Source of the DNA: Myxococcota bacterium
GTDB taxonomy: Bacteria > Myxococcota_A > UBA9160 > UBA4427
Length of the DNA: 64,000 bases
Reading direction: 5' to 3'
Assembly (NCBI GenBank): GCA_029243605.1
Contig: JAQWRT010000045.1
Location: forward strand, 62,001-126,000
A program made the translations under genes and the position numbers. Numbering within the stretch: the first letter of the stretch is position 1; each line of letters starts with the position of its first letter. This document shows, one piece after another, positions 1 through 64,000 of the stretch. The notes beneath the pieces are model-generated. The model was not told the DNA's origin and ran no database searches. It was given only the letters and a program-made list of their open reading frames with translations.

Positions 1-637
1 CCAGATGCACCACCGATCCATGAGAATCGCCGAGAATCTGGATCTCAATATGCCGAGCGCGCGCCACGTATCGTTCGAGGAAGACCCGATCATCACCGAA
101 CCCGCTAGCGGCCTCGCGCTGGGCTGCAGCGACAGACTCTTCCAGGTCGTCCGCCGAACGAACAACTCGCATACCCTTGCCACCACCGCCCGCAGAGGCC
201 TTGACGAGAAGGGGGTAGCCCACGGCATCGCCCTCCGTGGGATCTTCACTGCCAGGCAGCGTGGGCACCTCGGCCTTCTGGGCAAGCGCCTTGGCCGTGA
301 TTTTGTCTCCCATCTGCTCGATGACTTTTGGAGATGGGCCCACCCAGGCGATACCCGCGCCGGTGACATCGGCGGCAAAACTCGGGTTCTCGGAAAGGAA
401 GCCGTAGCCGGGATGGATCGCACCGGCGCCCGTCGCCTGAGCGGCCTCCAAGATCGCCTTGCCATCAAGGTAGGAAGTCGGCAGGCGAACGGCCTCGTCC
501 GCATCGTCGACAAAGGGCGCGTCGGCATCGGCGTCGACGTATACCGCCACGGTTCGAATTCCCATAGCCCGTGCGCCGCGAATGACGCGCCGGGCGATCT
601 CACCTCGGTTGGCTACCAGAAGCGTTGAAAAGCTCAC
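1..637 (-). CDS. Biotin carboxylase subunit of an acyl-CoA carboxylase (partial, C-terminus off the left edge)
   Basis: The ORF track misses this gene because it runs off the window. The minus strand reads from a GTG start as SFSTLLVANRGEIARRVI, the typical N-terminus of the biotin carboxylase subunit of acetyl-, propionyl-, methylcrotonyl- or geranyl-CoA carboxylases. About 212 residues are visible, covering the pre-ATP-grasp domain (with HPGYGFLSEN) and the glycine-rich ATP loop (SAGGGGKGMR). The family uses ATP and bicarbonate to carboxylate biotin. The GTG start overlaps the TGA stop of the carboxyltransferase gene (GTGA), so the two subunits are probably translationally coupled. The acyl substrate cannot be told from this part. 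The plus-strand ORF 5..628 is its shadow. Confidence 0.93.
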   Translation of the reverse strand, partial: MSFSTLLVANRGEIARRVIRGARAMGIRTVAVYVDADADAPFVDDADEAVRLPTSYLDGKAILEAAQATGAGAIHPGYGFLSENPSFAADVTGAGIAWVGPSPKVIEQMGDKITAKALAQKAEVPTLPGSEDPTEGDAVGYPLLVKASAGGGGKGMRVVRSADDLEESVAAAQREAASGFGDDRVFLERYVARARHIEIQILGDSHGSVVHL

Positions 638-2301
638 AGTCTGAATACCCCGTATCCTTCCGCACCTTCCACCGCCTTGGCCCGAACTACGGAAAGGCAG
701 ATCCCGAGCACCGTCCGGGTGTCTCGGGGATCAATGATGCCGTCATCGCTGATTGCGCCGCTGGCCTCAAGAGCAAGAGAGCCCGCATCTTGGGCCGCTT
801 CCACGCCAGCCCTAATTTTCGCATCCGCGTCTTCGTCGAATTCTTCACCTTTGCGCATGGCCTGCCCTCGTCGAACCATCGACATGACGCCAGCGATTTG
901 TTTGCCGCCCATCACAGCGATCTTCGCGCTCGGCCAGATGAAGGTGAAACGGTTGTTGTAGGCCCGGCCAGACATGGCATAGGTTGCCGCCCCATACGAG
1001 TTTCCGAGAATCACCGTGATGTGCGGAACCGTCGAGTTCGTCACTGCGTTGATCATCTGGGAACCCTTCTTGATGATCCCGGCATGCTCAACTTCTCGCC
1101 CAACCACGAAGCCTGTCACGTTTTGCAGGAAGAGGAGTGGTACATCGATCTGATTGCAGAGTTGGATGAAATGCGCCGCTTTCTCCGCTGCTTCTGGGTT
1201 GAGAACCCCATTATTTCCGAGGATTCCGATGGGGTAACCCTGGATCGATGCCCAACCGCAGATCAGCGTAGTGCCGTAACGGGGCTTGAATTCCTCGAAG
1301 CGCGATCCATCGACTACCCGAGCCACCACATCGCGAACATCGACCGGCCGGCGGAGGTCGGCGCTCATGATCCCCAGAAGGTCTTCGGGGTCGTAGACCG
1401 GCTCCTCGGCTTTCAGGCTGGGAGGCGGGCCGGCCTTCTGGAAATTCAGATGGGAGACGACCTCCCGGCAGAGACGAAGCGCGTCGGGTTCGTCCTCGGC
1501 CAGGTATTCCCCCAGGCCCGAAATCTCTGCGTGCATTTTGGCGCCGCCCAGAGTCTCGTCGTCTGACTCCTCGCCGGTTGCCATCTTCACCAGGGGCGGA
1601 CCCGCCAGAAAGATTTTGGATTGCTCCTTGATCACGATGTTGTAGTCGGACATCCCGGGCTGGTAAGCACCACCCGCAGTCGAAGATCCAAAAACCACAC
1701 AAACCGTCGGAATCTCGAGCTTTGAGAGCTCGATCATTTCGTAGAAAAAGCGACCCGTCTCGGCAAAGTGGTCCACTTTCGCAGGTCGGCTCTTCTTCTT
1801 TTTATTGTCTCCGCCGTCGCCCCCGCCTCCCCCTCGGCGGAGATCGGCACCCGCAGATTCGACGAAGCTCACGTAGGGAATCCCGTTATCACGTGCGATC
1901 TCGAGGGCACGCATCCACTTCTTCCCGACATAGGGGGTCAACGCCCCGCCGAGCACCGTGGGGTCATTGGCAAAGATCACGCACTCGACCCCCGCAATAA
2001 CGCCGATTCCCAACACCGCACCGCCCCCGACGACGTAGTCCGAGTTGTAGCCGGCCAGGGAACTGATCTCGAGGAAGGGGCTGTCGGGGTCCAGGGCCAG
2101 GGAAATGCGCTCCCGAACCGGCAATTTCCCGCGCTTCGCCAGGCGCTCGTGATGGGCCGGGCCTCCGCCGGCCTCGGCCTCTTCGAGAAGGTCATCGATG
2201 ACCGACAATTTTTCGAGCATCGCGTCGCGGTTCTCACCGAATTCATCGCTGCGCGTATTGAGACTCGAATTCAAGGGGGGAGCAAGCAGGGAGGGGTGCA
2301 T
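634..2301 (-). CDS. Acyl-CoA carboxylase carboxyltransferase (beta) subunit, MCC/PCC-like
   Basis: A 555-residue carboxyltransferase that would move CO2 from carboxybiotin to an acyl-CoA. It has the family landmarks: RGKLPVRERI near the N-terminus, a GSSTAGGAYQPGMSDY segment, and FLQNVTGFVVG in the second crotonase-like half. The ORF track opens at 2391, but the family N-terminus fits the ATG at 2301, which has a purine-rich GGATAACGAGAA stretch upstream. Between SAGADLRR and the next conserved helix lies a Gly/Asp-rich then Lys-rich stretch (GGGGGDGGDNKKKKS) that I do not expect in ordinary MCCB or PccB. The neighbouring hydratases and acyl-CoA dehydrogenases suggest a branched or terpenoid acyl-CoA substrate. 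Methylcrotonyl- versus geranyl-CoA specificity is unresolved. Confidence 0.9.
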   Translation of the reverse strand: MHPSLLAPPLNSSLNTRSDEFGENRDAMLEKLSVIDDLLEEAEAGGGPAHHERLAKRGKLPVRERISLALDPDSPFLEISSLAGYNSDYVVGGGAVLGIGVIAGVECVIFANDPTVLGGALTPYVGKKWMRALEIARDNGIPYVSFVESAGADLRRGGGGGDGGDNKKKKSRPAKVDHFAETGRFFYEMIELSKLEIPTVCVVFGSSTAGGAYQPGMSDYNIVIKEQSKIFLAGPPLVKMATGEESDDETLGGAKMHAEISGLGEYLAEDEPDALRLCREVVSHLNFQKAGPPPSLKAEEPVYDPEDLLGIMSADLRRPVDVRDVVARVVDGSRFEEFKPRYGTTLICGWASIQGYPIGILGNNGVLNPEAAEKAAHFIQLCNQIDVPLLFLQNVTGFVVGREVEHAGIIKKGSQMINAVTNSTVPHITVILGNSYGAATYAMSGRAYNNRFTFIWPSAKIAVMGGKQIAGVMSMVRRGQAMRKGEEFDEDADAKIRAGVEAAQDAGSLALEASGAISDDGIIDPRDTRTVLGICLSVVRAKAVEGAEGYGVFRL

Positions 2302-2351
2302 TCGCTTCTCGTTATCCTTTGCTGGGGTCCTGGGAACCGGATCGGCTCGCG

Positions 2352-2401
2352 TTGACGGACAGGTAACGCTTATGGTAAGAATAGGCAACAAATATTACCA
2401 T
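2352..2401 (+). promoter_or_regulatory. Candidate divergent promoter with inverted-repeat operator
   Basis: Between the divergent carboxylase and hydratase genes I see TTGACG (2352-2357), 18 bases, then TAAGAA (2376-2381), a fair sigma-70-like pair reading toward the hydratase. The exact inverted repeat ATGGTAA (2372-2378) ... TTACCAT (2395-2401) overlaps the -10 element. Two further positions inside the arms also pair. Such a dyad over a divergent catabolic promoter resembles a TetR- or MerR-type repressor site, but no regulator gene is present nearby in the window. Confidence 0.4.
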
Positions 2402-2415
2402 CTCCAGGGGGCCCA

Positions 2416-3234
2416 ATGAGCCAGTCAGAGCCGAATGCAACCCATCAGGCCAAGGACTTTTCGGAGGAACTCCGGGTCGAACGATCGGGAAACGGGGTCG
2501 TCACCCTCACCCTCAACCGACCCCATGTGAAGAATGCCCTCACCTCCGAAATGTGGGAGCCCCTTCGTCAGATCTTCCACGAGGTACGTGAGACCTCGAG
2601 CGATCGGGTTCTCGTCATCACCGGCGCGGCGGGTGCTTTTTGTGCCGGCGCCGACTTGAGCGGAGGCTCGGCAACCGGCGGGCACGCTATGGAGTCGATG
2701 CACAGTGTCAGCGCCGCCGCCCTGGCGCTTCACACTCTGACCAAGCCCACCCTCGCCAAAGTTGGCGGTGATGCGGTGGGGGCCGGTATGAACCTGGCCC
2801 TGGGTTGCGATCTCGTCGTGGCGGGCGAAAGCGCCCGCTTCTCGGAAATCTTTGCCCGGCGCGGTCTCTCGGTCGATTTCGGCGGAACGTGGCTACTCCC
2901 ACGACTGGTGGGGATCCACAAAGCCAAGGAACTCGCCCTGCTCGCCGATATTGTCCCTGCACGAGAAGCCATGGAACTCGGCATCATCAACCGCGTCATC
3001 CCCGATGACGAGCTCGATCTCTTCGTGGACGATTGGGCAAATCGGCTGGCAGCTGGTCCCCCTCTCGCCCTTCAGATGACCAAGCGCATGCTCGCCAACT
3101 CCCTGGGATCGAGTTTTTCCGAGGCCCTGGATGCCGAGGCCTGGTCCCAGACTGTGAATTTTGGAAGCAAGGACACCATCGAGGGCATCGTGGCTTTCGT
3201 TGAGAAGAGACCTCCCCAGTTCAAGGGGTGCTAG
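2416..3234 (+). CDS. Enoyl-CoA hydratase/isomerase family protein (crotonase fold)
   Basis: A 272-residue crotonase-superfamily protein, expected to hydrate or isomerise an enoyl-CoA in the cytoplasm. The N-terminal strand has VVTLTLNRPHVKNALT, the first oxyanion-hole segment is GAFCAGADLSGG, and the second is KVGGDAVGAGMNLALGCDLVVA. A glutamate-containing ARFSEIFARRGLSVDFGG segment lies where the catalytic acids usually sit. The start follows a CAGGGGGC ribosome-binding stretch. It is the first plus-strand gene opposite the carboxylase pair and is followed after 15 bases by a second hydratase, so the two are likely co-transcribed. The exact reaction cannot be assigned; the superfamily also includes methylglutaconyl- and isohexenylglutaconyl-CoA hydratases. 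Confidence 0.9.
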   Translation: MSQSEPNATHQAKDFSEELRVERSGNGVVTLTLNRPHVKNALTSEMWEPLRQIFHEVRETSSDRVLVITGAAGAFCAGADLSGGSATGGHAMESMHSVSAAALALHTLTKPTLAKVGGDAVGAGMNLALGCDLVVAGESARFSEIFARRGLSVDFGGTWLLPRLVGIHKAKELALLADIVPAREAMELGIINRVIPDDELDLFVDDWANRLAAGPPLALQMTKRMLANSLGSSFSEALDAEAWSQTVNFGSKDTIEGIVAFVEKRPPQFKGC

Positions 3235-3249
3235 ATAATTGGAGCGCTG

Positions 3250-4026
3250 ATGGAACCCGTACGAGTCACGACCGAACACGGCATCATGACCGCCACTCTG
3301 GTCGATGTCGACAACCGCAACGCCTTGGGATCCGCCCTTCTCAACGGCCTCATCGACGCCATCGCAACGGCCAATGCCGACCCCGATTTGCGCGCGGTCG
3401 TTATTACCAACGAGGGGTCGACCTTCTGCGCGGGTGCGAACCTCAAGGAACAATCTGGCACGGTCAAGACCCAGGGAAATTCCAATATAGGCTTCGGTGA
3501 TCTGCTTGAGGCCATTCAGCAATCGCCGACTCCGATTCTCGGAAAAATTCGCGGACACGTAGTCGGGGGTGGCAACGGACTCGCTGCAGCCCTTGACATT
3601 TCCATTGCCGATGAAGCTGTCAAATTCGGTTTCACCGAGGTTCGTTTGGGCGTGATTCCGGCGATTATTTCGGTGGTCTGTCTGCCCAAAATGCGCGCCG
3701 GTGAAGCCATGGAAGCCTTCCTGCGAGGCAATCGGTTTCCAGCCAGTCGAGCTGCCGAGCTCGGACTTATCAATCGCGCGGTCCCCGCCGATCAACTCGA
3801 CGCCGCCGTGGAAGAAGTACTCGCCGACCTTCGCAAAGGGGGGCCGAGCGCCCTGGGACTCGCGAAGCGCCTCGTCTACGAGGTCCCTGCCATGGAACAG
3901 AAAGAAGCTTTCAAGTACACGGCACGACTCTCTGCGAAACTTTTTGCAGGGGAAGAGGCAAAGGAAGGCATGGCGGCTTTTCTCGGGCGACGCAAAGCCG
4001 CTTGGGCCGAAGAAGATGATGCCTGA
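3250..4026 (+). CDS. Enoyl-CoA hydratase family protein (second paralogue)
   Basis: A 258-residue crotonase-fold protein with the CoA/oxyanion segments STFCAGANLKEQ and KIRGHVVGGGNGLAAALD, and VKFGFTEVRLGVIPA carrying a glutamate at the usual catalytic position. FTEVRLGVIPA is typical of methylglutaconyl-CoA hydratase-like and short-chain enoyl-CoA hydratases. The C-terminal KEGMAAFLGRRKAAW tail also fits. A GGAG ribosome-binding site sits 6 bases before the ATG. It lies 15 bases behind the first hydratase. With a carboxylase and acyl-CoA dehydrogenases nearby, it could supply the hydration step after carboxylation in a leucine/isovalerate- or terpenoid-type route. No HMG-CoA lyase is present in the window. 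Confidence 0.9.
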   Translation: MEPVRVTTEHGIMTATLVDVDNRNALGSALLNGLIDAIATANADPDLRAVVITNEGSTFCAGANLKEQSGTVKTQGNSNIGFGDLLEAIQQSPTPILGKIRGHVVGGGNGLAAALDISIADEAVKFGFTEVRLGVIPAIISVVCLPKMRAGEAMEAFLRGNRFPASRAAELGLINRAVPADQLDAAVEEVLADLRKGGPSALGLAKRLVYEVPAMEQKEAFKYTARLSAKLFAGEEAKEGMAAFLGRRKAAWAEEDDA

Positions 4027-4155
4027 CCCCCGCGCGAAACCCATGCCATTGCCCTTTGGGCTCGTCCGACCTCCTACACAAATCGAATAGGCAAAAACCC
4101 GTCAAGGCCGCGCTCCGGATCTCTCGGTACCGCGACAAACGGAGGACCCCCCCAG

Positions 4156-5274
4156 ATGCGATCCAAGCTGGCCCAGGATATGGGCCTCGAGTTTCCGATT
4201 TTTGCTTTTACCCACTGCCGTGACGTAGCCGCCGCTGTCTCGAAGGCGGGCGGGCTCGGCGTCCTGGGGGTAGCGGGCCATTCGCTGAAAAACCTCAGGA
4301 TGGAACTCGAGTGGATTGAAAATGAAGTAGGCGACAAGCCCTACGGTGTCGACCTGCTCCTGCCCACCAAATTCGCAGGGAGTGATCGAGGCGGCTTCGA
4401 CGCTTCGCAATTGGATGAGCGGATTCCCGAGGAGCACAGACGTTTCCTTGACGACCTGCTGGAACAGCACGAAGTGCCTGAACTGCCCGAGGATGTCCGT
4501 CTGGCCCCAGAATTTGCCGTCGGCTACGAGAAGCAACGCGACGTCATCGAACTCGTGTTTGAGCACAATATCAGCCTGATCGCGAGCGCCCTCGGCCCGC
4601 CTCCGGCATGGATGATCGAACGGGGCCGGGAAAAGGGCGTCAAGGTCGCCGCCCTCGCGGGAACCGTAGAGCATGCCCGTCGCCATGTAGAAGCGGGCGT
4701 GGATATCGTGGTCGCCCAAGGCTACGAAGCCGGCGGACATACCGGCGAAGTCTCTACAATGGTTTTGGTCCCCGAGGTCGTCGACGCCGTGGATCCGGTG
4801 CCTGTTCTGGCCGCCGGAGGCATCGGCAACGGGCGACAGGTAACAGCCGCCCTGGCCCTGGGAGCTCAGGGCGTTTGGGCCGGTTCTATCTGGCTCACCA
4901 CCGAGGAAGCCGAAACACATCCCGTGGTCAAGGAGAAGTTTCTCGAGGCCACCTCGAACGACACCCTTCGCAGTCGCTCTCTCACGGGCAAACCCGCCCG
5001 GCAGCTCCGCAGTGCCTGGACCGATGCCTGGGACGACGCCTCCAACCCAGACCCCCTCCCCATGCCCCTACAGCCCCGGCTCGTGCGCGAGGCCCGGGCG
5101 CGCATCTCACGATCCTCCCACAAAAACCCCGGGGCGCGAGCTCTGGACAACTATTTCGTGGGGCAGATCGTCGGCTCCATGAATCACGTGAAATCGGTTC
5201 GCACAGTCATCGAAGATCTCGTTGGCGAGTACGCCGATACCATGTCACGCCTAGACGATCTGGCGGACGACTAG
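4156..5274 (+). CDS. Nitronate monooxygenase family FMN protein
   Basis: A 372-residue TIM-barrel flavoprotein of the nitronate monooxygenase/2-nitropropane dioxygenase family. Landmarks are GGLGVLGVAGHS near the N-terminus, AQGYEAGGHTGEVSTMVLVPEVVD (with the family's glycine-rich GGHTG and its histidine), and AAGGIGNGRQVTAALALGAQGVWAGS, the usual FMN-phosphate segment. An upstream GGAGG lies 9 bases before the ATG. Homologues often sit in acyl-CoA catabolic clusters of actinobacteria and proteobacteria, where their substrate is usually unknown. Here it lies between two hydratases and an acyl-CoA dehydrogenase on the same strand. A detoxifying role, or an enoyl reductase-like role, is possible; neither is shown. 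Confidence 0.9.
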   Translation: MRSKLAQDMGLEFPIFAFTHCRDVAAAVSKAGGLGVLGVAGHSLKNLRMELEWIENEVGDKPYGVDLLLPTKFAGSDRGGFDASQLDERIPEEHRRFLDDLLEQHEVPELPEDVRLAPEFAVGYEKQRDVIELVFEHNISLIASALGPPPAWMIERGREKGVKVAALAGTVEHARRHVEAGVDIVVAQGYEAGGHTGEVSTMVLVPEVVDAVDPVPVLAAGGIGNGRQVTAALALGAQGVWAGSIWLTTEEAETHPVVKEKFLEATSNDTLRSRSLTGKPARQLRSAWTDAWDDASNPDPLPMPLQPRLVREARARISRSSHKNPGARALDNYFVGQIVGSMNHVKSVRTVIEDLVGEYADTMSRLDDLADD

Positions 5275-5337
5275 CCAGGAGCTGGCCATGCCCCATACCC
5301 TCGGTGGGCCAACTCCTCGAATAAAACGAGTCCATCC

Positions 5338-6483
5338 ATGAGCGACGATCTTTACTCCACCCCCGAACACGAACTTTTCCGAGCGACAATTCGCCAATTT
5401 GTCGAGGACGAATTACGACCGCGGGCTAGGGAGTTTGATGCCCAGGGATACTTCGACAAGTCTCTCTACAAGAAGATGGGCGACCTCGGCATGTTGGGCC
5501 TTCGCTACGACGAGAAGTGGGGAGGTGCTGGTCTTGACTGGTCCTTCTCCGCTGTCCTCTTCGAGGAGCTTGGCCGAAGCGACAACGCCGGCGTCACCAT
5601 GGGGATCAGCGTACATACCGATATGGCCACGCCCTCTCTCCATCAATTCGGAAGCGACGAGCTGAAGAAGCATTTTCTCGTGCCCTCTATTGCCGGAGAG
5701 ATGGTCAGTGCAATCGCTGTCACCGAACCCGACGCGGGCTCAGACGTGGCCGGGATCAAGACTCGCGCGGTCCTCGATGGTGATGAATGGGTAATCAACG
5801 GATCGAAGATCTACATCACCAACGCCGCCACTGCCGATTGGCTCTGCCTGCTCGCGGTTACGGATCCCGAAGCGGGTTATAGCGGTTACTCACAGATTAT
5901 TGTCCCAACAGACTCAGCCGGTTTTAGCTACGAACTCCTCGACAAGATCGGCAATAGAGGGTCCGATACGGGCCAGCTCTTTTTTGACAGCGTCCGGGTT
6001 CCCGTCAGCCACACCATCGGCGAGATCGGCCGAGGCTTTCAGCAACAGATGATGCAATTCCAGGATGAACGCCTGGTCGCCTGCGTCTCGAGTGTTGCCG
6101 CTGCCAAGGATGTCTGGGAAGCGACGAGGAAATGGGCCGAAGAACGCGTTCTCTTCGGGAAACCTCTCTCCAAGATGCAGAACACCCAGTTCAGGTTCGT
6201 CGAAATGCTCACCGAGATTACTGCGGCTCACGAGCTCGTCCGAGCTTGCGTGCGCAGAGTGGTCGCGGGCGAGGATGCCACCGAGATGATCAGCATGGCG
6301 AAGCTGTTCTGTGCCCGTGTATCCCGGAGCGTCGCTGACCAATGCATCCAATTCAGCGGAGGGTATGGTTATATGCGAGAGAGCCCGGCCGGACGCGCAT
6401 TCGTCGACTCCAGACTGGGAAGCATCGGCGGTGGTTCTGACGAGACAATGATGCATTATCTCGCCAAACAACTGGGCTTTTAG
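5338..6483 (+). CDS. Acyl-CoA dehydrogenase (isovaleryl/long-chain type)
   Basis: A 381-residue flavoprotein that introduces a 2,3-double bond into an acyl-CoA and passes electrons to ETF. The FAD/substrate segments are AIAVTEPDAGSDVAGI and WVINGSKIYITN, with the family tail QFSGGYGYMRE. Where medium-chain enzymes have the catalytic Glu in the late YEGT motif, this one has IGGGSDE. Instead a FQDERLV segment lies at the helix-G position used by isovaleryl- and long-chain acyl-CoA dehydrogenases. Citronellyl-CoA dehydrogenases are close relatives, which would fit a geranyl-CoA carboxylase. The ribosome-binding site is weak. It is part of the plus-strand catabolic run. Confidence 0.92.
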   Translation: MSDDLYSTPEHELFRATIRQFVEDELRPRAREFDAQGYFDKSLYKKMGDLGMLGLRYDEKWGGAGLDWSFSAVLFEELGRSDNAGVTMGISVHTDMATPSLHQFGSDELKKHFLVPSIAGEMVSAIAVTEPDAGSDVAGIKTRAVLDGDEWVINGSKIYITNAATADWLCLLAVTDPEAGYSGYSQIIVPTDSAGFSYELLDKIGNRGSDTGQLFFDSVRVPVSHTIGEIGRGFQQQMMQFQDERLVACVSSVAAAKDVWEATRKWAEERVLFGKPLSKMQNTQFRFVEMLTEITAAHELVRACVRRVVAGEDATEMISMAKLFCARVSRSVADQCIQFSGGYGYMRESPAGRAFVDSRLGSIGGGSDETMMHYLAKQLGF

Positions 6484-6559
6484 AACCTTTCGTTGGCAGG
6501 ATCCCGCCCCATTTCCACGAGATTCAACTCACGATCCCACAGAAGGATCAGGAGAAAAA

Positions 6560-7351
6560 ATGCTACAAGAAAGTGCTGACCTCCTCGCCGAAGCCGAAGA
6601 GCTCCACGATTTCCTACTGACCCTAGACCCAGAAGACTGGGATCGTCCGACGGGCTTCATGAACTGGACCCCCTGGGATGTGGTGGCCCACCTTCATTAT
6701 TTCGACCTGGTCTCCCTAACCGCGCTGGAAGGCGAGGAGCCCTTTATCGCCAAACGAGACGCCTTGATCGGCTCCATTGGCAAGGGCATGACCAATGCCC
6801 AGGTTGCCCGAAGCGAGTTGGGTGAAATATCGCCTGAGGAGCTCCTCAAACGGTGGATCACCACGTGCCGCCTCATGGCGACGGAATTGGGAGAATCCAA
6901 TCCCAAAAGACGCCTGCCCTGGTTCGGCCCCGATATGGGCGTGCGCATGTTCACCACCGCACGATGTATGGAAACCTGGGCCCATGGCCAAGAGGTCTAC
7001 GACCTCAAAGGCGCGCATCGTAGCTATAACGACCGAATCAAAAATGTGGCCGCCATCGGGATACGAACTTTTGGCTGGACCTTTATCAACAGAAAACTCG
7101 AGATCCCGGGCCCTCCCCCCTATGTCCGCCTGGTTGCACCATCAGGCGAAATCTGGGAATGGAACGACCCCAGCGAAACCGACTACGTCAAGGGGAGCGC
7201 CGCGGAGTTTTGCCACGTCGTCACCCAGGGAAGAAATATTGGGGATACCGCCCTCGAAGTCGGCGGCGAAGTCGCCAAGGAATGGATGAGCATCGCCCAG
7301 TGCTTCGCAGGCGGCCCCGTCGACCCGCCTAAACCTGGCGAACGCCAATAA
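6560..7351 (+). CDS. TIGR03084-like DinB/maleylpyruvate-isomerase-fold metal-binding protein
   Basis: A 263-residue protein whose N-terminal half (LTLDPEDWDRPTGFMNWTPWDVVAHLHYFD) matches the DinB/MDMPI-type metal-binding helical bundle. The conserved WxxxDVVAHL histidine and a later TWAHGQEVYD supply likely metal ligands. The whole length and C-terminal extension fit the TIGR03084 family, best known from actinobacteria and of unknown function. A clean AGGAGA lies 6 bases before the ATG. It sits between acyl-CoA dehydrogenase genes, as TIGR03084 genes often do. A thiol-dependent or metal-dependent step on a CoA intermediate is conceivable, but nothing in the sequence proves it. Confidence 0.8.
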   Translation: MLQESADLLAEAEELHDFLLTLDPEDWDRPTGFMNWTPWDVVAHLHYFDLVSLTALEGEEPFIAKRDALIGSIGKGMTNAQVARSELGEISPEELLKRWITTCRLMATELGESNPKRRLPWFGPDMGVRMFTTARCMETWAHGQEVYDLKGAHRSYNDRIKNVAAIGIRTFGWTFINRKLEIPGPPPYVRLVAPSGEIWEWNDPSETDYVKGSAAEFCHVVTQGRNIGDTALEVGGEVAKEWMSIAQCFAGGPVDPPKPGERQ

Positions 7352-7394
7352 ACGGAATGCACGCCTGACCAGGCGGACGACAACCCGTACATGT

Positions 7395-7445
7395 AAGACG
7401 TGAGAATTGAGACGTGACAAGCGAGACGTGACAAGCGAGACGTGA
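7395..7445 (+). repeat. Four tandem 14-bp units directly upstream of an acyl-CoA dehydrogenase start
   Basis: The gap before the next gene contains AAGACGTGAGAATT, two identical GAGACGTGACAAGC units, and a partial GAGACGTGA, with a period of 14. The last unit runs into the AAAGGA ribosome-binding site of the gene starting at 7456. Copy-number change would alter the spacing between the upstream gene and this start, but not the reading frame. Confidence 0.9.
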
Positions 7446-7455
7446 AAGGAAACCC

Positions 7456-8652
7456 ATGGATCTATCATACGGACAACAATACGAGAATTTTCGGAGAGAG
7501 GTCCGATCCTTTCTCGAAGAGAACAAGCCCAGCCAGGGTGAATCACCCCTCTCGAGTGGCCGACGACAGCGACTGGTCGAATGGCTGAGCTTGCAGATTG
7601 AGCACGGATATTGGGCTCGAACCATCCCGAAGAAATACGGTGGCTACGGCGCAGAACCCGACTTGCTCGAAACCGTGATCATGGATGAGGAATTCAACCG
7701 CGCGGGTATTCCCCGCGGAATGTCGAGCCAAGGGCCTTCGATGCTCGTTCCCACTCTCCTCGAACACGGCAGCGAGGAACAGCGACTTCGCTGGATCTCT
7801 CCGACCATGCGAGGCGAGATCATGTGGTGCCAGGGTTATTCCGAGCCTGGCTCGGGTAGCGATCTTGCCAGCCTCCAGACTGCTGCGAAGGAAGACGGCG
7901 ACGATTTCCTGATTAATGGCCAGAAGATTTGGACGAGTACTGCAGACCGATCTCAGATGATCTTTATCCTTGTGCGTACAGAACCCGACGCACCCAAGCA
8001 CTCGGGTATCAGCTACATCCTGCTCCCCATGGACACTCCCGGCATCGAGGTACAACCCCTTCGAACCATGTCCGGGGATTTGGGCGAAAATTCGTTCAAT
8101 CAAGTCTTCTTTACCGACGTCCGAGTGCCCCAAGCCAACGTCGTGGGTAAACGAGGAGAGGGTTGGCGCATCGCGAACACCACCCTGAAGCATGAGCGAA
8201 ATAGTCTCAACGCGAATAGCGAGGGGACAATGATGAAACTCATGCGTCTCATGGAGACGGAAACCTGCAACGGTGTTTCTGCCATGGCGAGCCCAGTATT
8301 CAGAGATCGCCTCATGCAACTGCAAGCACGATCCATGGCGATGAAATTTCATGCCATGAGGATGCTCACATGCAGCCTCAAAGACGAAGCTCCCGGAGTG
8401 GCTGGCCTCATAACCAAGCTCAGAAACTGTCAGCTGAACTTCGACATCTCGTCCCTAGCCATCGACGTCATGGGCGAACTCGGAGCACTCTACGACCATA
8501 CGCCCTACGAGCGAGATTTGGGCTACTGGCAGGCTCACTCGTTCTTCTCGCTCGGCCTGATCATTGGCGGCGGAACAGCCCAGATCCAAAAAAATATCAT
8601 TTCGGAGCGCGGCCTCGGGATGCCCAGGGAACCAAAGCCCGCCAAGGCATGA
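7456..8652 (+). CDS. Acyl-CoA dehydrogenase, probable catalytic subunit of a heteromer
   Basis: A 398-residue acyl-CoA dehydrogenase with CQGYSEPGSGSDLASL and FLINGQKIWTS for flavin/substrate binding, and the C-terminal signature HSFFSLGLIIGGGTAQIQKNIISERGLGMPRE. That tail is characteristic of the larger chain of FadE-type heteromeric enzymes used for steroid side chains and similar bulky acyl-CoAs. A TTLKHERNS segment puts a glutamate where helix-G catalytic residues lie. The next gene encodes a shorter dehydrogenase without an obvious catalytic Glu, so the two probably form an alpha2beta2 enzyme; this is inferred from the Mycobacterium ChsE/FadE precedent. An AAAGGA site precedes the ATG. 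Confidence 0.9.
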   Translation: MDLSYGQQYENFRREVRSFLEENKPSQGESPLSSGRRQRLVEWLSLQIEHGYWARTIPKKYGGYGAEPDLLETVIMDEEFNRAGIPRGMSSQGPSMLVPTLLEHGSEEQRLRWISPTMRGEIMWCQGYSEPGSGSDLASLQTAAKEDGDDFLINGQKIWTSTADRSQMIFILVRTEPDAPKHSGISYILLPMDTPGIEVQPLRTMSGDLGENSFNQVFFTDVRVPQANVVGKRGEGWRIANTTLKHERNSLNANSEGTMMKLMRLMETETCNGVSAMASPVFRDRLMQLQARSMAMKFHAMRMLTCSLKDEAPGVAGLITKLRNCQLNFDISSLAIDVMGELGALYDHTPYERDLGYWQAHSFFSLGLIIGGGTAQIQKNIISERGLGMPREPKPAKA

Positions 8653-8730
8653 TGGGCTCCACCGCAGAATACCCACTCCATTCCTGGGCAAATGAACCCC
8701 GAACGAACCGCGCACGCACAAGGAAAAAAA

Positions 8731-9819
8731 ATGGACTTTGGACTTTCGGAAGATCAGATTCTACTCGAAGAAACTCTACGTAGTTTTCTCTCGGATCGTG
8801 TACCCATCGAAAGGGTTCGCGAACTCCGCCATGAGGATTGTCCGAACGATCCCGAAATCTGGGGCTCCCTCGCCGAATTGGGAATGACCGGAATTCTTTT
8901 GCCCGAGCAAAGCGGCGGTAGCGAATTGGGCCTGCTCGACGCCTGTATCGCTGCGCAGTGCCTCGGGCATGCCGTCACCCCAACCCCCTTTCTCGGCTCT
9001 GCAGTCATGGTGCCGATGGCCCTGGCAAAACTCGACCACCCGGAAATTGGCACTTGGCTTTCGGGCATAGGATCGGGTGAACTGCGATTCGGTGTCGCTA
9101 TCACGGAGACATTTTCGGTCCGTGAGGGAGCAGGCCTCACCATTGAGGGCGGAAAAGTAAGCGGCAAGGCGATGATGTCCTGGGATATCTGTGGAGCCGA
9201 TTTCATTCTCGTCGCTTCGGGGTCGGATCGCTTGGCCGTGATTCGAGGCGACGCCGATGGAATAGGGCAAACCCGGCTCGCGACCACCGACGAAACCCGA
9301 TGCACCTCGGAGTTGACCCTCGAAAACGTCGAGTGCGCTGCCATCTTTGAAGATGCGAGCGAATCGATCTCGCGCATGCTCGATGCTGGGCGAATCGCCT
9401 TGGCGGCGGATTGCCTTGGCGCTTGCGAGGCCATGATCGAGCAGGCCGTCGCGTACGCCAAGGAACGCAAACAATTCGAGCGTGTGATCGGATCTTTCCA
9501 GGCCGTCAAGCACATGTGCGCCGAGATGATCAGCGAACTCGAACCCGCGCGCGCCCTAGTCTGGTACGCGGCCCATAGCTTTGACGCCTCGCCGAGTGAG
9601 ACCCCTCTACTGGCCTGCCATGCCCTCTCCCACGTCTCCGAGATCGGACGAGAGATCGCCAGCGTAGCGACACAGGTACACGGCGGGATCGGTTGGACCG
9701 ACGAGCAGAATCTGCATTTCTGGTTCAAGCGAATCGGCGTTGCCCGGGGGCTTCTCGGGGGCCCGCATTGGCTTCGAGAGCGCGCCGCGAGCCTGCAGAA
9801 TCTGGACAAAGCCAGCTAA
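8731..9819 (+). CDS. Acyl-CoA dehydrogenase, probable non-catalytic partner subunit
   Basis: The track starts at 8692, but MDFGLSEDQILLEETLRSFL is the usual family N-terminus and an AAGGA site precedes the ATG at 8731, giving 362 residues. It keeps the C-terminal QVHGGIGWTDEQNLHFWFKR segment typical of small-chain partners. The region that would carry the helix-G glutamate reads LDAGRIALAADC, and no YEGT-like motif follows. The flavin-contact region in the middle domain is also degenerate (GVAITE, then FSVREGAG rather than GSD). These traits match the beta chains of alpha2beta2 acyl-CoA dehydrogenases. It is the last gene of the plus-strand run. Confidence 0.87.
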   Translation: MDFGLSEDQILLEETLRSFLSDRVPIERVRELRHEDCPNDPEIWGSLAELGMTGILLPEQSGGSELGLLDACIAAQCLGHAVTPTPFLGSAVMVPMALAKLDHPEIGTWLSGIGSGELRFGVAITETFSVREGAGLTIEGGKVSGKAMMSWDICGADFILVASGSDRLAVIRGDADGIGQTRLATTDETRCTSELTLENVECAAIFEDASESISRMLDAGRIALAADCLGACEAMIEQAVAYAKERKQFERVIGSFQAVKHMCAEMISELEPARALVWYAAHSFDASPSETPLLACHALSHVSEIGREIASVATQVHGGIGWTDEQNLHFWFKRIGVARGLLGGPHWLRERAASLQNLDKAS

Positions 9820-10122
9820 GAGCGCCTTAAACCCGCCCTCCTCCCCGGATTCGCCAAGGCGATGCGGCGAGAGGAGTGCAGCTTCGACGCAGAGAAGACG
9901 CAAGTCGCTGGAAAGTTCCGGCACTCTTCTGGCACCCCCGAGAGCGAACTCCCTAGGCCGGAAATTCAGCAAATGACATGTGAGTTTCTTGTGTGGGCGA
10001 CGCCGTCTGCCGATAGACTCTGTAAGGGTTTACACCCAGCGATTTCCGACTTCCGTGCCCGGATTGGATCGCCTTGGAAGTGAGCCTGCTGAAGTGCTCT
10101 GTGCCTTAGGGGAACGATAGCT
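9820..10122. other. Intergenic region before the fungalysin gene; no gene recognised
   Basis: About 300 bases between the acyl-CoA dehydrogenase stop and the protease start. The short ORFs here are shadows with no recognisable protein. A short dyad TCGCCAAGGCGA is present near its left end, without a T-run, so it is not a convincing terminator. TTGTGT followed by TAGACT about 19 bases later, near 9990-10020, is a weak promoter candidate for the protease. I see nothing else. Confidence 0.6.
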
Positions 10123-12945
10123 TTGAAAATTTCGTCAATCGCCGCAGTTTTGTCCGTGCGTACCGGGAAGCCCGGGCCTCGGCAGAGCGGTAGGGGGGAA
10201 ACCGCGCTTTCCTGGGCGCGGATTGGCACCGCTTGCTTCCTGACGGCGATTTTCTGCACGGCCTTTGCTGCGCAAGTCTCCGCCGATCGACGTGGCCGGG
10301 GCGGAGATAGAGCAGAACGCAGGGAGCACTATCGCTCCATGAGCCACAAACACGTCTACCTTGAGCACAAGAGGCTCGACCTCGAGCTCGAAGACGTCGA
10401 AGATTTTGAATACGAAGGACACGAATCGAAACACAACGCGACAACCCACATGAATCTCCGGCAACGCATCCGGGGCGTCCCAATCCGCGGCGCCAACATG
10501 GGCCTGGCGGTCCGAAAGGACGGCCGAGTCGTAGGGCGCTGGAGCGATTTCATTCCCCGCGCACGGGGGCGCATCAACCGCATCGATCCCGACTTGGATG
10601 CCGAAGATGCTCTCTCTTTGGTCGCCCCCCTACTCGGCCTATCCGCTCCGGACGAGATCGTTATCCTGGAGTCGGCTGCGGGGCCCATGCGCTCGAGCGT
10701 CCTGGAAGGCGGCACCCTCTCTCGAGATCCGATCCCGGCAAAGCTCGTCTACCAGCCCTTGGGCAACCAGCTCCGGCTGGCATGGGATTTTGTCATCCGA
10801 ACCCCCGACGGACGACACTGGTGGAATATTCAGGTCGACACTGAAACCGGGGAGCTACTCGAAAAAGTCGACTGGATCGCACACGAGACCTACAGGGTCT
10901 TTGGCCCAGCACCAGTCTTGACACCCGACGAGGGACCACACGTTATTACCTCACCCCCCTCGCTGGTCAATGCGCCCATACCCTCTCCATACGGCTGGCA
11001 TGACACGAACGGAATCCCTGGGGCCGAATTTACGGACACCCGTGGAAATAACGTCCACGCCCAGGAAGACCAAGACGCCAATGATACTGGCGGCATCCGG
11101 CCAGACGGCGGCCCGGGGCTGGTTTTCAATTTCCCCTTCGCTTCAGGCCTTGCCCCTTCGACCTACCAATCGGCCTCGATAGCCAACCTCTTCTACTGGA
11201 ATAACGTCGCCCACGACCTCTTCTACCAATACGGCTTCGACGAAGCCAGTGGGAATTTCCAAGTCAACAACTACGGCCGCGGGGGAACCGACGGCGACCC
11301 GGTTCGGGCCGACGCCCACGACGGTGGAGGGACCAATAACGCCCAATTCGGAACTCCCCCGGACGGATTCCAGGGCATCATGGAGATGTTTCTCTGGACT
11401 GGCGCCGTACAGTTGGCCGTCATCTCGCCCGCTCCCATCGCAGGTGTTTACTCCGCAGCCGGGGCTGCCTTCGGTCCCGAATTGCCGAGCCCCGCTCTCG
11501 GGGGTTCTGTAGTCGCCGGCCTAGACTCCGCGAACCCGGCTGGCCCAACCTCCACCGATGGCTGCTCGGCGTTCACCAACGTGGCTTCCGTCAATGGTAA
11601 TATCGCCTTAGTCGATCGAGGGACTTGCGATTTTGTCGACAAGGTGGCAAATGCCCAAGCCGCCGGAGCGACCGCTGTGATCGTGGCTAATAATGCCGGC
11701 GAAAACCTCGTCAGCATGGGAGGCACGAACCCATTCATCACGATCCCTTCCATTTTTATCGGGCAAAGCGATGGAGCCCTGATTCGATCTAATCTTGGTT
11801 CTGTCGATGTAAGCCTCAATCCCTCGGTGATGCGAGATGGCTCGATGGACGCGGGTATTATCCTCCACGAATACGGCCACGGCGTCAGCAACAGGCTCAC
11901 CGGTGGGGCAGCCAATAGCGGGTGCTTGTCGGCAATCCAAAGTAGCGGGATGGGAGAGGGCTGGAGCGATTTCTTCGCTCTCTTCATGGGAACCCGGGTC
12001 GGGGATATCGGTACGGGTACCCGACTCTTGGGAAGCTACATCCTGTCTCAGCCGCCCAACGGGCAGGGCCTGCGCAGCCAGCCCTACAGCACGGACATGA
12101 CCACCAACACCCTTACCCTGGTCGATATCGAAACGGCAAACCAGCCCCACGGTATCGGCGAGGTATGGGCAACGGCTCTCTGGGAAGTCTTTTGGGAACT
12201 CGTCGACGCGCACGGATTCGATTCGGATGTCTATGAGGGCACAGGTGGAAATAATTTGGCCATGCAGCTGGTTATGGATGGGCTCAAGCTTCAGACTTGC
12301 AACCCCACCTTTATCGAAGCCAGGGATGCGGTTTTGCTGGCTGAGTCGAATATCACTGATGAGATCAACCAATGCCTGGTTTGGCGGGCGTTCGCCAAAA
12401 GAGGTCTCGGAGCGGCCGCCACGGTTTCATCGAATCCATCGAATCTCGTCACCAGTGAGGATTTCACCCTCCCCGCCACGTGCTCGGAGTTCTGCGCCGA
12501 TGGGGTGACGAATGCCGGAGAACAATGCGACGATGCCAACTTGATCGACTTGGACGGTTGTTCGCAAACGTGCCGGACCGAGGAGTCCTACACCTTCCAG
12601 GGTGTCGCAGCGGGAGGCACGGTTGAATTCGTCATCGAAGGCGAAAGCGTGATAATCATGACCCTTCCGGGCGAGACAGCCGCCGACGTTGCTCTCAAAA
12701 TGGCCACAGAGATTTCGGCGAATGCTAGCCTGGCTTCCCTAGGCGCCACCGGGCAAGCCAACGGGGACGTTGTCGTGGTCGCCGGAGCGATTTCGTCGAC
12801 TATCATTTCAGATACTGGTCTGGCACCCGCAGTCCCTCTTGGGGATTGGCTGCCGGGCATCCTGGCGCTCATCCTGCTCTTCTCCGGCATCTCGTGGCTA
12901 CAAGGACATAAACTCCGAAACCATGACCAGCCAGAGACCCACTAA
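10123..12945 (+). CDS. Secreted fungalysin (M36) metalloprotease with PA insert, DUF4215 repeat and C-terminal membrane tail
   Basis: A 940-residue exported zinc protease. The start is TTG with AGGGGA upstream. A hydrophobic signal segment follows a long basic leader ([21 protein letters not shown]). The propeptide (FTP/PepSY-like) spans roughly residues 80-270. The catalytic motif HEYGHG is at His582-Glu583-His586, and the third ligand is likely in GEGWSDF. A protease-associated domain is inserted at about 430-570, immediately before the active site. Near the C-terminus a DUF4215 Cys-rich repeat ([21 protein letters not shown]) is followed by VPLGDW, a membrane helix and a short basic tail, like a tripartite sorting signal. 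The stop overlaps the next gene by 23 bases. Confidence 0.92.
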
Positions 12946-15283
12946 GCCGATTTCCACATCACCGGAATTCACCATCCGAGGCGCGGCATTTCTGGCTCTC
13001 CTGACCTTTTCGCTCTCGGCGATGTCTCCCGAAATAGCCCTCGGCCAGGACAGCAAGGCTTTCGTTTCCCCTCCCGGCACCCTCGCCTTCTCCGCCTCTC
13101 TGCAAGCTGCATTGGCGAAGAAACTTCAGGAAATGGGCCCCGACTACGTCCCACGAACGAAGAACCTCGACAAGGACGGCTCGCCCACCTACTCCAATCG
13201 CCTCCTCCTCGAAGCGAGCCCGTACCTCCAACAGCACGCCCACAACCCCGTCAATTGGCATCCCTGGGGAGATGAAGCCTTCGCCACAGCGCGCGAGCGG
13301 GGCGTTCCTGTCTTCGTCAGCATCGGGTATTCGACCTGCCACTGGTGCCATGTCATGGAGGAAGAATCCTTCGACGACCCCGAAGTTGCAGAGTTTTTAA
13401 ATGCTCATTTCGTAGCCGTCAAAGTTGACCGCGAAGCGAGGCCGGATATCGACGAGGTCTATCTCAGCGCGGTGGAAGCCATGGGGATCAGTGGGGGATG
13501 GCCCCTCAATGTCTGGGTCAACCCCGACCATACCCCCTTCTACGGGGGCACCTATTTCCCGCCCCAAAGCCAACCCGGCCGACCGAGTTTTAAAGCGATG
13601 CTCACGCGCATATCAGAGCAGTACACGAAGAACCCGGAGCGCTTCCAAGCCCATGCACAAGCCGTCGCGAAGGAATTAAGCCTGCGCTTATCCGGCGATG
13701 CCAGCCAATCGAGTTCTTCTCCCACAATAGATAGCCTCAAAAACGCGGCCCAAATCTACTCCGAGCGATTCGACCCCGATTGGGGTGGCTTGCGCGGCCG
13801 AATGAAATTTCCCTCGAGCCTCCCAATTCCCTTGCTTCTCCGATGGCACGAAAAGAGCGGGGAGCAAAAATCCCTCGACATGGTGAACAAGACCCTCGGT
13901 GCCATGGCCACCGGAGGCATTCGAGATCATCTCGGTGGCGGATTTCACCGCTATTCCACCGATGAGCGCTGGGTCGTCCCGCATTTTGAAAAGATGCTCT
14001 ACGACCAGGCCCTGATCTCTCTCGCCTATATCGAAGCCTGGCAGAAAACCGCAGAACCTTTATTCGCCGATGTCATCTTATCCACCCTCGACTATGTGAT
14101 TAGGGAACTCGGAGCCCCGGGAGGAGCTTTCTACTCGGCCACCGATGCCGACAGTGCGGGACCAAACGGAGAAATGGAAGAGGGACTTTTCTTCACCTGG
14201 ACGCCTTCTGAAATCGACTCGACACTCGGCCCCCAACTCGGAAAACAAACACGTGCGTGGTTCGGGGTCGGTTCCACAGGCGATGTCGACGGCCGAAGCG
14301 TCCTACGCACTTGGCGCGACCCTGGAGAACTCTCGCAAGAACTAGAACTCCAGCCCTCAGTCCTTTTGGAGAATACGGCGAAGGCGCGAGTCCAACTTCT
14401 CCAAGCCAGGGCACTCCGCCCTGCTCCACTTCGCGACGAAAAGGTGATCGTCGAGTGGAACGGCTTGATGATCTCGGCTCTTGCCCGGGCGGGTTTTGCA
14501 CTGAATCAACCTCGCTATTTATCGGCAGCACGGAATGCTGCCGACTTCATTCTGAAAAATATGCGCACGGGAAACCGACTCCAGCGCGTATGGTTGCATG
14601 GTCAGGCCGCCGGCCCGGCTTTCCTGGGCGACTACGCTTTTCTCATCGCCGGGCTTCTCGACCTCTATGAGGCCTCTTCCGAGCCTCGCTGGCTCGATGC
14701 AGCACTCGGTCTCCAAGCTGCCCTCGATGCGCATTACGCCGACCCCCTGGGCGGATATTTTCGAACCGCGGACGACTCGGGGGTCGTTCTCGTACGCTCG
14801 AAACCCGTACGCGACAAAGCCATCCCATCGGGAAATGCTGTAGCGGCCCTGAACCTCTTGCGCCTGAGTGCCCTCACCGACAACCCAACGTTCAGGAGCC
14901 AGGGCCTGAAAATTCTGACCTCCGAGGGCGAGACTATTCGCAAGAGCCCCACCCGTGTGCCGGGTCTTCTCGTCGCTCTGGATTTCGCCCTGGATACCCC
15001 GAAAGAGGTTTTCCTGATCAAGGGCAGCAAAGATGATCCCGAGAGCCTGGTCGGAGTCCTACGTGAAACCTTCGTCCCCAACCGGGTGATGGCCATCGTT
15101 TCGGACGGAAAAGAGCGTGAAGAACAAGAGAGACGAATCCCTCTGCTCCGCTACAAAACCGCCCTGAATGACATGACCACCGCCTATGTCTGTCAGAACA
15201 AGGTCTGCAAGCAGCCCACCTCTGACCCCGAAGTCTTCAAAGCCCAACTCCAGCGTAAAGCCAAAAAACAAGCCTCCCCCTGA
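12923..15283 (+). CDS. Exported thioredoxin-fold DUF255/YyaL-like protein
   Basis: A 786-residue protein from the ATG at 12923; the upstream residues in the track are shadow. After a signal peptide ([19 protein letters not shown]) comes a DUF255 thioredoxin-like domain with [19 protein letters not shown] and the redox pair C139-H-W-C142 ([15 protein letters not shown]). An alpha/alpha-toroid domain resembling N-acylglucosamine 2-epimerase folds makes up the rest, as in YyaL and SPATA20. Most relatives are cytosolic, so the signal peptide is unusual. No strong ribosome-binding site is seen; the start lies 23 bases inside the protease gene, which suggests translational coupling. The family's biochemical role is not established. 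The C-terminus adds a short Cys pair (CQNKVC). Confidence 0.88.
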
Positions 15284-15410
15284 GCGGCGAACTCCCACTG
15301 TCCGGGCGAAGAGGGAGAGAAATGAAAGTGCCCAAGTCTTTCGATACCCTTGCTCTCGGCGGGTAAATGACCCCGCGGCCTAGAGGCACTTGAATAGAAG
15401 TCGAGGCACA

Positions 15411-16442
15411 ATGATGCTCGGACTGGCGTTGATTCTTTTGGGGGCCTTCGGCTGGTGGTTTTGGGAAAGCCGAAACCGTCGCACCCACGCCGTGGGCCCG
15501 GGCTACCAGCCCTCGATCGAGCTCCCCCACGAACAGGCATTTGAGCTCTACCACAATGCCTTTTCGCTCTGCTCGAAAAAACTCCGGGTCTGTATGGCCG
15601 AACTCGATCTCGACTATGAAAGTCATCCTATCGACTTGATTGAGACAGGCTCCTACGAAACCCTCTCGCGGCATTTTCTCGCCGTCAATCCCGCGGGCAC
15701 GGTGCCTGTCCTGGTCCACAACGGCCATCCCGTCTACGAATCTCATGAACAGATTCGCTATGCCGCGGACCACGCGGGCGAGGACTCCGAAGCGCTCGTA
15801 CCCGAGGAAGAGCAGCTAAGGCGAGAGATGCAGATTTGGGTGGACCTGGCTTCGCTCACCGGAGACGATCCCCTGGCCGCCATGGCCGAAAGCGCGGGCA
15901 ACTGCGTCCCTGGGATCACGCTCCCGCTCTTCGCTTCAATGCTGAAGGAGATTCCGACTCACCGAATTCTGGTGGGCCTGCTCTTTCACAGGCTTCGATT
16001 TCGACCTTTTCTCTTCCTGCTCATGAAGGCGGCTGGCCTGGGAGGACTCAAAAGGGTCAAGCCCCTGACCCAAGCCATCGAGCGCTCGATCCACCACATG
16101 AACCGCCACCTCGACGACCTTGAAATTCAGCTCGAGGAATCTAAAGGCCCTTGGATTTTGGGCGAGTTCTTCAGCCTGGCCGATATCAGCTGGGTTGTGG
16201 TTTTCGACCGTATGCGGGAGGCCGACTTTACCGACGTCTTCCTCGGTGAGGGGCGGCGAGAGCGCGTTGCGGCTTACCGAGATCGCCTCTTCGCCCGAGA
16301 AAGTTATTCCAGGGGCATCTGGAACCACGAGCACCCCACGGTCCGTCGAGGCACCGAGAGACTTCGCGAAGCCAAGGCAAACGACCCCAGTCTCGTCGCC
16401 TTGCTGGGCGGGTCCATGGCCGCTGGCGAGAGCAGTTCCTAA
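15411..16442 (+). CDS. Membrane-anchored glutathione S-transferase family protein
   Basis: About 343 residues from the ATG at 15411; the track's TTG at 15390 and the ATG at 15414 are alternatives, and a GAGG lies just upstream. An N-terminal membrane helix (MLGLALILLGAFGWWFW) precedes a GST N-domain that begins FELYHNAFSLCSKKLRVCMAEL and contains NPAGTVPVLVHNG and YESHEQI. An all-helical C-domain with WILGEFFSLADISW follows. Cys in SLCSKK sits where the catalytic Ser or Cys of bacterial GSTs lies. A bitopic inner-membrane GST is uncommon. Nearby MAPEG suggests a membrane detoxification theme, but no operon link is shown. Confidence 0.85.
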   Translation: MMLGLALILLGAFGWWFWESRNRRTHAVGPGYQPSIELPHEQAFELYHNAFSLCSKKLRVCMAELDLDYESHPIDLIETGSYETLSRHFLAVNPAGTVPVLVHNGHPVYESHEQIRYAADHAGEDSEALVPEEEQLRREMQIWVDLASLTGDDPLAAMAESAGNCVPGITLPLFASMLKEIPTHRILVGLLFHRLRFRPFLFLLMKAAGLGGLKRVKPLTQAIERSIHHMNRHLDDLEIQLEESKGPWILGEFFSLADISWVVVFDRMREADFTDVFLGEGRRERVAAYRDRLFARESYSRGIWNHEHPTVRRGTERLREAKANDPSLVALLGGSMAAGESSS

Positions 16443-16493
16443 GGTGCGAGGCGCGCACCCCCGCCCAGGTAAAATCGGCTAGAGTGCTCGGCC

Positions 16494-17213
16494 GTGCCCA
16501 CCGACCCCACGACTCTCGCCCTGACCCTCGCCGTGGTGGTTCTGGGCGCTGCCCTGCAGGGCGCCGCGGGCTTTGGAATGGCGCTGATCGCGGCGCCGCC
16601 CCTGATGATCCTCGCCCCCGAGCTCATTCCGGGCCCACTCATCGCTTCCGGGGTGGTCCTTACGGGCGCCGTGGCGCTTCGGGACCGAGGGGCCATCGAC
16701 TTTTCCGGGCTACGCTATTCGCTGATCGGCCGAGCCTTCGGAACCGCTCTGGCCGCGCTCTTTCTCGCCGTGAGTTCGGCCCAAGCGTTTGACCTTGCGT
16801 TCGGCCTCTTCGTCTTGACCGGCGTCGGGCTCAGCGCTGCGGGAATTCAGCTCCGACTGAGCCCACTTTCCGCCGGCTTTGCGGGGCTGCTTTCGGGACT
16901 CATGGGAACCATCTCCGCCATCGGCGGGCCCCCCATGGCGTTGCTCTACCAGCACTCCGGGGCCGAGCGGCTCCGAGCGACCCTCTCGGGATATTTCGTG
17001 CTCGGCGTTGGGTTCTCACTCCTCGGCCTAGCCGCCGTGGGGCGCTTCGGCTGGACCGAGTTAAAGCTCAGCCTCCTGCTCAGCCCCGCCATGGCCCTGG
17101 GCTTCCTACTCTCGCTCCCTCTGCAAAGCCGACTGCCCGAGCGCATGATTCGCCCCATCATTCTGATTCTCTCCCTGGTCTCGGGGGCATGGGTGATTTA
17201 CCGAGCGGCCTAG
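16494..17213 (+). CDS. TauE/SafE family membrane transporter
   Basis: A 239-residue integral membrane protein starting at GTG, with about seven to eight hydrophobic segments. The two halves carry the family's glycine-rich signatures AALQGAAGFGMALIAAPPL and GLLSGLMGTISAIGGPPMALLYQ. TauE/SafE proteins export or import sulfite, sulfoacetate, sulfonates or other organic anions; the substrate here is unknown. No strong ribosome-binding site is visible. It follows the GST gene after 51 bases, in which GGTGCG/CGCACC forms a small hairpin without a T-run. Two sulfatases and a sulfate-exporter-type YeiH elsewhere in the window give a loose sulfur context. Confidence 0.88.
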   Translation: MPTDPTTLALTLAVVVLGAALQGAAGFGMALIAAPPLMILAPELIPGPLIASGVVLTGAVALRDRGAIDFSGLRYSLIGRAFGTALAALFLAVSSAQAFDLAFGLFVLTGVGLSAAGIQLRLSPLSAGFAGLLSGLMGTISAIGGPPMALLYQHSGAERLRATLSGYFVLGVGFSLLGLAAVGRFGWTELKLSLLLSPAMALGFLLSLPLQSRLPERMIRPIILILSLVSGAWVIYRAA

Positions 17214-17290
17214 GGCACAATGGTTCCGATTCCGATTGCCCGAAAGCTTCTCAAATACGGGCTCGATGCTTACCGTTCAAAGGAGAAATT

Positions 17291-17677
17291 ATGGATCTGG
17301 TTTCGCTCGTCGTAGGACTCGCGTTGCTCGAGTATCTCGTCTTTGGAATGCTCGCCGGGAAGGCGCGAGGTGAGCATGGGGTCGAGGCTCCGGCAATCGT
17401 CGGACACCCCGACTTCGAACGTAAATACCGGGTACACCAGAACACCCTCGAACAGTTGGTGATCTTCGTACCCTCGATCCTGCTCTTCCAGCTCTTCTGG
17501 AACCCGAACCTCGCGGCGCTCATGGGGCTGGTCTTCATCGTCGGCCGTATCCTCTATTACAGGGGATACGTAAAAGATCCGGCCAAGCGAACCCTGGGCT
17601 TTGCCGTCGGTTTTCTCGCCCAGGCTGTACTCCTACTCGGCACACTCCTGGGAGCCAGCCTGGCGATTCTCGGCTAA
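17291..17677 (+). CDS. MAPEG family membrane protein
   Basis: A 128-residue protein with four membrane helices. The true start is the ATG at 17291, with AAAGGAG just before it; the track's longer N-terminus is spurious. KARGEHGVEAPAIVGHPDFERKYRVHQNTLEQLVIFVPSI contains the family's conserved RxHQNTxE core, and VGRILYYRGYVKDPAKRTLGF the second loop, as in microsomal GST-like MAPEG proteins. These enzymes handle glutathione and lipid-derived electrophiles. It ends 24 bases before the convergent htpX gene. Confidence 0.9.
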   Translation: MDLVSLVVGLALLEYLVFGMLAGKARGEHGVEAPAIVGHPDFERKYRVHQNTLEQLVIFVPSILLFQLFWNPNLAALMGLVFIVGRILYYRGYVKDPAKRTLGFAVGFLAQAVLLLGTLLGASLAILG

Positions 17678-17701
17678 GGACCAACCGACCCACACGACTA
17701 C

Positions 17702-18583
17702 TTAGCGGGCTTCCCCCATCTGTAGGCGGCGGATGCGCTCGTCGATGGGCGGGTGGGAAGCGAAGAGTTCCATCATCCCCCGGCCGCCGGAGATTCCCGA
17801 AGCGGCCATCTGCTGGGGAAGAGGCTGGGCCCGATCCGAAAGGCCGCCGAGCCTCTGAAGCGCATCGATCATCCCCTGGCGACCCGCCAGCCTCGCTCCT
17901 CCCGCGTCGGCCCTAAATTCTCTCTGCCGGGAAAACCACATCACCACGATACTGGCCAGCGCACCCAGAACGATCTGAGCAAAGATGGTGGCGGCGAAAT
18001 AACCCATGCCGCGTCCGTTCTCGTTGCGAAAAATCGCCCGGTCGATGAACTCGCCGATGATGCGCGAGAAAAAGAGAACAAAGGTATTGAGCACACCTTG
18101 GATCAAAGTCAGGGTGACCATGTCGCCGTTGGCGATATGGCTGACCTCGTGCCCCAGAACCGCCGAGATTTCGTCACGATTCATGTTCTGAAGTAGACCG
18201 CTACTCACAGCGACCAGCGCGGCGTCCCTGCGAGCCCCGGTGGCAAAGGCGTTGGGGGCATCCGAGGGAAAGATGGCCACCTGGGGCATCCCGATCCCTG
18301 CGGCTTGAGCGTGTTGGCGCACGGTTTCCACGAGCCAGTGCTCCGCGTCGTTCGAGGGCGACTCGATGACCTGGGCGCCGGTGGCCCGGAGGGCCATCCA
18401 TTTGGAAATGGCCAGGGAGATAAAACTGCCTCCCATTCCGAAAACCCCGGCAAAGATCAGAAGACCCATTCTTTCGAATTCAATGCCCTCCTGGGCGAGG
18501 TAGCCCTGGAGCAGGGAGCTGACGATTCCGAGTAGGACGAGAATCGCTAGGTTGGTGGCGACGAAAAGGATGACTCGCTTCAT
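17702..18583 (-). CDS. htpX: HtpX membrane zinc protease
   Basis: A 293-residue M48 metalloprotease of the cytoplasmic membrane, involved in quality control of membrane proteins. It opens with MKRVILFVATNLAIL and has two N-terminal membrane helices, the catalytic HEVSH at His145-Glu146-His149, and two further helices after it. REFRADAGGARLAGR supplies the downstream glutamate ligand region and the tail has SHPPIDERIRRL. The track's start is 65 codons too far upstream; the ATG at 18583 has GAGGGA in front. Length and order match the family. Confidence 0.96.
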   Translation of the reverse strand: MKRVILFVATNLAILVLLGIVSSLLQGYLAQEGIEFERMGLLIFAGVFGMGGSFISLAISKWMALRATGAQVIESPSNDAEHWLVETVRQHAQAAGIGMPQVAIFPSDAPNAFATGARRDAALVAVSSGLLQNMNRDEISAVLGHEVSHIANGDMVTLTLIQGVLNTFVLFFSRIIGEFIDRAIFRNENGRGMGYFAATIFAQIVLGALASIVVMWFSRQREFRADAGGARLAGRQGMIDALQRLGGLSDRAQPLPQQMAASGISGGRGMMELFASHPPIDERIRRLQMGEAR

Positions 18584-18623
18584 AATTCCCTCTGTGCTGG
18601 ATCGGATTGGGTTCTTGGCCTGG

Positions 18624-18644
18624 GGGTGGCGTCCAAAGCCACCC
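18624..18644. other. Hairpin in the divergent htpX/selenoprotein intergenic region
   Basis: GGGTGGC and GCCACCC form a perfect 7-bp stem around GTCCAAA, about 40 bases upstream of the htpX start. It has no T-run on either strand. It could be an htpX 5'-UTR element or an operator; the rest of 18584-18862 shows nothing clear. Confidence 0.3.
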
Positions 18645-18862
18645 GCCGTAGCCCGGAGGCTAAACACATCACCCCGGGATGCAAGCCGATGCGCCCTTGC
18701 ACTTTTTCCCTCCCCTAAGGGAGCGCGGGAAGGGAAGCCCTGGGCTCGGGATTCCGGCCTCGGATTGCCCCGGCCCATGGGTTAGGCTTGCCATTCAATG
18801 ACACTCGGGGCCTCCCCGGGTCGTATGAGCAACTCGGTGATCAACTAGGCGAAAGGCAAGAG

Positions 18863-19804
18863 ATGAGCAAATCTCAGACCGGAGAACCCGTCGACTACAT
18901 CGCGGAAACCCGCGCCACCTACGATGCCCTGGGTTTTCCGCCCTACCAGTGGGTCGAAAGCGAGGGAACGCCACCCTGGTCTCCCGCCGAAATTCCTCTG
19001 GAGGACGCCAAGGTCGCACTCCTCGCATCCGGCGGAATCTACCGGCGAGGTCAACGCGCCTTCCACTACAAGGACGATGCCTCGTACCGGGTGATCGAAA
19101 CATCGGTCCCGAACGAGGACCTTCGAATCAGCCATTTCGCTTACGACGTCAGCGATGCTCGGGAGGATCCGGGCGTGGTCTTCCCCGCGGCTAGCCTGCG
19201 ATCACTCATCGACGAGGGAAGCCTCGGATCCATGGCCGCCGAGGCCTTCACGTTTATGGGTGGAATCTACTCGGCGCGCAAGGTACGCGAGGAACTCGCG
19301 CCCGCCCTGGTGGAACGCGTTGTCGACCAGCGGCCCGATATCGCGCTGCTGGTTCCCGTCTGACCCGTCTGCCATCAGTCGGTCGGACTGATCGCCAGGC
19401 AACTCGAAGAAGCCGGAATTCCCACGCTCTGTATGACGAGCGCCCTCTCCATCACGCGCTCTGTGGGAGCGCCCCGGGCAGCCTTCGTCGACTTTCCCCT
19501 GGGCCACACCACGGGCAAGAAGAACGAACCCGAAATGCAGAAACGATTGATCAAGAACGCCCTGGGAGCCTTCCAAGAACTTCAGGAGCCCGGAGGAATA
19601 AAATTTCTCGACGAACGCTGGTCCGACGATTCAGCCTGGCGCGAAAATCCAATGAGGGGAAGAGAGTCCAAGGCCGACGGCCCTGGGGACGATTTCCGAA
19701 CGCCCCGACTCGACACTCCTCAATACCAACTCCCTTCCGACAAGGCCGAGGCCGAGGCGCAGCATAGCCAGGGCGGCTGCGGCAGCTGCGTGGGGGCCGA
19801 GTAG
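18863..19804 (+). CDS. GrdB-like selenoprotein (glycine/sarcosine/betaine reductase selenoprotein B family) with in-frame TGA = Sec167
   Basis: The track shows two ORFs in the same frame, 18788..19363 and 19433..19804, separated by a TGA at 19361-19363. Read through, they give one 313-residue protein with LLVPVUPVCHQSVGLIARQLEEAG, a UxxC redox motif at the place where GrdB-family proteins carry selenocysteine. Flanking conserved features are YRVIETSVP with ISHFAYDVSDA before, and APRAAFVDFPLGHTTGK after the Sec. No second stop intervenes before the TAG at 19802-19804. The ATG at 18863 follows AAAGG. The protein ends in a CGSC motif near its C-terminus. Related stand-alone proteins occur without a full glycine reductase, so the substrate is unknown. 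No sel gene is in the window. Confidence 0.88.
19361..19395 (+). promoter_or_regulatory. Bacterial SECIS-like hairpin directly after the UGA codon
   Basis: After the UGA (19361-19363) and 10 unpaired bases, AUCAGUC (19374-19380) and GACUGAU (19386-19392) form a perfect 7-bp stem around the loop GGUCG. Two more G-C/C-G pairs can form below a C-C mismatch. The first loop G is 18 bases after the UGA's last base, within the range known for SelB-binding bacterial SECIS elements, and the GGU loop start matches the E. coli fdhF loop. Confidence 0.78.
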
Positions 19805-19868
19805 CGGGATTGATCCTGGGCCCCGTTCTGGCATCATTGACCAAGCGATTCATTTAGCAGGAGAGCAA

Positions 19869-20366
19869 GTGAAGATTCTACTCGCGATCGCCACCGCAGT
19901 CCTCCTGCTCTTCGGCGTTGCTCGCTGGAGCGATGGCCCCCTGGGCATTGTGGCCGGAGGGCCTTTGACCTCCGGTCCCTTACTCGCCTCTCAGGGCGTC
20001 GACTTTTCGTTCGCCAGCGACCTCGACACCATCGAGTTCCAGCTCATGGACCCTCCCCGCTCCCGGACGACCTGGGTCATCTTCCACGAAGGCGCTCTCT
20101 TTGTTCCCGCCGGGTTCATGGATTTACCGATCTGGAAGCAGTGGCCCCACGAAGCGAGCAAAGATGGCCGGGCCATCGTCCGAATCGAGGGAACGCGCTA
20201 TCCGGTTGAACTCGAGCGAGTCGAGGACCGGAAGACTTGGCAACGCGTTGGGCTCCTCGCCGCGCGCAAATACAACCTCGAGACCGCCGATTTCGGCGCG
20301 GATCCCAGCGCCGAGGATTGGGAGCGCTTCTGGGTTTTCAAGCTCTCTCCCCGACCCATCGACTGA
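19869..20366 (+). CDS. Hypothetical protein with N-terminal membrane helix
   Basis: A 165-residue protein starting at GTG with AGGAGA eight bases upstream, so translation is credible. An N-terminal hydrophobic segment (ILLAIATAVLLLFGVA) could be a signal anchor. The remainder is a small globular domain with RTTWVIFHEGALFVPAGF and GRAIVRIEGTRYPVELERV, mostly beta, somewhat like a split-barrel, but I cannot name the family. It lies 64 bases downstream of the selenoprotein gene on the same strand, so the two may be co-transcribed and functionally linked. Confidence 0.7.
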   Translation: MKILLAIATAVLLLFGVARWSDGPLGIVAGGPLTSGPLLASQGVDFSFASDLDTIEFQLMDPPRSRTTWVIFHEGALFVPAGFMDLPIWKQWPHEASKDGRAIVRIEGTRYPVELERVEDRKTWQRVGLLAARKYNLETADFGADPSAEDWERFWVFKLSPRPID

Positions 20367-20391
20367 AGCCTGGCCACACCCAGGAGCTTCA
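20364..20391. terminator. Candidate bidirectional hairpin between convergent genes
   Basis: TGAAGC-CTGG pairs with CCAG-GA-GCTTCA, giving a 10-bp stem with a two-base bulge and a six-base loop. It overlaps the stop of the upstream plus-strand gene and lies 27 bases from the stop of the convergent hydratase. A T-run is absent, so intrinsic termination would be weak. Confidence 0.35.
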
Positions 20392-20417
20392 AATCCGCGG
20401 GGTCTCTCCCCAAGCGT

Positions 20418-21218
20418 TCAGCGGCCCTTGAACTCCGGGGCTCGCCGTCCGAGGAGGGCCGCGATCCCTTCCCGGGAGTCCTCGGTTTCCGCTGTCCGCG
20501 ATTGCACGTGGGCTTCGTACCGTGCGGCCTCCCGAGGAGCCCAATCCAAGCCCCGATAGATCGATTCCTTGGTCCAGCGCACCGCCAGGGGGGCTGCAGA
20601 GGCGATTTCACCCGCGATTTCCAGGGCCCGGGGAAGCACCTCGTCGACCTCCACCGCGTGGTTGGCCAAGCCGTACTCCGCCGCCTCGGCGCCGTTCACG
20701 ATGCGGCCGGTCAGCAGAAGCTCTACTGCCCGAGGCACACCCATCAGCCGAGGCAGGAGATAGGTGGTCGCCATACCCGGATGCAGACCGAGTTGAACAA
20801 AGTTGGCCCCATAGCGAGCCTCTCGGTTTGCCACCCGAATATCGCAGACGACCCCCAAGCCAAGACCGCCGCCGATGGCATGCCCCTGCATCGCCGCGAT
20901 CACGGGAACCTCGATTTCGAGGAGCGAAAGGAAATGTGAATACATGGCAAAGAGGCGATCCTGGGGAGCTGTATAACCGTCTTCCTCTTTGCTCCGTCCG
21001 CCGATCGGACCCGCCTTGAAGTCGGCACCCGCGCAAAAACTCTTGCCTCGTCCAGTGATAACGAGGCAACGCACCTCGGGGTCTTCGCGCACCCGGTGCA
21101 CTGAGTCGGCCAGCCCCTGGAGAACGTCCGGCGTCATACTATTCCTATTATCCGGCCGATTCAGAGTCAGGGTGGCGACCCTGTCCGCAACTTCGTAGAG
21201 AACCGGAGCTTCGCTCAT
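20418..21218 (-). CDS. Enoyl-CoA hydratase/isomerase (second catabolic operon)
   Basis: A 266-residue crotonase-fold protein beginning MSEAPVLYEVADRVATLTLNRPDNRN. The ATG at 21218 has GGGAAGGAA upstream, so the track's extra 31 residues are discarded. The oxyanion segments are GKSFCAGADFKAG and AMQGHAIGGGLGLGVVCDIRVA, and ARYGANFVQLGLHPGMATTYLLPRL replaces the usual glutamate-bearing FxEVxxGL with ANFVQLGL, so one catalytic Glu may be missing. It is the third gene of a minus-strand operon after two acyl-CoA dehydrogenases, from which it is separated by 22 bases. Confidence 0.9.
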   Translation of the reverse strand: MSEAPVLYEVADRVATLTLNRPDNRNSMTPDVLQGLADSVHRVREDPEVRCLVITGRGKSFCAGADFKAGPIGGRSKEEDGYTAPQDRLFAMYSHFLSLLEIEVPVIAAMQGHAIGGGLGLGVVCDIRVANREARYGANFVQLGLHPGMATTYLLPRLMGVPRAVELLLTGRIVNGAEAAEYGLANHAVEVDEVLPRALEIAGEIASAAPLAVRWTKESIYRGLDWAPREAARYEAHVQSRTAETEDSREGIAALLGRRAPEFKGR

Positions 21219-21240
21219 AGTATTCCTTCCCTCGGTTAGT

Positions 21241-22428
21241 TCAGTTCCGGGGGAACTGAACGAGTTGACGGGCCATGACAAGCCGCTGGACCTGGCCGGT
21301 CCCCTCGACAATATCCATCGCCTTCACGTCACGAAAGAGTTTTTCGATCAGGTGGTCGCCCCGCCCCCCCACCGTGCCGATCACTTCCATCCCAAGGCTC
21401 GCGGCTTCCAGAGCCGCCGTCGGTGCGGCTGCCTTGGACATGGAGGCCTCGAGAATATTGGGGCGCCCATAATCCGCGAGCCAGGCCGCGCGCCAACAGA
21501 GTAGGCGAGCGCTGCGGAGCTTGCGGCGAGCCCGTTCGAGCCGGTCTCGAACCCTTATATCGCATAGCAAGTCGTTTTCGCGCGCGAAATCCGTCGTCGC
21601 ATCCAGGGCCGCACGCCCGATCCCTACCGCCATGATTGCCACCAGGGGTCGGGTCGCATTGAAGGAGCGCATAGCCCCTTTGAAACCTGCCTTGCGAGCG
21701 TAGTGTTCTTCGCCTCCGATAAGGTTGGCCGCCGGTACTCGGCAATCGTTCAGACGGAAAGAAGTCGACTCATACGCCTTGAGGCCCATCTTTCTCTCAA
21801 CCTGAAAATCTTCAAGACCCGGCGTTCCCTTTTCAACCACGAAAGCGCGATGGCCTTCACGCCCCAAGGACGAATCAACGGTGGCCCAGACAACGATCCA
21901 ATCCGCCCGGCTCGCGTTCGCCGCAAAGGACTTGGCCCCGTTGAGGATCCAATTTCCGCCCTCCTTCTGGGCACTGGCCTGGATGCCTGCGACATCCGAA
22001 CCCGCCCCGGGCTCGGTCATGGCAAAGGATCCCCAGCGAGGACGGTCGGGTTCGATGAAGGGCGCCAAAAATCGCTGCTTCTGATCCTCAGTCCCCATAG
22101 AAATTAGCGGCGGCTCCCCAAGCCCGGGCCCGGGGAAGGAGACCGCAACGCCACGATCCCAATACGCCATTTCCTCGGCGAGGCAAAGAGTACTTCGCGA
22201 GGATCCGACCTTCGAACGGCGCTCACCCGGGGCACTGGCCTCGGGTGCTCCGCTCCATCGCGTCCGGCCCTGCCCCCCCTTCACCAGCCGCTCGAAGAAA
22301 GGATGCTCGGGCGGGGTTGGACGACCCAGACGATCGGCTTCGAGGCCCAGAGGGCGAATTTCGCTCGCGCCCAGCGCGCGAATTCCCTCGAGACGGGCTC
22401 GAGTTTCGTCATCAATGAACAGGTTCAT
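21241..22428 (-). CDS. Acyl-CoA dehydrogenase, likely catalytic subunit
   Basis: A 395-residue flavoprotein from the ATG at 22428, which overlaps the upstream dehydrogenase's TGA as ATGA. FAMTEPGAGSDVAG and WILNGAKSFAANA are the flavin and substrate contacts. The late motif KAMDIVEGTGQVQRLVMARQL keeps the catalytic Glu in an EGT context, unlike its partner. The N-terminal region contains a lysine/arginine-rich stretch (KGGQGRTRWSG) that is atypical. It probably pairs with the neighbouring shorter dehydrogenase. The acyl substrate is unknown. Confidence 0.9.
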   Translation of the reverse strand: MNLFIDDETRARLEGIRALGASEIRPLGLEADRLGRPTPPEHPFFERLVKGGQGRTRWSGAPEASAPGERRSKVGSSRSTLCLAEEMAYWDRGVAVSFPGPGLGEPPLISMGTEDQKQRFLAPFIEPDRPRWGSFAMTEPGAGSDVAGIQASAQKEGGNWILNGAKSFAANASRADWIVVWATVDSSLGREGHRAFVVEKGTPGLEDFQVERKMGLKAYESTSFRLNDCRVPAANLIGGEEHYARKAGFKGAMRSFNATRPLVAIMAVGIGRAALDATTDFARENDLLCDIRVRDRLERARRKLRSARLLCWRAAWLADYGRPNILEASMSKAAAPTAALEAASLGMEVIGTVGGRGDHLIEKLFRDVKAMDIVEGTGQVQRLVMARQLVQFPRN

Positions 22429-23519
22429 GAGAGATCTCCCAGGGGCAGCAGAACATCTCCTGCCGTTCCAGCGAGTTCTCGCATGGCGCACTCGCGTGCC
22501 GTATCCACACCGCCGAGGAGCAATGAGAGACTTCGCCCCTCGCGCATAAATTTTTCGACGGGGTGATCCTGCATGAACCCGTGCCCACCAAGAATCTGGA
22601 CTCCGTTGGGCCCGATGAAGGCGGTTTGCTCGGCCGCTTCGAGAAACGCGGTCGCGCACGCTTCGTCAGCGCGCAGCCCGGTATCCAACCGCCAAGCCGC
22701 CTCCCAGGCCAGCAGCCGCGCCGATTCCAACGCGGTGGCCATGTCTGCAATCAGGAAAGCCAGGGCTTGGTGGTGAGCGATGGGCCGGCCGAACGCCACC
22801 CGATCTAGAGCGTAATTTCGCGAGTAGTCACAGGCTTCGCGCATAACACCCAACATCAGGGAAGCAGTATGCAGCCGCGCACGGGCCAGGGCGCGCCGGG
22901 CTTCGTCTTCACCTTCCCATTCGGCCACAACCTCGGCCCCCTCGAAGATCACTTCCGAAGCTCCGGCGGCTCGCAAACCCGAACCCCGCACCCGACGAAA
23001 CTCCAAGCCACCTCGAACCACCCGTGCTCGCGTTTCGTCGAGAAGAATGAGCGAATCTACCCGGTCCGCTGGGATCCAGGGGACGCTGCCGCTAACCCTC
23101 TTCCCCTGGTCGGCCAGGGATGCACGTCCGCCCGCACCCACCCAAACCAAAACCGAGCGAGCTCCAGGCGAAGTCAGCAGGGGCTCGCCGTAGCGGAGCA
23201 CCGCCTCCTCTCCCCCGAATTCCAATAATGGATAGAGGGCCGCACCCAAAGGCTCCAGCGCCAGAGCGGCACCCGGGTCAGCCGCCGCTAATTCCTCAAG
23301 GACGAGAGAATGAGCCAGAGCACCCAAGCCCCCAGCCTCTCCCCTCTCGGGCCACTCGAGGCAGGCGAAGCCAATTTCCCCAAAAAGCTCCCAGGCCTTG
23401 GCGCCCAGGGAACGCGCCGACTCATTCTCGCGCATGCCCGGACGAAGATGGTCGTCCGCGTAGTCTCGTGCCGTCTTGCGAACGAGCTCCAGCTCATCAC
23501 CGAGTTCAAAGTCAATCAT
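22425..23519 (-). CDS. Acyl-CoA dehydrogenase, likely non-catalytic partner
   Basis: A 364-residue acyl-CoA dehydrogenase-like protein from MIDFELGDELELVRKTARDYADDHL; GAGG lies about 9 bases before the ATG at 23519. It has the C-terminal GGHGFMQDHPVEKFMREGRSLSLLLGG, where the catalytic YEGT motif is replaced, and LARARLHTASLMLG where a helix-G Glu might be. The central flavin-binding signature is also degenerate. With the ATGA overlap to the next gene this looks like a two-chain enzyme, as in the first operon. Confidence 0.87.
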   Translation of the reverse strand: MIDFELGDELELVRKTARDYADDHLRPGMRENESARSLGAKAWELFGEIGFACLEWPERGEAGGLGALAHSLVLEELAAADPGAALALEPLGAALYPLLEFGGEEAVLRYGEPLLTSPGARSVLVWVGAGGRASLADQGKRVSGSVPWIPADRVDSLILLDETRARVVRGGLEFRRVRGSGLRAAGASEVIFEGAEVVAEWEGEDEARRALARARLHTASLMLGVMREACDYSRNYALDRVAFGRPIAHHQALAFLIADMATALESARLLAWEAAWRLDTGLRADEACATAFLEAAEQTAFIGPNGVQILGGHGFMQDHPVEKFMREGRSLSLLLGGVDTARECAMRELAGTAGDVLLPLGDLS

Positions 23520-23779
23520 GGGGGCCCACCTCTCGCTGAGCAATCAAGTCTACCGAAGTCCAACCTGGAAGAGTCCAGCAGAACCCAGCCCCAGCAAGGT
23601 AGGGGAATTTTCAGTCTTGCAGGCCGATCTTTTCAGAGTCGATCGCTGGCGAGAGCTGCCCTGCCGGGCTTCTAACGAAAACATCAGTCGCTGGACGACC
23701 AATAACAAGTCAGCTGTGCCAGCCTTTGCCGGGGCCCCTTAATCCGTGGTCTCATTTTTTCCAACCCGGGAGTGCCGCA

Positions 23780-25396
23780 ATGATCGTGACCAAGACCACC
23801 CAAGGCGAGGCTTCGAGCAGAACGACAAAGAACCCCGCATTTCCCTTGATGCTCGCATTCGGGATTTTTCTATTGCTTGCTCTTGGAGCTTCAAGCATGG
23901 CCCCCGCCGCTGAGCCGACGACGCCCAACGTGCTGATTCTTCTCGCCGACGACCTGGGTTGGGCCGATGTCGGTTACCACGGCAGCGAGATCCAAACGCC
24001 AGGGATCGATCGACTCGCCCGGGAAGGCGTGCGCATGGAGCGATTTTACGCAGCGCCTATCTGCTCGCCCACCCGCGCCGCACTCATGACTGGCCGCGAC
24101 CCCCTCAAGCTCGGGATCGCCTACGACCAAATCCACCCATGGTACAACGCGGGCCTGTCTCCCGACGCCAACACCATTGCCCAAGCCTTTCAATCCGCGG
24201 GATACCAGACGGCGCTCATCGGAAAGTGGCACCTTGGCCATACTCAGGAGCACCAACTTCCCAATGCCCACGGTTTCGAACAATTTCACGGGCACCTGCA
24301 CACCAATACGGATTACTGGATACACGAGCGGGAGGGGGCGCACGATCTCCAAGAGAACGGAAAATCGCTCTCCCTCGATGGAGAATACCTGACGCATATT
24401 CAAGAGCGCGAAGCTATTCGTTTTCTTCGCGATCGCGACCCCAAGCGCCCCTTCTTTCTTTATGTGCCCTTCACCGCACCCCATAGCCCCATGCAAGCTC
24501 CAGAGGAAGCCATCGACCGATACAAACATTTGACCAACCAAAAATATCGACGGGTCTACGCCGCCATGGTCGATGAAATGGATAGAGCCATCTCGGCGAT
24601 CCTCGAAGCTCTCGATCAAGAGGGCCTGGCCGACGATACCGTCGTACTCTTTTTCAGCGACAACGGCGGCTTCCAAGGATTTGGAGGCAGCAACGTTCCA
24701 CTCCGAGGGGAGAAGGGGCAGACTTTCGAGGGTGGAATTCGCGTCCCCGCGGTCCTTCGCTGGCCGGGGCAATTGCCCGCTGGAGGGATTGAGAACGCCC
24801 AGACGACCGTGATGGACGTCTTCCCGACCCTAGCCGCCGCCGCGTCTATCGAACTCAAACCCGACGCCCCTCTCGATGGCCGTAATATGTGGCCGGTCTT
24901 CCACGGCGGAGTACCCGCCAGTCCGGCTCCGCCCATCTTCTTCGCTTCAGAGATCCCACTACCCGGAATGATTCATCTGGCTGTGATCGACCCGCCGTGG
25001 AAACTCGTTCAAATCGTCATGGAGCGGCAAAACGAAATCCAGATTCGCAATTTTCTCTTTCGTATTCTTGAAGACCCCAACGAAGAGAAAAACCTAGCCG
25101 CCGAAAAACCCGAGGTGGTCGAAAGACTCGCCGGCGAAATTAGGGCTTGGCGAAGTCAACACCCCATGGCAGGCACTCGCGGCACTCTGGTCCCTCACCC
25201 GGGCTGGGTCGCTCCCCACGACTGGGCGGACGCGGTCACTCCGGCATCCACTCTGCAACCCACCTGGAAAAACGAACTCCCATTCAACAAGGCCCTACTC
25301 GACGCGACCGCAGAGCGCGGTGTCCTTGTGGACGACGCGACGCGCAAAAGGCTCGAAGCCGAGGAGCAAGAACGAAACAAAGCCTGGCAGAAATAA
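23780..25396 (+). CDS. Type I sulfatase (formylglycine-dependent), exported
   Basis: A 538-residue sulfatase from the ATG at 23780, preceded by GGGAG. An N-terminal hydrophobic signal (LMLAFGIFLLLALGASSMAPAA) suggests export. The metal-binding LLADDLGWADVGYHG is followed by the activation motif C95-S-P-T-R with LMTGR, whose Cys must be converted to formylglycine, and IGKWHLGH supplies further active-site residues. FSDNGG completes the metal site. Substrates of this family are sulfated glycans or aryl sulfates; no maturase is in the window. It ends 15 bases from the convergent M50-like gene. Confidence 0.94.
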   Translation: MIVTKTTQGEASSRTTKNPAFPLMLAFGIFLLLALGASSMAPAAEPTTPNVLILLADDLGWADVGYHGSEIQTPGIDRLAREGVRMERFYAAPICSPTRAALMTGRDPLKLGIAYDQIHPWYNAGLSPDANTIAQAFQSAGYQTALIGKWHLGHTQEHQLPNAHGFEQFHGHLHTNTDYWIHEREGAHDLQENGKSLSLDGEYLTHIQEREAIRFLRDRDPKRPFFLYVPFTAPHSPMQAPEEAIDRYKHLTNQKYRRVYAAMVDEMDRAISAILEALDQEGLADDTVVLFFSDNGGFQGFGGSNVPLRGEKGQTFEGGIRVPAVLRWPGQLPAGGIENAQTTVMDVFPTLAAAASIELKPDAPLDGRNMWPVFHGGVPASPAPPIFFASEIPLPGMIHLAVIDPPWKLVQIVMERQNEIQIRNFLFRILEDPNEEKNLAAEKPEVVERLAGEIRAWRSQHPMAGTRGTLVPHPGWVAPHDWADAVTPASTLQPTWKNELPFNKALLDATAERGVLVDDATRKRLEAEEQERNKAWQK

Positions 25397-25411
25397 TATT
25401 TCTCGGCTTTT

Positions 25412-25945
25412 TCAGCTCGTCGCGCCCTCGGCCGCCACAGGCGATCGTTCCGCTTCCCCGGCGGGATGAGGGAAAACCTCAATAGGCGGCAGTTCCCGGC
25501 TCATCAGGGACCAAAAGACCAGGGGAAGCTCGAGAGTGACCCCCAGGAAAACCAGGAACAACACTCCGCCCCGAGCCACACGACTGGCCAGCTCGTTGTC
25601 GGGCAGCAGGCTGTACACCGCCCACAGAGCGATTGCCGTCGCGATAAAACCCCCAACGGACATCACCAGAAATTGTGCACGGGTATTCTTTCGACGATCG
25701 AAGCTGAAGATATAGGCTGATTTCAGGCCCGAGGGCGGATGAACTACGCCGCGTGCTGCAAAAGCGCCCGCCAGATGCCCCCACTCGTGGAACACATAAG
25801 CGCAAGCCGCCAGAGCAACGCCTGCCACAACGCCGGTGAAATCGCTGAGCATGCCCGTGCCCATCGAAAAATTCGAAAGCCACCACCAAAGGCCCGCTGC
25901 GACCAACACAACCAACCCGTCTCGAACCGCCAACTTCAAGAACAT
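25412..25945 (-). CDS. Small M50-like membrane protein with HEWGH motif
   Basis: The ATG at 25945 has AGGAGGA upstream, giving 177 residues rather than the 231 of the track. Four or five membrane helices are visible. His53-Glu54-Trp-Gly-His57 lies in the second helix (AYVFHEWGHLAGAFAARG), like the zinc site of site-2-protease-type M50 enzymes. No NPDG-type second motif is obvious, so activity is uncertain. Some HEWGH membrane proteins of this size are described only as hypothetical. It lies downstream of the membrane glycosyltransferase gene on the same strand. Confidence 0.75.
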   Translation of the reverse strand: MFLKLAVRDGLVVLVAAGLWWWLSNFSMGTGMLSDFTGVVAGVALAACAYVFHEWGHLAGAFAARGVVHPPSGLKSAYIFSFDRRKNTRAQFLVMSVGGFIATAIALWAVYSLLPDNELASRVARGGVLFLVFLGVTLELPLVFWSLMSRELPPIEVFPHPAGEAERSPVAAEGATS

Positions 25946-26051
25946 GCCCCGAATCCTCCTCTGCTCCGCTCGCCCGGGCACAATAATCCAGCTTTCAGCT
26001 CCCCGCGATCCGCTGTCAACGAAAGGATGCTGAAACGCTTCCTCTCCTCGC

Positions 26052-27755
26052 CTACTCGGGAATTTCGTAGAGAAGGATCGAATAACCCGGCTGGGCCACC
26101 GGTTCACGATCGAGAAGCCAGTCGTAGCAGCCTGGAGGGGCGCTCACGAAAGGGTTTTCCACCGAGTAAAGGCCCCGGAGCAGGGTCGCGCTGATGGCCA
26201 CCGTGCCCGTCACCGGGGTGCAACCGGGCAACCGTTTCGCCTGAATACCGTAGCCCTCGGGTGGCTCTGGACCGAAATAGCCGAGCCACACCGGAGGGTT
26301 TCCCCGGGCCTCGAGTTCATCGGCCAATGCGGCCAGGGACTGTCCCCAGTCCAGATTCGAATCCACTAGAAAACGGTGGGCTCCAGCGGGGCCTCCAGCC
26401 AGTCGATTAAAGTGCGCGAGATAATGGGGATGAATTGCCGCTCCGGCGATCGCCAACCAGGTCACCAGGAGACACGTCGCCCCGAGCCGAAACCCTTGGC
26501 TGGGCGCTATGCGGATGCCGATGAAAAAGGCGATGAGTGGAATCACCGGCAATGCGTAACGCAAACCCAGGGGAACACGCAGCCAGAAGACTACGATCCC
26601 CAGAAAGATCGCAACGGCCACAGCCACAATGGCCAGGGCGGATCGCTCTCCGCGCCGGGATTCTTGACACCCGGATTCCCGGTCCTCGTCATCGCTCTTG
26701 GTTTTCGCGAGCGGCGAGCCCGGTGCCAGGAGCGCCCAACCCAGTAGGATCAGGACAGGCACGGGAGTCTTCAGGGCCCACGCCACGGGGATCAGGTGTG
26801 GAAAATGACCACCCTGCGCGATTTCTCCGAAAAAATAGATCGGGCGGCTTTGGGCATTGGCTTCCACGTCAAACCAGAGGGCCTGAAGAATTGACGGCAG
26901 GAGCAGGCCCGAAAAAGGGCCACCCTGGGCAGCGGTGAGCTCCAAAGAGAATCCGTAGCCCACCCAGATCACCGCCGTCGCCATCGCGATGAGCCCGGCC
27001 AGACGGGAGGTGGCCCTCATCCCGGGAAGCCACAGGCCCCGAGTTCGCCATCCCCCAGCTTCCCGATCCGCCGCCGATGAAAACGGCGGCACACCGTATT
27101 CGATCGCGAGTAGAAGCAGGCCGAAACTGGGAAGTAGAAGAAGAGCGCTGAGCTTGGAGAGCAGTGCGAGGCCGAGGGAAAGGCCACAAAGCGCAAAGCG
27201 AAGCGCTCCCGGCCGATTCCACCAACGCCAGAATGTATAGAGCGCCTGGACGAAAAAAACGGTCACTGCAATATCCGAGTGGACCAGAAAGCCGTGGCCT
27301 AGGAGCGTGGGGGAGAGGCTATAGAGAGAGAGAGCCAGTAGGCCAGCTCCCGGGCCGGCGACTTCCCTCGCCCAAAGGAAGATCAGAAAAGCCCCCCAAC
27401 AAGCGAGGCCCACGAAGGGAAGCCGTGAAAGCCAACGGACACGCTGGGGTTCCGGATCGGAACCCGAGAGAAGCTGCCCGCCGATCCCTCGAGTGATCTC
27501 GAGCGCATCGTCCAACCAGGGGAGCAGGGCGAGCGAGGCCAGATGATGAGTCAGCGGGGGATGAAAAGTCAGCGTCTTTGCAAAGTCGTAGTCTCCTGAC
27601 TCCCAGAGGTAGAGCCCGACACCCACATAATGGGGTTCATCGACGGTCAAGGTATTGCTCTCGGCCGCATCGAGCAGTCGCAGGCCGAGCACCAGGATAA
27701 GGATCGCCGCCATTCCGGCGACAACCGCCGAAAAGTTTTTTTTCACAGGACCCAT
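26052..27755 (-). CDS. GT39-like integral-membrane glycosyltransferase
   Basis: A 567-residue multi-spanning protein from the ATG at 27755. Its first periplasmic loop contains TVDEPHYVGVGLYLWESGDY, the acidic DE motif typical of GT-C enzymes that use polyprenyl-phosphate sugars (GT39/GT83 types). About ten to twelve helices follow, and a C-terminal segment SNLDWGQSLAALADELEARG resembles the DUF-type soluble end of such proteins. It lies 31 bases downstream of wecB on the same strand, so they are probably one operon. The acceptor is unknown. Confidence 0.8.
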   Translation of the reverse strand: MGPVKKNFSAVVAGMAAILILVLGLRLLDAAESNTLTVDEPHYVGVGLYLWESGDYDFAKTLTFHPPLTHHLASLALLPWLDDALEITRGIGGQLLSGSDPEPQRVRWLSRLPFVGLACWGAFLIFLWAREVAGPGAGLLALSLYSLSPTLLGHGFLVHSDIAVTVFFVQALYTFWRWWNRPGALRFALCGLSLGLALLSKLSALLLLPSFGLLLLAIEYGVPPFSSAADREAGGWRTRGLWLPGMRATSRLAGLIAMATAVIWVGYGFSLELTAAQGGPFSGLLLPSILQALWFDVEANAQSRPIYFFGEIAQGGHFPHLIPVAWALKTPVPVLILLGWALLAPGSPLAKTKSDDEDRESGCQESRRGERSALAIVAVAVAIFLGIVVFWLRVPLGLRYALPVIPLIAFFIGIRIAPSQGFRLGATCLLVTWLAIAGAAIHPHYLAHFNRLAGGPAGAHRFLVDSNLDWGQSLAALADELEARGNPPVWLGYFGPEPPEGYGIQAKRLPGCTPVTGTVAISATLLRGLYSVENPFVSAPPGCYDWLLDREPVAQPGYSILLYEIPE

Positions 27756-27786
27756 GAATCGATTCCGGAGCCCACCGGCGGTGGAG

Positions 27787-28962
27787 TCAGCAAGAGGTTG
27801 CTTTCCGGACCAACCCCAGGCCCCGGAGCAGGGCCTCGACGATACGGGGGCCTGCGTCGCCCTCTCCAAAGGGGTTCGGAATTTCTGCCACGCCTCTAAT
27901 CCAGTCGCTTCCCCCATGGGCCAGCTCGAGTTCCTCACGAAGTTCGCGACCCGCCCCGGACACCAGGCGAACCACTCCGCTCGTGATCGCTTCCGGGCGC
28001 TCGGTATTCTCCCGGATAAGGAGCAGGGGCTTTCCCAGAGAGGGCGCCTCCTCTTGGATCCCTCCGGAGTCCGAAACGATCAGCCACGAGCATGCGAGCA
28101 GGTGCATGAAATCGACGTACGGCAGGGGGTCCACGAGCCGGACATTTTCGAAGGCCCCCAACAAGCGTCGGGCCCGGTCACCTACCTCGGGATTGGGGTG
28201 GACGGGAAAGATCAGCCCTACATCTTCGCGCTCGGCGGCGAACTCCGAAAGCGCTTCCATCCTCGACTCCATCACCGGACCAAAGCTCTCGCGCCGATGG
28301 GTGGTCAGCAGGAGCATCTTGCGATCTCCGAGCCAAGATAGAATTTCATCCACTTGAGGCGAACGGGTGTGGTGGGCCAGCGCCCAATGCACCGAGTCGA
28401 CTACGGGATTTCCCGTGATCACAACGCTCTCCTGATCGACGCCTTCGGCGACCAACTGCTCCCGATTTTGACCCGTCGCCGCAAAGTGGAATTTTGCGAG
28501 TCGCGAGATCAGACGCCGGTTCATCTCTTCCGGGAAGGGGCTTTCGGGATTTCCCGACCGAAGCCCAGCCTCCACGTGACCCACGGGAACCCCAGCGTGG
28601 AACCCCACCAGAGCGCCGGCGAGTGCGGTTGTGGTATCGCCTTGCACCAGAATCGCGTCCGGCTCAAGCTCGTCCACAAGCGGCCCAAAGCCCGCCAAAA
28701 CCCGCTCAGCAATTTGGTTGGGCGTCTGCCCTGGGCGCCCCACCCCCAAGTCGTGATCCAGACGAATCGACAGTTCTTCAAGGAAAGGGGGCAGGATATT
28801 CGCATGCTGCCCCGAGGTCACGTTCAGGCTCTCGAAGACATCGGGCCGAGCCTCCAATGCACGAATAACGGGGGCCAGTTTGATGATCTCCGGCCGCGTC
28901 CCAAATAGGGTCAAGACTCGGTAGGCGCCCTCTCTCGGGTGCATGCTCGTTCCGGCTGCCAT
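27787..28962 (-). CDS. wecB: UDP-N-acetylglucosamine 2-epimerase (non-hydrolysing)
   Basis: A 391-residue enzyme interconverting UDP-GlcNAc and UDP-ManNAc for surface polysaccharides. It opens with RVLTLFGTRPEIIKLAPVIRAL and has VQGDTTTALAGALVGF, VGHVEAGLRSGN, LTTHRRES and SDSGGIQEEAPSLGKPLLL, all family signatures. The ATG at 28962 follows GGAAGGA; the track's extra 52 residues are dropped. It is divergent from the 29160 membrane protein and precedes a GT39-like gene, which fits glycan assembly. Confidence 0.95.
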   Translation of the reverse strand: MAAGTSMHPREGAYRVLTLFGTRPEIIKLAPVIRALEARPDVFESLNVTSGQHANILPPFLEELSIRLDHDLGVGRPGQTPNQIAERVLAGFGPLVDELEPDAILVQGDTTTALAGALVGFHAGVPVGHVEAGLRSGNPESPFPEEMNRRLISRLAKFHFAATGQNREQLVAEGVDQESVVITGNPVVDSVHWALAHHTRSPQVDEILSWLGDRKMLLLTTHRRESFGPVMESRMEALSEFAAEREDVGLIFPVHPNPEVGDRARRLLGAFENVRLVDPLPYVDFMHLLACSWLIVSDSGGIQEEAPSLGKPLLLIRENTERPEAITSGVVRLVSGAGRELREELELAHGGSDWIRGVAEIPNPFGEGDAGPRIVEALLRGLGLVRKATSC

Positions 28963-29159
28963 TTTTCCTTCCCCCGTGATTTCCGGAGAGACGCCCCCTC
29001 GCATCGCCCCTGGGCCGAGCGCGGATAGGGCCCAGCCACGCGCTATCAAGCATACACCCCCTGCTCGCCAAGAAGTAATCATCCGCAAAGCAAAAGGATG
29101 GTTTCCCATTCTACGCAACCCCCTTACCCTCTCCCTTCAGGAATTGGGACCGGGAGCGC

Positions 29160-31535
29160 ATGTCCAAGGCAAATCGCGAATGGGTTTTCTGGGTACTGCT
29201 GGGCGCGGCTATCTCGCTATGGGTGGGCTTTCATTTTTCAGCCCTCCTGGCTTGTCCGGGAAGCTGCTACATCGACCTGGGCGCTCTGCACGGTTACCCG
29301 GTAGGCCACCTGGAACTCGACGATACCCGGCTGAATACCTGGATCCTGGCCTGGAGCCAGCATGCCATCCTGACTCCGGGAGCCTCGTTGTTTGATGCCA
29401 ACGCGCTCTACCCGGCCCCGGCTACCCTGGCAGGTTCCGAACACCTCCTGGGCGAGGCCCTCGTCACCCTTCCCTTGCGTGGGTTCACCGATAACGCCGT
29501 ATTGATTTACGCCATCGCCCTGATGGCAAGCTACGCGATCCTCGGCCTATCCACCGCTCTCTGCGTTCGCTGGCTACTGGGCTCCAAGTCCACGAGTTCC
29601 CTAGTCATCGCCATCGCCTCGGGGCTCGTCGCCATGGCGATGCCCTGGCGAACTGCCGAGCTCAGCCACCTGCAATTGCTCTGGGCTTGTTGGTTCCCTC
29701 TGATCTTCGGCCTTGCCATGCGACTGCTCTTGCGCGAAGGCAGCTGGCGAGAGAGCACGCTCCTGGGCGTAGTGCTGACCCTGCAACTCCTGTCTTCCTA
29801 TTACCTCGCCTACATGGTGACCTTCGTTCTGGCGATCACATCTCTGGTGGTCATCGTTATCCATGGGCTCGATCGGCCTTCTCTGCTCCGCCTTCTGGCT
29901 CCGGCTCTCGTTCCCTACGGAATCCTCGGACTCCTTTCCATGCCCTACCTGTCTCGCTCGGCCCGAGGCGAAATTAGCGTCACACTTGACCCCGACAGGC
30001 CCATGGCAGGCGACCATCTCGGAAACGCGATCGACATGCTTCTGCCGCGAATCGATACCCTCTGGCAGCAGAATCCCGACTTCGAAATTGCCTATTCCAT
30101 CCCCGCCAGCATTCTTGCCCTGGCTTTATTCTCCTGGCTCCGAATTGACAATCGCAAAGACAGGCCGTCCTTCTTAAGTCAATCATTCGATCGAACCCGA
30201 AGCGCGAGCCTGGCTCTCTGGCTCAGCTGCCTCGTCGCGTTCGTCATGACCCTCGGCTCCCATATACGCCTGGGCGAGAGCGATTTCAGACTACCCAGCT
30301 ACTGGGCCGCTATTACTCTTCCGGGCTTTTCAAACCTTCGAGCACCCCACCGTTGGGCCATCGTGATCGGCACGCTGATGCCCTTGCTTGCCGCTCTCGG
30401 AGCTGCGGGTTTGATCCAGCGGTGCGCCTCTTGGACGAGCGGGAGAAGGTGGGTCGCTGCGACCCTCGGGCTCCTTGTCCTCGTCAACTTTTCGTGGACT
30501 CGACTTCCCACTCTTCCCGCCTTCCCAGAAAACACTGCGAGGGACGCCCTGTACGCCAAACTCGGCGAATTGCCATTCGGGCCCGTTCTCGAGATTCCCT
30601 GGCCCCTCGACTCTTTGAGCCGGAACTCGAAAGACTCGGGCTACATGGTGGCGAGCACCCGGCACTGGCGACCGATCCTCAATGGCTTCACGGCCCACGT
30701 ACCGCCAAGCTTCGCGCTCCTCAATCGAGTCGCCCAGGGGCTCCCCTCCCGGGAGGCTGTCAAACGTATCGGTGGCCTGACCGACCTACGCTGGGTCGTG
30801 GTGCATTGGGACGAACTTCGGCCTCACCAGAAGGCCGCCTGGTGGGGGGACGCCCCCGGCGGACTCGAACTCATCTATCGAAACCAAGAGGGCGCGATTC
30901 TCGAAATCCCCGAACCTCCGGCGAGGGGACGCTGGATGAGAGAACTCCTCAACGAGGCCCCGAGTTCGCTCACCCTCACGGGCCTCTCCCGTGAACCGCT
31001 CGGGCCTCTCCCTTCGGACGCTGGCATTGTCTCGGTCAAAACCGGACCCACTTTCCGCTATATGGGCGTCCAGCCTCTCTTCAGGAGACTCGAGGTTCAG
31101 ATCGCGAACCCAGGGCCAGAAACCTGGCCTGGCCTCGACCTTCAGCCCGAAGGACTGATCAAGCTCCGCTACGCGTTCTCCGACCTCGACGAGAAAGTCG
31201 TGGAAACGGGCTCTCTCTCCCTCGACGCCGATATGCCCCCGGGCCTGAACACCCTATTCCCAACCCTCTCTCCTCCCCCCCGCTCGGGTCGCTACATGCT
31301 CTGCCTTGACCTTATCCAGATCATCGACGGAAAGGCCATGAGGCTGCCCTTGGACGCGACCGAGTTGGAGGTTCAGGTCAGCGGGGTGGCCGAAAATCGG
31401 GGAGATGCACTCGAGAGGCTCGCCACCACCTACCGAGCGTACCGACACAAAGAACCCCAAGAGATTCGATCCCGATGCGCCATCGAGCGAGCTAGGGCAG
31501 CTCGGGCCTCAGACCCAGCGGCCCCCGGCCTCTAG
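29160..31535 (+). CDS. Large integral-membrane GT-C-like protein
   Basis: A 791-residue protein with a GGGAG site before its ATG. Roughly the first 430 residues form about 11 membrane helices; the first extracytoplasmic loop includes LDDTRLNTWILAWSQHAIL. This layout (acidic residues after helix 1, then helices) resembles GT-C membrane glycosyltransferases and YfhO-like proteins. The C-terminal 340 residues are soluble, with a beta-rich end. I cannot assign a family with certainty. Its stop overlaps the convergent methyltransferase stop by four bases. Confidence 0.75.
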   Translation: MSKANREWVFWVLLGAAISLWVGFHFSALLACPGSCYIDLGALHGYPVGHLELDDTRLNTWILAWSQHAILTPGASLFDANALYPAPATLAGSEHLLGEALVTLPLRGFTDNAVLIYAIALMASYAILGLSTALCVRWLLGSKSTSSLVIAIASGLVAMAMPWRTAELSHLQLLWACWFPLIFGLAMRLLLREGSWRESTLLGVVLTLQLLSSYYLAYMVTFVLAITSLVVIVIHGLDRPSLLRLLAPALVPYGILGLLSMPYLSRSARGEISVTLDPDRPMAGDHLGNAIDMLLPRIDTLWQQNPDFEIAYSIPASILALALFSWLRIDNRKDRPSFLSQSFDRTRSASLALWLSCLVAFVMTLGSHIRLGESDFRLPSYWAAITLPGFSNLRAPHRWAIVIGTLMPLLAALGAAGLIQRCASWTSGRRWVAATLGLLVLVNFSWTRLPTLPAFPENTARDALYAKLGELPFGPVLEIPWPLDSLSRNSKDSGYMVASTRHWRPILNGFTAHVPPSFALLNRVAQGLPSREAVKRIGGLTDLRWVVVHWDELRPHQKAAWWGDAPGGLELIYRNQEGAILEIPEPPARGRWMRELLNEAPSSLTLTGLSREPLGPLPSDAGIVSVKTGPTFRYMGVQPLFRRLEVQIANPGPETWPGLDLQPEGLIKLRYAFSDLDEKVVETGSLSLDADMPPGLNTLFPTLSPPPRSGRYMLCLDLIQIIDGKAMRLPLDATELEVQVSGVAENRGDALERLATTYRAYRHKEPQEIRSRCAIERARAARASDPAAPGL

Positions 31536-32356
31536 CTCTCCCCGCCTGAGGCCGGCGATGAAGCACCACCGGCCCGAGCGATGCCGACGACATGCGCTCC
31601 CATACGGGCCCAGGGGGACCTGCGGTGATAGGGCCAGCGCCTGGCCTCGGCTCTCGCCAACGCCAGAGTGGAGCGCGAAAGCCACCCGTCCTGGAAGAGG
31701 CGGGTCTGGGCGTTGAGGCAAAGCACGCCCACCCCGAAATACTCATCGAGTTCGAAACCCTGCGCGGCAAGAGATCGTCGAATTTCAGGTAGGGAATAAG
31801 TCCTTGAAATCATGATGCCCTGAGCATTCAATCGCCTCCGAAGCCAACGATAGGCATTGCCCAAAATTCCGTAGGCGGACTCACTCGCCACGTAGGTAAA
31901 GACGAATTGGCCGCCCGGCGAGAGGAGCGAGCGCATGGACGCGAGCGCTCCCTCAAGATCAGGCAGGTGATCGAATAACTCCATGCAAAGAACGAGATCA
32001 AATTCCCCTTCATCGAGGACCTCGAGTGCATCAGCGCTTCCTTCACGAAAGCGCATTTTATCCGCGACGCCTGCCTCTTTCGAAGCCTCACGAGCGACTT
32101 CGAGCATTTCGCGACTGATATCAACCGCCAAGACCTCACAGCCCTGCTTCGCCATATGAAGGCCAAACCGACCCCGCCCTGTTCCTACATCGATCACTCT
32201 TAAGGCAGGCGAGACAGCCAGATGATCGTCGAGAATTCTCAATTCCGCATCGTAATGAAAGGCAAGCGGCCCTTGGTGAGGAGACCACCAACGCTCGACA
32301 GTCCCCGGATTCGAAAAATATTCGGGGACGGCATCCTCATCTAATTTATCTGCCAT
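31532..32356 (-). CDS. Class I SAM-dependent methyltransferase
   Basis: A 274-residue protein with motif I VIDVGTGRGRFGLHMAK, motif II CEVLAVDISREML, and FDLVLCMELFDHLPD at the post-II position, all typical of the UbiE/MenG-like Rossmann methyltransferases. The start codon shares one base with the stop of the glycosyltransferase gene (TGATG), so the pair is translationally coupled. The partner is a dolichol-phosphate-mannose-synthase-like enzyme, so the target could be a lipid-linked sugar or its carrier. The real acceptor is not visible. Confidence 0.88.
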   Translation of the reverse strand: MADKLDEDAVPEYFSNPGTVERWWSPHQGPLAFHYDAELRILDDHLAVSPALRVIDVGTGRGRFGLHMAKQGCEVLAVDISREMLEVAREASKEAGVADKMRFREGSADALEVLDEGEFDLVLCMELFDHLPDLEGALASMRSLLSPGGQFVFTYVASESAYGILGNAYRWLRRRLNAQGIMISRTYSLPEIRRSLAAQGFELDEYFGVGVLCLNAQTRLFQDGWLSRSTLALARAEARRWPYHRRSPWARMGAHVVGIARAGGASSPASGGES

Positions 32357-33093
32357 CAGCCAAGCCCACTTCGCCTTGAGATGACCAAGCGAAGAGTTTC
32401 CCCGATCGTTCGAATCACGATCATCTTACTCGCTCCAAATTTTTGGTCGTAACGAAGAATCAGAGGGACTTCGCTCATGATTGCATTCATACGCCGGAGT
32501 TTCAGCAAGATATCGACCATGCATGAAAAACCGCTCTGAGCGACGAAGGCGTCGCCGTATTGCTCGAAGGCCCGGGAGAGCACCTCGGCTCGGTAGGCTC
32601 GAAAGCCACAGGTGAAATCTCTTACGTTCGGTGTCGGAAAGAGAAGACCGAAAACCACTCGAGCACCAAAGCTTAGGAGCCGACGGTAACGAGGCACGCC
32701 GCGAATATTCGCTCCCTGCCGATAGCGCGACGCGATGACGACATCGTTGCCCTCTCGGATCCCTCTCACCATCCGGGCAATGAGTCCAGGCGTGTGGGTA
32801 TTATCCGAATCCATCGTTACGATGATGTCGTGGGGCTCTGCTCCCTCCAGTGCTGACAGAAGCCCTGTCCGGATAGCTTCTCCCAGGCCGAGATTCCCCG
32901 CATGCTCAATCAGTTCGATAGGCATTTCGCCCGCGAGTGCGGTCACCACCGAAGACGTATCGTCCGTACTGCCATCGTTCACGACGACGACGCGATATTC
33001 GATCTTATTTTCCTGCATCGACTGACGGATGGCAGCGAGCAGAAACGGTAGGGTCTCAGCCTCGTTGTAGGCGGGTAGTGCAATGATGACCAT
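32356..33093 (-). CDS. Family 2 glycosyltransferase (polyprenyl-phosphate mannosyltransferase-like)
   Basis: A 245-residue GT-A enzyme without C-terminal membrane helices. ALPAYNEAETLPFLL and VVNDGSTDDT mark the nucleotide-sugar site, and IIVTMDSDNTHTPG contains the DxD motif. ASRYRQGANIRGVPRYRRLLSFGARV is typical of DPM1-type enzymes that transfer a sugar from a nucleotide to polyprenyl phosphate. Such a product would feed the GT-C proteins encoded nearby. Coupled to the next gene by TGATG. Confidence 0.92.
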   Translation of the reverse strand: MVIIALPAYNEAETLPFLLAAIRQSMQENKIEYRVVVVNDGSTDDTSSVVTALAGEMPIELIEHAGNLGLGEAIRTGLLSALEGAEPHDIIVTMDSDNTHTPGLIARMVRGIREGNDVVIASRYRQGANIRGVPRYRRLLSFGARVVFGLLFPTPNVRDFTCGFRAYRAEVLSRAFEQYGDAFVAQSGFSCMVDILLKLRRMNAIMSEVPLILRYDQKFGASKMIVIRTIGETLRLVISRRSGLG

Positions 33094-33211
33094 TCCCTAA
33101 AGACCTCTTTGCCGGTATCTGGCTGGGCAGCTTCCCGCATTTCGGACGGCAAACTCGACTCACTCAAGAGTAGCACGGGGCCTAGCCCCGACTGCGGGGA
33201 GGCGCACGGCC

Positions 33212-34762
33212 TCAGCTCGTGGAGTTGTCGCCCCCACCGGGCGTGATTCCCAATCTCTCGACTGACCGAACCAGGTCTTCAACTCGATAGGGCTTGGTCA
33301 GAAAAGCAACGCGCTTCGCGTCCTTGACCATCTCGTGCAGGTCGATATCGGAGTGACCGCTAGAAATAAGAATCGCTATGCCGGGAAAGTGTAGACGAAG
33401 GTGTTCAAAGGTCTCTTCAAAACTGATATCCGGCATCATAATATCAATAATGACCGCCGAGTAATCGCTCCCGCGCCATTCCAGAAACTCCTCGAGCTCC
33501 GCGCGTTTCACCGCTGTATCGACGGTATAACCGGCATGCTCCAGACCCCTCCTGACTGTATCCAGCACGATCAACTCGTCATCGATCGCAAGAATTCGTC
33601 CAGCGCCCACTGAATTGAAATGCTCTTCGTCGGACGAGTCGGATGCCTCGACTTCTTCAGGGGCATGGGGCAACAGAACTCGGGCTTTCGTTCCCTTGCC
33701 TAAAATGCTTTCCAAGGTCAACTCGCCGCCATGGCTCGAGACTATCCCCTGGGCCGCCGCCAGCCCGAGGCCACGCCCCACTCCCTTCGTCGAGTAGAAA
33801 GGCTCGAATAGACGACTTCGATCGACATTCTCAATCCCGCCGCCCTGATCCTCGACCTCAAGAGAAACGTAAGCCCCTGGCTCTAGAGAGCTGACTCGAC
33901 CCCCCTGGTTGCTCTCGGGTTCGGGAAGAGTCACAACGCCGGTCCGCACGACGAGTTCGCCTCCCTCCGGAAGCATCGACTCCAAGCCGTTTCGGATTAG
34001 ATTTAGAAACAACTGCCGAAAGCGTGCTGAATCACCCCAAACCACGGGCAGATTCTCGGTTAACTCCACCTTGACCAGCACTCTTGCATTGATGGATGAG
34101 CGCATCAAGCTCAGCGTTCCCTCGACGGTCTCGGTCAGATCCACTTTTTCGAGATGAGAGGACCCCCGACCGCAGTAGGCGCTCAATTGTTGGGTCAGAA
34201 TCGCAGCGCGTTCAGCCGCCTCTTCGACATCCTCCAAAGCTTCACGAAAATCAGAAGCCTCATCGGGCCCCAAGCGCCTGGCATAACTCGAGTTTCCGAG
34301 AATACCGACCAAGAGATTATTGAAATCATGAGCTATTCCCGAGGCCATGAGTCCGACGCCTTCAAGCCTCTGACCGTCGACGACCCTACCCTCCAAGCGT
34401 TCCCGCTCGAAAACAGAAATCCGGGCGACCTCTTCGGCTTGCTTGGCGTTCCGAATCGCTTCGGTCATATCTGTCGCGGTCGATAGAAAGACATTCGAGC
34501 ACATAAGGACGAATAGCGAACCGCCGAAGAAGATCGTCGACACCAACAGGTCCTTGGTGCCCGCCTCCTCCACTTGCAGCAGGTAGCGAAAGAACGCCAG
34601 GTAACCCACGAGAAAGCCAGAAATCATGAAGGCCAGAACCGCCCAATGCCAGCTTTTTCGAAAGTCTCTTGAGATCGAATAAACCAGTCGCAAATTCCGC
34701 AGCGAGAGCAGGAAGGCCCCGATCCCCACCCCAACGAGAATGATCTCAAGAACCAAGAGCAC
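33212..34762 (-). CDS. Hybrid histidine kinase with C-terminal receiver domain
   Basis: A 516-residue membrane sensor. Three N-terminal helices (to about residue 95) are followed by a short linker, a dimerisation domain with His145 in SGIAHDFNNLL, and an ATPase domain with N-box NLIRNGLE, EDQGGGI and GRGLGLAAAQGIVSSHGG. A receiver domain follows residue 385 with IDDE, the phospho-acceptor Asp440 (VIIDIMMPD) and FLTKPY. No output domain follows, so phosphate would pass to an unseen partner. The GIAHDFNNLL signature is common in kinases of Deltaproteobacteria. No periplasmic sensor domain of any size is visible, so the membrane helices themselves may sense. Confidence 0.95.
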   Translation of the reverse strand: MLLVLEIILVGVGIGAFLLSLRNLRLVYSISRDFRKSWHWAVLAFMISGFLVGYLAFFRYLLQVEEAGTKDLLVSTIFFGGSLFVLMCSNVFLSTATDMTEAIRNAKQAEEVARISVFERERLEGRVVDGQRLEGVGLMASGIAHDFNNLLVGILGNSSYARRLGPDEASDFREALEDVEEAAERAAILTQQLSAYCGRGSSHLEKVDLTETVEGTLSLMRSSINARVLVKVELTENLPVVWGDSARFRQLFLNLIRNGLESMLPEGGELVVRTGVVTLPEPESNQGGRVSSLEPGAYVSLEVEDQGGGIENVDRSRLFEPFYSTKGVGRGLGLAAAQGIVSSHGGELTLESILGKGTKARVLLPHAPEEVEASDSSDEEHFNSVGAGRILAIDDELIVLDTVRRGLEHAGYTVDTAVKRAELEEFLEWRGSDYSAVIIDIMMPDISFEETFEHLRLHFPGIAILISSGHSDIDLHEMVKDAKRVAFLTKPYRVEDLVRSVERLGITPGGGDNSTS

Positions 34763-35144
34763 ATCTCCTCGTCAGACGCTCCACAACGGATACCCCGACG
34801 CTGTCTCCAAGATAGCGAATCTCTGAAGTAGGAGAAATCTACCATGGCCCAACTCACCGGAGCCAAGAGAAGTCAGGCCTTGGGACCCACACCCGGTCGC
34901 GAAATCTGAGGCCTGAACCCAGACCGGAGCCACTGCTCCGCCTCGTTTTCTACCCTCGACCAAAACCCAACCCAGGGAATCGCGGATCCACGGGTCTGCG
35001 CCCCGGAAATAAATTGGGAACGCCGCCTTCTTCCCGGGGGAAGTGAACGGTGCAGCGTTCCGGGACACGAGTCGACGCTGCAGAGAGCCGTGGGCTTCTT
35101 CTCTCCCCAGCCGTCCAGAACCGGATGAGTCCAGTTTCCACTCC
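34763..35144. other. Intergenic region upstream of the hybrid kinase; no gene recognised
   Basis: About 380 bases between the end of the 35145 gene and the kinase start. The ORF 34772..35173 has no recognisable features. The only structure I see is the inverted repeat at 35051-35082, listed separately. The kinase promoter probably lies here but I cannot place it. Confidence 0.55.
35051..35082. repeat. 8-bp inverted repeat with 16-bp spacer
   Basis: TGCAGCGT (35051-35058) is exactly mirrored by ACGCTGCA (35075-35082). The spacing of one and a half to two helical turns suits a dimeric operator. No T-run follows, so it is a poor terminator for the gene ending at 35145. Confidence 0.45.
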
Positions 35145-36011
35145 TTAGAGGGCCCTCTTGTCGAAGCCCTCAAAGGGGGTCCCCGGAATAACGATGGCGT
35201 CGGAAATCCCAGCGTTCCTGTGCTTCGTACTTCGAGAATGGCTCTGTCCCAGGATCATGTGTCTGAATGCCATCCGGGAAGGCCAGGCGACCAGGACAAG
35301 CTGTGACCATTGGCGGGCGAGAGGGTGATCCGAGTCTCCGTTCAAAACCGCAACGGGCGTGGCGATCCAATAGAAATTTCCGCCACGACGGAAAACCTGA
35401 ATCGCGGCCCTCCTCGCATAGCGCTCGTAGGCCGCGGCTCCGGAGGAGACCCTCTTGCCGTCATCCTCCCCATCTATCTGATATTCAGCCCGGCTCTTGA
35501 AACCGTGCAAGCTGACCATCGTGAACGGAGACCACTGTTTCGACTGATAGAAAGTCGATATTTGTGCTTGATCCGCACTCAATCCATCCAGCGAAACGTT
35601 CTTGGGGTAGTCGACCTCGGGAACCTCACGAACTTTGATGGGGCGTAGCAATCGGATCAATCTGCCCGCCACCGAAATCATGCGGTGGACGAACCGTGAA
35701 CTCGGGGTCAGGGCCATGACGAAGCTCGCTTGAAGGCCCATCTCAATATCAGAGTCGGATTTCGCCATGACTTCGATTGCAGCTTGCCGTGACGGATATT
35801 CCTCGATAATGAGCCTTTCGAAACTCAGAAAAGATCGGCCGTAGACAACGTCCAAAGCCCCAGCGTAGATACGCTCCCCTCCCACGTCCTCGATCCAGTG
35901 ACGACTGGTCTCAAACCAGGCGTCGTGGAGGCTGGCGTTGCCTATCCGGAGAAAACGGACAATACCGACGCGATTACCGTCATCCCGTTCAAGAAAATTC
36001 TTGAAACGCAT
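35145..36011 (-). CDS. Hypothetical protein with two DUF1330/ferredoxin-like halves
   Basis: About 288 residues from the ATG at 36011; a TTG at 36047 and a GTG at 36020 are alternatives, and GAGAAGG lies just before the GTG. Residues 20-80 (ASLHDAWFETSRHW ... YPSRQAAIEVMAKS) and the C-terminal part (VLNGDSDHPLARQW ... WPSRMAFRHMILG) have the same layout as DUF1330-like alpha/beta barrels that end in YPSxxAxxxM. The protein therefore looks like an internally duplicated dimeric-barrel protein with a linker. The function is unknown; nothing adjacent is on the same strand. Confidence 0.7.
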   Translation of the reverse strand: MRFKNFLERDDGNRVGIVRFLRIGNASLHDAWFETSRHWIEDVGGERIYAGALDVVYGRSFLSFERLIIEEYPSRQAAIEVMAKSDSDIEMGLQASFVMALTPSSRFVHRMISVAGRLIRLLRPIKVREVPEVDYPKNVSLDGLSADQAQISTFYQSKQWSPFTMVSLHGFKSRAEYQIDGEDDGKRVSSGAAAYERYARRAAIQVFRRGGNFYWIATPVAVLNGDSDHPLARQWSQLVLVAWPSRMAFRHMILGQSHSRSTKHRNAGISDAIVIPGTPFEGFDKRAL

Positions 36012-36321
36012 TTCGTTCACGACGCCTTCTCTCCCACGGTTGGGCAATCAAACGACCATCTCGAATATCAGCATCAAAAGCCGGAGAGCGCAATCCAGCG
36101 TTTCCTGGCCAAGACCGCTTTTACCGGATTCTTTTCCAGGAGGAGATAACGAGACTCTGGCGGGCCTAAGGGCTGGAGCGAACCCGGTCCCACCCTCGGA
36201 TTGGCCGGAATTCACCGAAAAATGGGAATTCTGGAAAAATCCCGGCCCCCATCGGGATTATAAATCGAGTAGGAGAACGGGACAGGCCCCCCCGTCTCCA
36301 GCATGTGCTACCCGGTAGAAG
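36012..36321. other. Divergent intergenic region
   Basis: About 310 bases between the DUF1330-like gene and the sugar symporter. GAATTC occurs twice within 20 bases near 36208-36230 and a seven-base C tract lies near 36287, but I cannot define a promoter. No protein-coding evidence. Confidence 0.5.
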
Positions 36322-37794
36322 GTGGATCGACGAGCAGAGGGAGATGCGGAGCACGCGAGTTTAGGGACCCTATTCGCGTTCGGCACCGGATCTCTGGCGG
36401 TGGGCACGAAGAATATAATTTTCGGCTCTTGGCTGATGCTCTACTACAACCAAGTCCTGGGGATGAAGCCCTACCTCGCGGGACTCGCCCTGGCCATAGC
36501 CCTGGTCTTCGACGCCGTTAGCGATCCCCTGGTGGGAGCCTGGTCGGATCGGGTTCGAACTCGCTGGGGTCGACGACACCCGTTCATCTACATCAGCCTC
36601 CTGCCCTTCGCGGCCTCCATCTACGGGATTCTTCAGCCCGTACCTGACCCTACCCAGTATGAGCTTTTCTTCCGGTTGCTCTTTTTCTCGGTGGCGGTGC
36701 GGGTCTCCATGACCTTCTACGATGTTCCAAGGAACGCGCTCGGGCCGGAACTCACCAAAGATTACGACCAGCGAACTCTGATGGTGGGTATCTCCACAGC
36801 TTTCGGCTGGCTGGGTGGAGCGGGCATTGCAGCAGTAGCTCTTGGACTGCTTTTCCCGGAGTCTCCCGGATATTCCCAATCCCGGGCCCTCCTAAACCCC
36901 GATGGCTACGCGAATCTGGCGGTGATTTCTGCCGTCGTCATTTTTGTCTCAGGCCTGATCTCTACCGTCGGGCTGCATCGGCAAATTCCCCACTTGCATG
37001 TTCCTGACAAGACCGAAAAAATCGAGGTTCGCAAGATCCTCAACGAAATCTTCGAGACGCTCTCGAACAGATCCTGGCTCGTCGTCTTTCTTGCCGGCCT
37101 AGTCTTTGCACTGTTCATCGGCCTGCAGTCTGGGACGGATCACTACTACAACATCTACTTCTGGCAGTGGGTCCCAGAGAAAATCAGCTCTTTTCCCATC
37201 GTCCAGGCGTTCGTCGCGATCATCTGCGGTTTTTCGGCCAGCGTGATTTCAAAAGGTCGGGAGAAGAAGAAAATCGCGGTCCGACTCTTTTCCGCAAGCG
37301 TCGTACTCGGCCCCCTCCCCGTCGGCCTTCGGCTCATGGACGGTATGTTTTCGTTCTCGACTTTTCCCGCCAACGGAACGGATTTCCTCTGGTGGACGAT
37401 GCTGCTCCACAGCTGCACGATGATCGTGCTGGCAACCACCGGATTCATCCTCATCGGTTCGATGGTGGCGGACATCGTCGAGGAAAGTCAGGCGGAGACC
37501 GGGAGGCGAAGCGAAGGGTTGCTGAATGCCGGCCCCGCACTCGCTCAAAAGACCATGAGTGCCGGGGGTGTTCTGATCACCGGCATCATCCTTTCGGCCT
37601 TCGGCTTCGACGTCCCCAATCCGAGCGTCGAATCGATGCAAGAACCCATGACCAAACTAGCGACCGCTCATCTGATTCTCGGCATGACCCTACCCGTTAT
37701 TTCGACGTTCCTGATCTCGAAATATACGATTACGCGATCGGATCACGAGAAGCGGGTTCGAGAGCTCGGTTATTCCTCAGACGATCAGCCCTAG
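36322..37794 (+). CDS. GPH-type glycoside:cation symporter (MFS_2)
   Basis: A 490-residue transporter with about twelve membrane helices, starting at GTG with a weak AGAAG before it. AVSDPLVGAWSDRVRTRWGRRHPFIYISLLPFA is the classic glycoside-pentoside-hexuronide symporter signature, with the acidic DP and the GRRRPF loop. Members move sugars or glycosides with Na+ or H+; many deltaproteobacterial paralogues have no assigned substrate. A 93-base gap separates it from the GT92 gene on the same strand. Confidence 0.92.
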   Translation: MDRRAEGDAEHASLGTLFAFGTGSLAVGTKNIIFGSWLMLYYNQVLGMKPYLAGLALAIALVFDAVSDPLVGAWSDRVRTRWGRRHPFIYISLLPFAASIYGILQPVPDPTQYELFFRLLFFSVAVRVSMTFYDVPRNALGPELTKDYDQRTLMVGISTAFGWLGGAGIAAVALGLLFPESPGYSQSRALLNPDGYANLAVISAVVIFVSGLISTVGLHRQIPHLHVPDKTEKIEVRKILNEIFETLSNRSWLVVFLAGLVFALFIGLQSGTDHYYNIYFWQWVPEKISSFPIVQAFVAIICGFSASVISKGREKKKIAVRLFSASVVLGPLPVGLRLMDGMFSFSTFPANGTDFLWWTMLLHSCTMIVLATTGFILIGSMVADIVEESQAETGRRSEGLLNAGPALAQKTMSAGGVLITGIILSAFGFDVPNPSVESMQEPMTKLATAHLILGMTLPVISTFLISKYTITRSDHEKRVRELGYSSDDQP

Positions 37795-37887
37795 CCCCAA
37801 AAGTCGTTCACAAGCCCCGCGAAGAGCGAAAGCCTCATCCCAACGAAAACTCTGGAATGGCAACTCGTATGCTAGCGTCCGCAGGCC

Positions 37888-38694
37888 ATGAAACACCGAC
37901 TCACCATCGCCGCCATCTTCAAGCACGAGAACCCCTACCTTCGTGAGTGGATCGAATACCACCGAATGGTGGGTTTCGATCATTTCTACCTCTACGACAA
38001 CGATGGCGGAGAGGATGCCCAATCGATTCTCCAGCCCTATGTCGAGCTCGGAATCGTTACCCGGCACCCCTGGCTCCACTTCGATGGCTCAAAGCATGAT
38101 CGCCCCACTCATTTCTTCGGGCAGGACAAGAATCACCTCGCTTTCGGACACGCCGCCCGGAACTATCGTAGTCAGTTCGAGTGGATCCTGAAAATCGACA
38201 TCGACGAGTTTCTGGTCCCGCTCGAAGGCGAAGATTTACGCCCGATCATCGCCCGCTACACCGAAGACCCCAGGATCCGTGGCATTCGCATCCCCCGAAT
38301 CGATTTCGGATTTTCTGGCCATCGGGACAGGCCACCAGGGCTCGTGATCGAATCCTACACACAGCGAGAAGCCGAAAACTCAGATCACAAAGATCTAGCG
38401 CGGGGCGCTTACCTCACCAACAACGCTTACTCGAATAGTGCCCACAGTTGGCACTATCGTCTATTGAGCTTGGGACGAACTGTCAAAGAGAGCGACGTCT
38501 CAGACATGCGCGTGAACCACTATTACACCAAATCTCTCGAGGAATGCCTGCTTCGACAAAACATGATGCAGACACGCCCCGTATCTGAAGAGCAGTTCAA
38601 TCGGCAAAACGATGGACTCAATGTCAGCTCTGACAACAGCATGCTCCGCTTTCTTCCCGAACTGAAGAAACGCCTCTCGGCGCCACCTCGCTAA
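37888..38694 (+). CDS. Family 92-like glycosyltransferase
   Basis: A 268-residue protein beginning MKHRLTIAAIFKHENPYLREWIEYHRMVGFDHFYLYDNDG, the hallmark N-terminus of GT92/DUF23-type glycosyltransferases. ILKIDIDEFLVP contains the acidic DxD motif in its DIDEF form and VNHYYTKSLEE the later conserved segment. Bacterial members are usually in polysaccharide loci. It sits between a sugar symporter and a DUF3604 gene. Confidence 0.9.
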   Translation: MKHRLTIAAIFKHENPYLREWIEYHRMVGFDHFYLYDNDGGEDAQSILQPYVELGIVTRHPWLHFDGSKHDRPTHFFGQDKNHLAFGHAARNYRSQFEWILKIDIDEFLVPLEGEDLRPIIARYTEDPRIRGIRIPRIDFGFSGHRDRPPGLVIESYTQREAENSDHKDLARGAYLTNNAYSNSAHSWHYRLLSLGRTVKESDVSDMRVNHYYTKSLEECLLRQNMMQTRPVSEEQFNRQNDGLNVSSDNSMLRFLPELKKRLSAPPR

Positions 38695-38734
38695 CCAAGG
38701 TTCTCCCCGAGTACCCGAATTATTGGAGATATCG

Positions 38735-40969
38735 ATGCGCTCTCAATGGAAATGGTATGGCCTGATACTGCTGATTTTGGCGGCGGGTATTATCTACGCA
38801 TCGGGCAAGGGTGCTTTCGTGCCGACTCCCAGGGCTGGTTCTCCCGAGGCACTTGCACAGAGCCCCGAAAGCATTGCCCTTCGTGGCCGCAAAGTCAGCG
38901 AGGCCGCGCGAGCGATCGGAGTCGCCACACCCAAACAAATTCTCTTCGGTGATTTGCATGTTCACACCACGTTCTCCTTCGATGCTTTTCAACTGAGCCT
39001 TCCCATGGCGGGAGGAGAAGGCGCTCATCCGGTAGCTGATGCCTGCGATTACGCGCGGCATTGCGCAGCCCTCGACTTCTGGTCGATCAACGACCACGGC
39101 ATCACCCTGACGCCGCGTCGATGGGCCGAAACCGTAGAGTCAATTCGGGAGTGCAATGAAGTTAGCGGTGACGGAGACAACCCCGATCTGGTCAGCTTCC
39201 TGGGATGGGAGTGGACTCAGGTCGGCCCCACTCCCGAAGAACACTGGGGTCATAAAAATGTGATCCTTCGCGACCTCGAGGACGAGGCGATTCCGACGCG
39301 CCCCATCACCGCGGGCCTACCCCCGGGAGCCCCGGGGATAGAAGACGCCATGCCCTCTCCGTTCTTGATGGGACTCTACGCCCTGGCGACGTCTTCGGGG
39401 GGCGGGGACGAGTTAGTGGAGTATACGGCGGAAATTTCTGGCATCCCCCGATGCCCCGACGGAGTCCCGGTCCGCGACCTCCCGAGTGATTGCATTGAAG
39501 CAGCCCCGACGCCTGCCCAGCTCTTCGACAAGCTCGACGAATGGGGTCACGCTGCCATGGTCATCCCGCATGGAACGGCATGGGGGTTCTATACGCCGCC
39601 CGGATCTTCTTGGGACAAGCAACTGACTTCGGAGCAACATGACCCGAAATGGCAACGGATCATCGAGATTTACTCCGGGCACGGAAACTCTGAGGAGTAT
39701 CGACCCTTCAGTGAAATCAGCATTGCCGCTGATGGAAGTCGAAGTTGCCCCGCGCCCAACAACAACTATCTCCCCGCCTGTTGGCGAGCCGGCGAAATCA
39801 TCGAAGAAAGGTGTCTCATCGAAGGCACGGATAGCGCCGTGTGCCAAGAACGAGCGACGGAAGCACGTCAGTTTTTCGTAGATGCCGAGCGCAATGGTGG
39901 TCCGACGGTTGTCCCCGGAACGACGGTGGCCGACTGGCAGGACGCGGGCCAGTGTCGGGACTGTTTTCAATCTGCCTTCAATCTCAGACCGCGCAGTACC
40001 GCCCAATATATTCTTGCACTGGGCCGAGATGGTGCGGAGAATGACGCAGATCAGTTCCGCTTCGGTGTCATCGCCTCGAGCGACAACCATTCTGCTCGAC
40101 CTGGCACAGGTTATAAGGAGGTCGCTCGCGATGAATTTACCGAGGCTCGCTTCTCAAATTTCGCAGACACGCCGCTGGGCGATGGGGAGGAGCGCGAGCC
40201 CGCAGCGACCGCAGAACCCATGGACACGACCTATACACCCGCAATATTTTCTATATTCGAAACTGAACGCGGGGCATCCTTCTTCCTCACTGGCGGACTT
40301 GCCGCGGTCCATTCCCAGGGAAGAAGTCGCGAGGACATTTGGGATGCATTGCAGAGGCGGGAGGTGTACGGAACCAGTGGGCCTAGAACTCTTCTCTGGT
40401 TCGATCTTCTGAACTCCCCGGGAGGCGCCTCTCTGCCCATGGGAAGCGAGGTCGCGCTTGGGACAAATCCAATTTTCCAGGTACGAGCAGTTGGCTCTTT
40501 CGAACAGAAGCCAGGCTGCCCCGCCGATACCATCAACGCGATGGACACCGACCGTATCGCCCGACTCTGCCAGGGCGAATGCTACAACCCGGGCGATCGA
40601 CGGCGAGCGATCAGCCGCATCGAGGTGGTTCGGATTCGGCCTCAAAAAAATGCACAAGAAGAAATCAGCGCTCTGGTGGAGGACCCCTGGCAGGTTTTCC
40701 CCTGCCCGGGCGGGACCGAGGGCTGCCGGGTTGCCTTCACGGACCCCGATTTTGAGCGCTCGGGTCGCGATGCACTCTATTATGTTCGCGCCATCGAGGA
40801 GGGGAGTCTGGCCATCGGAGCCGACCCTCTCGGATGCGCGAACTCGGCGGATGAGCGCTGCACAGAGATCAGCGCCTGCTCCAGCCTTCCCGATTCAGAG
40901 GAATGTCTGGCAGAGACCGAACAAAGGGCCTGGTCTTCACCCATCTTTGTCGGGCAGCAGGAAAGCTGA
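38735..40969 (+). CDS. DUF3604 protein with PHP-like metal-binding motifs
   Basis: A 744-residue protein from the ATG at 38735, which has GGAG seven bases upstream. A membrane or signal helix (YGLILLILAAGIIYASG) precedes LFGDLHVHTTFSFDAF and WSINDHGI, the His/Asp metal motifs of PHP-type phosphoesterase folds as found in DUF3604. Later SDNHSARPGTGYKEV supplies another His/Asp cluster. The second half has many cysteines (CQGECYNPGDRR and CSSLPDSEECL), so extracytoplasmic disulfides are likely. DUF3604 proteins are abundant in marine bacteria and no reaction is firmly assigned. Confidence 0.9.
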   Translation: MRSQWKWYGLILLILAAGIIYASGKGAFVPTPRAGSPEALAQSPESIALRGRKVSEAARAIGVATPKQILFGDLHVHTTFSFDAFQLSLPMAGGEGAHPVADACDYARHCAALDFWSINDHGITLTPRRWAETVESIRECNEVSGDGDNPDLVSFLGWEWTQVGPTPEEHWGHKNVILRDLEDEAIPTRPITAGLPPGAPGIEDAMPSPFLMGLYALATSSGGGDELVEYTAEISGIPRCPDGVPVRDLPSDCIEAAPTPAQLFDKLDEWGHAAMVIPHGTAWGFYTPPGSSWDKQLTSEQHDPKWQRIIEIYSGHGNSEEYRPFSEISIAADGSRSCPAPNNNYLPACWRAGEIIEERCLIEGTDSAVCQERATEARQFFVDAERNGGPTVVPGTTVADWQDAGQCRDCFQSAFNLRPRSTAQYILALGRDGAENDADQFRFGVIASSDNHSARPGTGYKEVARDEFTEARFSNFADTPLGDGEEREPAATAEPMDTTYTPAIFSIFETERGASFFLTGGLAAVHSQGRSREDIWDALQRREVYGTSGPRTLLWFDLLNSPGGASLPMGSEVALGTNPIFQVRAVGSFEQKPGCPADTINAMDTDRIARLCQGECYNPGDRRRAISRIEVVRIRPQKNAQEEISALVEDPWQVFPCPGGTEGCRVAFTDPDFERSGRDALYYVRAIEEGSLAIGADPLGCANSADERCTEISACSSLPDSEECLAETEQRAWSSPIFVGQQES

Positions 40970-41032
40970 AAGCGACCGAGCAGCCAACTAAGGCCAAGCG
41001 ACTCGACTTAAAACGGTGCCATCGCTCGCGCG

Positions 41033-41413
41033 TCATTTTCTCGAGGCGTCAAAACTCCAGATTCCTGACCCCTCGGCTGAGATGAAGAGGAACGCGAAGC
41101 AATAGAGAACTGCCAGTTCACCCCCATTTTCCTGGGGGAGAAATGCGGTCGTTCCGTGAGCCATCCAATAAGCGGCCGCCATCAACCCGCTGGCTAGAAA
41201 AGCCGCCCAATGGGTCATGAAGCCAATCGCGATCATAAGGCCGGCCACGATTTCGATGGGCCCTGCGATATAGGTTATGAAGTCTGGAGTTTCGGGACGA
41301 ACATCGAGGATGATCCCAAATTTTTGTGCCCCATGTAATGCGAACAGAAGTCCGAGAACGATTCGAAGAAGCGCATAAACCTGGGGCCGAAAAGAGGACA
41401 TGAAGTGGGTCAT
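41033..41413 (-). CDS. DoxX family membrane protein
   Basis: A 126-residue protein with four membrane helices. The ATG at 41413 has a perfect AAGGAGG site, so the track's longer start at 41479 is rejected. LLRIVLGLLFALHGAQKFG, GPIEIVAGLMIAIGF and LASGLMAAAYWMAHG are typical of the DoxX/SURF4-like family. Some relatives work in thiosulfate or redox metabolism, but the family is diverse. The strong ribosome-binding site implies high expression. Confidence 0.9.
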   Translation of the reverse strand: MTHFMSSFRPQVYALLRIVLGLLFALHGAQKFGIILDVRPETPDFITYIAGPIEIVAGLMIAIGFMTHWAAFLASGLMAAAYWMAHGTTAFLPQENGGELAVLYCFAFLFISAEGSGIWSFDASRK

Positions 41414-41520
41414 TATTACCTCCTTGGATTTATTGTTCGGGGCCAACTCAACTCGCCCGGTATAAAGGATCGCTAGCAAAAATCCAAGCGATCAAGGGCT
41501 ATCAGGGCAGTGAGCCCCCA

Positions 41521-42180
41521 CTAATTCCCTCGTAGATGCGCTGCCGAAGGCGGATAATTTCGAGCGAAGGCTTGAACATAGGGCTCTCGCCGCGAAATTG
41601 ATTGCTTATATCTAACCAGAAGAGGGGAGATCTCGAGGCCGACAACCTGTGCCCACCCCAGGCAGGTCTCCAGGAGAAGGTCAGCCGCTGAAAATTCGTC
41701 GCCCATGAGAAAAGGGCGGCCATCATCAAGGCGACGGTCCATCTCGCCCACCTGGCGTAGGAAATACTCTCCGGCGGATCTCACCGCCACCGGCGATGCA
41801 CCATAGACCTCGGGAAGTCCGCCATGCCTGCGGATGATGTAGAGGACGGCGTCGAGTTCCGTCAGTGTGAAGAAGCAGAGATCATCGAAGACAGCCCGCT
41901 CTGGAGTCCCCGACAGAGGGGCCAGGCTGCGGCTGTCTCGGTAATGATCGGCAAGGTAGAAAACAATGGCTCCACTCTCGCCGATCACTAGCTCTCCATC
42001 TTCAAAAACCGGAACCTTGCCGCGCTGATTGAGCGATTGGAAAGCCTCCCCCTCCATGCCTTCAGTGCGCGGGAGAATTTCCTGAAATTCGTAGTCGAGG
42101 CCGAGCTCGGCGAGCATCCAATGCGCCCGCATGGTTCTGGGCGTCCCCACGCCCCAGACTTTTCGTCCGCTGGTCACCAC
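41521..42180 (-). CDS. Glutathione S-transferase family protein
   Basis: A 219-residue soluble GST. The N-domain has GTPRTMRAHWMLAELGLDYEFQEI, NQRGKVPVFEDGELVIGESGAI, and the C-domain FLMGDEFSAADLLLETCLGWA. It starts at GTG only two bases after the stop of the CoA-transferase gene, so they are one transcription unit. A link between GSTs and CaiB-type CoA-transferases is known in some xenobiotic routes; the substrate here is not visible. Confidence 0.9.
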   Translation of the reverse strand: MVTSGRKVWGVGTPRTMRAHWMLAELGLDYEFQEILPRTEGMEGEAFQSLNQRGKVPVFEDGELVIGESGAIVFYLADHYRDSRSLAPLSGTPERAVFDDLCFFTLTELDAVLYIIRRHGGLPEVYGASPVAVRSAGEYFLRQVGEMDRRLDDGRPFLMGDEFSAADLLLETCLGWAQVVGLEISPLLVRYKQSISRREPYVQAFARNYPPSAAHLRGN

Positions 42181-42182
42181 TC

Positions 42183-43364
42183 CTAGCTTCCCCCCAACAC
42201 TCCGCGTGCCCGCAACGCTTCGATCCTCTTGGTGTCTACGCCTAATTCGGCCAGGACATCTTCTGTGTGCTGCCCCAGAGTCGGAGCGGGGCGAGAGATT
42301 TCCGAAGGTGTTCCATCCATTTGCTCCGCCGGCCTCGGCTGACGAACCAGCCCCGCGACGGGGTGCTCCTGCTCAACGATGATTCCATTGGCTTGCACCT
42401 GCGGGTGCAGGTGAACGTCATCCCGCCTCAAAACCGGCGCGCATGGAACGTCTTCCCGATCAAGAGCCTCGAGCCAATCCTGCGTCGTTCGAGTCTTGAG
42501 GACTTCGGCCATCAGGTCGAGACGCTCTTTCGCATGGGTCACCAGCCCTGCAGTATTCTGGAATCGTGGGTCTTCCAACCACTCGGTGCGTTCCGCAGCG
42601 CGGCAAAAGGCCTGCCACTCTCGATGGGCAACGGTGGAAGCGATGATATATCCATCGGCGGTGTCGTAGACCAGATCTCGGCGGGCTACGGGTTTGGTCT
42701 TGGGGACATCCGGAGATATAAAAGTGTGATAGGCCATCGCTTCGGGCCACACGAAAGCCAACACCGCGTCCAGCATCGAGAGACGAATATGCTGCCCTTC
42801 GCCCGTGCGCTCCCGAGCCAGAAGTGCTGCGGTGATGCTCTGGGCTGCGGTCAGTGCCGTGACCTTGTCGGGCACAATGACGCGCACCAGCTTGGGTCGG
42901 TCGCCCTCCCCCGACTGAATATCGGTCAGGGTCGACATTCCCTGAATCAGAGGGTCATAAACGCGCTTATGGCTATAGGGGCCCTCTTCCCCAAAGCCGC
43001 TGATGGACACATAGATCAGTCTGGGATTGATGGCCCGAAGCTCCTTCTCTCCGATTCCCATCCGTTCCGCAATCCCGGGGCGACTGTTCTGAATGAAGAC
43101 GTCCGCCCCGGCCACCATATCGCGCAAGAGAGCGAGCCCATCCTCGTCCTTCAAGTCGAGAACAACCGATCGCTTGCTTCGATTCGTTGTCGTAAAGGTC
43201 GGCGACAAGCCATTAATGCCGCCCATATGGCGGAGAATATCCCCCGAAGGCGGCTCGACCTTGATGACGTCGGCGCCCTGGTCCGCGAGGATTCTCGTGG
43301 CGAGCGGGCCGGAGATCACCTGGGTAACGTCGATGATGCGAAAGCCCTGTAAGGCACCCGGCAT
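42183..43364 (-). CDS. CaiB/BaiF family CoA-transferase (formyl-CoA transferase-like)
   Basis: A 393-residue class III CoA-transferase. The ATG at 43364 follows AAGGGA. ALQGFRIIDVTQVISGPLATRILADQGADVIKVEPPSGD is the classic N-terminus, with the catalytic aspartate expected in the INGLSP...RSKRSVVLDLK to FIQNSRPG region. The C-terminal part has FQNTAGLVTHAKERL. Such enzymes transfer CoA between carboxylic acids and are common in fatty-acid and bile-acid catabolism. It is the first gene of a two-gene unit with the GST. Confidence 0.93.
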   Translation of the reverse strand: MPGALQGFRIIDVTQVISGPLATRILADQGADVIKVEPPSGDILRHMGGINGLSPTFTTTNRSKRSVVLDLKDEDGLALLRDMVAGADVFIQNSRPGIAERMGIGEKELRAINPRLIYVSISGFGEEGPYSHKRVYDPLIQGMSTLTDIQSGEGDRPKLVRVIVPDKVTALTAAQSITAALLARERTGEGQHIRLSMLDAVLAFVWPEAMAYHTFISPDVPKTKPVARRDLVYDTADGYIIASTVAHREWQAFCRAAERTEWLEDPRFQNTAGLVTHAKERLDLMAEVLKTRTTQDWLEALDREDVPCAPVLRRDDVHLHPQVQANGIIVEQEHPVAGLVRQPRPAEQMDGTPSEISRPAPTLGQHTEDVLAELGVDTKRIEALRARGVLGGS

Positions 43365-43454
43365 GATAGATCCCTTTCGATAGCTGACGCCCAACCAATT
43401 CTAGTCGGACTCACCGGCGAATGCCCGATGCTCTCCAAACCAGGCTGGGGAAAG

Positions 43455-44723
43455 CTAACCCGCCGAAAGGCCTATGGAAGCGAGTTGGGTTCCGAAGGCC
43501 AGCAGCAGTCCCCCGCTGATCACGCCAACCACCAGCGCGGCCACGAGACCCGCCGCCAAAGGCCTCAGACCCAGGCCGCGCAGCCGGGAGAGTTGCGTCC
43601 CCAGTCCAACCGACGCCATGGCAACCGTGAGGCACCAGGCCGAAAGCGTCGAAGCGGTCTCGATGAGGCCCTGCCATTGCTCGGCAGAGATGAGGCCGCC
43701 CCACGGAACTTCTCCCATATCGCCAAGGCTTCTCAGGCAGGCCATACCGATAAACCCGAGTACGAACACGGGAATCAGATCGCGATAGGGAACCCCGGGC
43801 TTGCCTTCGGCGCTGGACTCACCCCGCTGGTAGGCAAGGGCCATCAGCGGGATCACGGCGATCATAAAGATATTGCGGACTAGCTTGGTCACCGTTGCGA
43901 TATCCAGGACTTCCGGGGCCGCGAATTGTTGTCCGTAGAGGAGCCCCGCACCTGCCACCTGTGCGGTGTCATGAATCGCGGTCCCCAGGAAGAGCCCCGC
44001 CTGAAAGCTGTCACCCCCGAAAAGCGCATGCGCGACGAAGGGGTAGACGATCAAGGCAACCAGACCGAAAACCGTAATCGTTCCCACTGCGTAGGCAATC
44101 TCATCTTCGCTTGCCTTAATCACCGGACCGGTCGCCACAATCGCCGTATTTCCACAGATTGCTGTCCCGACGGCGACGAGAACCCCCAATCGACTCGGAA
44201 GCGAGAGCGCCCGGCTGACCCAGCTGACAATGGCCAGAGCAGAGACGATGCAAGCAATGATGATGGGCAGTGCGGCTAGACCGATACTGCCCACCCCAGC
44301 GAGGCTCAGCCGGATCCCGAGGAGTGCGACGCCGATGCGCAGGACCTTCTTCAAACAAAGTTGCAGGCCGGATTCGTAAACCGAGGGCAGCCCAAGCGTG
44401 TTGCGAATGACCAGCCCACCCAGGATGGCGATCAAGATCGGCGAAATGGGAGACTTCTCAAGGCCCAATAGGCCGCCTCCCAGCCAGCCTGAAACCCAGC
44501 GCCCGACCACCGCGAGCAGAAATGCTAGGAGAAGCCCAGGTGCGATTCTTCCCATGGCTTCGAGCCGTGAATGGCCCGAAGCGCGCCAGCCTTCACGAGC
44601 CGCGCGCTCGGCGGGAGTCTCGGCCAGATCGACGAAATCAGGAACGCCCTCCATGCTCCCTACAAACCGGAAGAGATCCGGGTTCGCATAAGGGTCGCTT
44701 GAGGGGGGGATGGCGCCGGTCAT
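43455..44723 (-). CDS. YeiH/UPF0324-type putative sulfate exporter family membrane protein
   Basis: About 422 residues from the ATG at 44723; no strong ribosome-binding site is visible and a TTG at 44756 is possible. A soluble N-terminal tail of 50-60 residues precedes some ten helices. ISPILIAILGGLVIRNT, VLRIGVALLGIRLSL, VGTAICGNTAIVATGPVI and GTAIHDTAQVAGAGLLYG are the UPF0324 signatures. The family is called putative sulfate exporter, but evidence is thin. Confidence 0.9.
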   Translation of the reverse strand: MTGAIPPSSDPYANPDLFRFVGSMEGVPDFVDLAETPAERAAREGWRASGHSRLEAMGRIAPGLLLAFLLAVVGRWVSGWLGGGLLGLEKSPISPILIAILGGLVIRNTLGLPSVYESGLQLCLKKVLRIGVALLGIRLSLAGVGSIGLAALPIIIACIVSALAIVSWVSRALSLPSRLGVLVAVGTAICGNTAIVATGPVIKASEDEIAYAVGTITVFGLVALIVYPFVAHALFGGDSFQAGLFLGTAIHDTAQVAGAGLLYGQQFAAPEVLDIATVTKLVRNIFMIAVIPLMALAYQRGESSAEGKPGVPYRDLIPVFVLGFIGMACLRSLGDMGEVPWGGLISAEQWQGLIETASTLSAWCLTVAMASVGLGTQLSRLRGLGLRPLAAGLVAALVVGVISGGLLLAFGTQLASIGLSAG

Positions 44724-45006
44724 ACTGACATGATGCCACAATCCGGAACGATCCAACCATCCCCCGCTCGGATTAAGCTTCTCCGTTGCCTCCGAGCCGG
44801 CAGGATACGAGTTCGGAGTGCTTGCCGAAATGTCTCATCTCCGCTGAAGGCACTCTCTCGCTGATACCGAATCTCGGGGCGATCGAGGGATGACTCCATG
44901 GCTTGGGGCAAGTCCACTTCTGCTTGGCGAATCGCTACATTTCCTCAAAGCCAACCGGTGATCCAATTGCCGAAGGCAGAAACCCACGGCCTGCAGGGAA
45001 ATACTC

Positions 45007-45780
45007 ATGAAAATTGCCACTTGGAATATCAACGGACTGCGAGCCAGGCTCGATTTCGTGCTCGCATGGCTGAACGAACGCCAGCCCGACATCGTCGGGC
45101 TCCAGGAACTCAAGATGACCGATGACCAATTCCCCTCTTCTGCCTTTGAGGAGGTCGGCTATCACGCGGTTAGCCACGGCCAAAAAGCGTGGAACGGCGT
45201 AGCGATCCTGAGTCGCGATGCGCCGGAGATCAGCGCCCAGGGGCTTCCAGGCCAAGGGGATTTCGGCGCCCGCCTGATTAGCGCCCGGGTTTCGGGGATC
45301 GAGTTCAGCACGGTTTACTGCCCGAACGGCAAGAACCTCGACCACGCGGACTACACGCGAAAGCTTGACTGGTACCAGAGCCTGAGCGACTACCTCGAAC
45401 AAGAGCATAATACGAGCTCTGATTTCGTCCTCTGCGGTGATTTCAATATCTGCCCGGCGGCTCTGGACGGTTGGCAGGGCGAGAGCGCGAGCGGGGCGCT
45501 TTTTCACACAGATGCCGAACGTGCGCGACTTCAAGCCGTGACGGACTGGGGGCTAAGCGATCTTTTTCGGCAGAAATACCCCGCCGAAAAGGCTTTCTCG
45601 TGGTGGGATTATCGCGGGGGATCTTTCCACCGGGGCCACGGACTCCGCATTGATTTCCTACTCGGTACCCAGAGCATTATAAACCGGCTAGAAGACGTCA
45701 GCATCGATCGCGAATGGCGCAAGAAGAAGAACGACATGACGGCATCGGATCATGCCCCGGTCATCGCAACCCTGAGATAA
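45007..45780 (+). CDS. xthA: Exodeoxyribonuclease III
   Basis: A 257-residue EEP-fold nuclease that cleaves at abasic sites and removes 3'-blocks in base excision repair. It starts MKIATWNINGLRARL and has QELKMTD with the metal-binding Glu, CGDFNICP with the Asp/Asn pair, and the C-terminal GLRIDFLLGT and TASDHAPV motifs. The length is normal. It is flanked by a divergent YeiH gene and a convergent deacetylase, so it appears to be monocistronic. Confidence 0.96.
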   Translation: MKIATWNINGLRARLDFVLAWLNERQPDIVGLQELKMTDDQFPSSAFEEVGYHAVSHGQKAWNGVAILSRDAPEISAQGLPGQGDFGARLISARVSGIEFSTVYCPNGKNLDHADYTRKLDWYQSLSDYLEQEHNTSSDFVLCGDFNICPAALDGWQGESASGALFHTDAERARLQAVTDWGLSDLFRQKYPAEKAFSWWDYRGGSFHRGHGLRIDFLLGTQSIINRLEDVSIDREWRKKKNDMTASDHAPVIATLR

Positions 45781-45786
45781 CCGAAC

Positions 45787-46620
45787 TCAGCTCGGCGTTG
45801 GCCGCCATACCTGGGTATAGGTCTGGAACTCGACCTGCCCTGCCCTCTTCGCCATCTCCACGAGTTCCTCGATGGCCTGACGAACGGTCCCACCCCCGAC
45901 GTTTTTTCTTTCAAATGCGTGGTAGTGGGTCGCAAGAACGAAGAGTCCGCCCACCCCATGACAAAGCTCGAAAGTACGCTCGAGCTTCTTCAGATCGGTT
46001 TCGGGCCCCACCGTCTGGTAGGGTGCCTGCTTGAAACCTGCGAAGGACTGAACTTCGAAGGGGGAGTATCCGCCCCACTTCCGTCTCAGGGCATAACTCC
46101 CGGCAAGGGCAAAATCCGCGAGAGCCGAGGGGGATCTTGGAAAACCAAGAAGTCGCCCATAGGGTTGGTTGTTCACGACGTTCATACCCGCGGACGCGAC
46201 CGCCCTAAAACCCTCGAGCCCCATTGTATTATTAGGCGGAACGAAAGTCGCCACCTCGCAACCCAGAACCGATTCGAGGTATGCCCGGCCATGGCGAGTC
46301 TTTTTTTCAAGGTCATCGCCGGCGACGTACTCGGGCTTGCCCAGGGGCCGGGTGTGGTTGTACCCATGCATGGCAATATGAACTTTTCCCGCTCGAATCA
46401 ACTCGCGCAGAAAACGGACGAGGGGTTGGTTGTCTTCCAGAGGGATTGGCTCTTCTCCTCCAAAATGCGCCTCGGGAACCCCGAGACCCGTGCCCGGAAT
46501 CCGAAAAGGTGTCACGGATAATCCCACCGGAATCGAGTCCCAGACCCCGCCCCAACACGCCTCCAACTCATCGGGGAGGGTCATCGCCGAAGGATCATCG
46601 TCGCGAATCACGAACCTCAT
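45787..46620 (-). CDS. Polysaccharide deacetylase-like (DUF2334-type) protein
   Basis: A 277-residue NodB-like barrel protein. MRFVIRDDDPSAM carries the paired Asp of the metal site and IAMHGYNHTRP the HxxxH motif. VATFVPPNNTM and LATHYHAFE complete the active-site strands. No signal peptide, so it would act in the cytoplasm on a lipid- or nucleotide-linked sugar, or is exported by another route. It lies 45 bases downstream of the epimerase gene in a polysaccharide operon. Confidence 0.87.
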   Translation of the reverse strand: MRFVIRDDDPSAMTLPDELEACWGGVWDSIPVGLSVTPFRIPGTGLGVPEAHFGGEEPIPLEDNQPLVRFLRELIRAGKVHIAMHGYNHTRPLGKPEYVAGDDLEKKTRHGRAYLESVLGCEVATFVPPNNTMGLEGFRAVASAGMNVVNNQPYGRLLGFPRSPSALADFALAGSYALRRKWGGYSPFEVQSFAGFKQAPYQTVGPETDLKKLERTFELCHGVGGLFVLATHYHAFERKNVGGGTVRQAIEELVEMAKRAGQVEFQTYTQVWRPTPS

Positions 46621-46665
46621 CGTTCCCCCAGGAGCCGCCGGGTCTCTTCCCCGCTCTGGCCCCGG

Positions 46666-47673
46666 CTAGACCCCGTAGTAATCCCGATACCACTCGACGA
46701 ACCTTGCAATTCCCACTTCGACCGAAGTCGAGGGTTTATACCCCACGTCTTCGACCAGAGCATCGACGTCGGCGTAGGTGTCGGGAACATCGCCCGGTTG
46801 CAAGGGGAGAAGATTCCTCTCGGCCTTGAGTCCGAGATTTTCCTCGATCAACTCGATAAAGCGAAGCAGCTCGACGGGATTATTACTCCCGATATTGTAG
46901 AGCCGATAGGGGGCCTGGCTTGTCGCCGAATCGGGCCGATCGCTGGACCAGTCCTGATCGGGAGAGGCCACTCGATCGAGAGTTCTTACGACGCCCTCGA
47001 CAATATCGTCGATATAGGTGAAATCACGACGATGATTCCCGTAATTGAAGACGTCAATCGGTTCACCAGCAAGAATTTTCTGGGTAAACAGGAACAACGA
47101 CATATCGGGGCGACCCCACGGACCGTACACGGTAAAGAAGCGAAGCCCGGTCGTGGGAAGCCCAAACAAGTGGCTGTAGGTGTGCGCCATCAACTCGTTC
47201 GCCTTCTTGGAGGCGGCGTATAGGCTGATGGGATGGTCGACATTATCGTGCACTGAAAAGGGCACCTTCGTATTGGCACCATAAACCGAACTGCTCGATG
47301 CATAGACGAGGTGTTCCACTTCGTTATGCCTGCATGCTTCGAGAATGTTTACGAATCCGACCAGATTGGCGGAAACGTAGGCCTGGGGATTCTCAAGGGA
47401 GTATCGAACGCCCGCTTGGGCGGCAAGGTTCACCACCCGTTCAGGTCGATGTTCGGAGAAGGCCCGAAAAACCTCGTCGGCGTTCTCGATATCGAAGCGA
47501 AGATCCACGAATCCTGGATACCCGGAAAGGCGTTCCAGTCGCGATCGTTTGAGTTCCACATCGTAATAGTCGTTGAGATTGTCGATTCCAACGACCTCGT
47601 CGCCCCGCTCGAGCAGGTACTGGGCCAGGGCGGATCCGATGAAGCCTGCCGTCCCCGTTACAAGAACCTTCAT
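46666..47673 (-). CDS. UDP-glucuronate 4-epimerase-like NAD-dependent sugar epimerase
   Basis: A 335-residue extended short-chain dehydrogenase. [19 protein letters not shown] is the NAD-binding start, [14 protein letters not shown] and [23 protein letters not shown] are typical of UDP-glucuronate 4-epimerases, and SSSSVYG with YAASKKANE gives the catalytic Ser/Tyr-Lys. [12 protein letters not shown] and GDVPDTYAD also fit. It would supply UDP-galacturonate for a surface polysaccharide. The start overlaps the sulfotransferase stop (ATGA), so the two are coupled. Confidence 0.93.
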
Positions 47674-48413
47674 TTCTTATGCAATGCCTCCAATTTCCGG
47701 AAGGTCCGAGATGGTCTCTCGCCTGAGCAGAGCCCCATGACTCGATCGAGAAGGGTAAAGAGAAAGTAGTGAGCGTGGGCACGGTGCTGAGATGCGTTGC
47801 GAATGTCGACCAGAGTTTCCCCGATGAATTCCTGGAGTCTTAAAAAATCGGAGTTGCTGGACATCAAGTCTTCGTATCGAATCAGAAGAGCATCTAACTC
47901 GGATTTTTCGACGGCCCTCATCATACCCTGATTGTAGATCGACCAGGCCCGGAGAGCACGCCAAGCGACCCTGAGATCGCGAAGGGGACGCCGACGAAAC
48001 GGACGACGGTAATGATTAACGACCTCGACTGGATTCCGGTAGACACCAATCACCCGGTGCGGAGGAAGCACCTCTTTCCACTGCTGATACGTCAAGCACG
48101 TAAGCGGCTCCTTGAACCCCCAAGGCCCACCGCCAGCTTCCAAGGCATCGACCATCCCGCGCATTGCTTTTTCCTGGGCGGAAGGGAGAGGGCGGACAAT
48201 TTCCTGGAAGTGATCGAGGCTGAAATAATCTTCCTCGCGGCAGCCGATCAAATCCAAATTGATGACGAAGGCTTCCCGGCGCTCCCATTGGTTGCCCTGG
48301 TCGTAGCTTTTTCCGTTCTCGAAGTCATCGCCCATATCGATTCCGGAGCGATGGAGAAGCTGGGACACAAGCGTTGTCCCCGATTTGTGCATGCCAAGGA
48401 TGACGTAAATCAT
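47670..48413 (-). CDS. Sulfotransferase family protein
   Basis: About 247 residues from [28 protein letters not shown], the PAPS 5'-phosphosulfate loop of P-loop sulfotransferases. GFKEPLTCL and [16 protein letters not shown] fit the 3'-phosphate-binding segment. The ATG at 48413 is chosen because the domain begins there, although no good ribosome-binding site precedes it. The operon context suggests sulfation of a sugar in the exported polymer, in the same pathway as the epimerase and O-antigen ligase-like gene. Confidence 0.88.
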
Positions 48414-48501
48414 GAGAGGAGGAACGCCTCGAAAAAATTCCCGTCTCCCAGCCCATCCCGTGAGAGCGACCGAGGGGAGCGACCGAGAGAACCCCACACC
48501 G

Positions 48502-49746
48502 TCAAGCCGGAGCTCCTGGGCCGGTCAGGGAATCCTTGGAGTCATGCTCCTCAAAGAACGTCCCCACGAGAATCCCAGCGAAGAAGACAGCGTAAACCGG
48601 CAACTGCTGAATCGTATGGGAGAAGAAACTGTAGTAGAGAATCTGCGTGGTAATCAGAATCGGCGTCCAGCTCTTCTGGATACCGAAGCGAAAGCAGCGA
48701 AAAAAGGCGTTCCCGATTAGAAATAGGTAGATGAGAAGGCCCCCGACGCCGTACTCAACAGCAGTTTCAAGGAAGGCATTGTGCGAAAAAATCCCGTAGA
48801 AACGAGGGGCTCCGATTCCTTTGCCGGACCAGAAGTTGTCCAGGAACTGAGAGAGGGCAAACTCGAATCTCACAACCCTTCCCTGAGCAGACCCGTCGTC
48901 GAAATCCAGAGTCAGAAGCGATTGAAGGCGCCAAGCTTCCGCCGTATCAATGTCAATCAGCAAAGGGGTTATCAGGACCAACCCGACGATGAAGACAAGC
49001 CCTATCAGCCCAACACCGAAACGGGCGAAACCCGGTAGAGTGCCCGGCCCCCTTGGAAGCAGGAGGTAGGCGGCGAGGAGAAAAACGGCAAAGATCATGC
49101 CCGAACGACTCTGGGTAGAGATGATGGCGAGAACAGAAATGCCCACCACGAGCAGTCCCTTAAAGCTCTGCTTCGTGACGTCGACCGCCAGTAGGAGCAG
49201 CGCACCAATGGCCGCCGCCGATGTATTCGCATCCGCGTAGAGGCCGGAGGTTCGACCCGTCTCCTCAGAGCGGTTGTAAGGATTTTCAAAAACGAGATCC
49301 GCGAAGCTGAGCAGCACCGCTGTCGCCAGGGCTATTCGCGCGGCCGCCCGTAAGGTCTCGGCGCCCCGGGGTGCCGAGAGGAGAACGGCCGAGCCCGCAA
49401 ACGCGGCGAAGATCGTGGTGCGAAGGGTCGCCGAGGACCAAGCGAACGGGTTGGCGGACCCTCCGGAGAAATAGAGCAAGAGCGGGATCAGCATGGTCAG
49501 AGCCCAGACCCAGAAGATGGGCTTCAAGGCGACCTCGGCCAACTGGAAGGGGCGAGCCATGGCGAAGTAGAGGAGAAAGACGCCAACCACCAGATAAAAA
49601 CTGGGGATGGGCAGGTAGTCATCGGCCACCACATAAAAGCCGGTCAAAAAATAGACGAACCAAGCGCTCTCGAAGGCACCCACCAGGCCTCGGCCCTGGG
49701 CGCCACCCTCCGACAACACCGATTCTGATGGGAAGGCTTCAGCCAA
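48502..49746 (-). CDS. O-antigen ligase/polymerase-like membrane protein (Wzy/WaaL type)
   Basis: A 414-residue protein with about ten membrane helices, starting at TTG with GGAGA six bases before it. STQSRSGMIFAVFLLAAYLLL and the periplasmic loop ending GKGIGAPRFYGIFSHNAFLETAVEYGVGG are the signatures of the O-antigen ligase/Wzy family, including the conserved HNxxLE motif. It would polymerise or attach the glycan on the outer side of the inner membrane. It heads the minus-strand operon down to the deacetylase. Confidence 0.9.
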   Translation of the reverse strand: MAEAFPSESVLSEGGAQGRGLVGAFESAWFVYFLTGFYVVADDYLPIPSFYLVVGVFLLYFAMARPFQLAEVALKPIFWVWALTMLIPLLLYFSGGSANPFAWSSATLRTTIFAAFAGSAVLLSAPRGAETLRAAARIALATAVLLSFADLVFENPYNRSEETGRTSGLYADANTSAAAIGALLLLAVDVTKQSFKGLLVVGISVLAIISTQSRSGMIFAVFLLAAYLLLPRGPGTLPGFARFGVGLIGLVFIVGLVLITPLLIDIDTAEAWRLQSLLTLDFDDGSAQGRVVRFEFALSQFLDNFWSGKGIGAPRFYGIFSHNAFLETAVEYGVGGLLIYLFLIGNAFFRCFRFGIQKSWTPILITTQILYYSFFSHTIQQLPVYAVFFAGILVGTFFEEHDSKDSLTGPGAPA

Positions 49747-50059
49747 ACCCGCTCTCCATCCCAGAGGCGCTGAGGCCCCCTATTCCCGTTTTCGCCCAGG
49801 CCCACCGGGGCCGCTGATCACCCAGAACAAAACGGCCATAAGACGCCGAAACTGAAGCCGTTTCTGCATACCGGCGCCCTGCCCTTCGGCCGCATGGACC
49901 CCCTCGCCATTGCCCCCTCGGGGCCACCCTCGGGCCCGAGGCTAGCAAAGCCCGGCGGCGGCAACCCTCCGCGCCTACCCCGGCGAGCTGGCCGAGGGCG
50001 TGCCCAAGGCCCGGTACGAGGTCAGCAGGGAGGGGGCGTGGGCGAGTGCTTTGGGGGCG
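49747..50059. other. Intergenic region upstream of the O-antigen ligase gene
   Basis: About 310 bases. A perfect 14-bp palindrome CCTCGGGCCCGAGG is at 49928-49941, next to CCCCTCGGGG, so the stretch can fold strongly, but lacks a T-run. A 29-codon ORF on the minus strand is mentioned under rejected items. No convincing promoter can be placed. Confidence 0.5.
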
Positions 50060-50371
50060 CTAAATCCTGCCCAGGGGACGCTCGAAGGTGTTTTCGTAGG
50101 GGGTCTCGACCAGAACTTCCCGAGCCGTCCCCACCTGCTCCACCGCGATGGTGATGGGGAGGGAGACCACGAAGAAGCCAGCACCCGCCACGGTGGAAAG
50201 CACTCCGAGGGGGCGCAAGAGGGCCGCATCCACGACCTTGGAGGTCATATCGGGGCCCGGAGCTTCGGCGCTCGCGGAACTCGTCGCCGATCCAGAGAGG
50301 CCCACCGCTAGGGTGGCGGCAAGAAAACAGCGGGCGGTACGCCTCTTGGTCATGGCACGCATTCGTCGCAT
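50060..50371 (-). CDS. Small secreted hypothetical protein
   Basis: 103 residues from the ATG at 50371, preceded by GGAGG nine bases upstream. A signal peptide (RCFLAATLAVGLSGSATSSASA) is followed by a hydrophobic segment VLSTVAGAGFFVVSLPITIAV and a tail ETPYENTFERPLGRI. Proteins of this plan (RPLG...VVSLP...F.RPLG) are widespread in proteobacteria as small periplasmic or membrane hypotheticals of unknown role. Start and signal peptide make it a real gene. Confidence 0.72.
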   Translation of the reverse strand: MRRMRAMTKRRTARCFLAATLAVGLSGSATSSASAEAPGPDMTSKVVDAALLRPLGVLSTVAGAGFFVVSLPITIAVEQVGTAREVLVETPYENTFERPLGRI

Positions 50372-50504
50372 CGAACCTATCCTCCACGAGCGTTTCGCTC
50401 ATTGCTCATTCGACCCGAAGCTAGCTCAAGACAAGACGCCGGGGAATCGGGTGGGCCGCGCCCAAGGAGCCAGACGCACACACCGGGCGCACAACCCGGG
50501 CCCA

Positions 50505-50543
50505 GAAAAGAGAAACGCCGCCTGACCCAAAGGCCAGGCGGCG
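50505..50543 (-). terminator. Rho-independent terminator of the 50592 surface-protein gene
   Basis: CGCCGCCTG (50516-50524) pairs perfectly with CAGGCGGCG (50535-50543) around a 10-base loop. On the minus strand the hairpin is followed by TTTCTCTTTTC (opposite GAAAAGAGAAA). It lies 48 bases after the stop at 50592. It is the best intrinsic terminator seen in the window. Confidence 0.8.
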
Positions 50544-50591
50544 ACTCCGCTCATAGGAGCATACTCTCTGTCTAACGATGGAACTGAAGCT

Positions 50592-51971
50592 CTAGGACTG
50601 GCTACCCGCGAAGGTCCGCCGGGCCATATAGCCACCCGCCAGAAGCATCAGGGTCACAACCGCGCCAATCGCCGGAGCCGACATCGCCGGCACGGGGCTG
50701 GTGAAGTCGAGGCGAACCGCATCGAGCGCCGTAAAGTTCTTTCCCGACAGCATGCGGTGAGTAACGCCACCCGACACCATCACAATCCGACCGTTACCGG
50801 CACCTGTGCGGTTGTCGTAGCCCATCGCGCTGAGGGTCTCACTCGACGCAGCACCCATGCCGGTGATGCCTGTATGGATAGCCGTTACCGTCCCCGTGGT
50901 CCAAGGGAAACCAAAGTTGATATTGGAATCGCCCGGGAGCGAGAGCGGGAAATTCATGATCGTACCGGCACCCGGTGTCGGGATCGTCGGGAAAGTCATC
51001 TGCGGTCCGTGGGTAGTGATGTGCGAGCAGCTTACCGGCGTCGGGGGCAAAGCGTTCGGAACGCAGGGCGTGTTGATCGCAAAGCTGTTGTACACGGGCG
51101 CAGGAGCGAACGCGTTGGTCCTTGTCGCCGCGTACCCGAGCCCCATCCACTGCGGGCGGAAGATCGTCGTGTTAAGGGGGTCACCGAAAATCTGGTTCGC
51201 CATGGCGAGGGGAAGGCCCGGGGGGTAACCGAAGGCTGTCTTGTCGAGGGCCAAGGAGACATAGCCACCCGACGCTGACATCATGGCCATGGTGCCACCG
51301 AAGGCATTCGGGTTCGAATTCTTGTAGGTGATCTGCCCGTTATAACCAGCGACTCCGCCCGTTGCCAGGTTCGGAGCGGCACACGCAGGACCGCCCACTC
51401 CGGGGCACCATGCGAAGCTCTTCGCCAAACGAGCCGCCTGACCGGAATCTTGCGAATGAGCATTGGCCTCAAACTTGGCATTCCAGTTCAGCGAACTCAA
51501 GCCCGAAGACATCGAGGTTCCGGGAGCCCGGAAAACCATGGTCGTCGCCAACTGCTGCACCGTTTGGTTGATGGGAAGTGCCACGACCTGCTTGCCGGCA
51601 TTCTGGGCGAATGCGTGCGGGGGGACGGTGAAGGTAGCGGGAGCGCCGCCAGTGACATTCGCCGCCTGGGGCGCCGCCGGAACGCCGCCATTGGCCGCCT
51701 TGAACATCACCTGGCCTACGGCCATGCCGGTCGCATTCACGCCGGGCTTGTTGCCGAGACAGCCACCAATTCCGATCGGCTCACCGACACCGCCGAAACC
51801 ACAATAAACCACGCCGCCATTGATCGGGATATCGACCAGCTGACCACGGTTCTGAAACCACTCACCCGACATGTTCAGGGTTCTCGCCTGGGCTCCGACC
51901 GCAACGGTCAGAACTGCGGCAGCGGCCAACGCGGCCACCTTCAATCCGTTCAGTCCATTCATGAACTTCAT
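50592..51971 (-). CDS. Secreted hypothetical protein with C-terminal tripartite sorting-type tail
   Basis: A 459-residue exported protein with AAGGAG before its ATG. An N-terminal signal (LKVAALAAAAVLTVAVGAQA) is followed by a region rich in Gly, Asn, Ala and Pro and poor in charge, with few recognisable repeats. The C-terminus is a tripartite tail: VPAMSAP, a hydrophobic helix (AIGAVVTLMLLAGGYMA) and basic RRTF. This resembles PEP-CTERM/IPTL-type signals that are processed by exosortase-like enzymes, though the motif is not the classic PEP. The gene has a candidate sigma-54 promoter and its own terminator. Function unknown; a matrix or surface protein is a reasonable guess. Confidence 0.75.
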   Translation of the reverse strand: MKFMNGLNGLKVAALAAAAVLTVAVGAQARTLNMSGEWFQNRGQLVDIPINGGVVYCGFGGVGEPIGIGGCLGNKPGVNATGMAVGQVMFKAANGGVPAAPQAANVTGGAPATFTVPPHAFAQNAGKQVVALPINQTVQQLATTMVFRAPGTSMSSGLSSLNWNAKFEANAHSQDSGQAARLAKSFAWCPGVGGPACAAPNLATGGVAGYNGQITYKNSNPNAFGGTMAMMSASGGYVSLALDKTAFGYPPGLPLAMANQIFGDPLNTTIFRPQWMGLGYAATRTNAFAPAPVYNSFAINTPCVPNALPPTPVSCSHITTHGPQMTFPTIPTPGAGTIMNFPLSLPGDSNINFGFPWTTGTVTAIHTGITGMGAASSETLSAMGYDNRTGAGNGRIVMVSGGVTHRMLSGKNFTALDAVRLDFTSPVPAMSAPAIGAVVTLMLLAGGYMARRTFAGSQS

Positions 51972-52053
51972 TGTGTTTTGCTCCTTGAGCTAGAGTTGCT
52001 TGGCTCTTCCGAAATTTCCAAATCTCAAAAAATCCAAGGTGTGCCGATATAAA

Positions 52054-52069
52054 TGCAACATTGGGGCCA
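52054..52069 (-). promoter_or_regulatory. Candidate sigma-54 (-24/-12) promoter
   Basis: The minus strand reads TGGCCCCAATGTTGCA. GG and GC are separated by exactly ten bases, as required for sigma-54 (consensus TGGCAC-N5-TTGCA); only one base of the -24 hexamer differs. Transcription would start about 70 bases before the surface-protein ATG at 51971. It needs an enhancer-binding activator. Confidence 0.6.
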
Positions 52070-52157
52070 TCGGCGGATAAATACTCAATCTTTAATAAAG
52101 ACTATGCAAAACAGGCCTTTAGGCTTCCGCTGGGAAAACCATCCACCCCGTGGGAAT

Positions 52158-52172
52158 GGTGCAGTCCGCACC
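52158..52172. promoter_or_regulatory. Dyad at enhancer distance from the sigma-54 site
   Basis: GGTGC-AGTCC-GCACC is a perfect 5-bp inverted repeat about 95 bases upstream of the -24/-12 elements. The AT-rich DNA between could bend. This is where an upstream activator site would lie. The repeat is short, so chance is possible. Confidence 0.3.
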
Positions 52173-52517
52173 GAAAGTTGAGCCACTCGCTCCAGGGGGG
52201 GGCGGTATTCAAAAAATTCCTTTAATTACAATGACTTGAAGGTCCACCAACCCCCAGCGGTGCGAAATGCAGCAGTGCGGTAGTCTGAGCCACGGGCCAC
52301 AGACGCGTGCGAGCCTCGAAGAGTGCCGTCTTGGTCCGGGGAGAGCGCTGGATTTCCGAACCCGAGCCGTCAATCCCTTGACCCCTTGACGCGAACCCGA
52401 CCCGGCGGAGTGGGGCCTTCAAGGAGCCTGAATGGGTTCGTTGGTTGGCCCGCTTAGGGAGGCTTAACCTGGCCGAGGCTCGACGATCACGCCCCTATCG
52501 GGCTACCGTGCGCCGCC

Positions 52518-53783
52518 ATGAGAACAATTCTGATCGGGCTCGTGATCGCCCTCTTTGCCTCGGGGATCTCCTATCGACTCGCCTACGAACGGGGGCAGGC
52601 TGAGGGGCTCGCCGAGGGACTCGAAGCCGACCGCTTGGCGCGGATGGTCGAGAAGACCCAAGACCTGGCATTCCCCGGCATGGCCGGAGAGATCCGCGAC
52701 GTCCTGCTCATCCCCGACCCCATCGAGCGAGTTCGAGTGCTCGCCGAAATCTTCAGCGACCTCCCCCCCTCCCATCTCGACGCGGTCCTTCACGCGTACG
52801 ACACCGTCATTTTTCAAGCCGGCGACCCCGAAGTCATCCTTGTCGCCCAGTGGTGGACCCGTTTCGACCCCGAGGGAGCTTTTCGATGGACTCGACGCCA
52901 CTGGGAGGCACGCGTTCCCACCGTGGTCAGCGCGGTGATCCGGGAATGGGCCCGAATTGACCCGGAGCAGGCCTACGAGATCGTCGGTCCCCTCAACACG
53001 GGCGAACACCCTCTGGCCCCCTATGTGTACGCCCTTGTCGTGGGTTGGGAGGAATCGGGCAAACCGGGCCTCGACGACCTGATGATCAAAATGAGTGGGC
53101 CCCACGCCCAGAGGGCAACCACTGCGACCATGCGCCGCAGGGTTCGTCACCTGGGCGCCGAGGGAGCGATTGCCTGGGCCGAGGCGCTCCCCAAAGAGTC
53201 GCGAAATAATGCCTACCAGCGGCTCGCCAGCGCGCTTGCCGAGATCGACCCCCAGCAGGCCACCCAATTCGCCGAGCGTCACATGGGAAGCGGCGAAGGC
53301 CGATGGCTTCCCCGCCGGGTGGGCACCCGTTGGGCCAAATTTGACCCTCAGGCCGCCATGATCTGGCTCGCCAGCCTGCCGCCGGGCGAGGAGCGCGACG
53401 ACGGGATCACCGAAAGCTTTCGTCGCTGGCTCAAAGGCAATCGCTCCGACGCCCACGCTTGGGTTCGTTCCCTTGCCGGCCGGGAGGAGGACTCGGCCTG
53501 GGCCGAACCCGCGTTCGCACTTTATAGCCTGGACATCGCCGTGGAATCGCCCGAAGAAGCCGTCGCCTTCGCCGACGCGAATATCCGGAATTCCGAGCGG
53601 AGAAAACCCGCCGTGGGCAACCCTCTCCGGTATTGGCTCCTCCAAGACGAAACGGCAGCGCTCGCTTGGCTCGCCGCATCCGACTTCGACGAGAAGACCA
53701 AGGCCAGGATCGCCACGATCCCCGACGGATTACGAACCAACTACAAACTCTTCCTCAAGCAACAACACCAGAAACCACAATGA
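52518..53783 (+). CDS. Hypothetical membrane-anchored helical-repeat protein
   Basis: A 421-residue protein with one N-terminal membrane helix (TILIGLVIALFASGISYRLA). The rest is alpha-helical with repeats centred on DPExAFRWTRRHW, DPEQAYEIV, EGAIAWAEALPKE, DPQQATQFAERHM, DPQAAMIWLASLPPG and ETAALAWLAAS, a W/A-rich ~30-40 residue unit resembling Sel1/TPR-like repeats. Similar 'DPxxAxxWxxxLP' proteins occur in several phyla without a function. It ends 16 bases from the convergent TPR gene. Confidence 0.7.
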   Translation: MRTILIGLVIALFASGISYRLAYERGQAEGLAEGLEADRLARMVEKTQDLAFPGMAGEIRDVLLIPDPIERVRVLAEIFSDLPPSHLDAVLHAYDTVIFQAGDPEVILVAQWWTRFDPEGAFRWTRRHWEARVPTVVSAVIREWARIDPEQAYEIVGPLNTGEHPLAPYVYALVVGWEESGKPGLDDLMIKMSGPHAQRATTATMRRRVRHLGAEGAIAWAEALPKESRNNAYQRLASALAEIDPQQATQFAERHMGSGEGRWLPRRVGTRWAKFDPQAAMIWLASLPPGEERDDGITESFRRWLKGNRSDAHAWVRSLAGREEDSAWAEPAFALYSLDIAVESPEEAVAFADANIRNSERRKPAVGNPLRYWLLQDETAALAWLAASDFDEKTKARIATIPDGLRTNYKLFLKQQHQKPQ

Positions 53784-53799
53784 AGAGCCACCCCGATGC

Positions 53800-56031
53800 C
53801 TAGCTAGCATCGAGCGCCAGCCGCTCCCTGAGGAACTTCGTGGCTTCGGGTCCGCCTCCGAAGCGCGCGGCCCTCACCGCCAGGGCCCGGGCGGCCTCGG
53901 CTCGACCCGCCTCGGCCTCCAGCTGTGCAAGCCTCAGAGCAGCGCCACCATGGTAGGGCTCGCGCTCGAGAGCCGCGCGCAAGAGCGCAGCGCCCTCGTC
54001 CGCACGACTCGCCTGGGAGAGAACCTCCGCCGCTGCCAGTAAGGCCGAAACATCCCGCGGCTGAATCTCGGCCAATCTCTTGTAAACTCGAATCGCGGAA
54101 TCCGTCTCCCCGCTCTGCGCGTGAGCCTGGGCAAGAGCCTCGAGCGCCATGGGCTCGTCCGCATCCAATTCGAGGGCCCGGTCATAGGCAATTTTCGCCG
54201 CCGAGGCCTCTCCCAACTCCGAGAGGAGGAACCCCTCGAGCCCACGAAGGCCCGCCGAAGAGGGGTTCGCTTCGAGGGTCTCAGCCAGTTGCGACTGGGC
54301 AGACTCGGGCTGGTCGCTTGCTAGTAGCGCGAGCAACAGACTTTTGAGGATCGGCAAATTCTCGGGCGACGATAAATCGAGAGTGCTCGACTGGAGAATC
54401 ATCTCCGCCACGGCGGGCTCCCCCCCCCTATGTCGCGCGCCTTCGATGAAGATCAGCGAAGCTCGGGTTCGAAATTCGGAGGACGGGGCAAAACGAGAAA
54501 GGTGACCCGGTACTGAACCCTCGGTCTGCCCAAGTCGCTCCATCAGTGCGAGTTCGAGCAGCGCCTCCTCAAATTCGGGAGGAGTCTTCTCGGAATCGTG
54601 GCGGAGCACGGTCAGCGCCTCACCGTAGGCCCCCTCGGCGAAATAGAGCCGGGCAAGACGCAAGCGAGAGTCCGTCTCAGAGGCTCCGGCGCGCATGGAG
54701 TAGCGGTATTCGTCGATCGCCCTTGGAAAATCTCCGAGTTCCTCGGCGGAGAGCCCTACGAGGTAACGCACCACGAAGTTATTGGGCCAGAGAACCAGCC
54801 CCTGATCGAAGTGCTCGAGGGCCTTGGCGTAATCCTCTTGCTCGAAATAAGCCCTACCCCTGATCATTTCCTTGTGCGGCTCTGAGGCCATCCTATCGGC
54901 CAGGGCAAGGACGTCGTCCACTTTCCCCGCAACAGCCAACGCATCGCCATAAGCAAAGAGTAACTCGGGGTCGCGCTCACCCCGAATCTCGATGGTCTTT
55001 TCGAAACTCGCGAGCCCCTCCTCGGTCTTTCCGTGGGAAATCTGGAAAGCGGCCAAGTCCCAGAGCGCCTGGGCCGCCAGGGTGGGCTGCTCGAATTTCG
55101 TTGCTTCGCCAAGCAAGGCCTCGGCTTGATCGACCCTACCGATCACATCAAAACGGCGGGCGAGAGCGATGCGGATAGCCCGGTTCCTGGGATTGAAATC
55201 GAGTGCCGCTTCGATGATCTCGTTCGATCTGGCGATCTCCCCCCTTTCGTCGAGGAGTTCAACAACTTCGCTCACCAGGACATCGTTTCCGGGGTGGCGC
55301 TCAAGGCACTCCAAGTAAATTTCCTCGGCGCGCTCGGGTTCCCCCTTCTCGAAGGCGAATTTCCCACGAATCGCGCAATACCTTCCCGCGTCGTGCCCCA
55401 ACCCCATATCGACGAGTTCAAAGTGCTCGGCGGCGATCTCAATGGCCTCACCCGCCTCCTCGACGCGCTCCAGAGCGAGCAGAGCGAGCGCTCGGGCCAC
55501 GAGGCCGGCGCTGTCCTCGGGCATCAATTCCAACACCCGATCGGCATCCTCAAGGGCCTTGTCGTAGTCCTGGCGGCTGTTGATCAACGCCATGGCTCGA
55601 ATCGCGTAAGCCCCCGCCAGCTCCGGATTCACCTCGAGGGCCTGGCTCGCTCCTTCGATCGCGAGGGGGTAATTCATACTGCGCAGCCCCCCCGAAGCGA
55701 TCTCGACCGCAGCGACCCCCTTGTACAGGGGATCCTCCATCGCCTTGCGGAGAGCCCAAAGCGCGGGGGTGAGCCTGCCCGTCATGGACAGTGCACGGCC
55801 GTAAAGGTAGAGAACCTCGGGATCCTCGCGCCCACCCTCTTCCTTCAAAAGAAGCCTGAGGGGCTCGATCGAATCTTCGAAGCGCCGCTGTTGCTGCAGG
55901 CTCTTCACATCCTCGATGGAGGGCGAACCGCCACAGCCGGCAACAAGCATGGCAAAAATGAGGACTGCGGCAGTGACCGCCTGCCACGGCAGCAGGCCGA
56001 TTCGGTTGACATCGACAAGACTTGCTCTCAT
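53800..56031 (-). CDS. TPR-repeat lipoprotein
   Basis: A 743-residue protein from MRASLVDVNRIGLLPW; the track's start at 56145 is rejected because the signal peptide begins at the ATG at 56031. The signal ends in a lipobox, LVAGCGGS, so the mature protein would be lipid-anchored at Cys. About 15 or more tetratricopeptide units follow (for example YLYGRALSMTGRLTPALWALRKA and ALAQAHAQSGETDSAIRVYKRLAEIQP). Such proteins are scaffolds, for instance in polysaccharide export. A run of nine G lies inside the gene. Promoter shared with the divergent 56116 gene. Confidence 0.88.
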   Translation of the reverse strand: MRASLVDVNRIGLLPWQAVTAAVLIFAMLVAGCGGSPSIEDVKSLQQQRRFEDSIEPLRLLLKEEGGREDPEVLYLYGRALSMTGRLTPALWALRKAMEDPLYKGVAAVEIASGGLRSMNYPLAIEGASQALEVNPELAGAYAIRAMALINSRQDYDKALEDADRVLELMPEDSAGLVARALALLALERVEEAGEAIEIAAEHFELVDMGLGHDAGRYCAIRGKFAFEKGEPERAEEIYLECLERHPGNDVLVSEVVELLDERGEIARSNEIIEAALDFNPRNRAIRIALARRFDVIGRVDQAEALLGEATKFEQPTLAAQALWDLAAFQISHGKTEEGLASFEKTIEIRGERDPELLFAYGDALAVAGKVDDVLALADRMASEPHKEMIRGRAYFEQEDYAKALEHFDQGLVLWPNNFVVRYLVGLSAEELGDFPRAIDEYRYSMRAGASETDSRLRLARLYFAEGAYGEALTVLRHDSEKTPPEFEEALLELALMERLGQTEGSVPGHLSRFAPSSEFRTRASLIFIEGARHRGGEPAVAEMILQSSTLDLSSPENLPILKSLLLALLASDQPESAQSQLAETLEANPSSAGLRGLEGFLLSELGEASAAKIAYDRALELDADEPMALEALAQAHAQSGETDSAIRVYKRLAEIQPRDVSALLAAAEVLSQASRADEGAALLRAALEREPYHGGAALRLAQLEAEAGRAEAARALAVRAARFGGGPEATKFLRERLALDAS
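54420..54428 (-). repeat. Nine-base G tract in the TPR lipoprotein gene
   Basis: The minus strand reads AGGGGGGGGGAG within codons for Arg-Gly-Gly-Glu. Homopolymeric G tracts of this length in coding DNA can slip. It lies in the middle of the gene. Confidence 0.9.
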
Positions 56032-56115
56032 AGAACAGAGCCTAGCCCAGGGTCCGGATTTCGCGCGAGTCTGAAAACCCGAATCGACATGCGGTGTGCT
56101 AGCCTCGCCGATCCT

Positions 56116-57531
56116 ATGAGCCAGATCCGCAAGATTTTGGGTCAACGCTGGCCGTGGTTCGCCGCGGCCGGATTAGTCGTCGCCCTTTACCTCGCCCAAT
56201 TCGTCCGAATCTCCTTGGAGCTCCCCGCACCGGAGCGGCCCAACGGGACCGTGGCCGACATCGAGAAACTCTCGGATCGCGACGATGTCAACGTGCTCTT
56301 CATTTTGGTCGACACCCTCCGTGCGGACCGTCTGAGCACCTACGGGTACGAAAGGCCGACGGCGCCCTTTCTCGATAAACTGGCCGAGAACGGGGTGTTA
56401 TTCGGTAGCCACCTTGCCCAGTCCTCTTGGACCAAATGCTCCATGGCGTCCCTGTGGACCGGGCTCTACCCGGTGCGTGCCGGGGTCACCCGCTTCGAGC
56501 ACGTCCTCTCTCAGGACGCCCGGATGCCCGCCGAGATCCTCTCCGAAAACGGCTTCTTCACCGCCGGCCTCTACCGCAACGGGTGGGTAGAGGGCTACTT
56601 CGGATTCGATCAGGGCTTTGAGGTCTACACGCGGCCGACGAGTAAGCTCGTGGACGCCTCCATCCGGCTGGCAAACCCCACCCTGAAGGGGGGGGGAACC
56701 GACGAAGACGCGGTCCTGGCCGCCATGGAATTTCTTCGCATCTATGGCGATGAACGCTGGTTTCTTTACTTGCACCTGATGGACGTGCACGAGTACCTCT
56801 ACGACGAGGATTCAGCCCAGTTCGGCACGGATTACTCCTCGGTCTACGACAACTCGGTTCTCCGAACCAATCTAGTCATGGACGAGTTCTACAAGTATCT
56901 GGAGCGGGAGGGCTACCTGGAGAACACCCTGATCGTGATCACGTCGGACCATGGGGAAGCTTTCGGAGAACGCGGCTCTGAGGGCCACGCGCGCGCGGTC
57001 TATCGCGAAACCACCGAGGTGCCGATGATCATGAGCCTTCCCTTCAAGATCCCCGGCGGAGTGGTCGTCGACCAACGTACCCAGAATGTTGATGTCTGGC
57101 CCACTATTCTCGACCTCCTCGGCATCGAGGGTCTGGGCGAAGTGGACGGCAAGTCCCAGGTTCCCGCTCTGCTCGCTGCAGCGCGCAACGAATCACTCGA
57201 CGATGATGGCACTTCCTTCGCTCACCTCGATCAGAACTGGGGTCGACGCGGGGCCAATATCGCCGACAACGTAGCCGTGCTCAAAGACGGCTATCGCTAC
57301 ATGCAAGAGAAAAAACCCGACGGCAGCCTGAAGGAAGAACTCTTCAATTCCCGAGAGGACGCCGCAGAACTCACCGACCTCATCAACGACGACGCCGAGA
57401 CCACCGAACGCCTTCGAGGCCTCGCCGAGGGGTACTTGGAGCGGACGCCGCCCTGGGACATCCCCGATATGCTCGAGATCGACGAGATCCAGCTCAACCA
57501 ACTGCGAGCGCTCGGCTACTCGATTCCCTGA
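56116..57531 (+). CDS. Sulfatase-like membrane enzyme lacking the CxPxR formylglycine motif
   Basis: The real gene is 471 residues from the ATG at 56116 (MSQIRKILGQRWPWFAA); the track's first 361 residues are shadow of the TPR gene. After one membrane helix comes an alkaline-phosphatase-fold domain: VLFILVDTLRADRLSTYGY (metal Asp), SSWTKCSMASLWTGLYP at the active-site position, LYLHLMDVHEYLYDE, and ITSDHGEAFGERG. The active-site loop has T106-K-C108-S instead of C/S-x-P-x-R. Relatives with the 'SWTxPSxASLxTG' loop use Thr or Ser and may be phospho- or sulfotransferases; the Cys here replaces the Pro. A nine-base G tract is in the gene. Confidence 0.85.
   Translation: MSQIRKILGQRWPWFAAAGLVVALYLAQFVRISLELPAPERPNGTVADIEKLSDRDDVNVLFILVDTLRADRLSTYGYERPTAPFLDKLAENGVLFGSHLAQSSWTKCSMASLWTGLYPVRAGVTRFEHVLSQDARMPAEILSENGFFTAGLYRNGWVEGYFGFDQGFEVYTRPTSKLVDASIRLANPTLKGGGTDEDAVLAAMEFLRIYGDERWFLYLHLMDVHEYLYDEDSAQFGTDYSSVYDNSVLRTNLVMDEFYKYLEREGYLENTLIVITSDHGEAFGERGSEGHARAVYRETTEVPMIMSLPFKIPGGVVVDQRTQNVDVWPTILDLLGIEGLGEVDGKSQVPALLAAARNESLDDDGTSFAHLDQNWGRRGANIADNVAVLKDGYRYMQEKKPDGSLKEELFNSREDAAELTDLINDDAETTERLRGLAEGYLERTPPWDIPDMLEIDEIQLNQLRALGYSIP
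56688..56696 (+). repeat. Nine-base G tract in the sulfatase-like gene
   Basis: AAGGGGGGGGGAACC encodes Lys-Gly-Gly-Gly-Thr (NPTLKGGGTDED). A change of one base would truncate the protein. The neighbouring divergent gene has a similar tract. Confidence 0.9.
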
Positions 57532-57574
57532 ACGAACCCCGTAGAGAATCGTGCGCAAGGCGCTCCGGGAGGCG

Positions 57575-60502
57575 CTAGAAGTTCAGCGCGAAGTCGATCC
57601 CGAAGGAGCGCGGCTCCCCGACGAAATTAAGAATCACACTGTTGAACGCAGTGGCGTCGAAAGCGTAACTCTTGTACCGCTGATCTGTCAGATTTCGCCC
57701 CCACAACGAAACTTCAGCCGTGGAGTCCGCGTTGCGGTAACTCAGTCTCAAGCTGTGGATCGCGTAGGCTGGCTGGCCCAGAGTCAGTTCGGGAAGTTTG
57801 CCGAACCCGCCTTGACTGTTCTTAGCGACACCGATGCCATTGCTCGGATCGAAGTAGAGATCGTCCGTCCAAGCGAAATCGTAGCGGGGAATCACGACGC
57901 CAAGGCTGCCCAGGTCGAAATACCACTCCACCGTGGCGCTTATCTTGTAATTGGGCGAATTGGGAAGGCTGTTTCCGCTGTAATCAATGATATCCGTGAC
58001 GACGCCCTCCCCGACCACCAGAGCCGTCCGGCGATTGGTGAAATCGAGGAAGCGGCTCTGCAGCCAACTGAAACGCCCTGTGATGGCCAGCCCCGACCAC
58101 TCGTCGGCGATGAGGTCACGGAGAGGCTCGGCGGTGAAGTTGAACTCAGCTCCGTATTGCTCGCTTTCCGCGGCATTCTTGATGGCCAAAGACGGGGGGC
58201 GACCGTACTGATCGTCAAAAAGAAAGACCTGGTAGTTGTTGTACTCGTAGTAGAAGACCGATGCGTCCATGGACAGCCGACTGTCGAGGAAAACCCCCCG
58301 GAACCCCGCCTCGATGGCATCGATACTCTCGGGGTCAGCGGGCGGATCGTTTATATCGATGCTGTTGAAGTGCCCCGCTTTGAACCCGTGTCCGTATTTC
58401 CAGTAGATGGCCATGGAGTCATCCACCCGGTAGGTGAGACTGATCGTTCCCGTCGGCTCACTCCACGTTTTGCTCCGAATCTCGCTCTGCCTGATTCCAC
58501 CCCGGTCGATGAAAAGACCGAAGTCCTTACTCTCCCAGTTGTAGCGGGCGCCGACTTCGAGAATCAGATCTTCAACGAATTCCCATGAAAAACCGGCATT
58601 GAAAGCGAAAGCCGTCGTCTTCTGGTCGAAAGATCGTATCCATACCTGGCTAACCCCGGGAACAAGAGGCGATCGAATGAACTGCTGATTCTCAAATTTC
58701 AGATCCTCGTAGAGGAAATAACCACCCCCGGTCAAAGTGAAAAGACCCGCGTCGTCTTCGTACGCGACTTGGGCTTCCTGTGAAAACTGCCAGGCCGAAT
58801 CCGTCAACACCGCTTCGAAGAGTTCCAACGAGGTGAAGTCCTGATCGGTTTCACGAAAGCGGTCGTAGCCCTCGTAACCCGAAATTAAATGCACCTCGAC
58901 GCTATCGAAATAGAGCTTTCCGTTGAGAGAGGTGCCCCATGTGTCGAGTTTTGTCTGGCCCACTCGATTGTAGTCACCACGATAGGGTCCTGTATCGAGC
59001 GGCCTGCTTCGCGACAGGTCTTTTTGGAGGGTCGCGATCGCCTCGTTCTTCGCCTCCTGGACAAGCGGGTCATTGCCCGTCGCAGTGCTCTTGTCGATAT
59101 TTCTTGCTGCGGCGGCCCGCTCAAAGAGAGCGGTCATATCTGACGCAATGTCGCGCTCGGTGTAGAACCCCGAGATGGCGCTGCCTGCGGCCCCACCCAT
59201 TTGAGACTCAGACTGAGGGTTTTCGATGACACCGACGTTCCAGCCGTTGCCCGGCTCCACCTGAGGCCGGGCGGTCCCCATGGCCTGCCCCAGGGTCGAT
59301 TGCTGGTCAACGCGCCCCCCGTGCATGTTCAGAATCCAGTCCATATCCACCGGGCCGTCTAGGGGCTGGTAGCGGATCTGGTTGCGAACACCCCAATTCC
59401 CCTTGTCTCCCACCGCGGAGGGGAGACCTTCGGGCGTTGGGTCGCGTTGGAACAGAGGAATGTCGAGATTGCCACAGAGCGAAATGTCTTCCGGCATCAA
59501 AGAAGGCAGTGGCACCTGATCAAAGAACGGGAAAGTACCCGTAAAGTTTTGCTTCCTGTCGTCCACGGGGGGCAGGCCTCCGCACCCATTATACTGGTAG
59601 GGATCGTTGGCCTGGAGCCGAAAAGCCATACGCGTGGAAAGTTCGTCTTCTATGATGGGCATCTCGATGGCGCCCTCGTAGGACTGAATCAGCGCATTGC
59701 GAGCATCATCGCTCTGGTAGCGCCCGGTAGTTGTCTTCAGATCGGCTGAAAAATTCCCGGTGGGTTTGCGCGAAGAGATTTTAATTGCTCCCGCCGTCGC
59801 GTTGCGTCCGCTCCCCCCGCCCTGGGGACCGCGCAAGACCTCGATCCCCTCGACATCAAAAATCTGCCCCAGCTGAATCGCCGGGGAGTTAAGCGCCACG
59901 CCATCCTGATAAATCGCCACGGCGCTGGCCGCATTGGCGCTGAAATCTGCCAGGCCTACGCCGCGAATGAAGAAGTTGGCGCTCGTCGCACCCGAGACCC
60001 GGATCTCGAGATTGGGCGTCACCTGGGAGATATCAGCGATGTCACTCACGCCGAGGGCATCCAAGTCAGCGGAATCAAAGGCCGTGACCGATTCCGCCGT
60101 GTCCATCTCGACGGCCTGGCCGCGCTTGCCGCTGATCTCCATGGTTTCAATCCCAGAGAGGGAATCAAACTCATCCTCTTCGCTTTCATCGAGGGGCTCA
60201 AACTCCGCAGCATCGAGTTGCGCGTCCTCGTAGGAAGCCGCCGACGTTTGGGGGGCGACGCTTTCGCCCTCCAAGGGGGCGGGCTGGGCGGATACCACTC
60301 CGGGCATCAGCCCGAGGAAAAGCGCCCCAATGCCCAGGACCAAGCGACAGCGCCATGTCGCCGGGGCGCTTTGTTTTCCAACCCGAGTCCCTGCTCCGAT
60401 CGTCCTCTTCCCAACCGATCCCGTAATCGAGCGAGCGACAGGCGGGCAAACTCCACCATCGCCAACCGGCCACGGCAGGCCCAACACGAACCGCTCGCTC
60501 AT
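57575..60502 (-). CDS. TonB-dependent outer-membrane receptor
   Basis: A 975-residue receptor. The ATG at 60502 has GGAG eight bases upstream, although a long basic leader precedes the hydrophobic signal (CRLVLGIGALFLGLMPGVVSA). An acidic stretch (EFEPLDESEEDEFDSL) leads to IETMEISGKRG, a TonB-box-like segment, and the plug domain with VTPNLEIRVSGATSANFFIRGVG and EVLRGPQGGGSGRNATAGAI. The barrel ends in LNF with a terminal Phe. Substrate unknown: plug and barrel resemble the large marine 'iron/complex-compound' receptors that also import small organic molecules. It diverges from the barrel gene at 60659. Confidence 0.94.
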   Translation of the reverse strand: MSERFVLGLPWPVGDGGVCPPVARSITGSVGKRTIGAGTRVGKQSAPATWRCRLVLGIGALFLGLMPGVVSAQPAPLEGESVAPQTSAASYEDAQLDAAEFEPLDESEEDEFDSLSGIETMEISGKRGQAVEMDTAESVTAFDSADLDALGVSDIADISQVTPNLEIRVSGATSANFFIRGVGLADFSANAASAVAIYQDGVALNSPAIQLGQIFDVEGIEVLRGPQGGGSGRNATAGAIKISSRKPTGNFSADLKTTTGRYQSDDARNALIQSYEGAIEMPIIEDELSTRMAFRLQANDPYQYNGCGGLPPVDDRKQNFTGTFPFFDQVPLPSLMPEDISLCGNLDIPLFQRDPTPEGLPSAVGDKGNWGVRNQIRYQPLDGPVDMDWILNMHGGRVDQQSTLGQAMGTARPQVEPGNGWNVGVIENPQSESQMGGAAGSAISGFYTERDIASDMTALFERAAAARNIDKSTATGNDPLVQEAKNEAIATLQKDLSRSRPLDTGPYRGDYNRVGQTKLDTWGTSLNGKLYFDSVEVHLISGYEGYDRFRETDQDFTSLELFEAVLTDSAWQFSQEAQVAYEDDAGLFTLTGGGYFLYEDLKFENQQFIRSPLVPGVSQVWIRSFDQKTTAFAFNAGFSWEFVEDLILEVGARYNWESKDFGLFIDRGGIRQSEIRSKTWSEPTGTISLTYRVDDSMAIYWKYGHGFKAGHFNSIDINDPPADPESIDAIEAGFRGVFLDSRLSMDASVFYYEYNNYQVFLFDDQYGRPPSLAIKNAAESEQYGAEFNFTAEPLRDLIADEWSGLAITGRFSWLQSRFLDFTNRRTALVVGEGVVTDIIDYSGNSLPNSPNYKISATVEWYFDLGSLGVVIPRYDFAWTDDLYFDPSNGIGVAKNSQGGFGKLPELTLGQPAYAIHSLRLSYRNADSTAEVSLWGRNLTDQRYKSYAFDATAFNSVILNFVGEPRSFGIDFALNF

Positions 60503-60658
60503 TTCGTTTTCTCCACGCCTCGAAACCCGAAGGAGGCGATTCTCGTCTGGGTAGGGTTCCAGCGAATTGGGTCAGTACGTGTGCATATAGTCATGCGGGA
60601 GAACGCGCCTCTGGGTAGCTTGTTGCACCAAACGCGCTGAGGGGCCATCCTCGCGTGG

Positions 60659-61996
60659 ATGCATCAATTCGTCAAGAGACTCGAATCGAAAGTCGTGCGG
60701 GGGCTTTTTGTCCTCTGCCTCAGCTTAGCCACCAGTATCGGCTTGCCCGCCGCCGCCGAGAGTGAGAAGGCGTCTGCGAGCCTCTACCGCTGGGCGCCCG
60801 CGATCGCAATTCAAGGAGGAATTTTCGCTCAGTCGGCATCGGGCTCGATTACGGCGAGCGAGGTACTCGGCGCCCAAACTCCAACGGTCGAATTTCAGCC
60901 GGCTCCGATCTATATCACCAGTCCCTACCTGACTCGGTCGGGTCAGATGACGACCGGTGAAGGCGACCGAATGATGAACCCCTATTTTGGAGTCGCCGTA
61001 GAACTCATGTCGCCTGCGATTCGCGACTGCCACTTCTGTTCCGAAATCGGCAACCCCCGGCTCATGATACACGCCGACGTGGACTATGGGTTTGCCCTCG
61101 ACCGTAGTATCGCCACTACGGGCTCGGTGAGCGACACGATGACCTTCGCCAATCTCCCCAGCCAATACTATGCAGACAACACGACGAACGGCAGTTTGAC
61201 GTATAACGAAACGAGCTTCCTCGGCCAGGGAGCGCACGTTCGTGTCAAGACCGAGGCACTCGTCGTCGCCGCAGGGGCTGGCATCGCCTTTACTTTCAAA
61301 GTCGGGGGTCGAACATTCAGGCTCAAACCGAGCTTCGAATATATGCGCGAGGAACTCCAGGTGTCGGGCCGGCTGCGAAGGGCAACTCAAGTGTCCAACA
61401 GCGTCCTTCCCCGTAACCTCGAGAATTATGTACCGGTGGGACTCTTCCAGCCGGGAACCGGTCCCAATAATAACCTCATCTACGCTCCCAATGGCGACCC
61501 GTGCTACGTCAATGGAACGTGCGTTTTCGTGCCGGTAGGGCAAACCCAAAACGTTTTCGACGGAACATCTATCCCCCAATTGTCCGACGACGCCACCCCC
61601 ACGGACGCAGGCTTCCGTGAGATCGAGTTGGACATCCGAAACTCAAAGGTCTACCACGGCATCGGCCCCGGTCTCGAACTCGAGTTGGATACGGGTCGGC
61701 TTGGCGAGTTTCAAGTCTCTCTCTATGGCGGCTTGCGCGCCTACCGGTTCATGGGAGACCTAGAACTGGATGGACGGGCCCAGAACGATGCCCAGACCAA
61801 CAACTACACGACCGGGGACCCCATCACCGGCCCCTTTGGCCCCGGCTCCAACATCGAACGAAATAACGTCAACTACGAGCGCAACTGTGTCATCGGTGAC
61901 GCCAGTCAGTGCGAGTACGCCGATTTTCACTTCGAGAAGGAGCGCTGGGCCTATACGGGCCACTTGGGCATCCGGTTCCGCTGGTCGCCCGAATAG
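60659..61996 (+). CDS. Putative outer-membrane beta-barrel protein
   Basis: A 445-residue exported protein with a signal peptide (GLFVLCLSLATSIGLPAAA). The mature chain alternates hydrophobic and polar residues, with aromatic ends (for example YGGLRAYRFMGDLEL and GHLGIRFRWSPE), suggesting membrane strands. Two Cys pairs (CHFCSEIG and CYVNGTC) might be disulfides. I do not recognise the family. The divergent gene is a TonB-dependent receptor, with a 156-base gap; joint regulation is plausible. Confidence 0.75.
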   Translation: MHQFVKRLESKVVRGLFVLCLSLATSIGLPAAAESEKASASLYRWAPAIAIQGGIFAQSASGSITASEVLGAQTPTVEFQPAPIYITSPYLTRSGQMTTGEGDRMMNPYFGVAVELMSPAIRDCHFCSEIGNPRLMIHADVDYGFALDRSIATTGSVSDTMTFANLPSQYYADNTTNGSLTYNETSFLGQGAHVRVKTEALVVAAGAGIAFTFKVGGRTFRLKPSFEYMREELQVSGRLRRATQVSNSVLPRNLENYVPVGLFQPGTGPNNNLIYAPNGDPCYVNGTCVFVPVGQTQNVFDGTSIPQLSDDATPTDAGFREIELDIRNSKVYHGIGPGLELELDTGRLGEFQVSLYGGLRAYRFMGDLELDGRAQNDAQTNNYTTGDPITGPFGPGSNIERNNVNYERNCVIGDASQCEYADFHFEKERWAYTGHLGIRFRWSPE

Positions 61997-62019
61997 GGGA
62001 CAACTCCTATCCTCTCGCC

Positions 62020-64000
62020 ATGAAGGATTCGTCCCTCGCCGAGAAGATCCCCGCCTGGATCGCCGGTGTCGCTGGCTTGGCCTTGTTGGGGGCCCTACTT
62101 CTCGCTGTGGGCCAGCCGATCCTCAGCGACGATCTCTGGATCCACCTCTCCCTGGGCAATGCCTACCTTGCCCAGGGGCCCTGGCTGGGAGGCGACCCTC
62201 TGCTCGCCGATGCCTTGGGCGCGCCGCTGCCCGCCGCCTGGGGGACGGATGTCGTTTTCGCCCTCACCCAGCAATTCGGGGGCTTCCAAGCCCTCCGTGT
62301 CCTCCACGTCCTACTCGTCGCGATCCTCATCGGTCTCCTCGCCTCTATCCTGGAGCGCGCCGGTCGCTCGCCCTGGGTCACGGCGCTGGGGACCGGAGCG
62401 TTCATCACTCTGGCCGCCTACCGCCTCGTCCAGATCCGCCCTCATCTCTTCAGCATGCTCGCGCTGCTCATTCTCTACCGCCTGCTCTTTGAGCATCGCA
62501 GGACCCCCTCTCCGGGACAGATCACTGGAGCCGTGATCGTCTTCGCCCTCTGGGCCAACCTTCACGCCTCCTTCGTGCTGGGGCCGATTCTCACCCTGGC
62601 CGCTCTCGCAGGCATCGTCCTCGCCGGCCTTCTGGAAGGGAGCATCCGTCGCCGAGAGACGATGAAGCGCGCTCGAGCCATCGCTCTTGTGGGTGTTCTT
62701 GGAACCCTCGCCACACTCCTCAACCCCAGCGGCTTCGAGCCTCATCTCGCCTACTGGATCGCCGGCGAAGAAACTCCGAGCCTGGCTCGGGTCGCCGACG
62801 AGTGGCGGGCCGTAGATCTATTCGCTTGGCCCCAAGCCCGGCTTCCCCCGGCCCCGCTGACCTGGTTGATCCTGTGGCTTCTTTGGCTCGTGACACCTCT
62901 GGTCGGGCTCGCGAGTTTTTTCCAAACCTGGCGCACCTCGAGGAACGCCGCGGAAACCGGCGATGCCAATGACAAAGCCCCAGCCCCGCCGGGCTTGGAC
63001 CCAGCCCTGGTCGTGATGGCCGGCGCCGCGCTGTGGGCACCGCTCATCGCCGTTCGCTTCGCGTGGCTCGGGGTGCTCCCCCTCATCGTCCTCGCTCAGG
63101 CGAGTCTCGGATTGCGCCGCCGACTGCCCGGGCGCTCCCAGGCCCTGAACTGGGCCGGCGCTCTCGCGGCGTGTGCGCTCGCGGTCGGCTTCATGGGAAT
63201 CGGACCCTGGCCCATGGTTTCCGGGATCATGCCGCACAGCCTCTCGGGCTACGCCGCCCCCTACCCCGCCGCCAAATACCATACTCAGGCGACCTGGATG
63301 CTCGCCGATGCCAAAGTCGAGGGAACCCTCTACGCCGAGTACTCGGCCGGGGGATTTTATGGCTTCTGGCTCTCGCCCGAGGTGCAAAATTTTCTTAACG
63401 GCACTCTGAACGTCGAACCCGAGAATATCGCGGCCAATCGCCCCATCCTCGAACGACGCGGTGAAAGGCCCGGAGAGAGTTTTAGCCAACTCCTCGACCG
63501 GCACGGGATCGACCTCTTCCTCGGGGGCCGTCTACCCGAGCAGGGGCGACAAGATCGTCCGTGGTACTACACCGCTGCTCACCTCGAACGCACCCCCGGT
63601 TGGACCCCCATCTTTCGTAACCTGAGCAGCGCCGTCTACCTCCGCACCAATTCCGCCAACCAGCAGAACCTCGCCCGGGTGGCCGCCTTCTACCGACGCC
63701 AGGGCATCCCCTTCGACCCTCAGCGTGGCTTTGAAATCGAGCGAGTGATCGCGGCGCAACCCCAATGGGCGATTCAGAACGGCGTCGTCCCGATCTACTT
63801 CCAGGATCTCCTCAAGCGTGGCAGCGTGCCCAAGAGCGAGGAGGATAACGCCGCGCGAGAGCATCTTGCCCTGCTCTTCGCGACCCTGGGCCTCTACGAA
63901 AAGGCCATCGCGCTGGACCGCAGTCGGTTGGACGCGCACCCCAACGACCCGAGGGCTCGAAGGCGGCTGGCTTGGGCCCTGCTCCGTTCGGGCGACGCCG
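62020..64000 (+). CDS. Large membrane protein with GT-C-like helices and TPR-like tail (partial)
   Basis: This gene is missing from the ORF track because it runs off the right edge. It opens MKDSSLAEKIPAWIAGVAGLALLGALLL at the ATG at 62020. About ten membrane helices extend to roughly residue 400, with SDDLWIHLSLGNAYLAQG in the first loop, like GT-C glycosyltransferases, and IRPHLFSMLALLILYRLL after it. A soluble part follows, with VEGTLYAEYSAGGFYGFWLSPE and, at the visible end, NDPRARRRLAWALLRSGDA, which starts TPR-like repeats. At least 660 residues. The start lies 23 bases after the barrel gene stop, so the two could be co-transcribed. Confidence 0.78.
   Translation, partial: MKDSSLAEKIPAWIAGVAGLALLGALLLAVGQPILSDDLWIHLSLGNAYLAQGPWLGGDPLLADALGAPLPAAWGTDVVFALTQQFGGFQALRVLHVLLVAILIGLLASILERAGRSPWVTALGTGAFITLAAYRLVQIRPHLFSMLALLILYRLLFEHRRTPSPGQITGAVIVFALWANLHASFVLGPILTLAALAGIVLAGLLEGSIRRRETMKRARAIALVGVLGTLATLLNPSGFEPHLAYWIAGEETPSLARVADEWRAVDLFAWPQARLPPAPLTWLILWLLWLVTPLVGLASFFQTWRTSRNAAETGDANDKAPAPPGLDPALVVMAGAALWAPLIAVRFAWLGVLPLIVLAQASLGLRRRLPGRSQALNWAGALAACALAVGFMGIGPWPMVSGIMPHSLSGYAAPYPAAKYHTQATWMLADAKVEGTLYAEYSAGGFYGFWLSPEVQNFLNGTLNVEPENIAANRPILERRGERPGESFSQLLDRHGIDLFLGGRLPEQGRQDRPWYYTAAHLERTPGWTPIFRNLSSAVYLRTNSANQQNLARVAAFYRRQGIPFDPQRGFEIERVIAAQPQWAIQNGVVPIYFQDLLKRGSVPKSEEDNAAREHLALLFATLGLYEKAIALDRSRLDAHPNDPRARRRLAWALLRSGDA

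Follow-up and report, generated by a model that had tools for sequence, protein, structure and literature searches.

In the PEP-CTERM/EpsH (exosortase A) system, a secreted protein with a tripartite C-terminal tail is encoded as a single-gene unit behind a long upstream region, which carries a sigma-54 element and an upstream activator site, and a TPR lipoprotein is encoded nearby (PMC1569441). The sigma-54 elements upstream of proteobacterial PEP-CTERM genes are accompanied by a motif that ends in TTTACA, and these genes occur with PrsK, PrsR and PrsT (Haft 2006, PMC1569441). RpoN dependence has been shown experimentally for a PEP-CTERM gene next to prsT in Aquincola (PMC9850573), and in Desulfovibrio the targets of a PEP-CTERM-regulating response regulator have been mapped (PMC3333781). 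A different tail, IPTL-CTERM (TIGR04174), goes with exosortase H (XrtH; TIGR04177), and is reported for the S-layer protein mela_00855 of Methylomirabilis lanthanidiphila (PMC8671808). Our literature search gave neither a paper on XrtH nor one on a regulated block of the kind described below.

Here we analyze a window of 64,000 nucleotides, the whole stretch of DNA under study, from a Myxococcota draft genome (4.44 Mb, 97 contigs). Among named genomes, its closest relatives are uncultured and labeled Myxococcota or "Deltaproteobacteria"; in one, isolate ANT-51, the surface protein considered here is 90% identical. The gene for this protein shares with the PEP-CTERM/EpsH system (PMC1569441) the single-gene unit, the long upstream region with a sigma-54 element and upstream activator site, the secreted product with a tripartite tail, and a neighboring TPR lipoprotein. 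It differs in having a VP/TPxxS tail instead of a PEP tail, a GGYGC-N5-GCRCC (or GGRAAA/TTTYCC) dyad 100-154 nt upstream instead of a TTTACA motif about 63 nt upstream, and additional sulfatase-like, TonB and alpha-solenoid genes in its surroundings. Similarly, pepA-prsT of Aquincola tertiaricarbonis combines an RpoN-dependent exosortase-substrate gene, a mapped -24/-12 start and a close PrsT-type TPR gene; the substrate there is PEP-CTERM in an exosortase A setting, and the passages on these genes do not mention a sulfatase/TonB block (PMC9850573).

Results

The locus compared with PEP-CTERM RpoN systems

On sequence grounds, the gene would work like the PEP-CTERM RpoN systems, yet it falls below their thresholds. 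The best PrsR-like regulators of the genome reach 415.5 bits (TIGR02915 cut-off 502.6), and the neighboring TPR protein, whose best NCBIfam match is PrsT, reaches 137.7 bits (TIGR02917 cut-off 312.2). The 3' end of motif 1, TTTACA, is absent from the window promoter and from 11 of 13 others, and in the remaining two it is not at the described place. By PrsR scores and this motif, the link to PrsK/PrsR that an earlier note on this DNA had drawn is not shown. We count the gene as a variant of the known sorting systems because its anatomy is similar but the PEP-CTERM, PrsR and PrsT thresholds are failed and TTTACA is absent.

Features of the locus, in window coordinates
Feature	Position	Strand	Remarks
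Small membrane or secreted protein	50060..50371	-	103 aa; conserved downstream neighbor
Intrinsic terminator	50516..50543	-	12-bp stem and T tract; just beyond 50592-52172
Surface protein	50592..51971	-	459 aa; beta-rich domain with no known relatives between a signal peptide and a VPAMSAP-TM-RR sorting tail
C-terminal sorting tail	50592..50702	-	motif, transmembrane helix, basic end; SPVPAMSAPAIGAVVTLMLLAGGYMARR
Signal peptide	51885..51971	-	residues ~1-29, from sequence; AQA-R cleavage likely; hydrophobic N-terminus conserved in homologues
-24/-12 (sigma-54) promoter	52054..52069	-	TGGCCCCAATGTTGCA; TGGCCC-N5-TTGCA; ~98 nt before ATG
Candidate upstream activator site	52158..52172	-	class 1 dyad GGTGCGGACTGCACC; GGTGC-N5-GCACC; 103 nt above -24 box
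Second dyad copy	52259..52273	-	GCTGCATTTCGCACC; imperfect, 9 of 10
Predicted membrane-anchored alpha-solenoid protein	52518..53783	+	421 aa; divergent; conserved neighbor
TPR lipoprotein	53800..56031	-	lipobox
Membrane-anchored sulfatase-like enzyme	56116..57531	+	alkaline phosphatase superfamily; conserved in block
TonB-dependent outer-membrane receptor	57575..60502	-	conserved in block
Protein without family match	60659..61996	+	445 aa; in some conserved blocks

The surface protein and its sorting tail

The surface protein has the parts by which exosortase substrates are recognized. As the earlier note had claimed, an N-terminal signal helix is present and the C-terminus is tripartite, with a motif, a transmembrane helix and basic residues (SPVPAMSAPAIGAVVTLMLLAGGYMARRTFAGSQS); an AlphaFold model places helices at residues 4-25 and 432-457, and exosortases are encoded in the same genome. 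The product is probably displayed on the cell surface. Neither Pfam nor NCBIfam has a model that matches the protein, not even PEP-CTERM, and searching solved structures by sequence gave nothing usable. The best fold matches were porins, but with TM-scores of at most 0.2, which is not meaningful, on a model of middling quality (pLDDT 62.5).

In type, the tail is closer to IPTL-CTERM (XrtH type) than to PEP-CTERM. It has the Pro-x-x-Ser followed by a transmembrane helix and Arg, although the Trp of IPTLSEWG is mostly absent here. None of the NCBIfam tail models matches the tail of the protein itself: TIGR02595 (PEP-CTERM; PEP motif, >16 bits) gave no match, with nothing found in NCBIfam up to E=10, and TIGR04174 (IPTL-CTERM, >20.5 bits) was not reached. 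The tail of one homologue scores 18.9 bits against this IPTL-CTERM cut-off of 20.5, and another protein of the same genome passes it with 22.6. About five other proteins of the genome share the tail, as the note had anticipated, in VPxLSP/IPTL-like form; they include a TolB-like protein, a GH18 chitinase-like protein and the one that passes the IPTL-CTERM cut-off. The proposed variant of a PEP-CTERM system with a different motif therefore survives in part: the tail is of the exosortase type, but it is IPTL/XrtH-like, and the genome's approximately 40 ordinary PEP-CTERM proteins are separate. From tail and signal peptide alone, the protein is also like mela_00855, a surface protein of a diderm bacterium with an IPTL-type tail, for which the passages concerned report neither regulation nor a gene block (PMC8671808).

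Homologues of the surface protein were detected in 31 of 98 relatives and carry either VP/TPxxS tails or real PEP-CTERM tails, a label that needs only about two changes on the tree. In G004, the homologue (L135 2446-4179; L008 958-2691) has an unrelated secreted domain fused to its N-terminus and is without the promoter. Separately, protein L080 (G000:C33:2504) has a VPTLSPLGVLLMIGLLF segment in its middle, followed by a second domain; by eye this resembles "midcut-by-XrtH", and none of the NCBIfam models matched.

Exosortases and their probable pairing with the tail

Three exosortase homologues, all PF09721 matches above the cut-off, are present in the genome, in line with the earlier expectation. 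The C50 enzyme is XrtA/D-like and belongs to an exopolysaccharide locus, where an NtrC-type regulator is its neighbor, and the enzyme of contig C63 is an XrtW/D-like fusion protein approximately 110 kb from the surface-protein gene. The enzyme of contig C25 is short and retains the Cys, Arg and His conserved in exosortases. It scores below the cut-offs of both archaeosortase B (97.6 bits against 150) and XrtH/TIGR04177 (83.7 against 86), so that it lies just under the XrtH threshold while, unlike exosortase H, its best score is to archaeosortase B. The genes next to its own encode a 181-aa membrane protein that matches no family and a protein of the prolyl oligopeptidase family (L088 10467-13059). 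Selenocysteine in several XrtH-like genes was considered and rejected: the in-frame TGA codons are normal stops or precede the start.

An XrtH-like enzyme is the likely partner of the VP tail. Across 98 genomes, a strong XrtH-like enzyme was found in 16 of the 22 with a tail-profile match and in 21 of the 76 without one (p=0.0003), and the tail profile matched in none of the 17 genomes that lack any exosortase. The single case of an exosortase linked to the block is G079 (L191 4098-14000), where the whole block and an XrtH-like exosortase after it fit into 10 kb, the tail gene has a promoter match of 15.1 of 17.5, and a second XrtH-like gene is found elsewhere. The pairing is not universal, since three VP-tailed draft assemblies (G016, G045 and G063) have EpsH-type exosortases only among the matches listed. 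These genomes, and the frequent presence of an XrtH-like enzyme in genomes with a PEP-tailed homologue, are why we grade it as no more than likely. Phylogenetic profiling likewise found no single exosortase class in all VP-tailed genomes, among the matches listed.

The tail could alternatively be cut by an EpsH-type exosortase, either the C50 XrtA/D-like enzyme or the C63 XrtW/D-like fusion, which would place the gene in the ordinary PEP-CTERM system, as a substrate with an unusual motif. True PEP-CTERM tails on homologues of the same protein, the exosortase content of G045 and G063 among the matches listed, and the setting of C50 in an exopolysaccharide locus with an NtrC-type regulator speak for this reading. 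We nevertheless consider it unlikely, as the motif is without PEP, the IPTL/XrtH models score where TIGR02595 does not, tail matches associate with XrtH-like enzymes and one XrtH-like gene adjoins the block.

It is more improbable still that the tail is a membrane anchor only, with the protein remaining in the inner membrane by its C-terminal helix without exosortase action. The motif is indeed variable (VPAMSAP, TPALSAP, TPSMGPA), but the compared tails share a conserved Pro, hydrophobic stretch and Arg, homologues swap to PEP-CTERM tails, and the exosortase-free genomes have no tail matches.

The promoter and its upstream dyads

The surface-protein gene is apparently under a tightly controlled sigma-54 promoter. 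A -24(GG)/-12(GC) element and putative upstream activator sites lie in front of it, and rpoN, also foreseen by the earlier note, is present in the genome. In the 215 nt upstream of the gene, approximately 0.25% of shuffles score as well as its -24/-12 element. What the note had called a strong match to such a promoter is, standing alone, weak evidence: with one mismatch allowed, one such site is expected per 64 kb by chance, and 73 of 100 shuffled windows contain one. We therefore tested its conservation, which places the promoter beyond chance.

A comparable promoter, called at a score of at least 14.5 of 17.5 on our own simple weight scheme and at most 250 nt from the start, was found in 15 of 19 VP/TP-tailed homologues versus 2 of 11 PEP-tailed ones (Fisher p=0.002, a value that overstates the independent evidence because the tail label changes only about twice on the tree). 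Nearly all of these 15 have a shuffle p below 0.01, and one (L016) has an uncertain start codon. The 30 nt around the element are identical between the window genome and its closest relative, while the flanks diverge. Orthologues in the sister genomes G005 and G016 (L003, L005) keep a VPAMSPMG tail and lack both promoter and dyad. Upstream of the other VP-tailed genes of the window genome the promoter is absent; it therefore tracks the surface-protein family and not the tail class. Among the PEP-CTERM genes of the same genome, 1 of 20 checked has a comparable promoter.

The dyad at activator distance was also found as described, together with a poorer second copy. The GGYGC-N5-GCRCC dyad occurs 103-114 nt above the -24 box in six homologues (L001, L002, L006, L009, L011 and L015), and a GGRAAA/TTTYCC dyad 111-154 nt above it in six others (L004, L007, L010, L014, L022 and L029). 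No gene has both classes, and two promoter-less VP genes have neither. Two mutually exclusive dyads at fixed distances are a sign of activator sites. Shuffles reached the dyads in 0.2-1.5% (GGYGC-N5-GCRCC) and at most 0.5% (GGRAAA/TTTYCC) of cases per sequence, figures that are optimistic because the consensus was taken partly from the same sequences. A genome-wide search for dyad plus promoter gave 21 pattern matches, and a perfect dyad with a strong promoter only at the surface-protein gene. The gene's own terminator was confirmed as well.

That the -24/-12 match is a non-working promoter, or that the intergenic region serves mainly the divergent alpha-solenoid gene, is very improbable: chance matches do arise in a window of this size and the region is shared with that gene, but in 15 of 19 VP-tailed homologues the element keeps its orientation and its spacing from the tail gene, and two dyad classes lie at fixed distances.

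The conserved gene block

The surface-protein gene lies in a block whose order and orientation are kept around its homologues: TonB receptor, sulfatase-like enzyme, TPR protein, divergent alpha-solenoid protein, tail protein and small ORF. The block surrounds VP-tailed and PEP-tailed homologues alike. In G015, a TPALS-tailed copy (L142) has alpha-solenoid and TPR neighbors, and a second, PEP-tailed copy has the block. The model of the alpha-solenoid protein is good (pLDDT 84.9) and matches generic helical repeats only. We found no published description of such a block, which looks like a novel form of the known PEP-CTERM/exosortase sorting systems.

The polysaccharide operon noted nearby does exist (45787-49746; Wzy, sulfotransferase, epimerase and deacetylase-like genes), but it was rejected as functional context because it adjoins the gene only in the closest relative, and the conserved neighbors lie mostly on the other side. 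Elsewhere in the window (10123-12945), a gene encodes a large metallopeptidase of the M36 fungalysin type that carries a myxobacterial cysteine-rich repeat.

Discussion

We think it likely that the surface protein is sorted by an exosortase, most probably XrtH-like, and transcribed from its own sigma-54 promoter; the partner, activator and function proposed here are putative. On sequence evidence, an enhancer-binding activator bound to the dyads approximately 103 and 204 nt above the -24/-12 element would open RpoN polymerase; the genome encodes roughly 13 NtrC-type regulators. Protein families and gene linkage suggest the following steps. The product would be exported via its signal peptide, with its C-terminal helix keeping it in the inner membrane, and an exosortase, most likely C25, would cut at VPxxS and hand the protein to the cell surface. 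The TPR lipoprotein, the alpha-solenoid protein and other block products may help to assemble or serve the surface component, as PrsT does for PEP-CTERM proteins. This component might form a matrix or resemble an S-layer, or it might capture substrates together with the TonB receptor and the sulfatase-like enzyme.

More tentatively, the locus could represent a second sigma-54-controlled exosortase lineage, apart from PrsK/PrsR, in uncultured Myxococcota. Such a lineage would possess a self-contained block (TonB receptor, sulfatase-like enzyme, TPR protein, alpha-solenoid protein and surface protein, with an XrtH-like exosortase in one genome), and its tails would switch between PEP and VP/TPxxS in evolution, as would its activator site.

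Exosortases have been defined largely by bioinformatics, and which enzyme pairs with which tail is an open question of the field. Homologous proteins with either tail type in the same block provide a natural experiment for enzyme-tail specificity. The block also points to accessory genes that can be tested: the TPR lipoprotein, the alpha-solenoid protein, the sulfatase-like enzyme and the TonB receptor. The family also suggests that such surface proteins can come under sigma-54 control outside the PrsK/PrsR system known from Proteobacteria.
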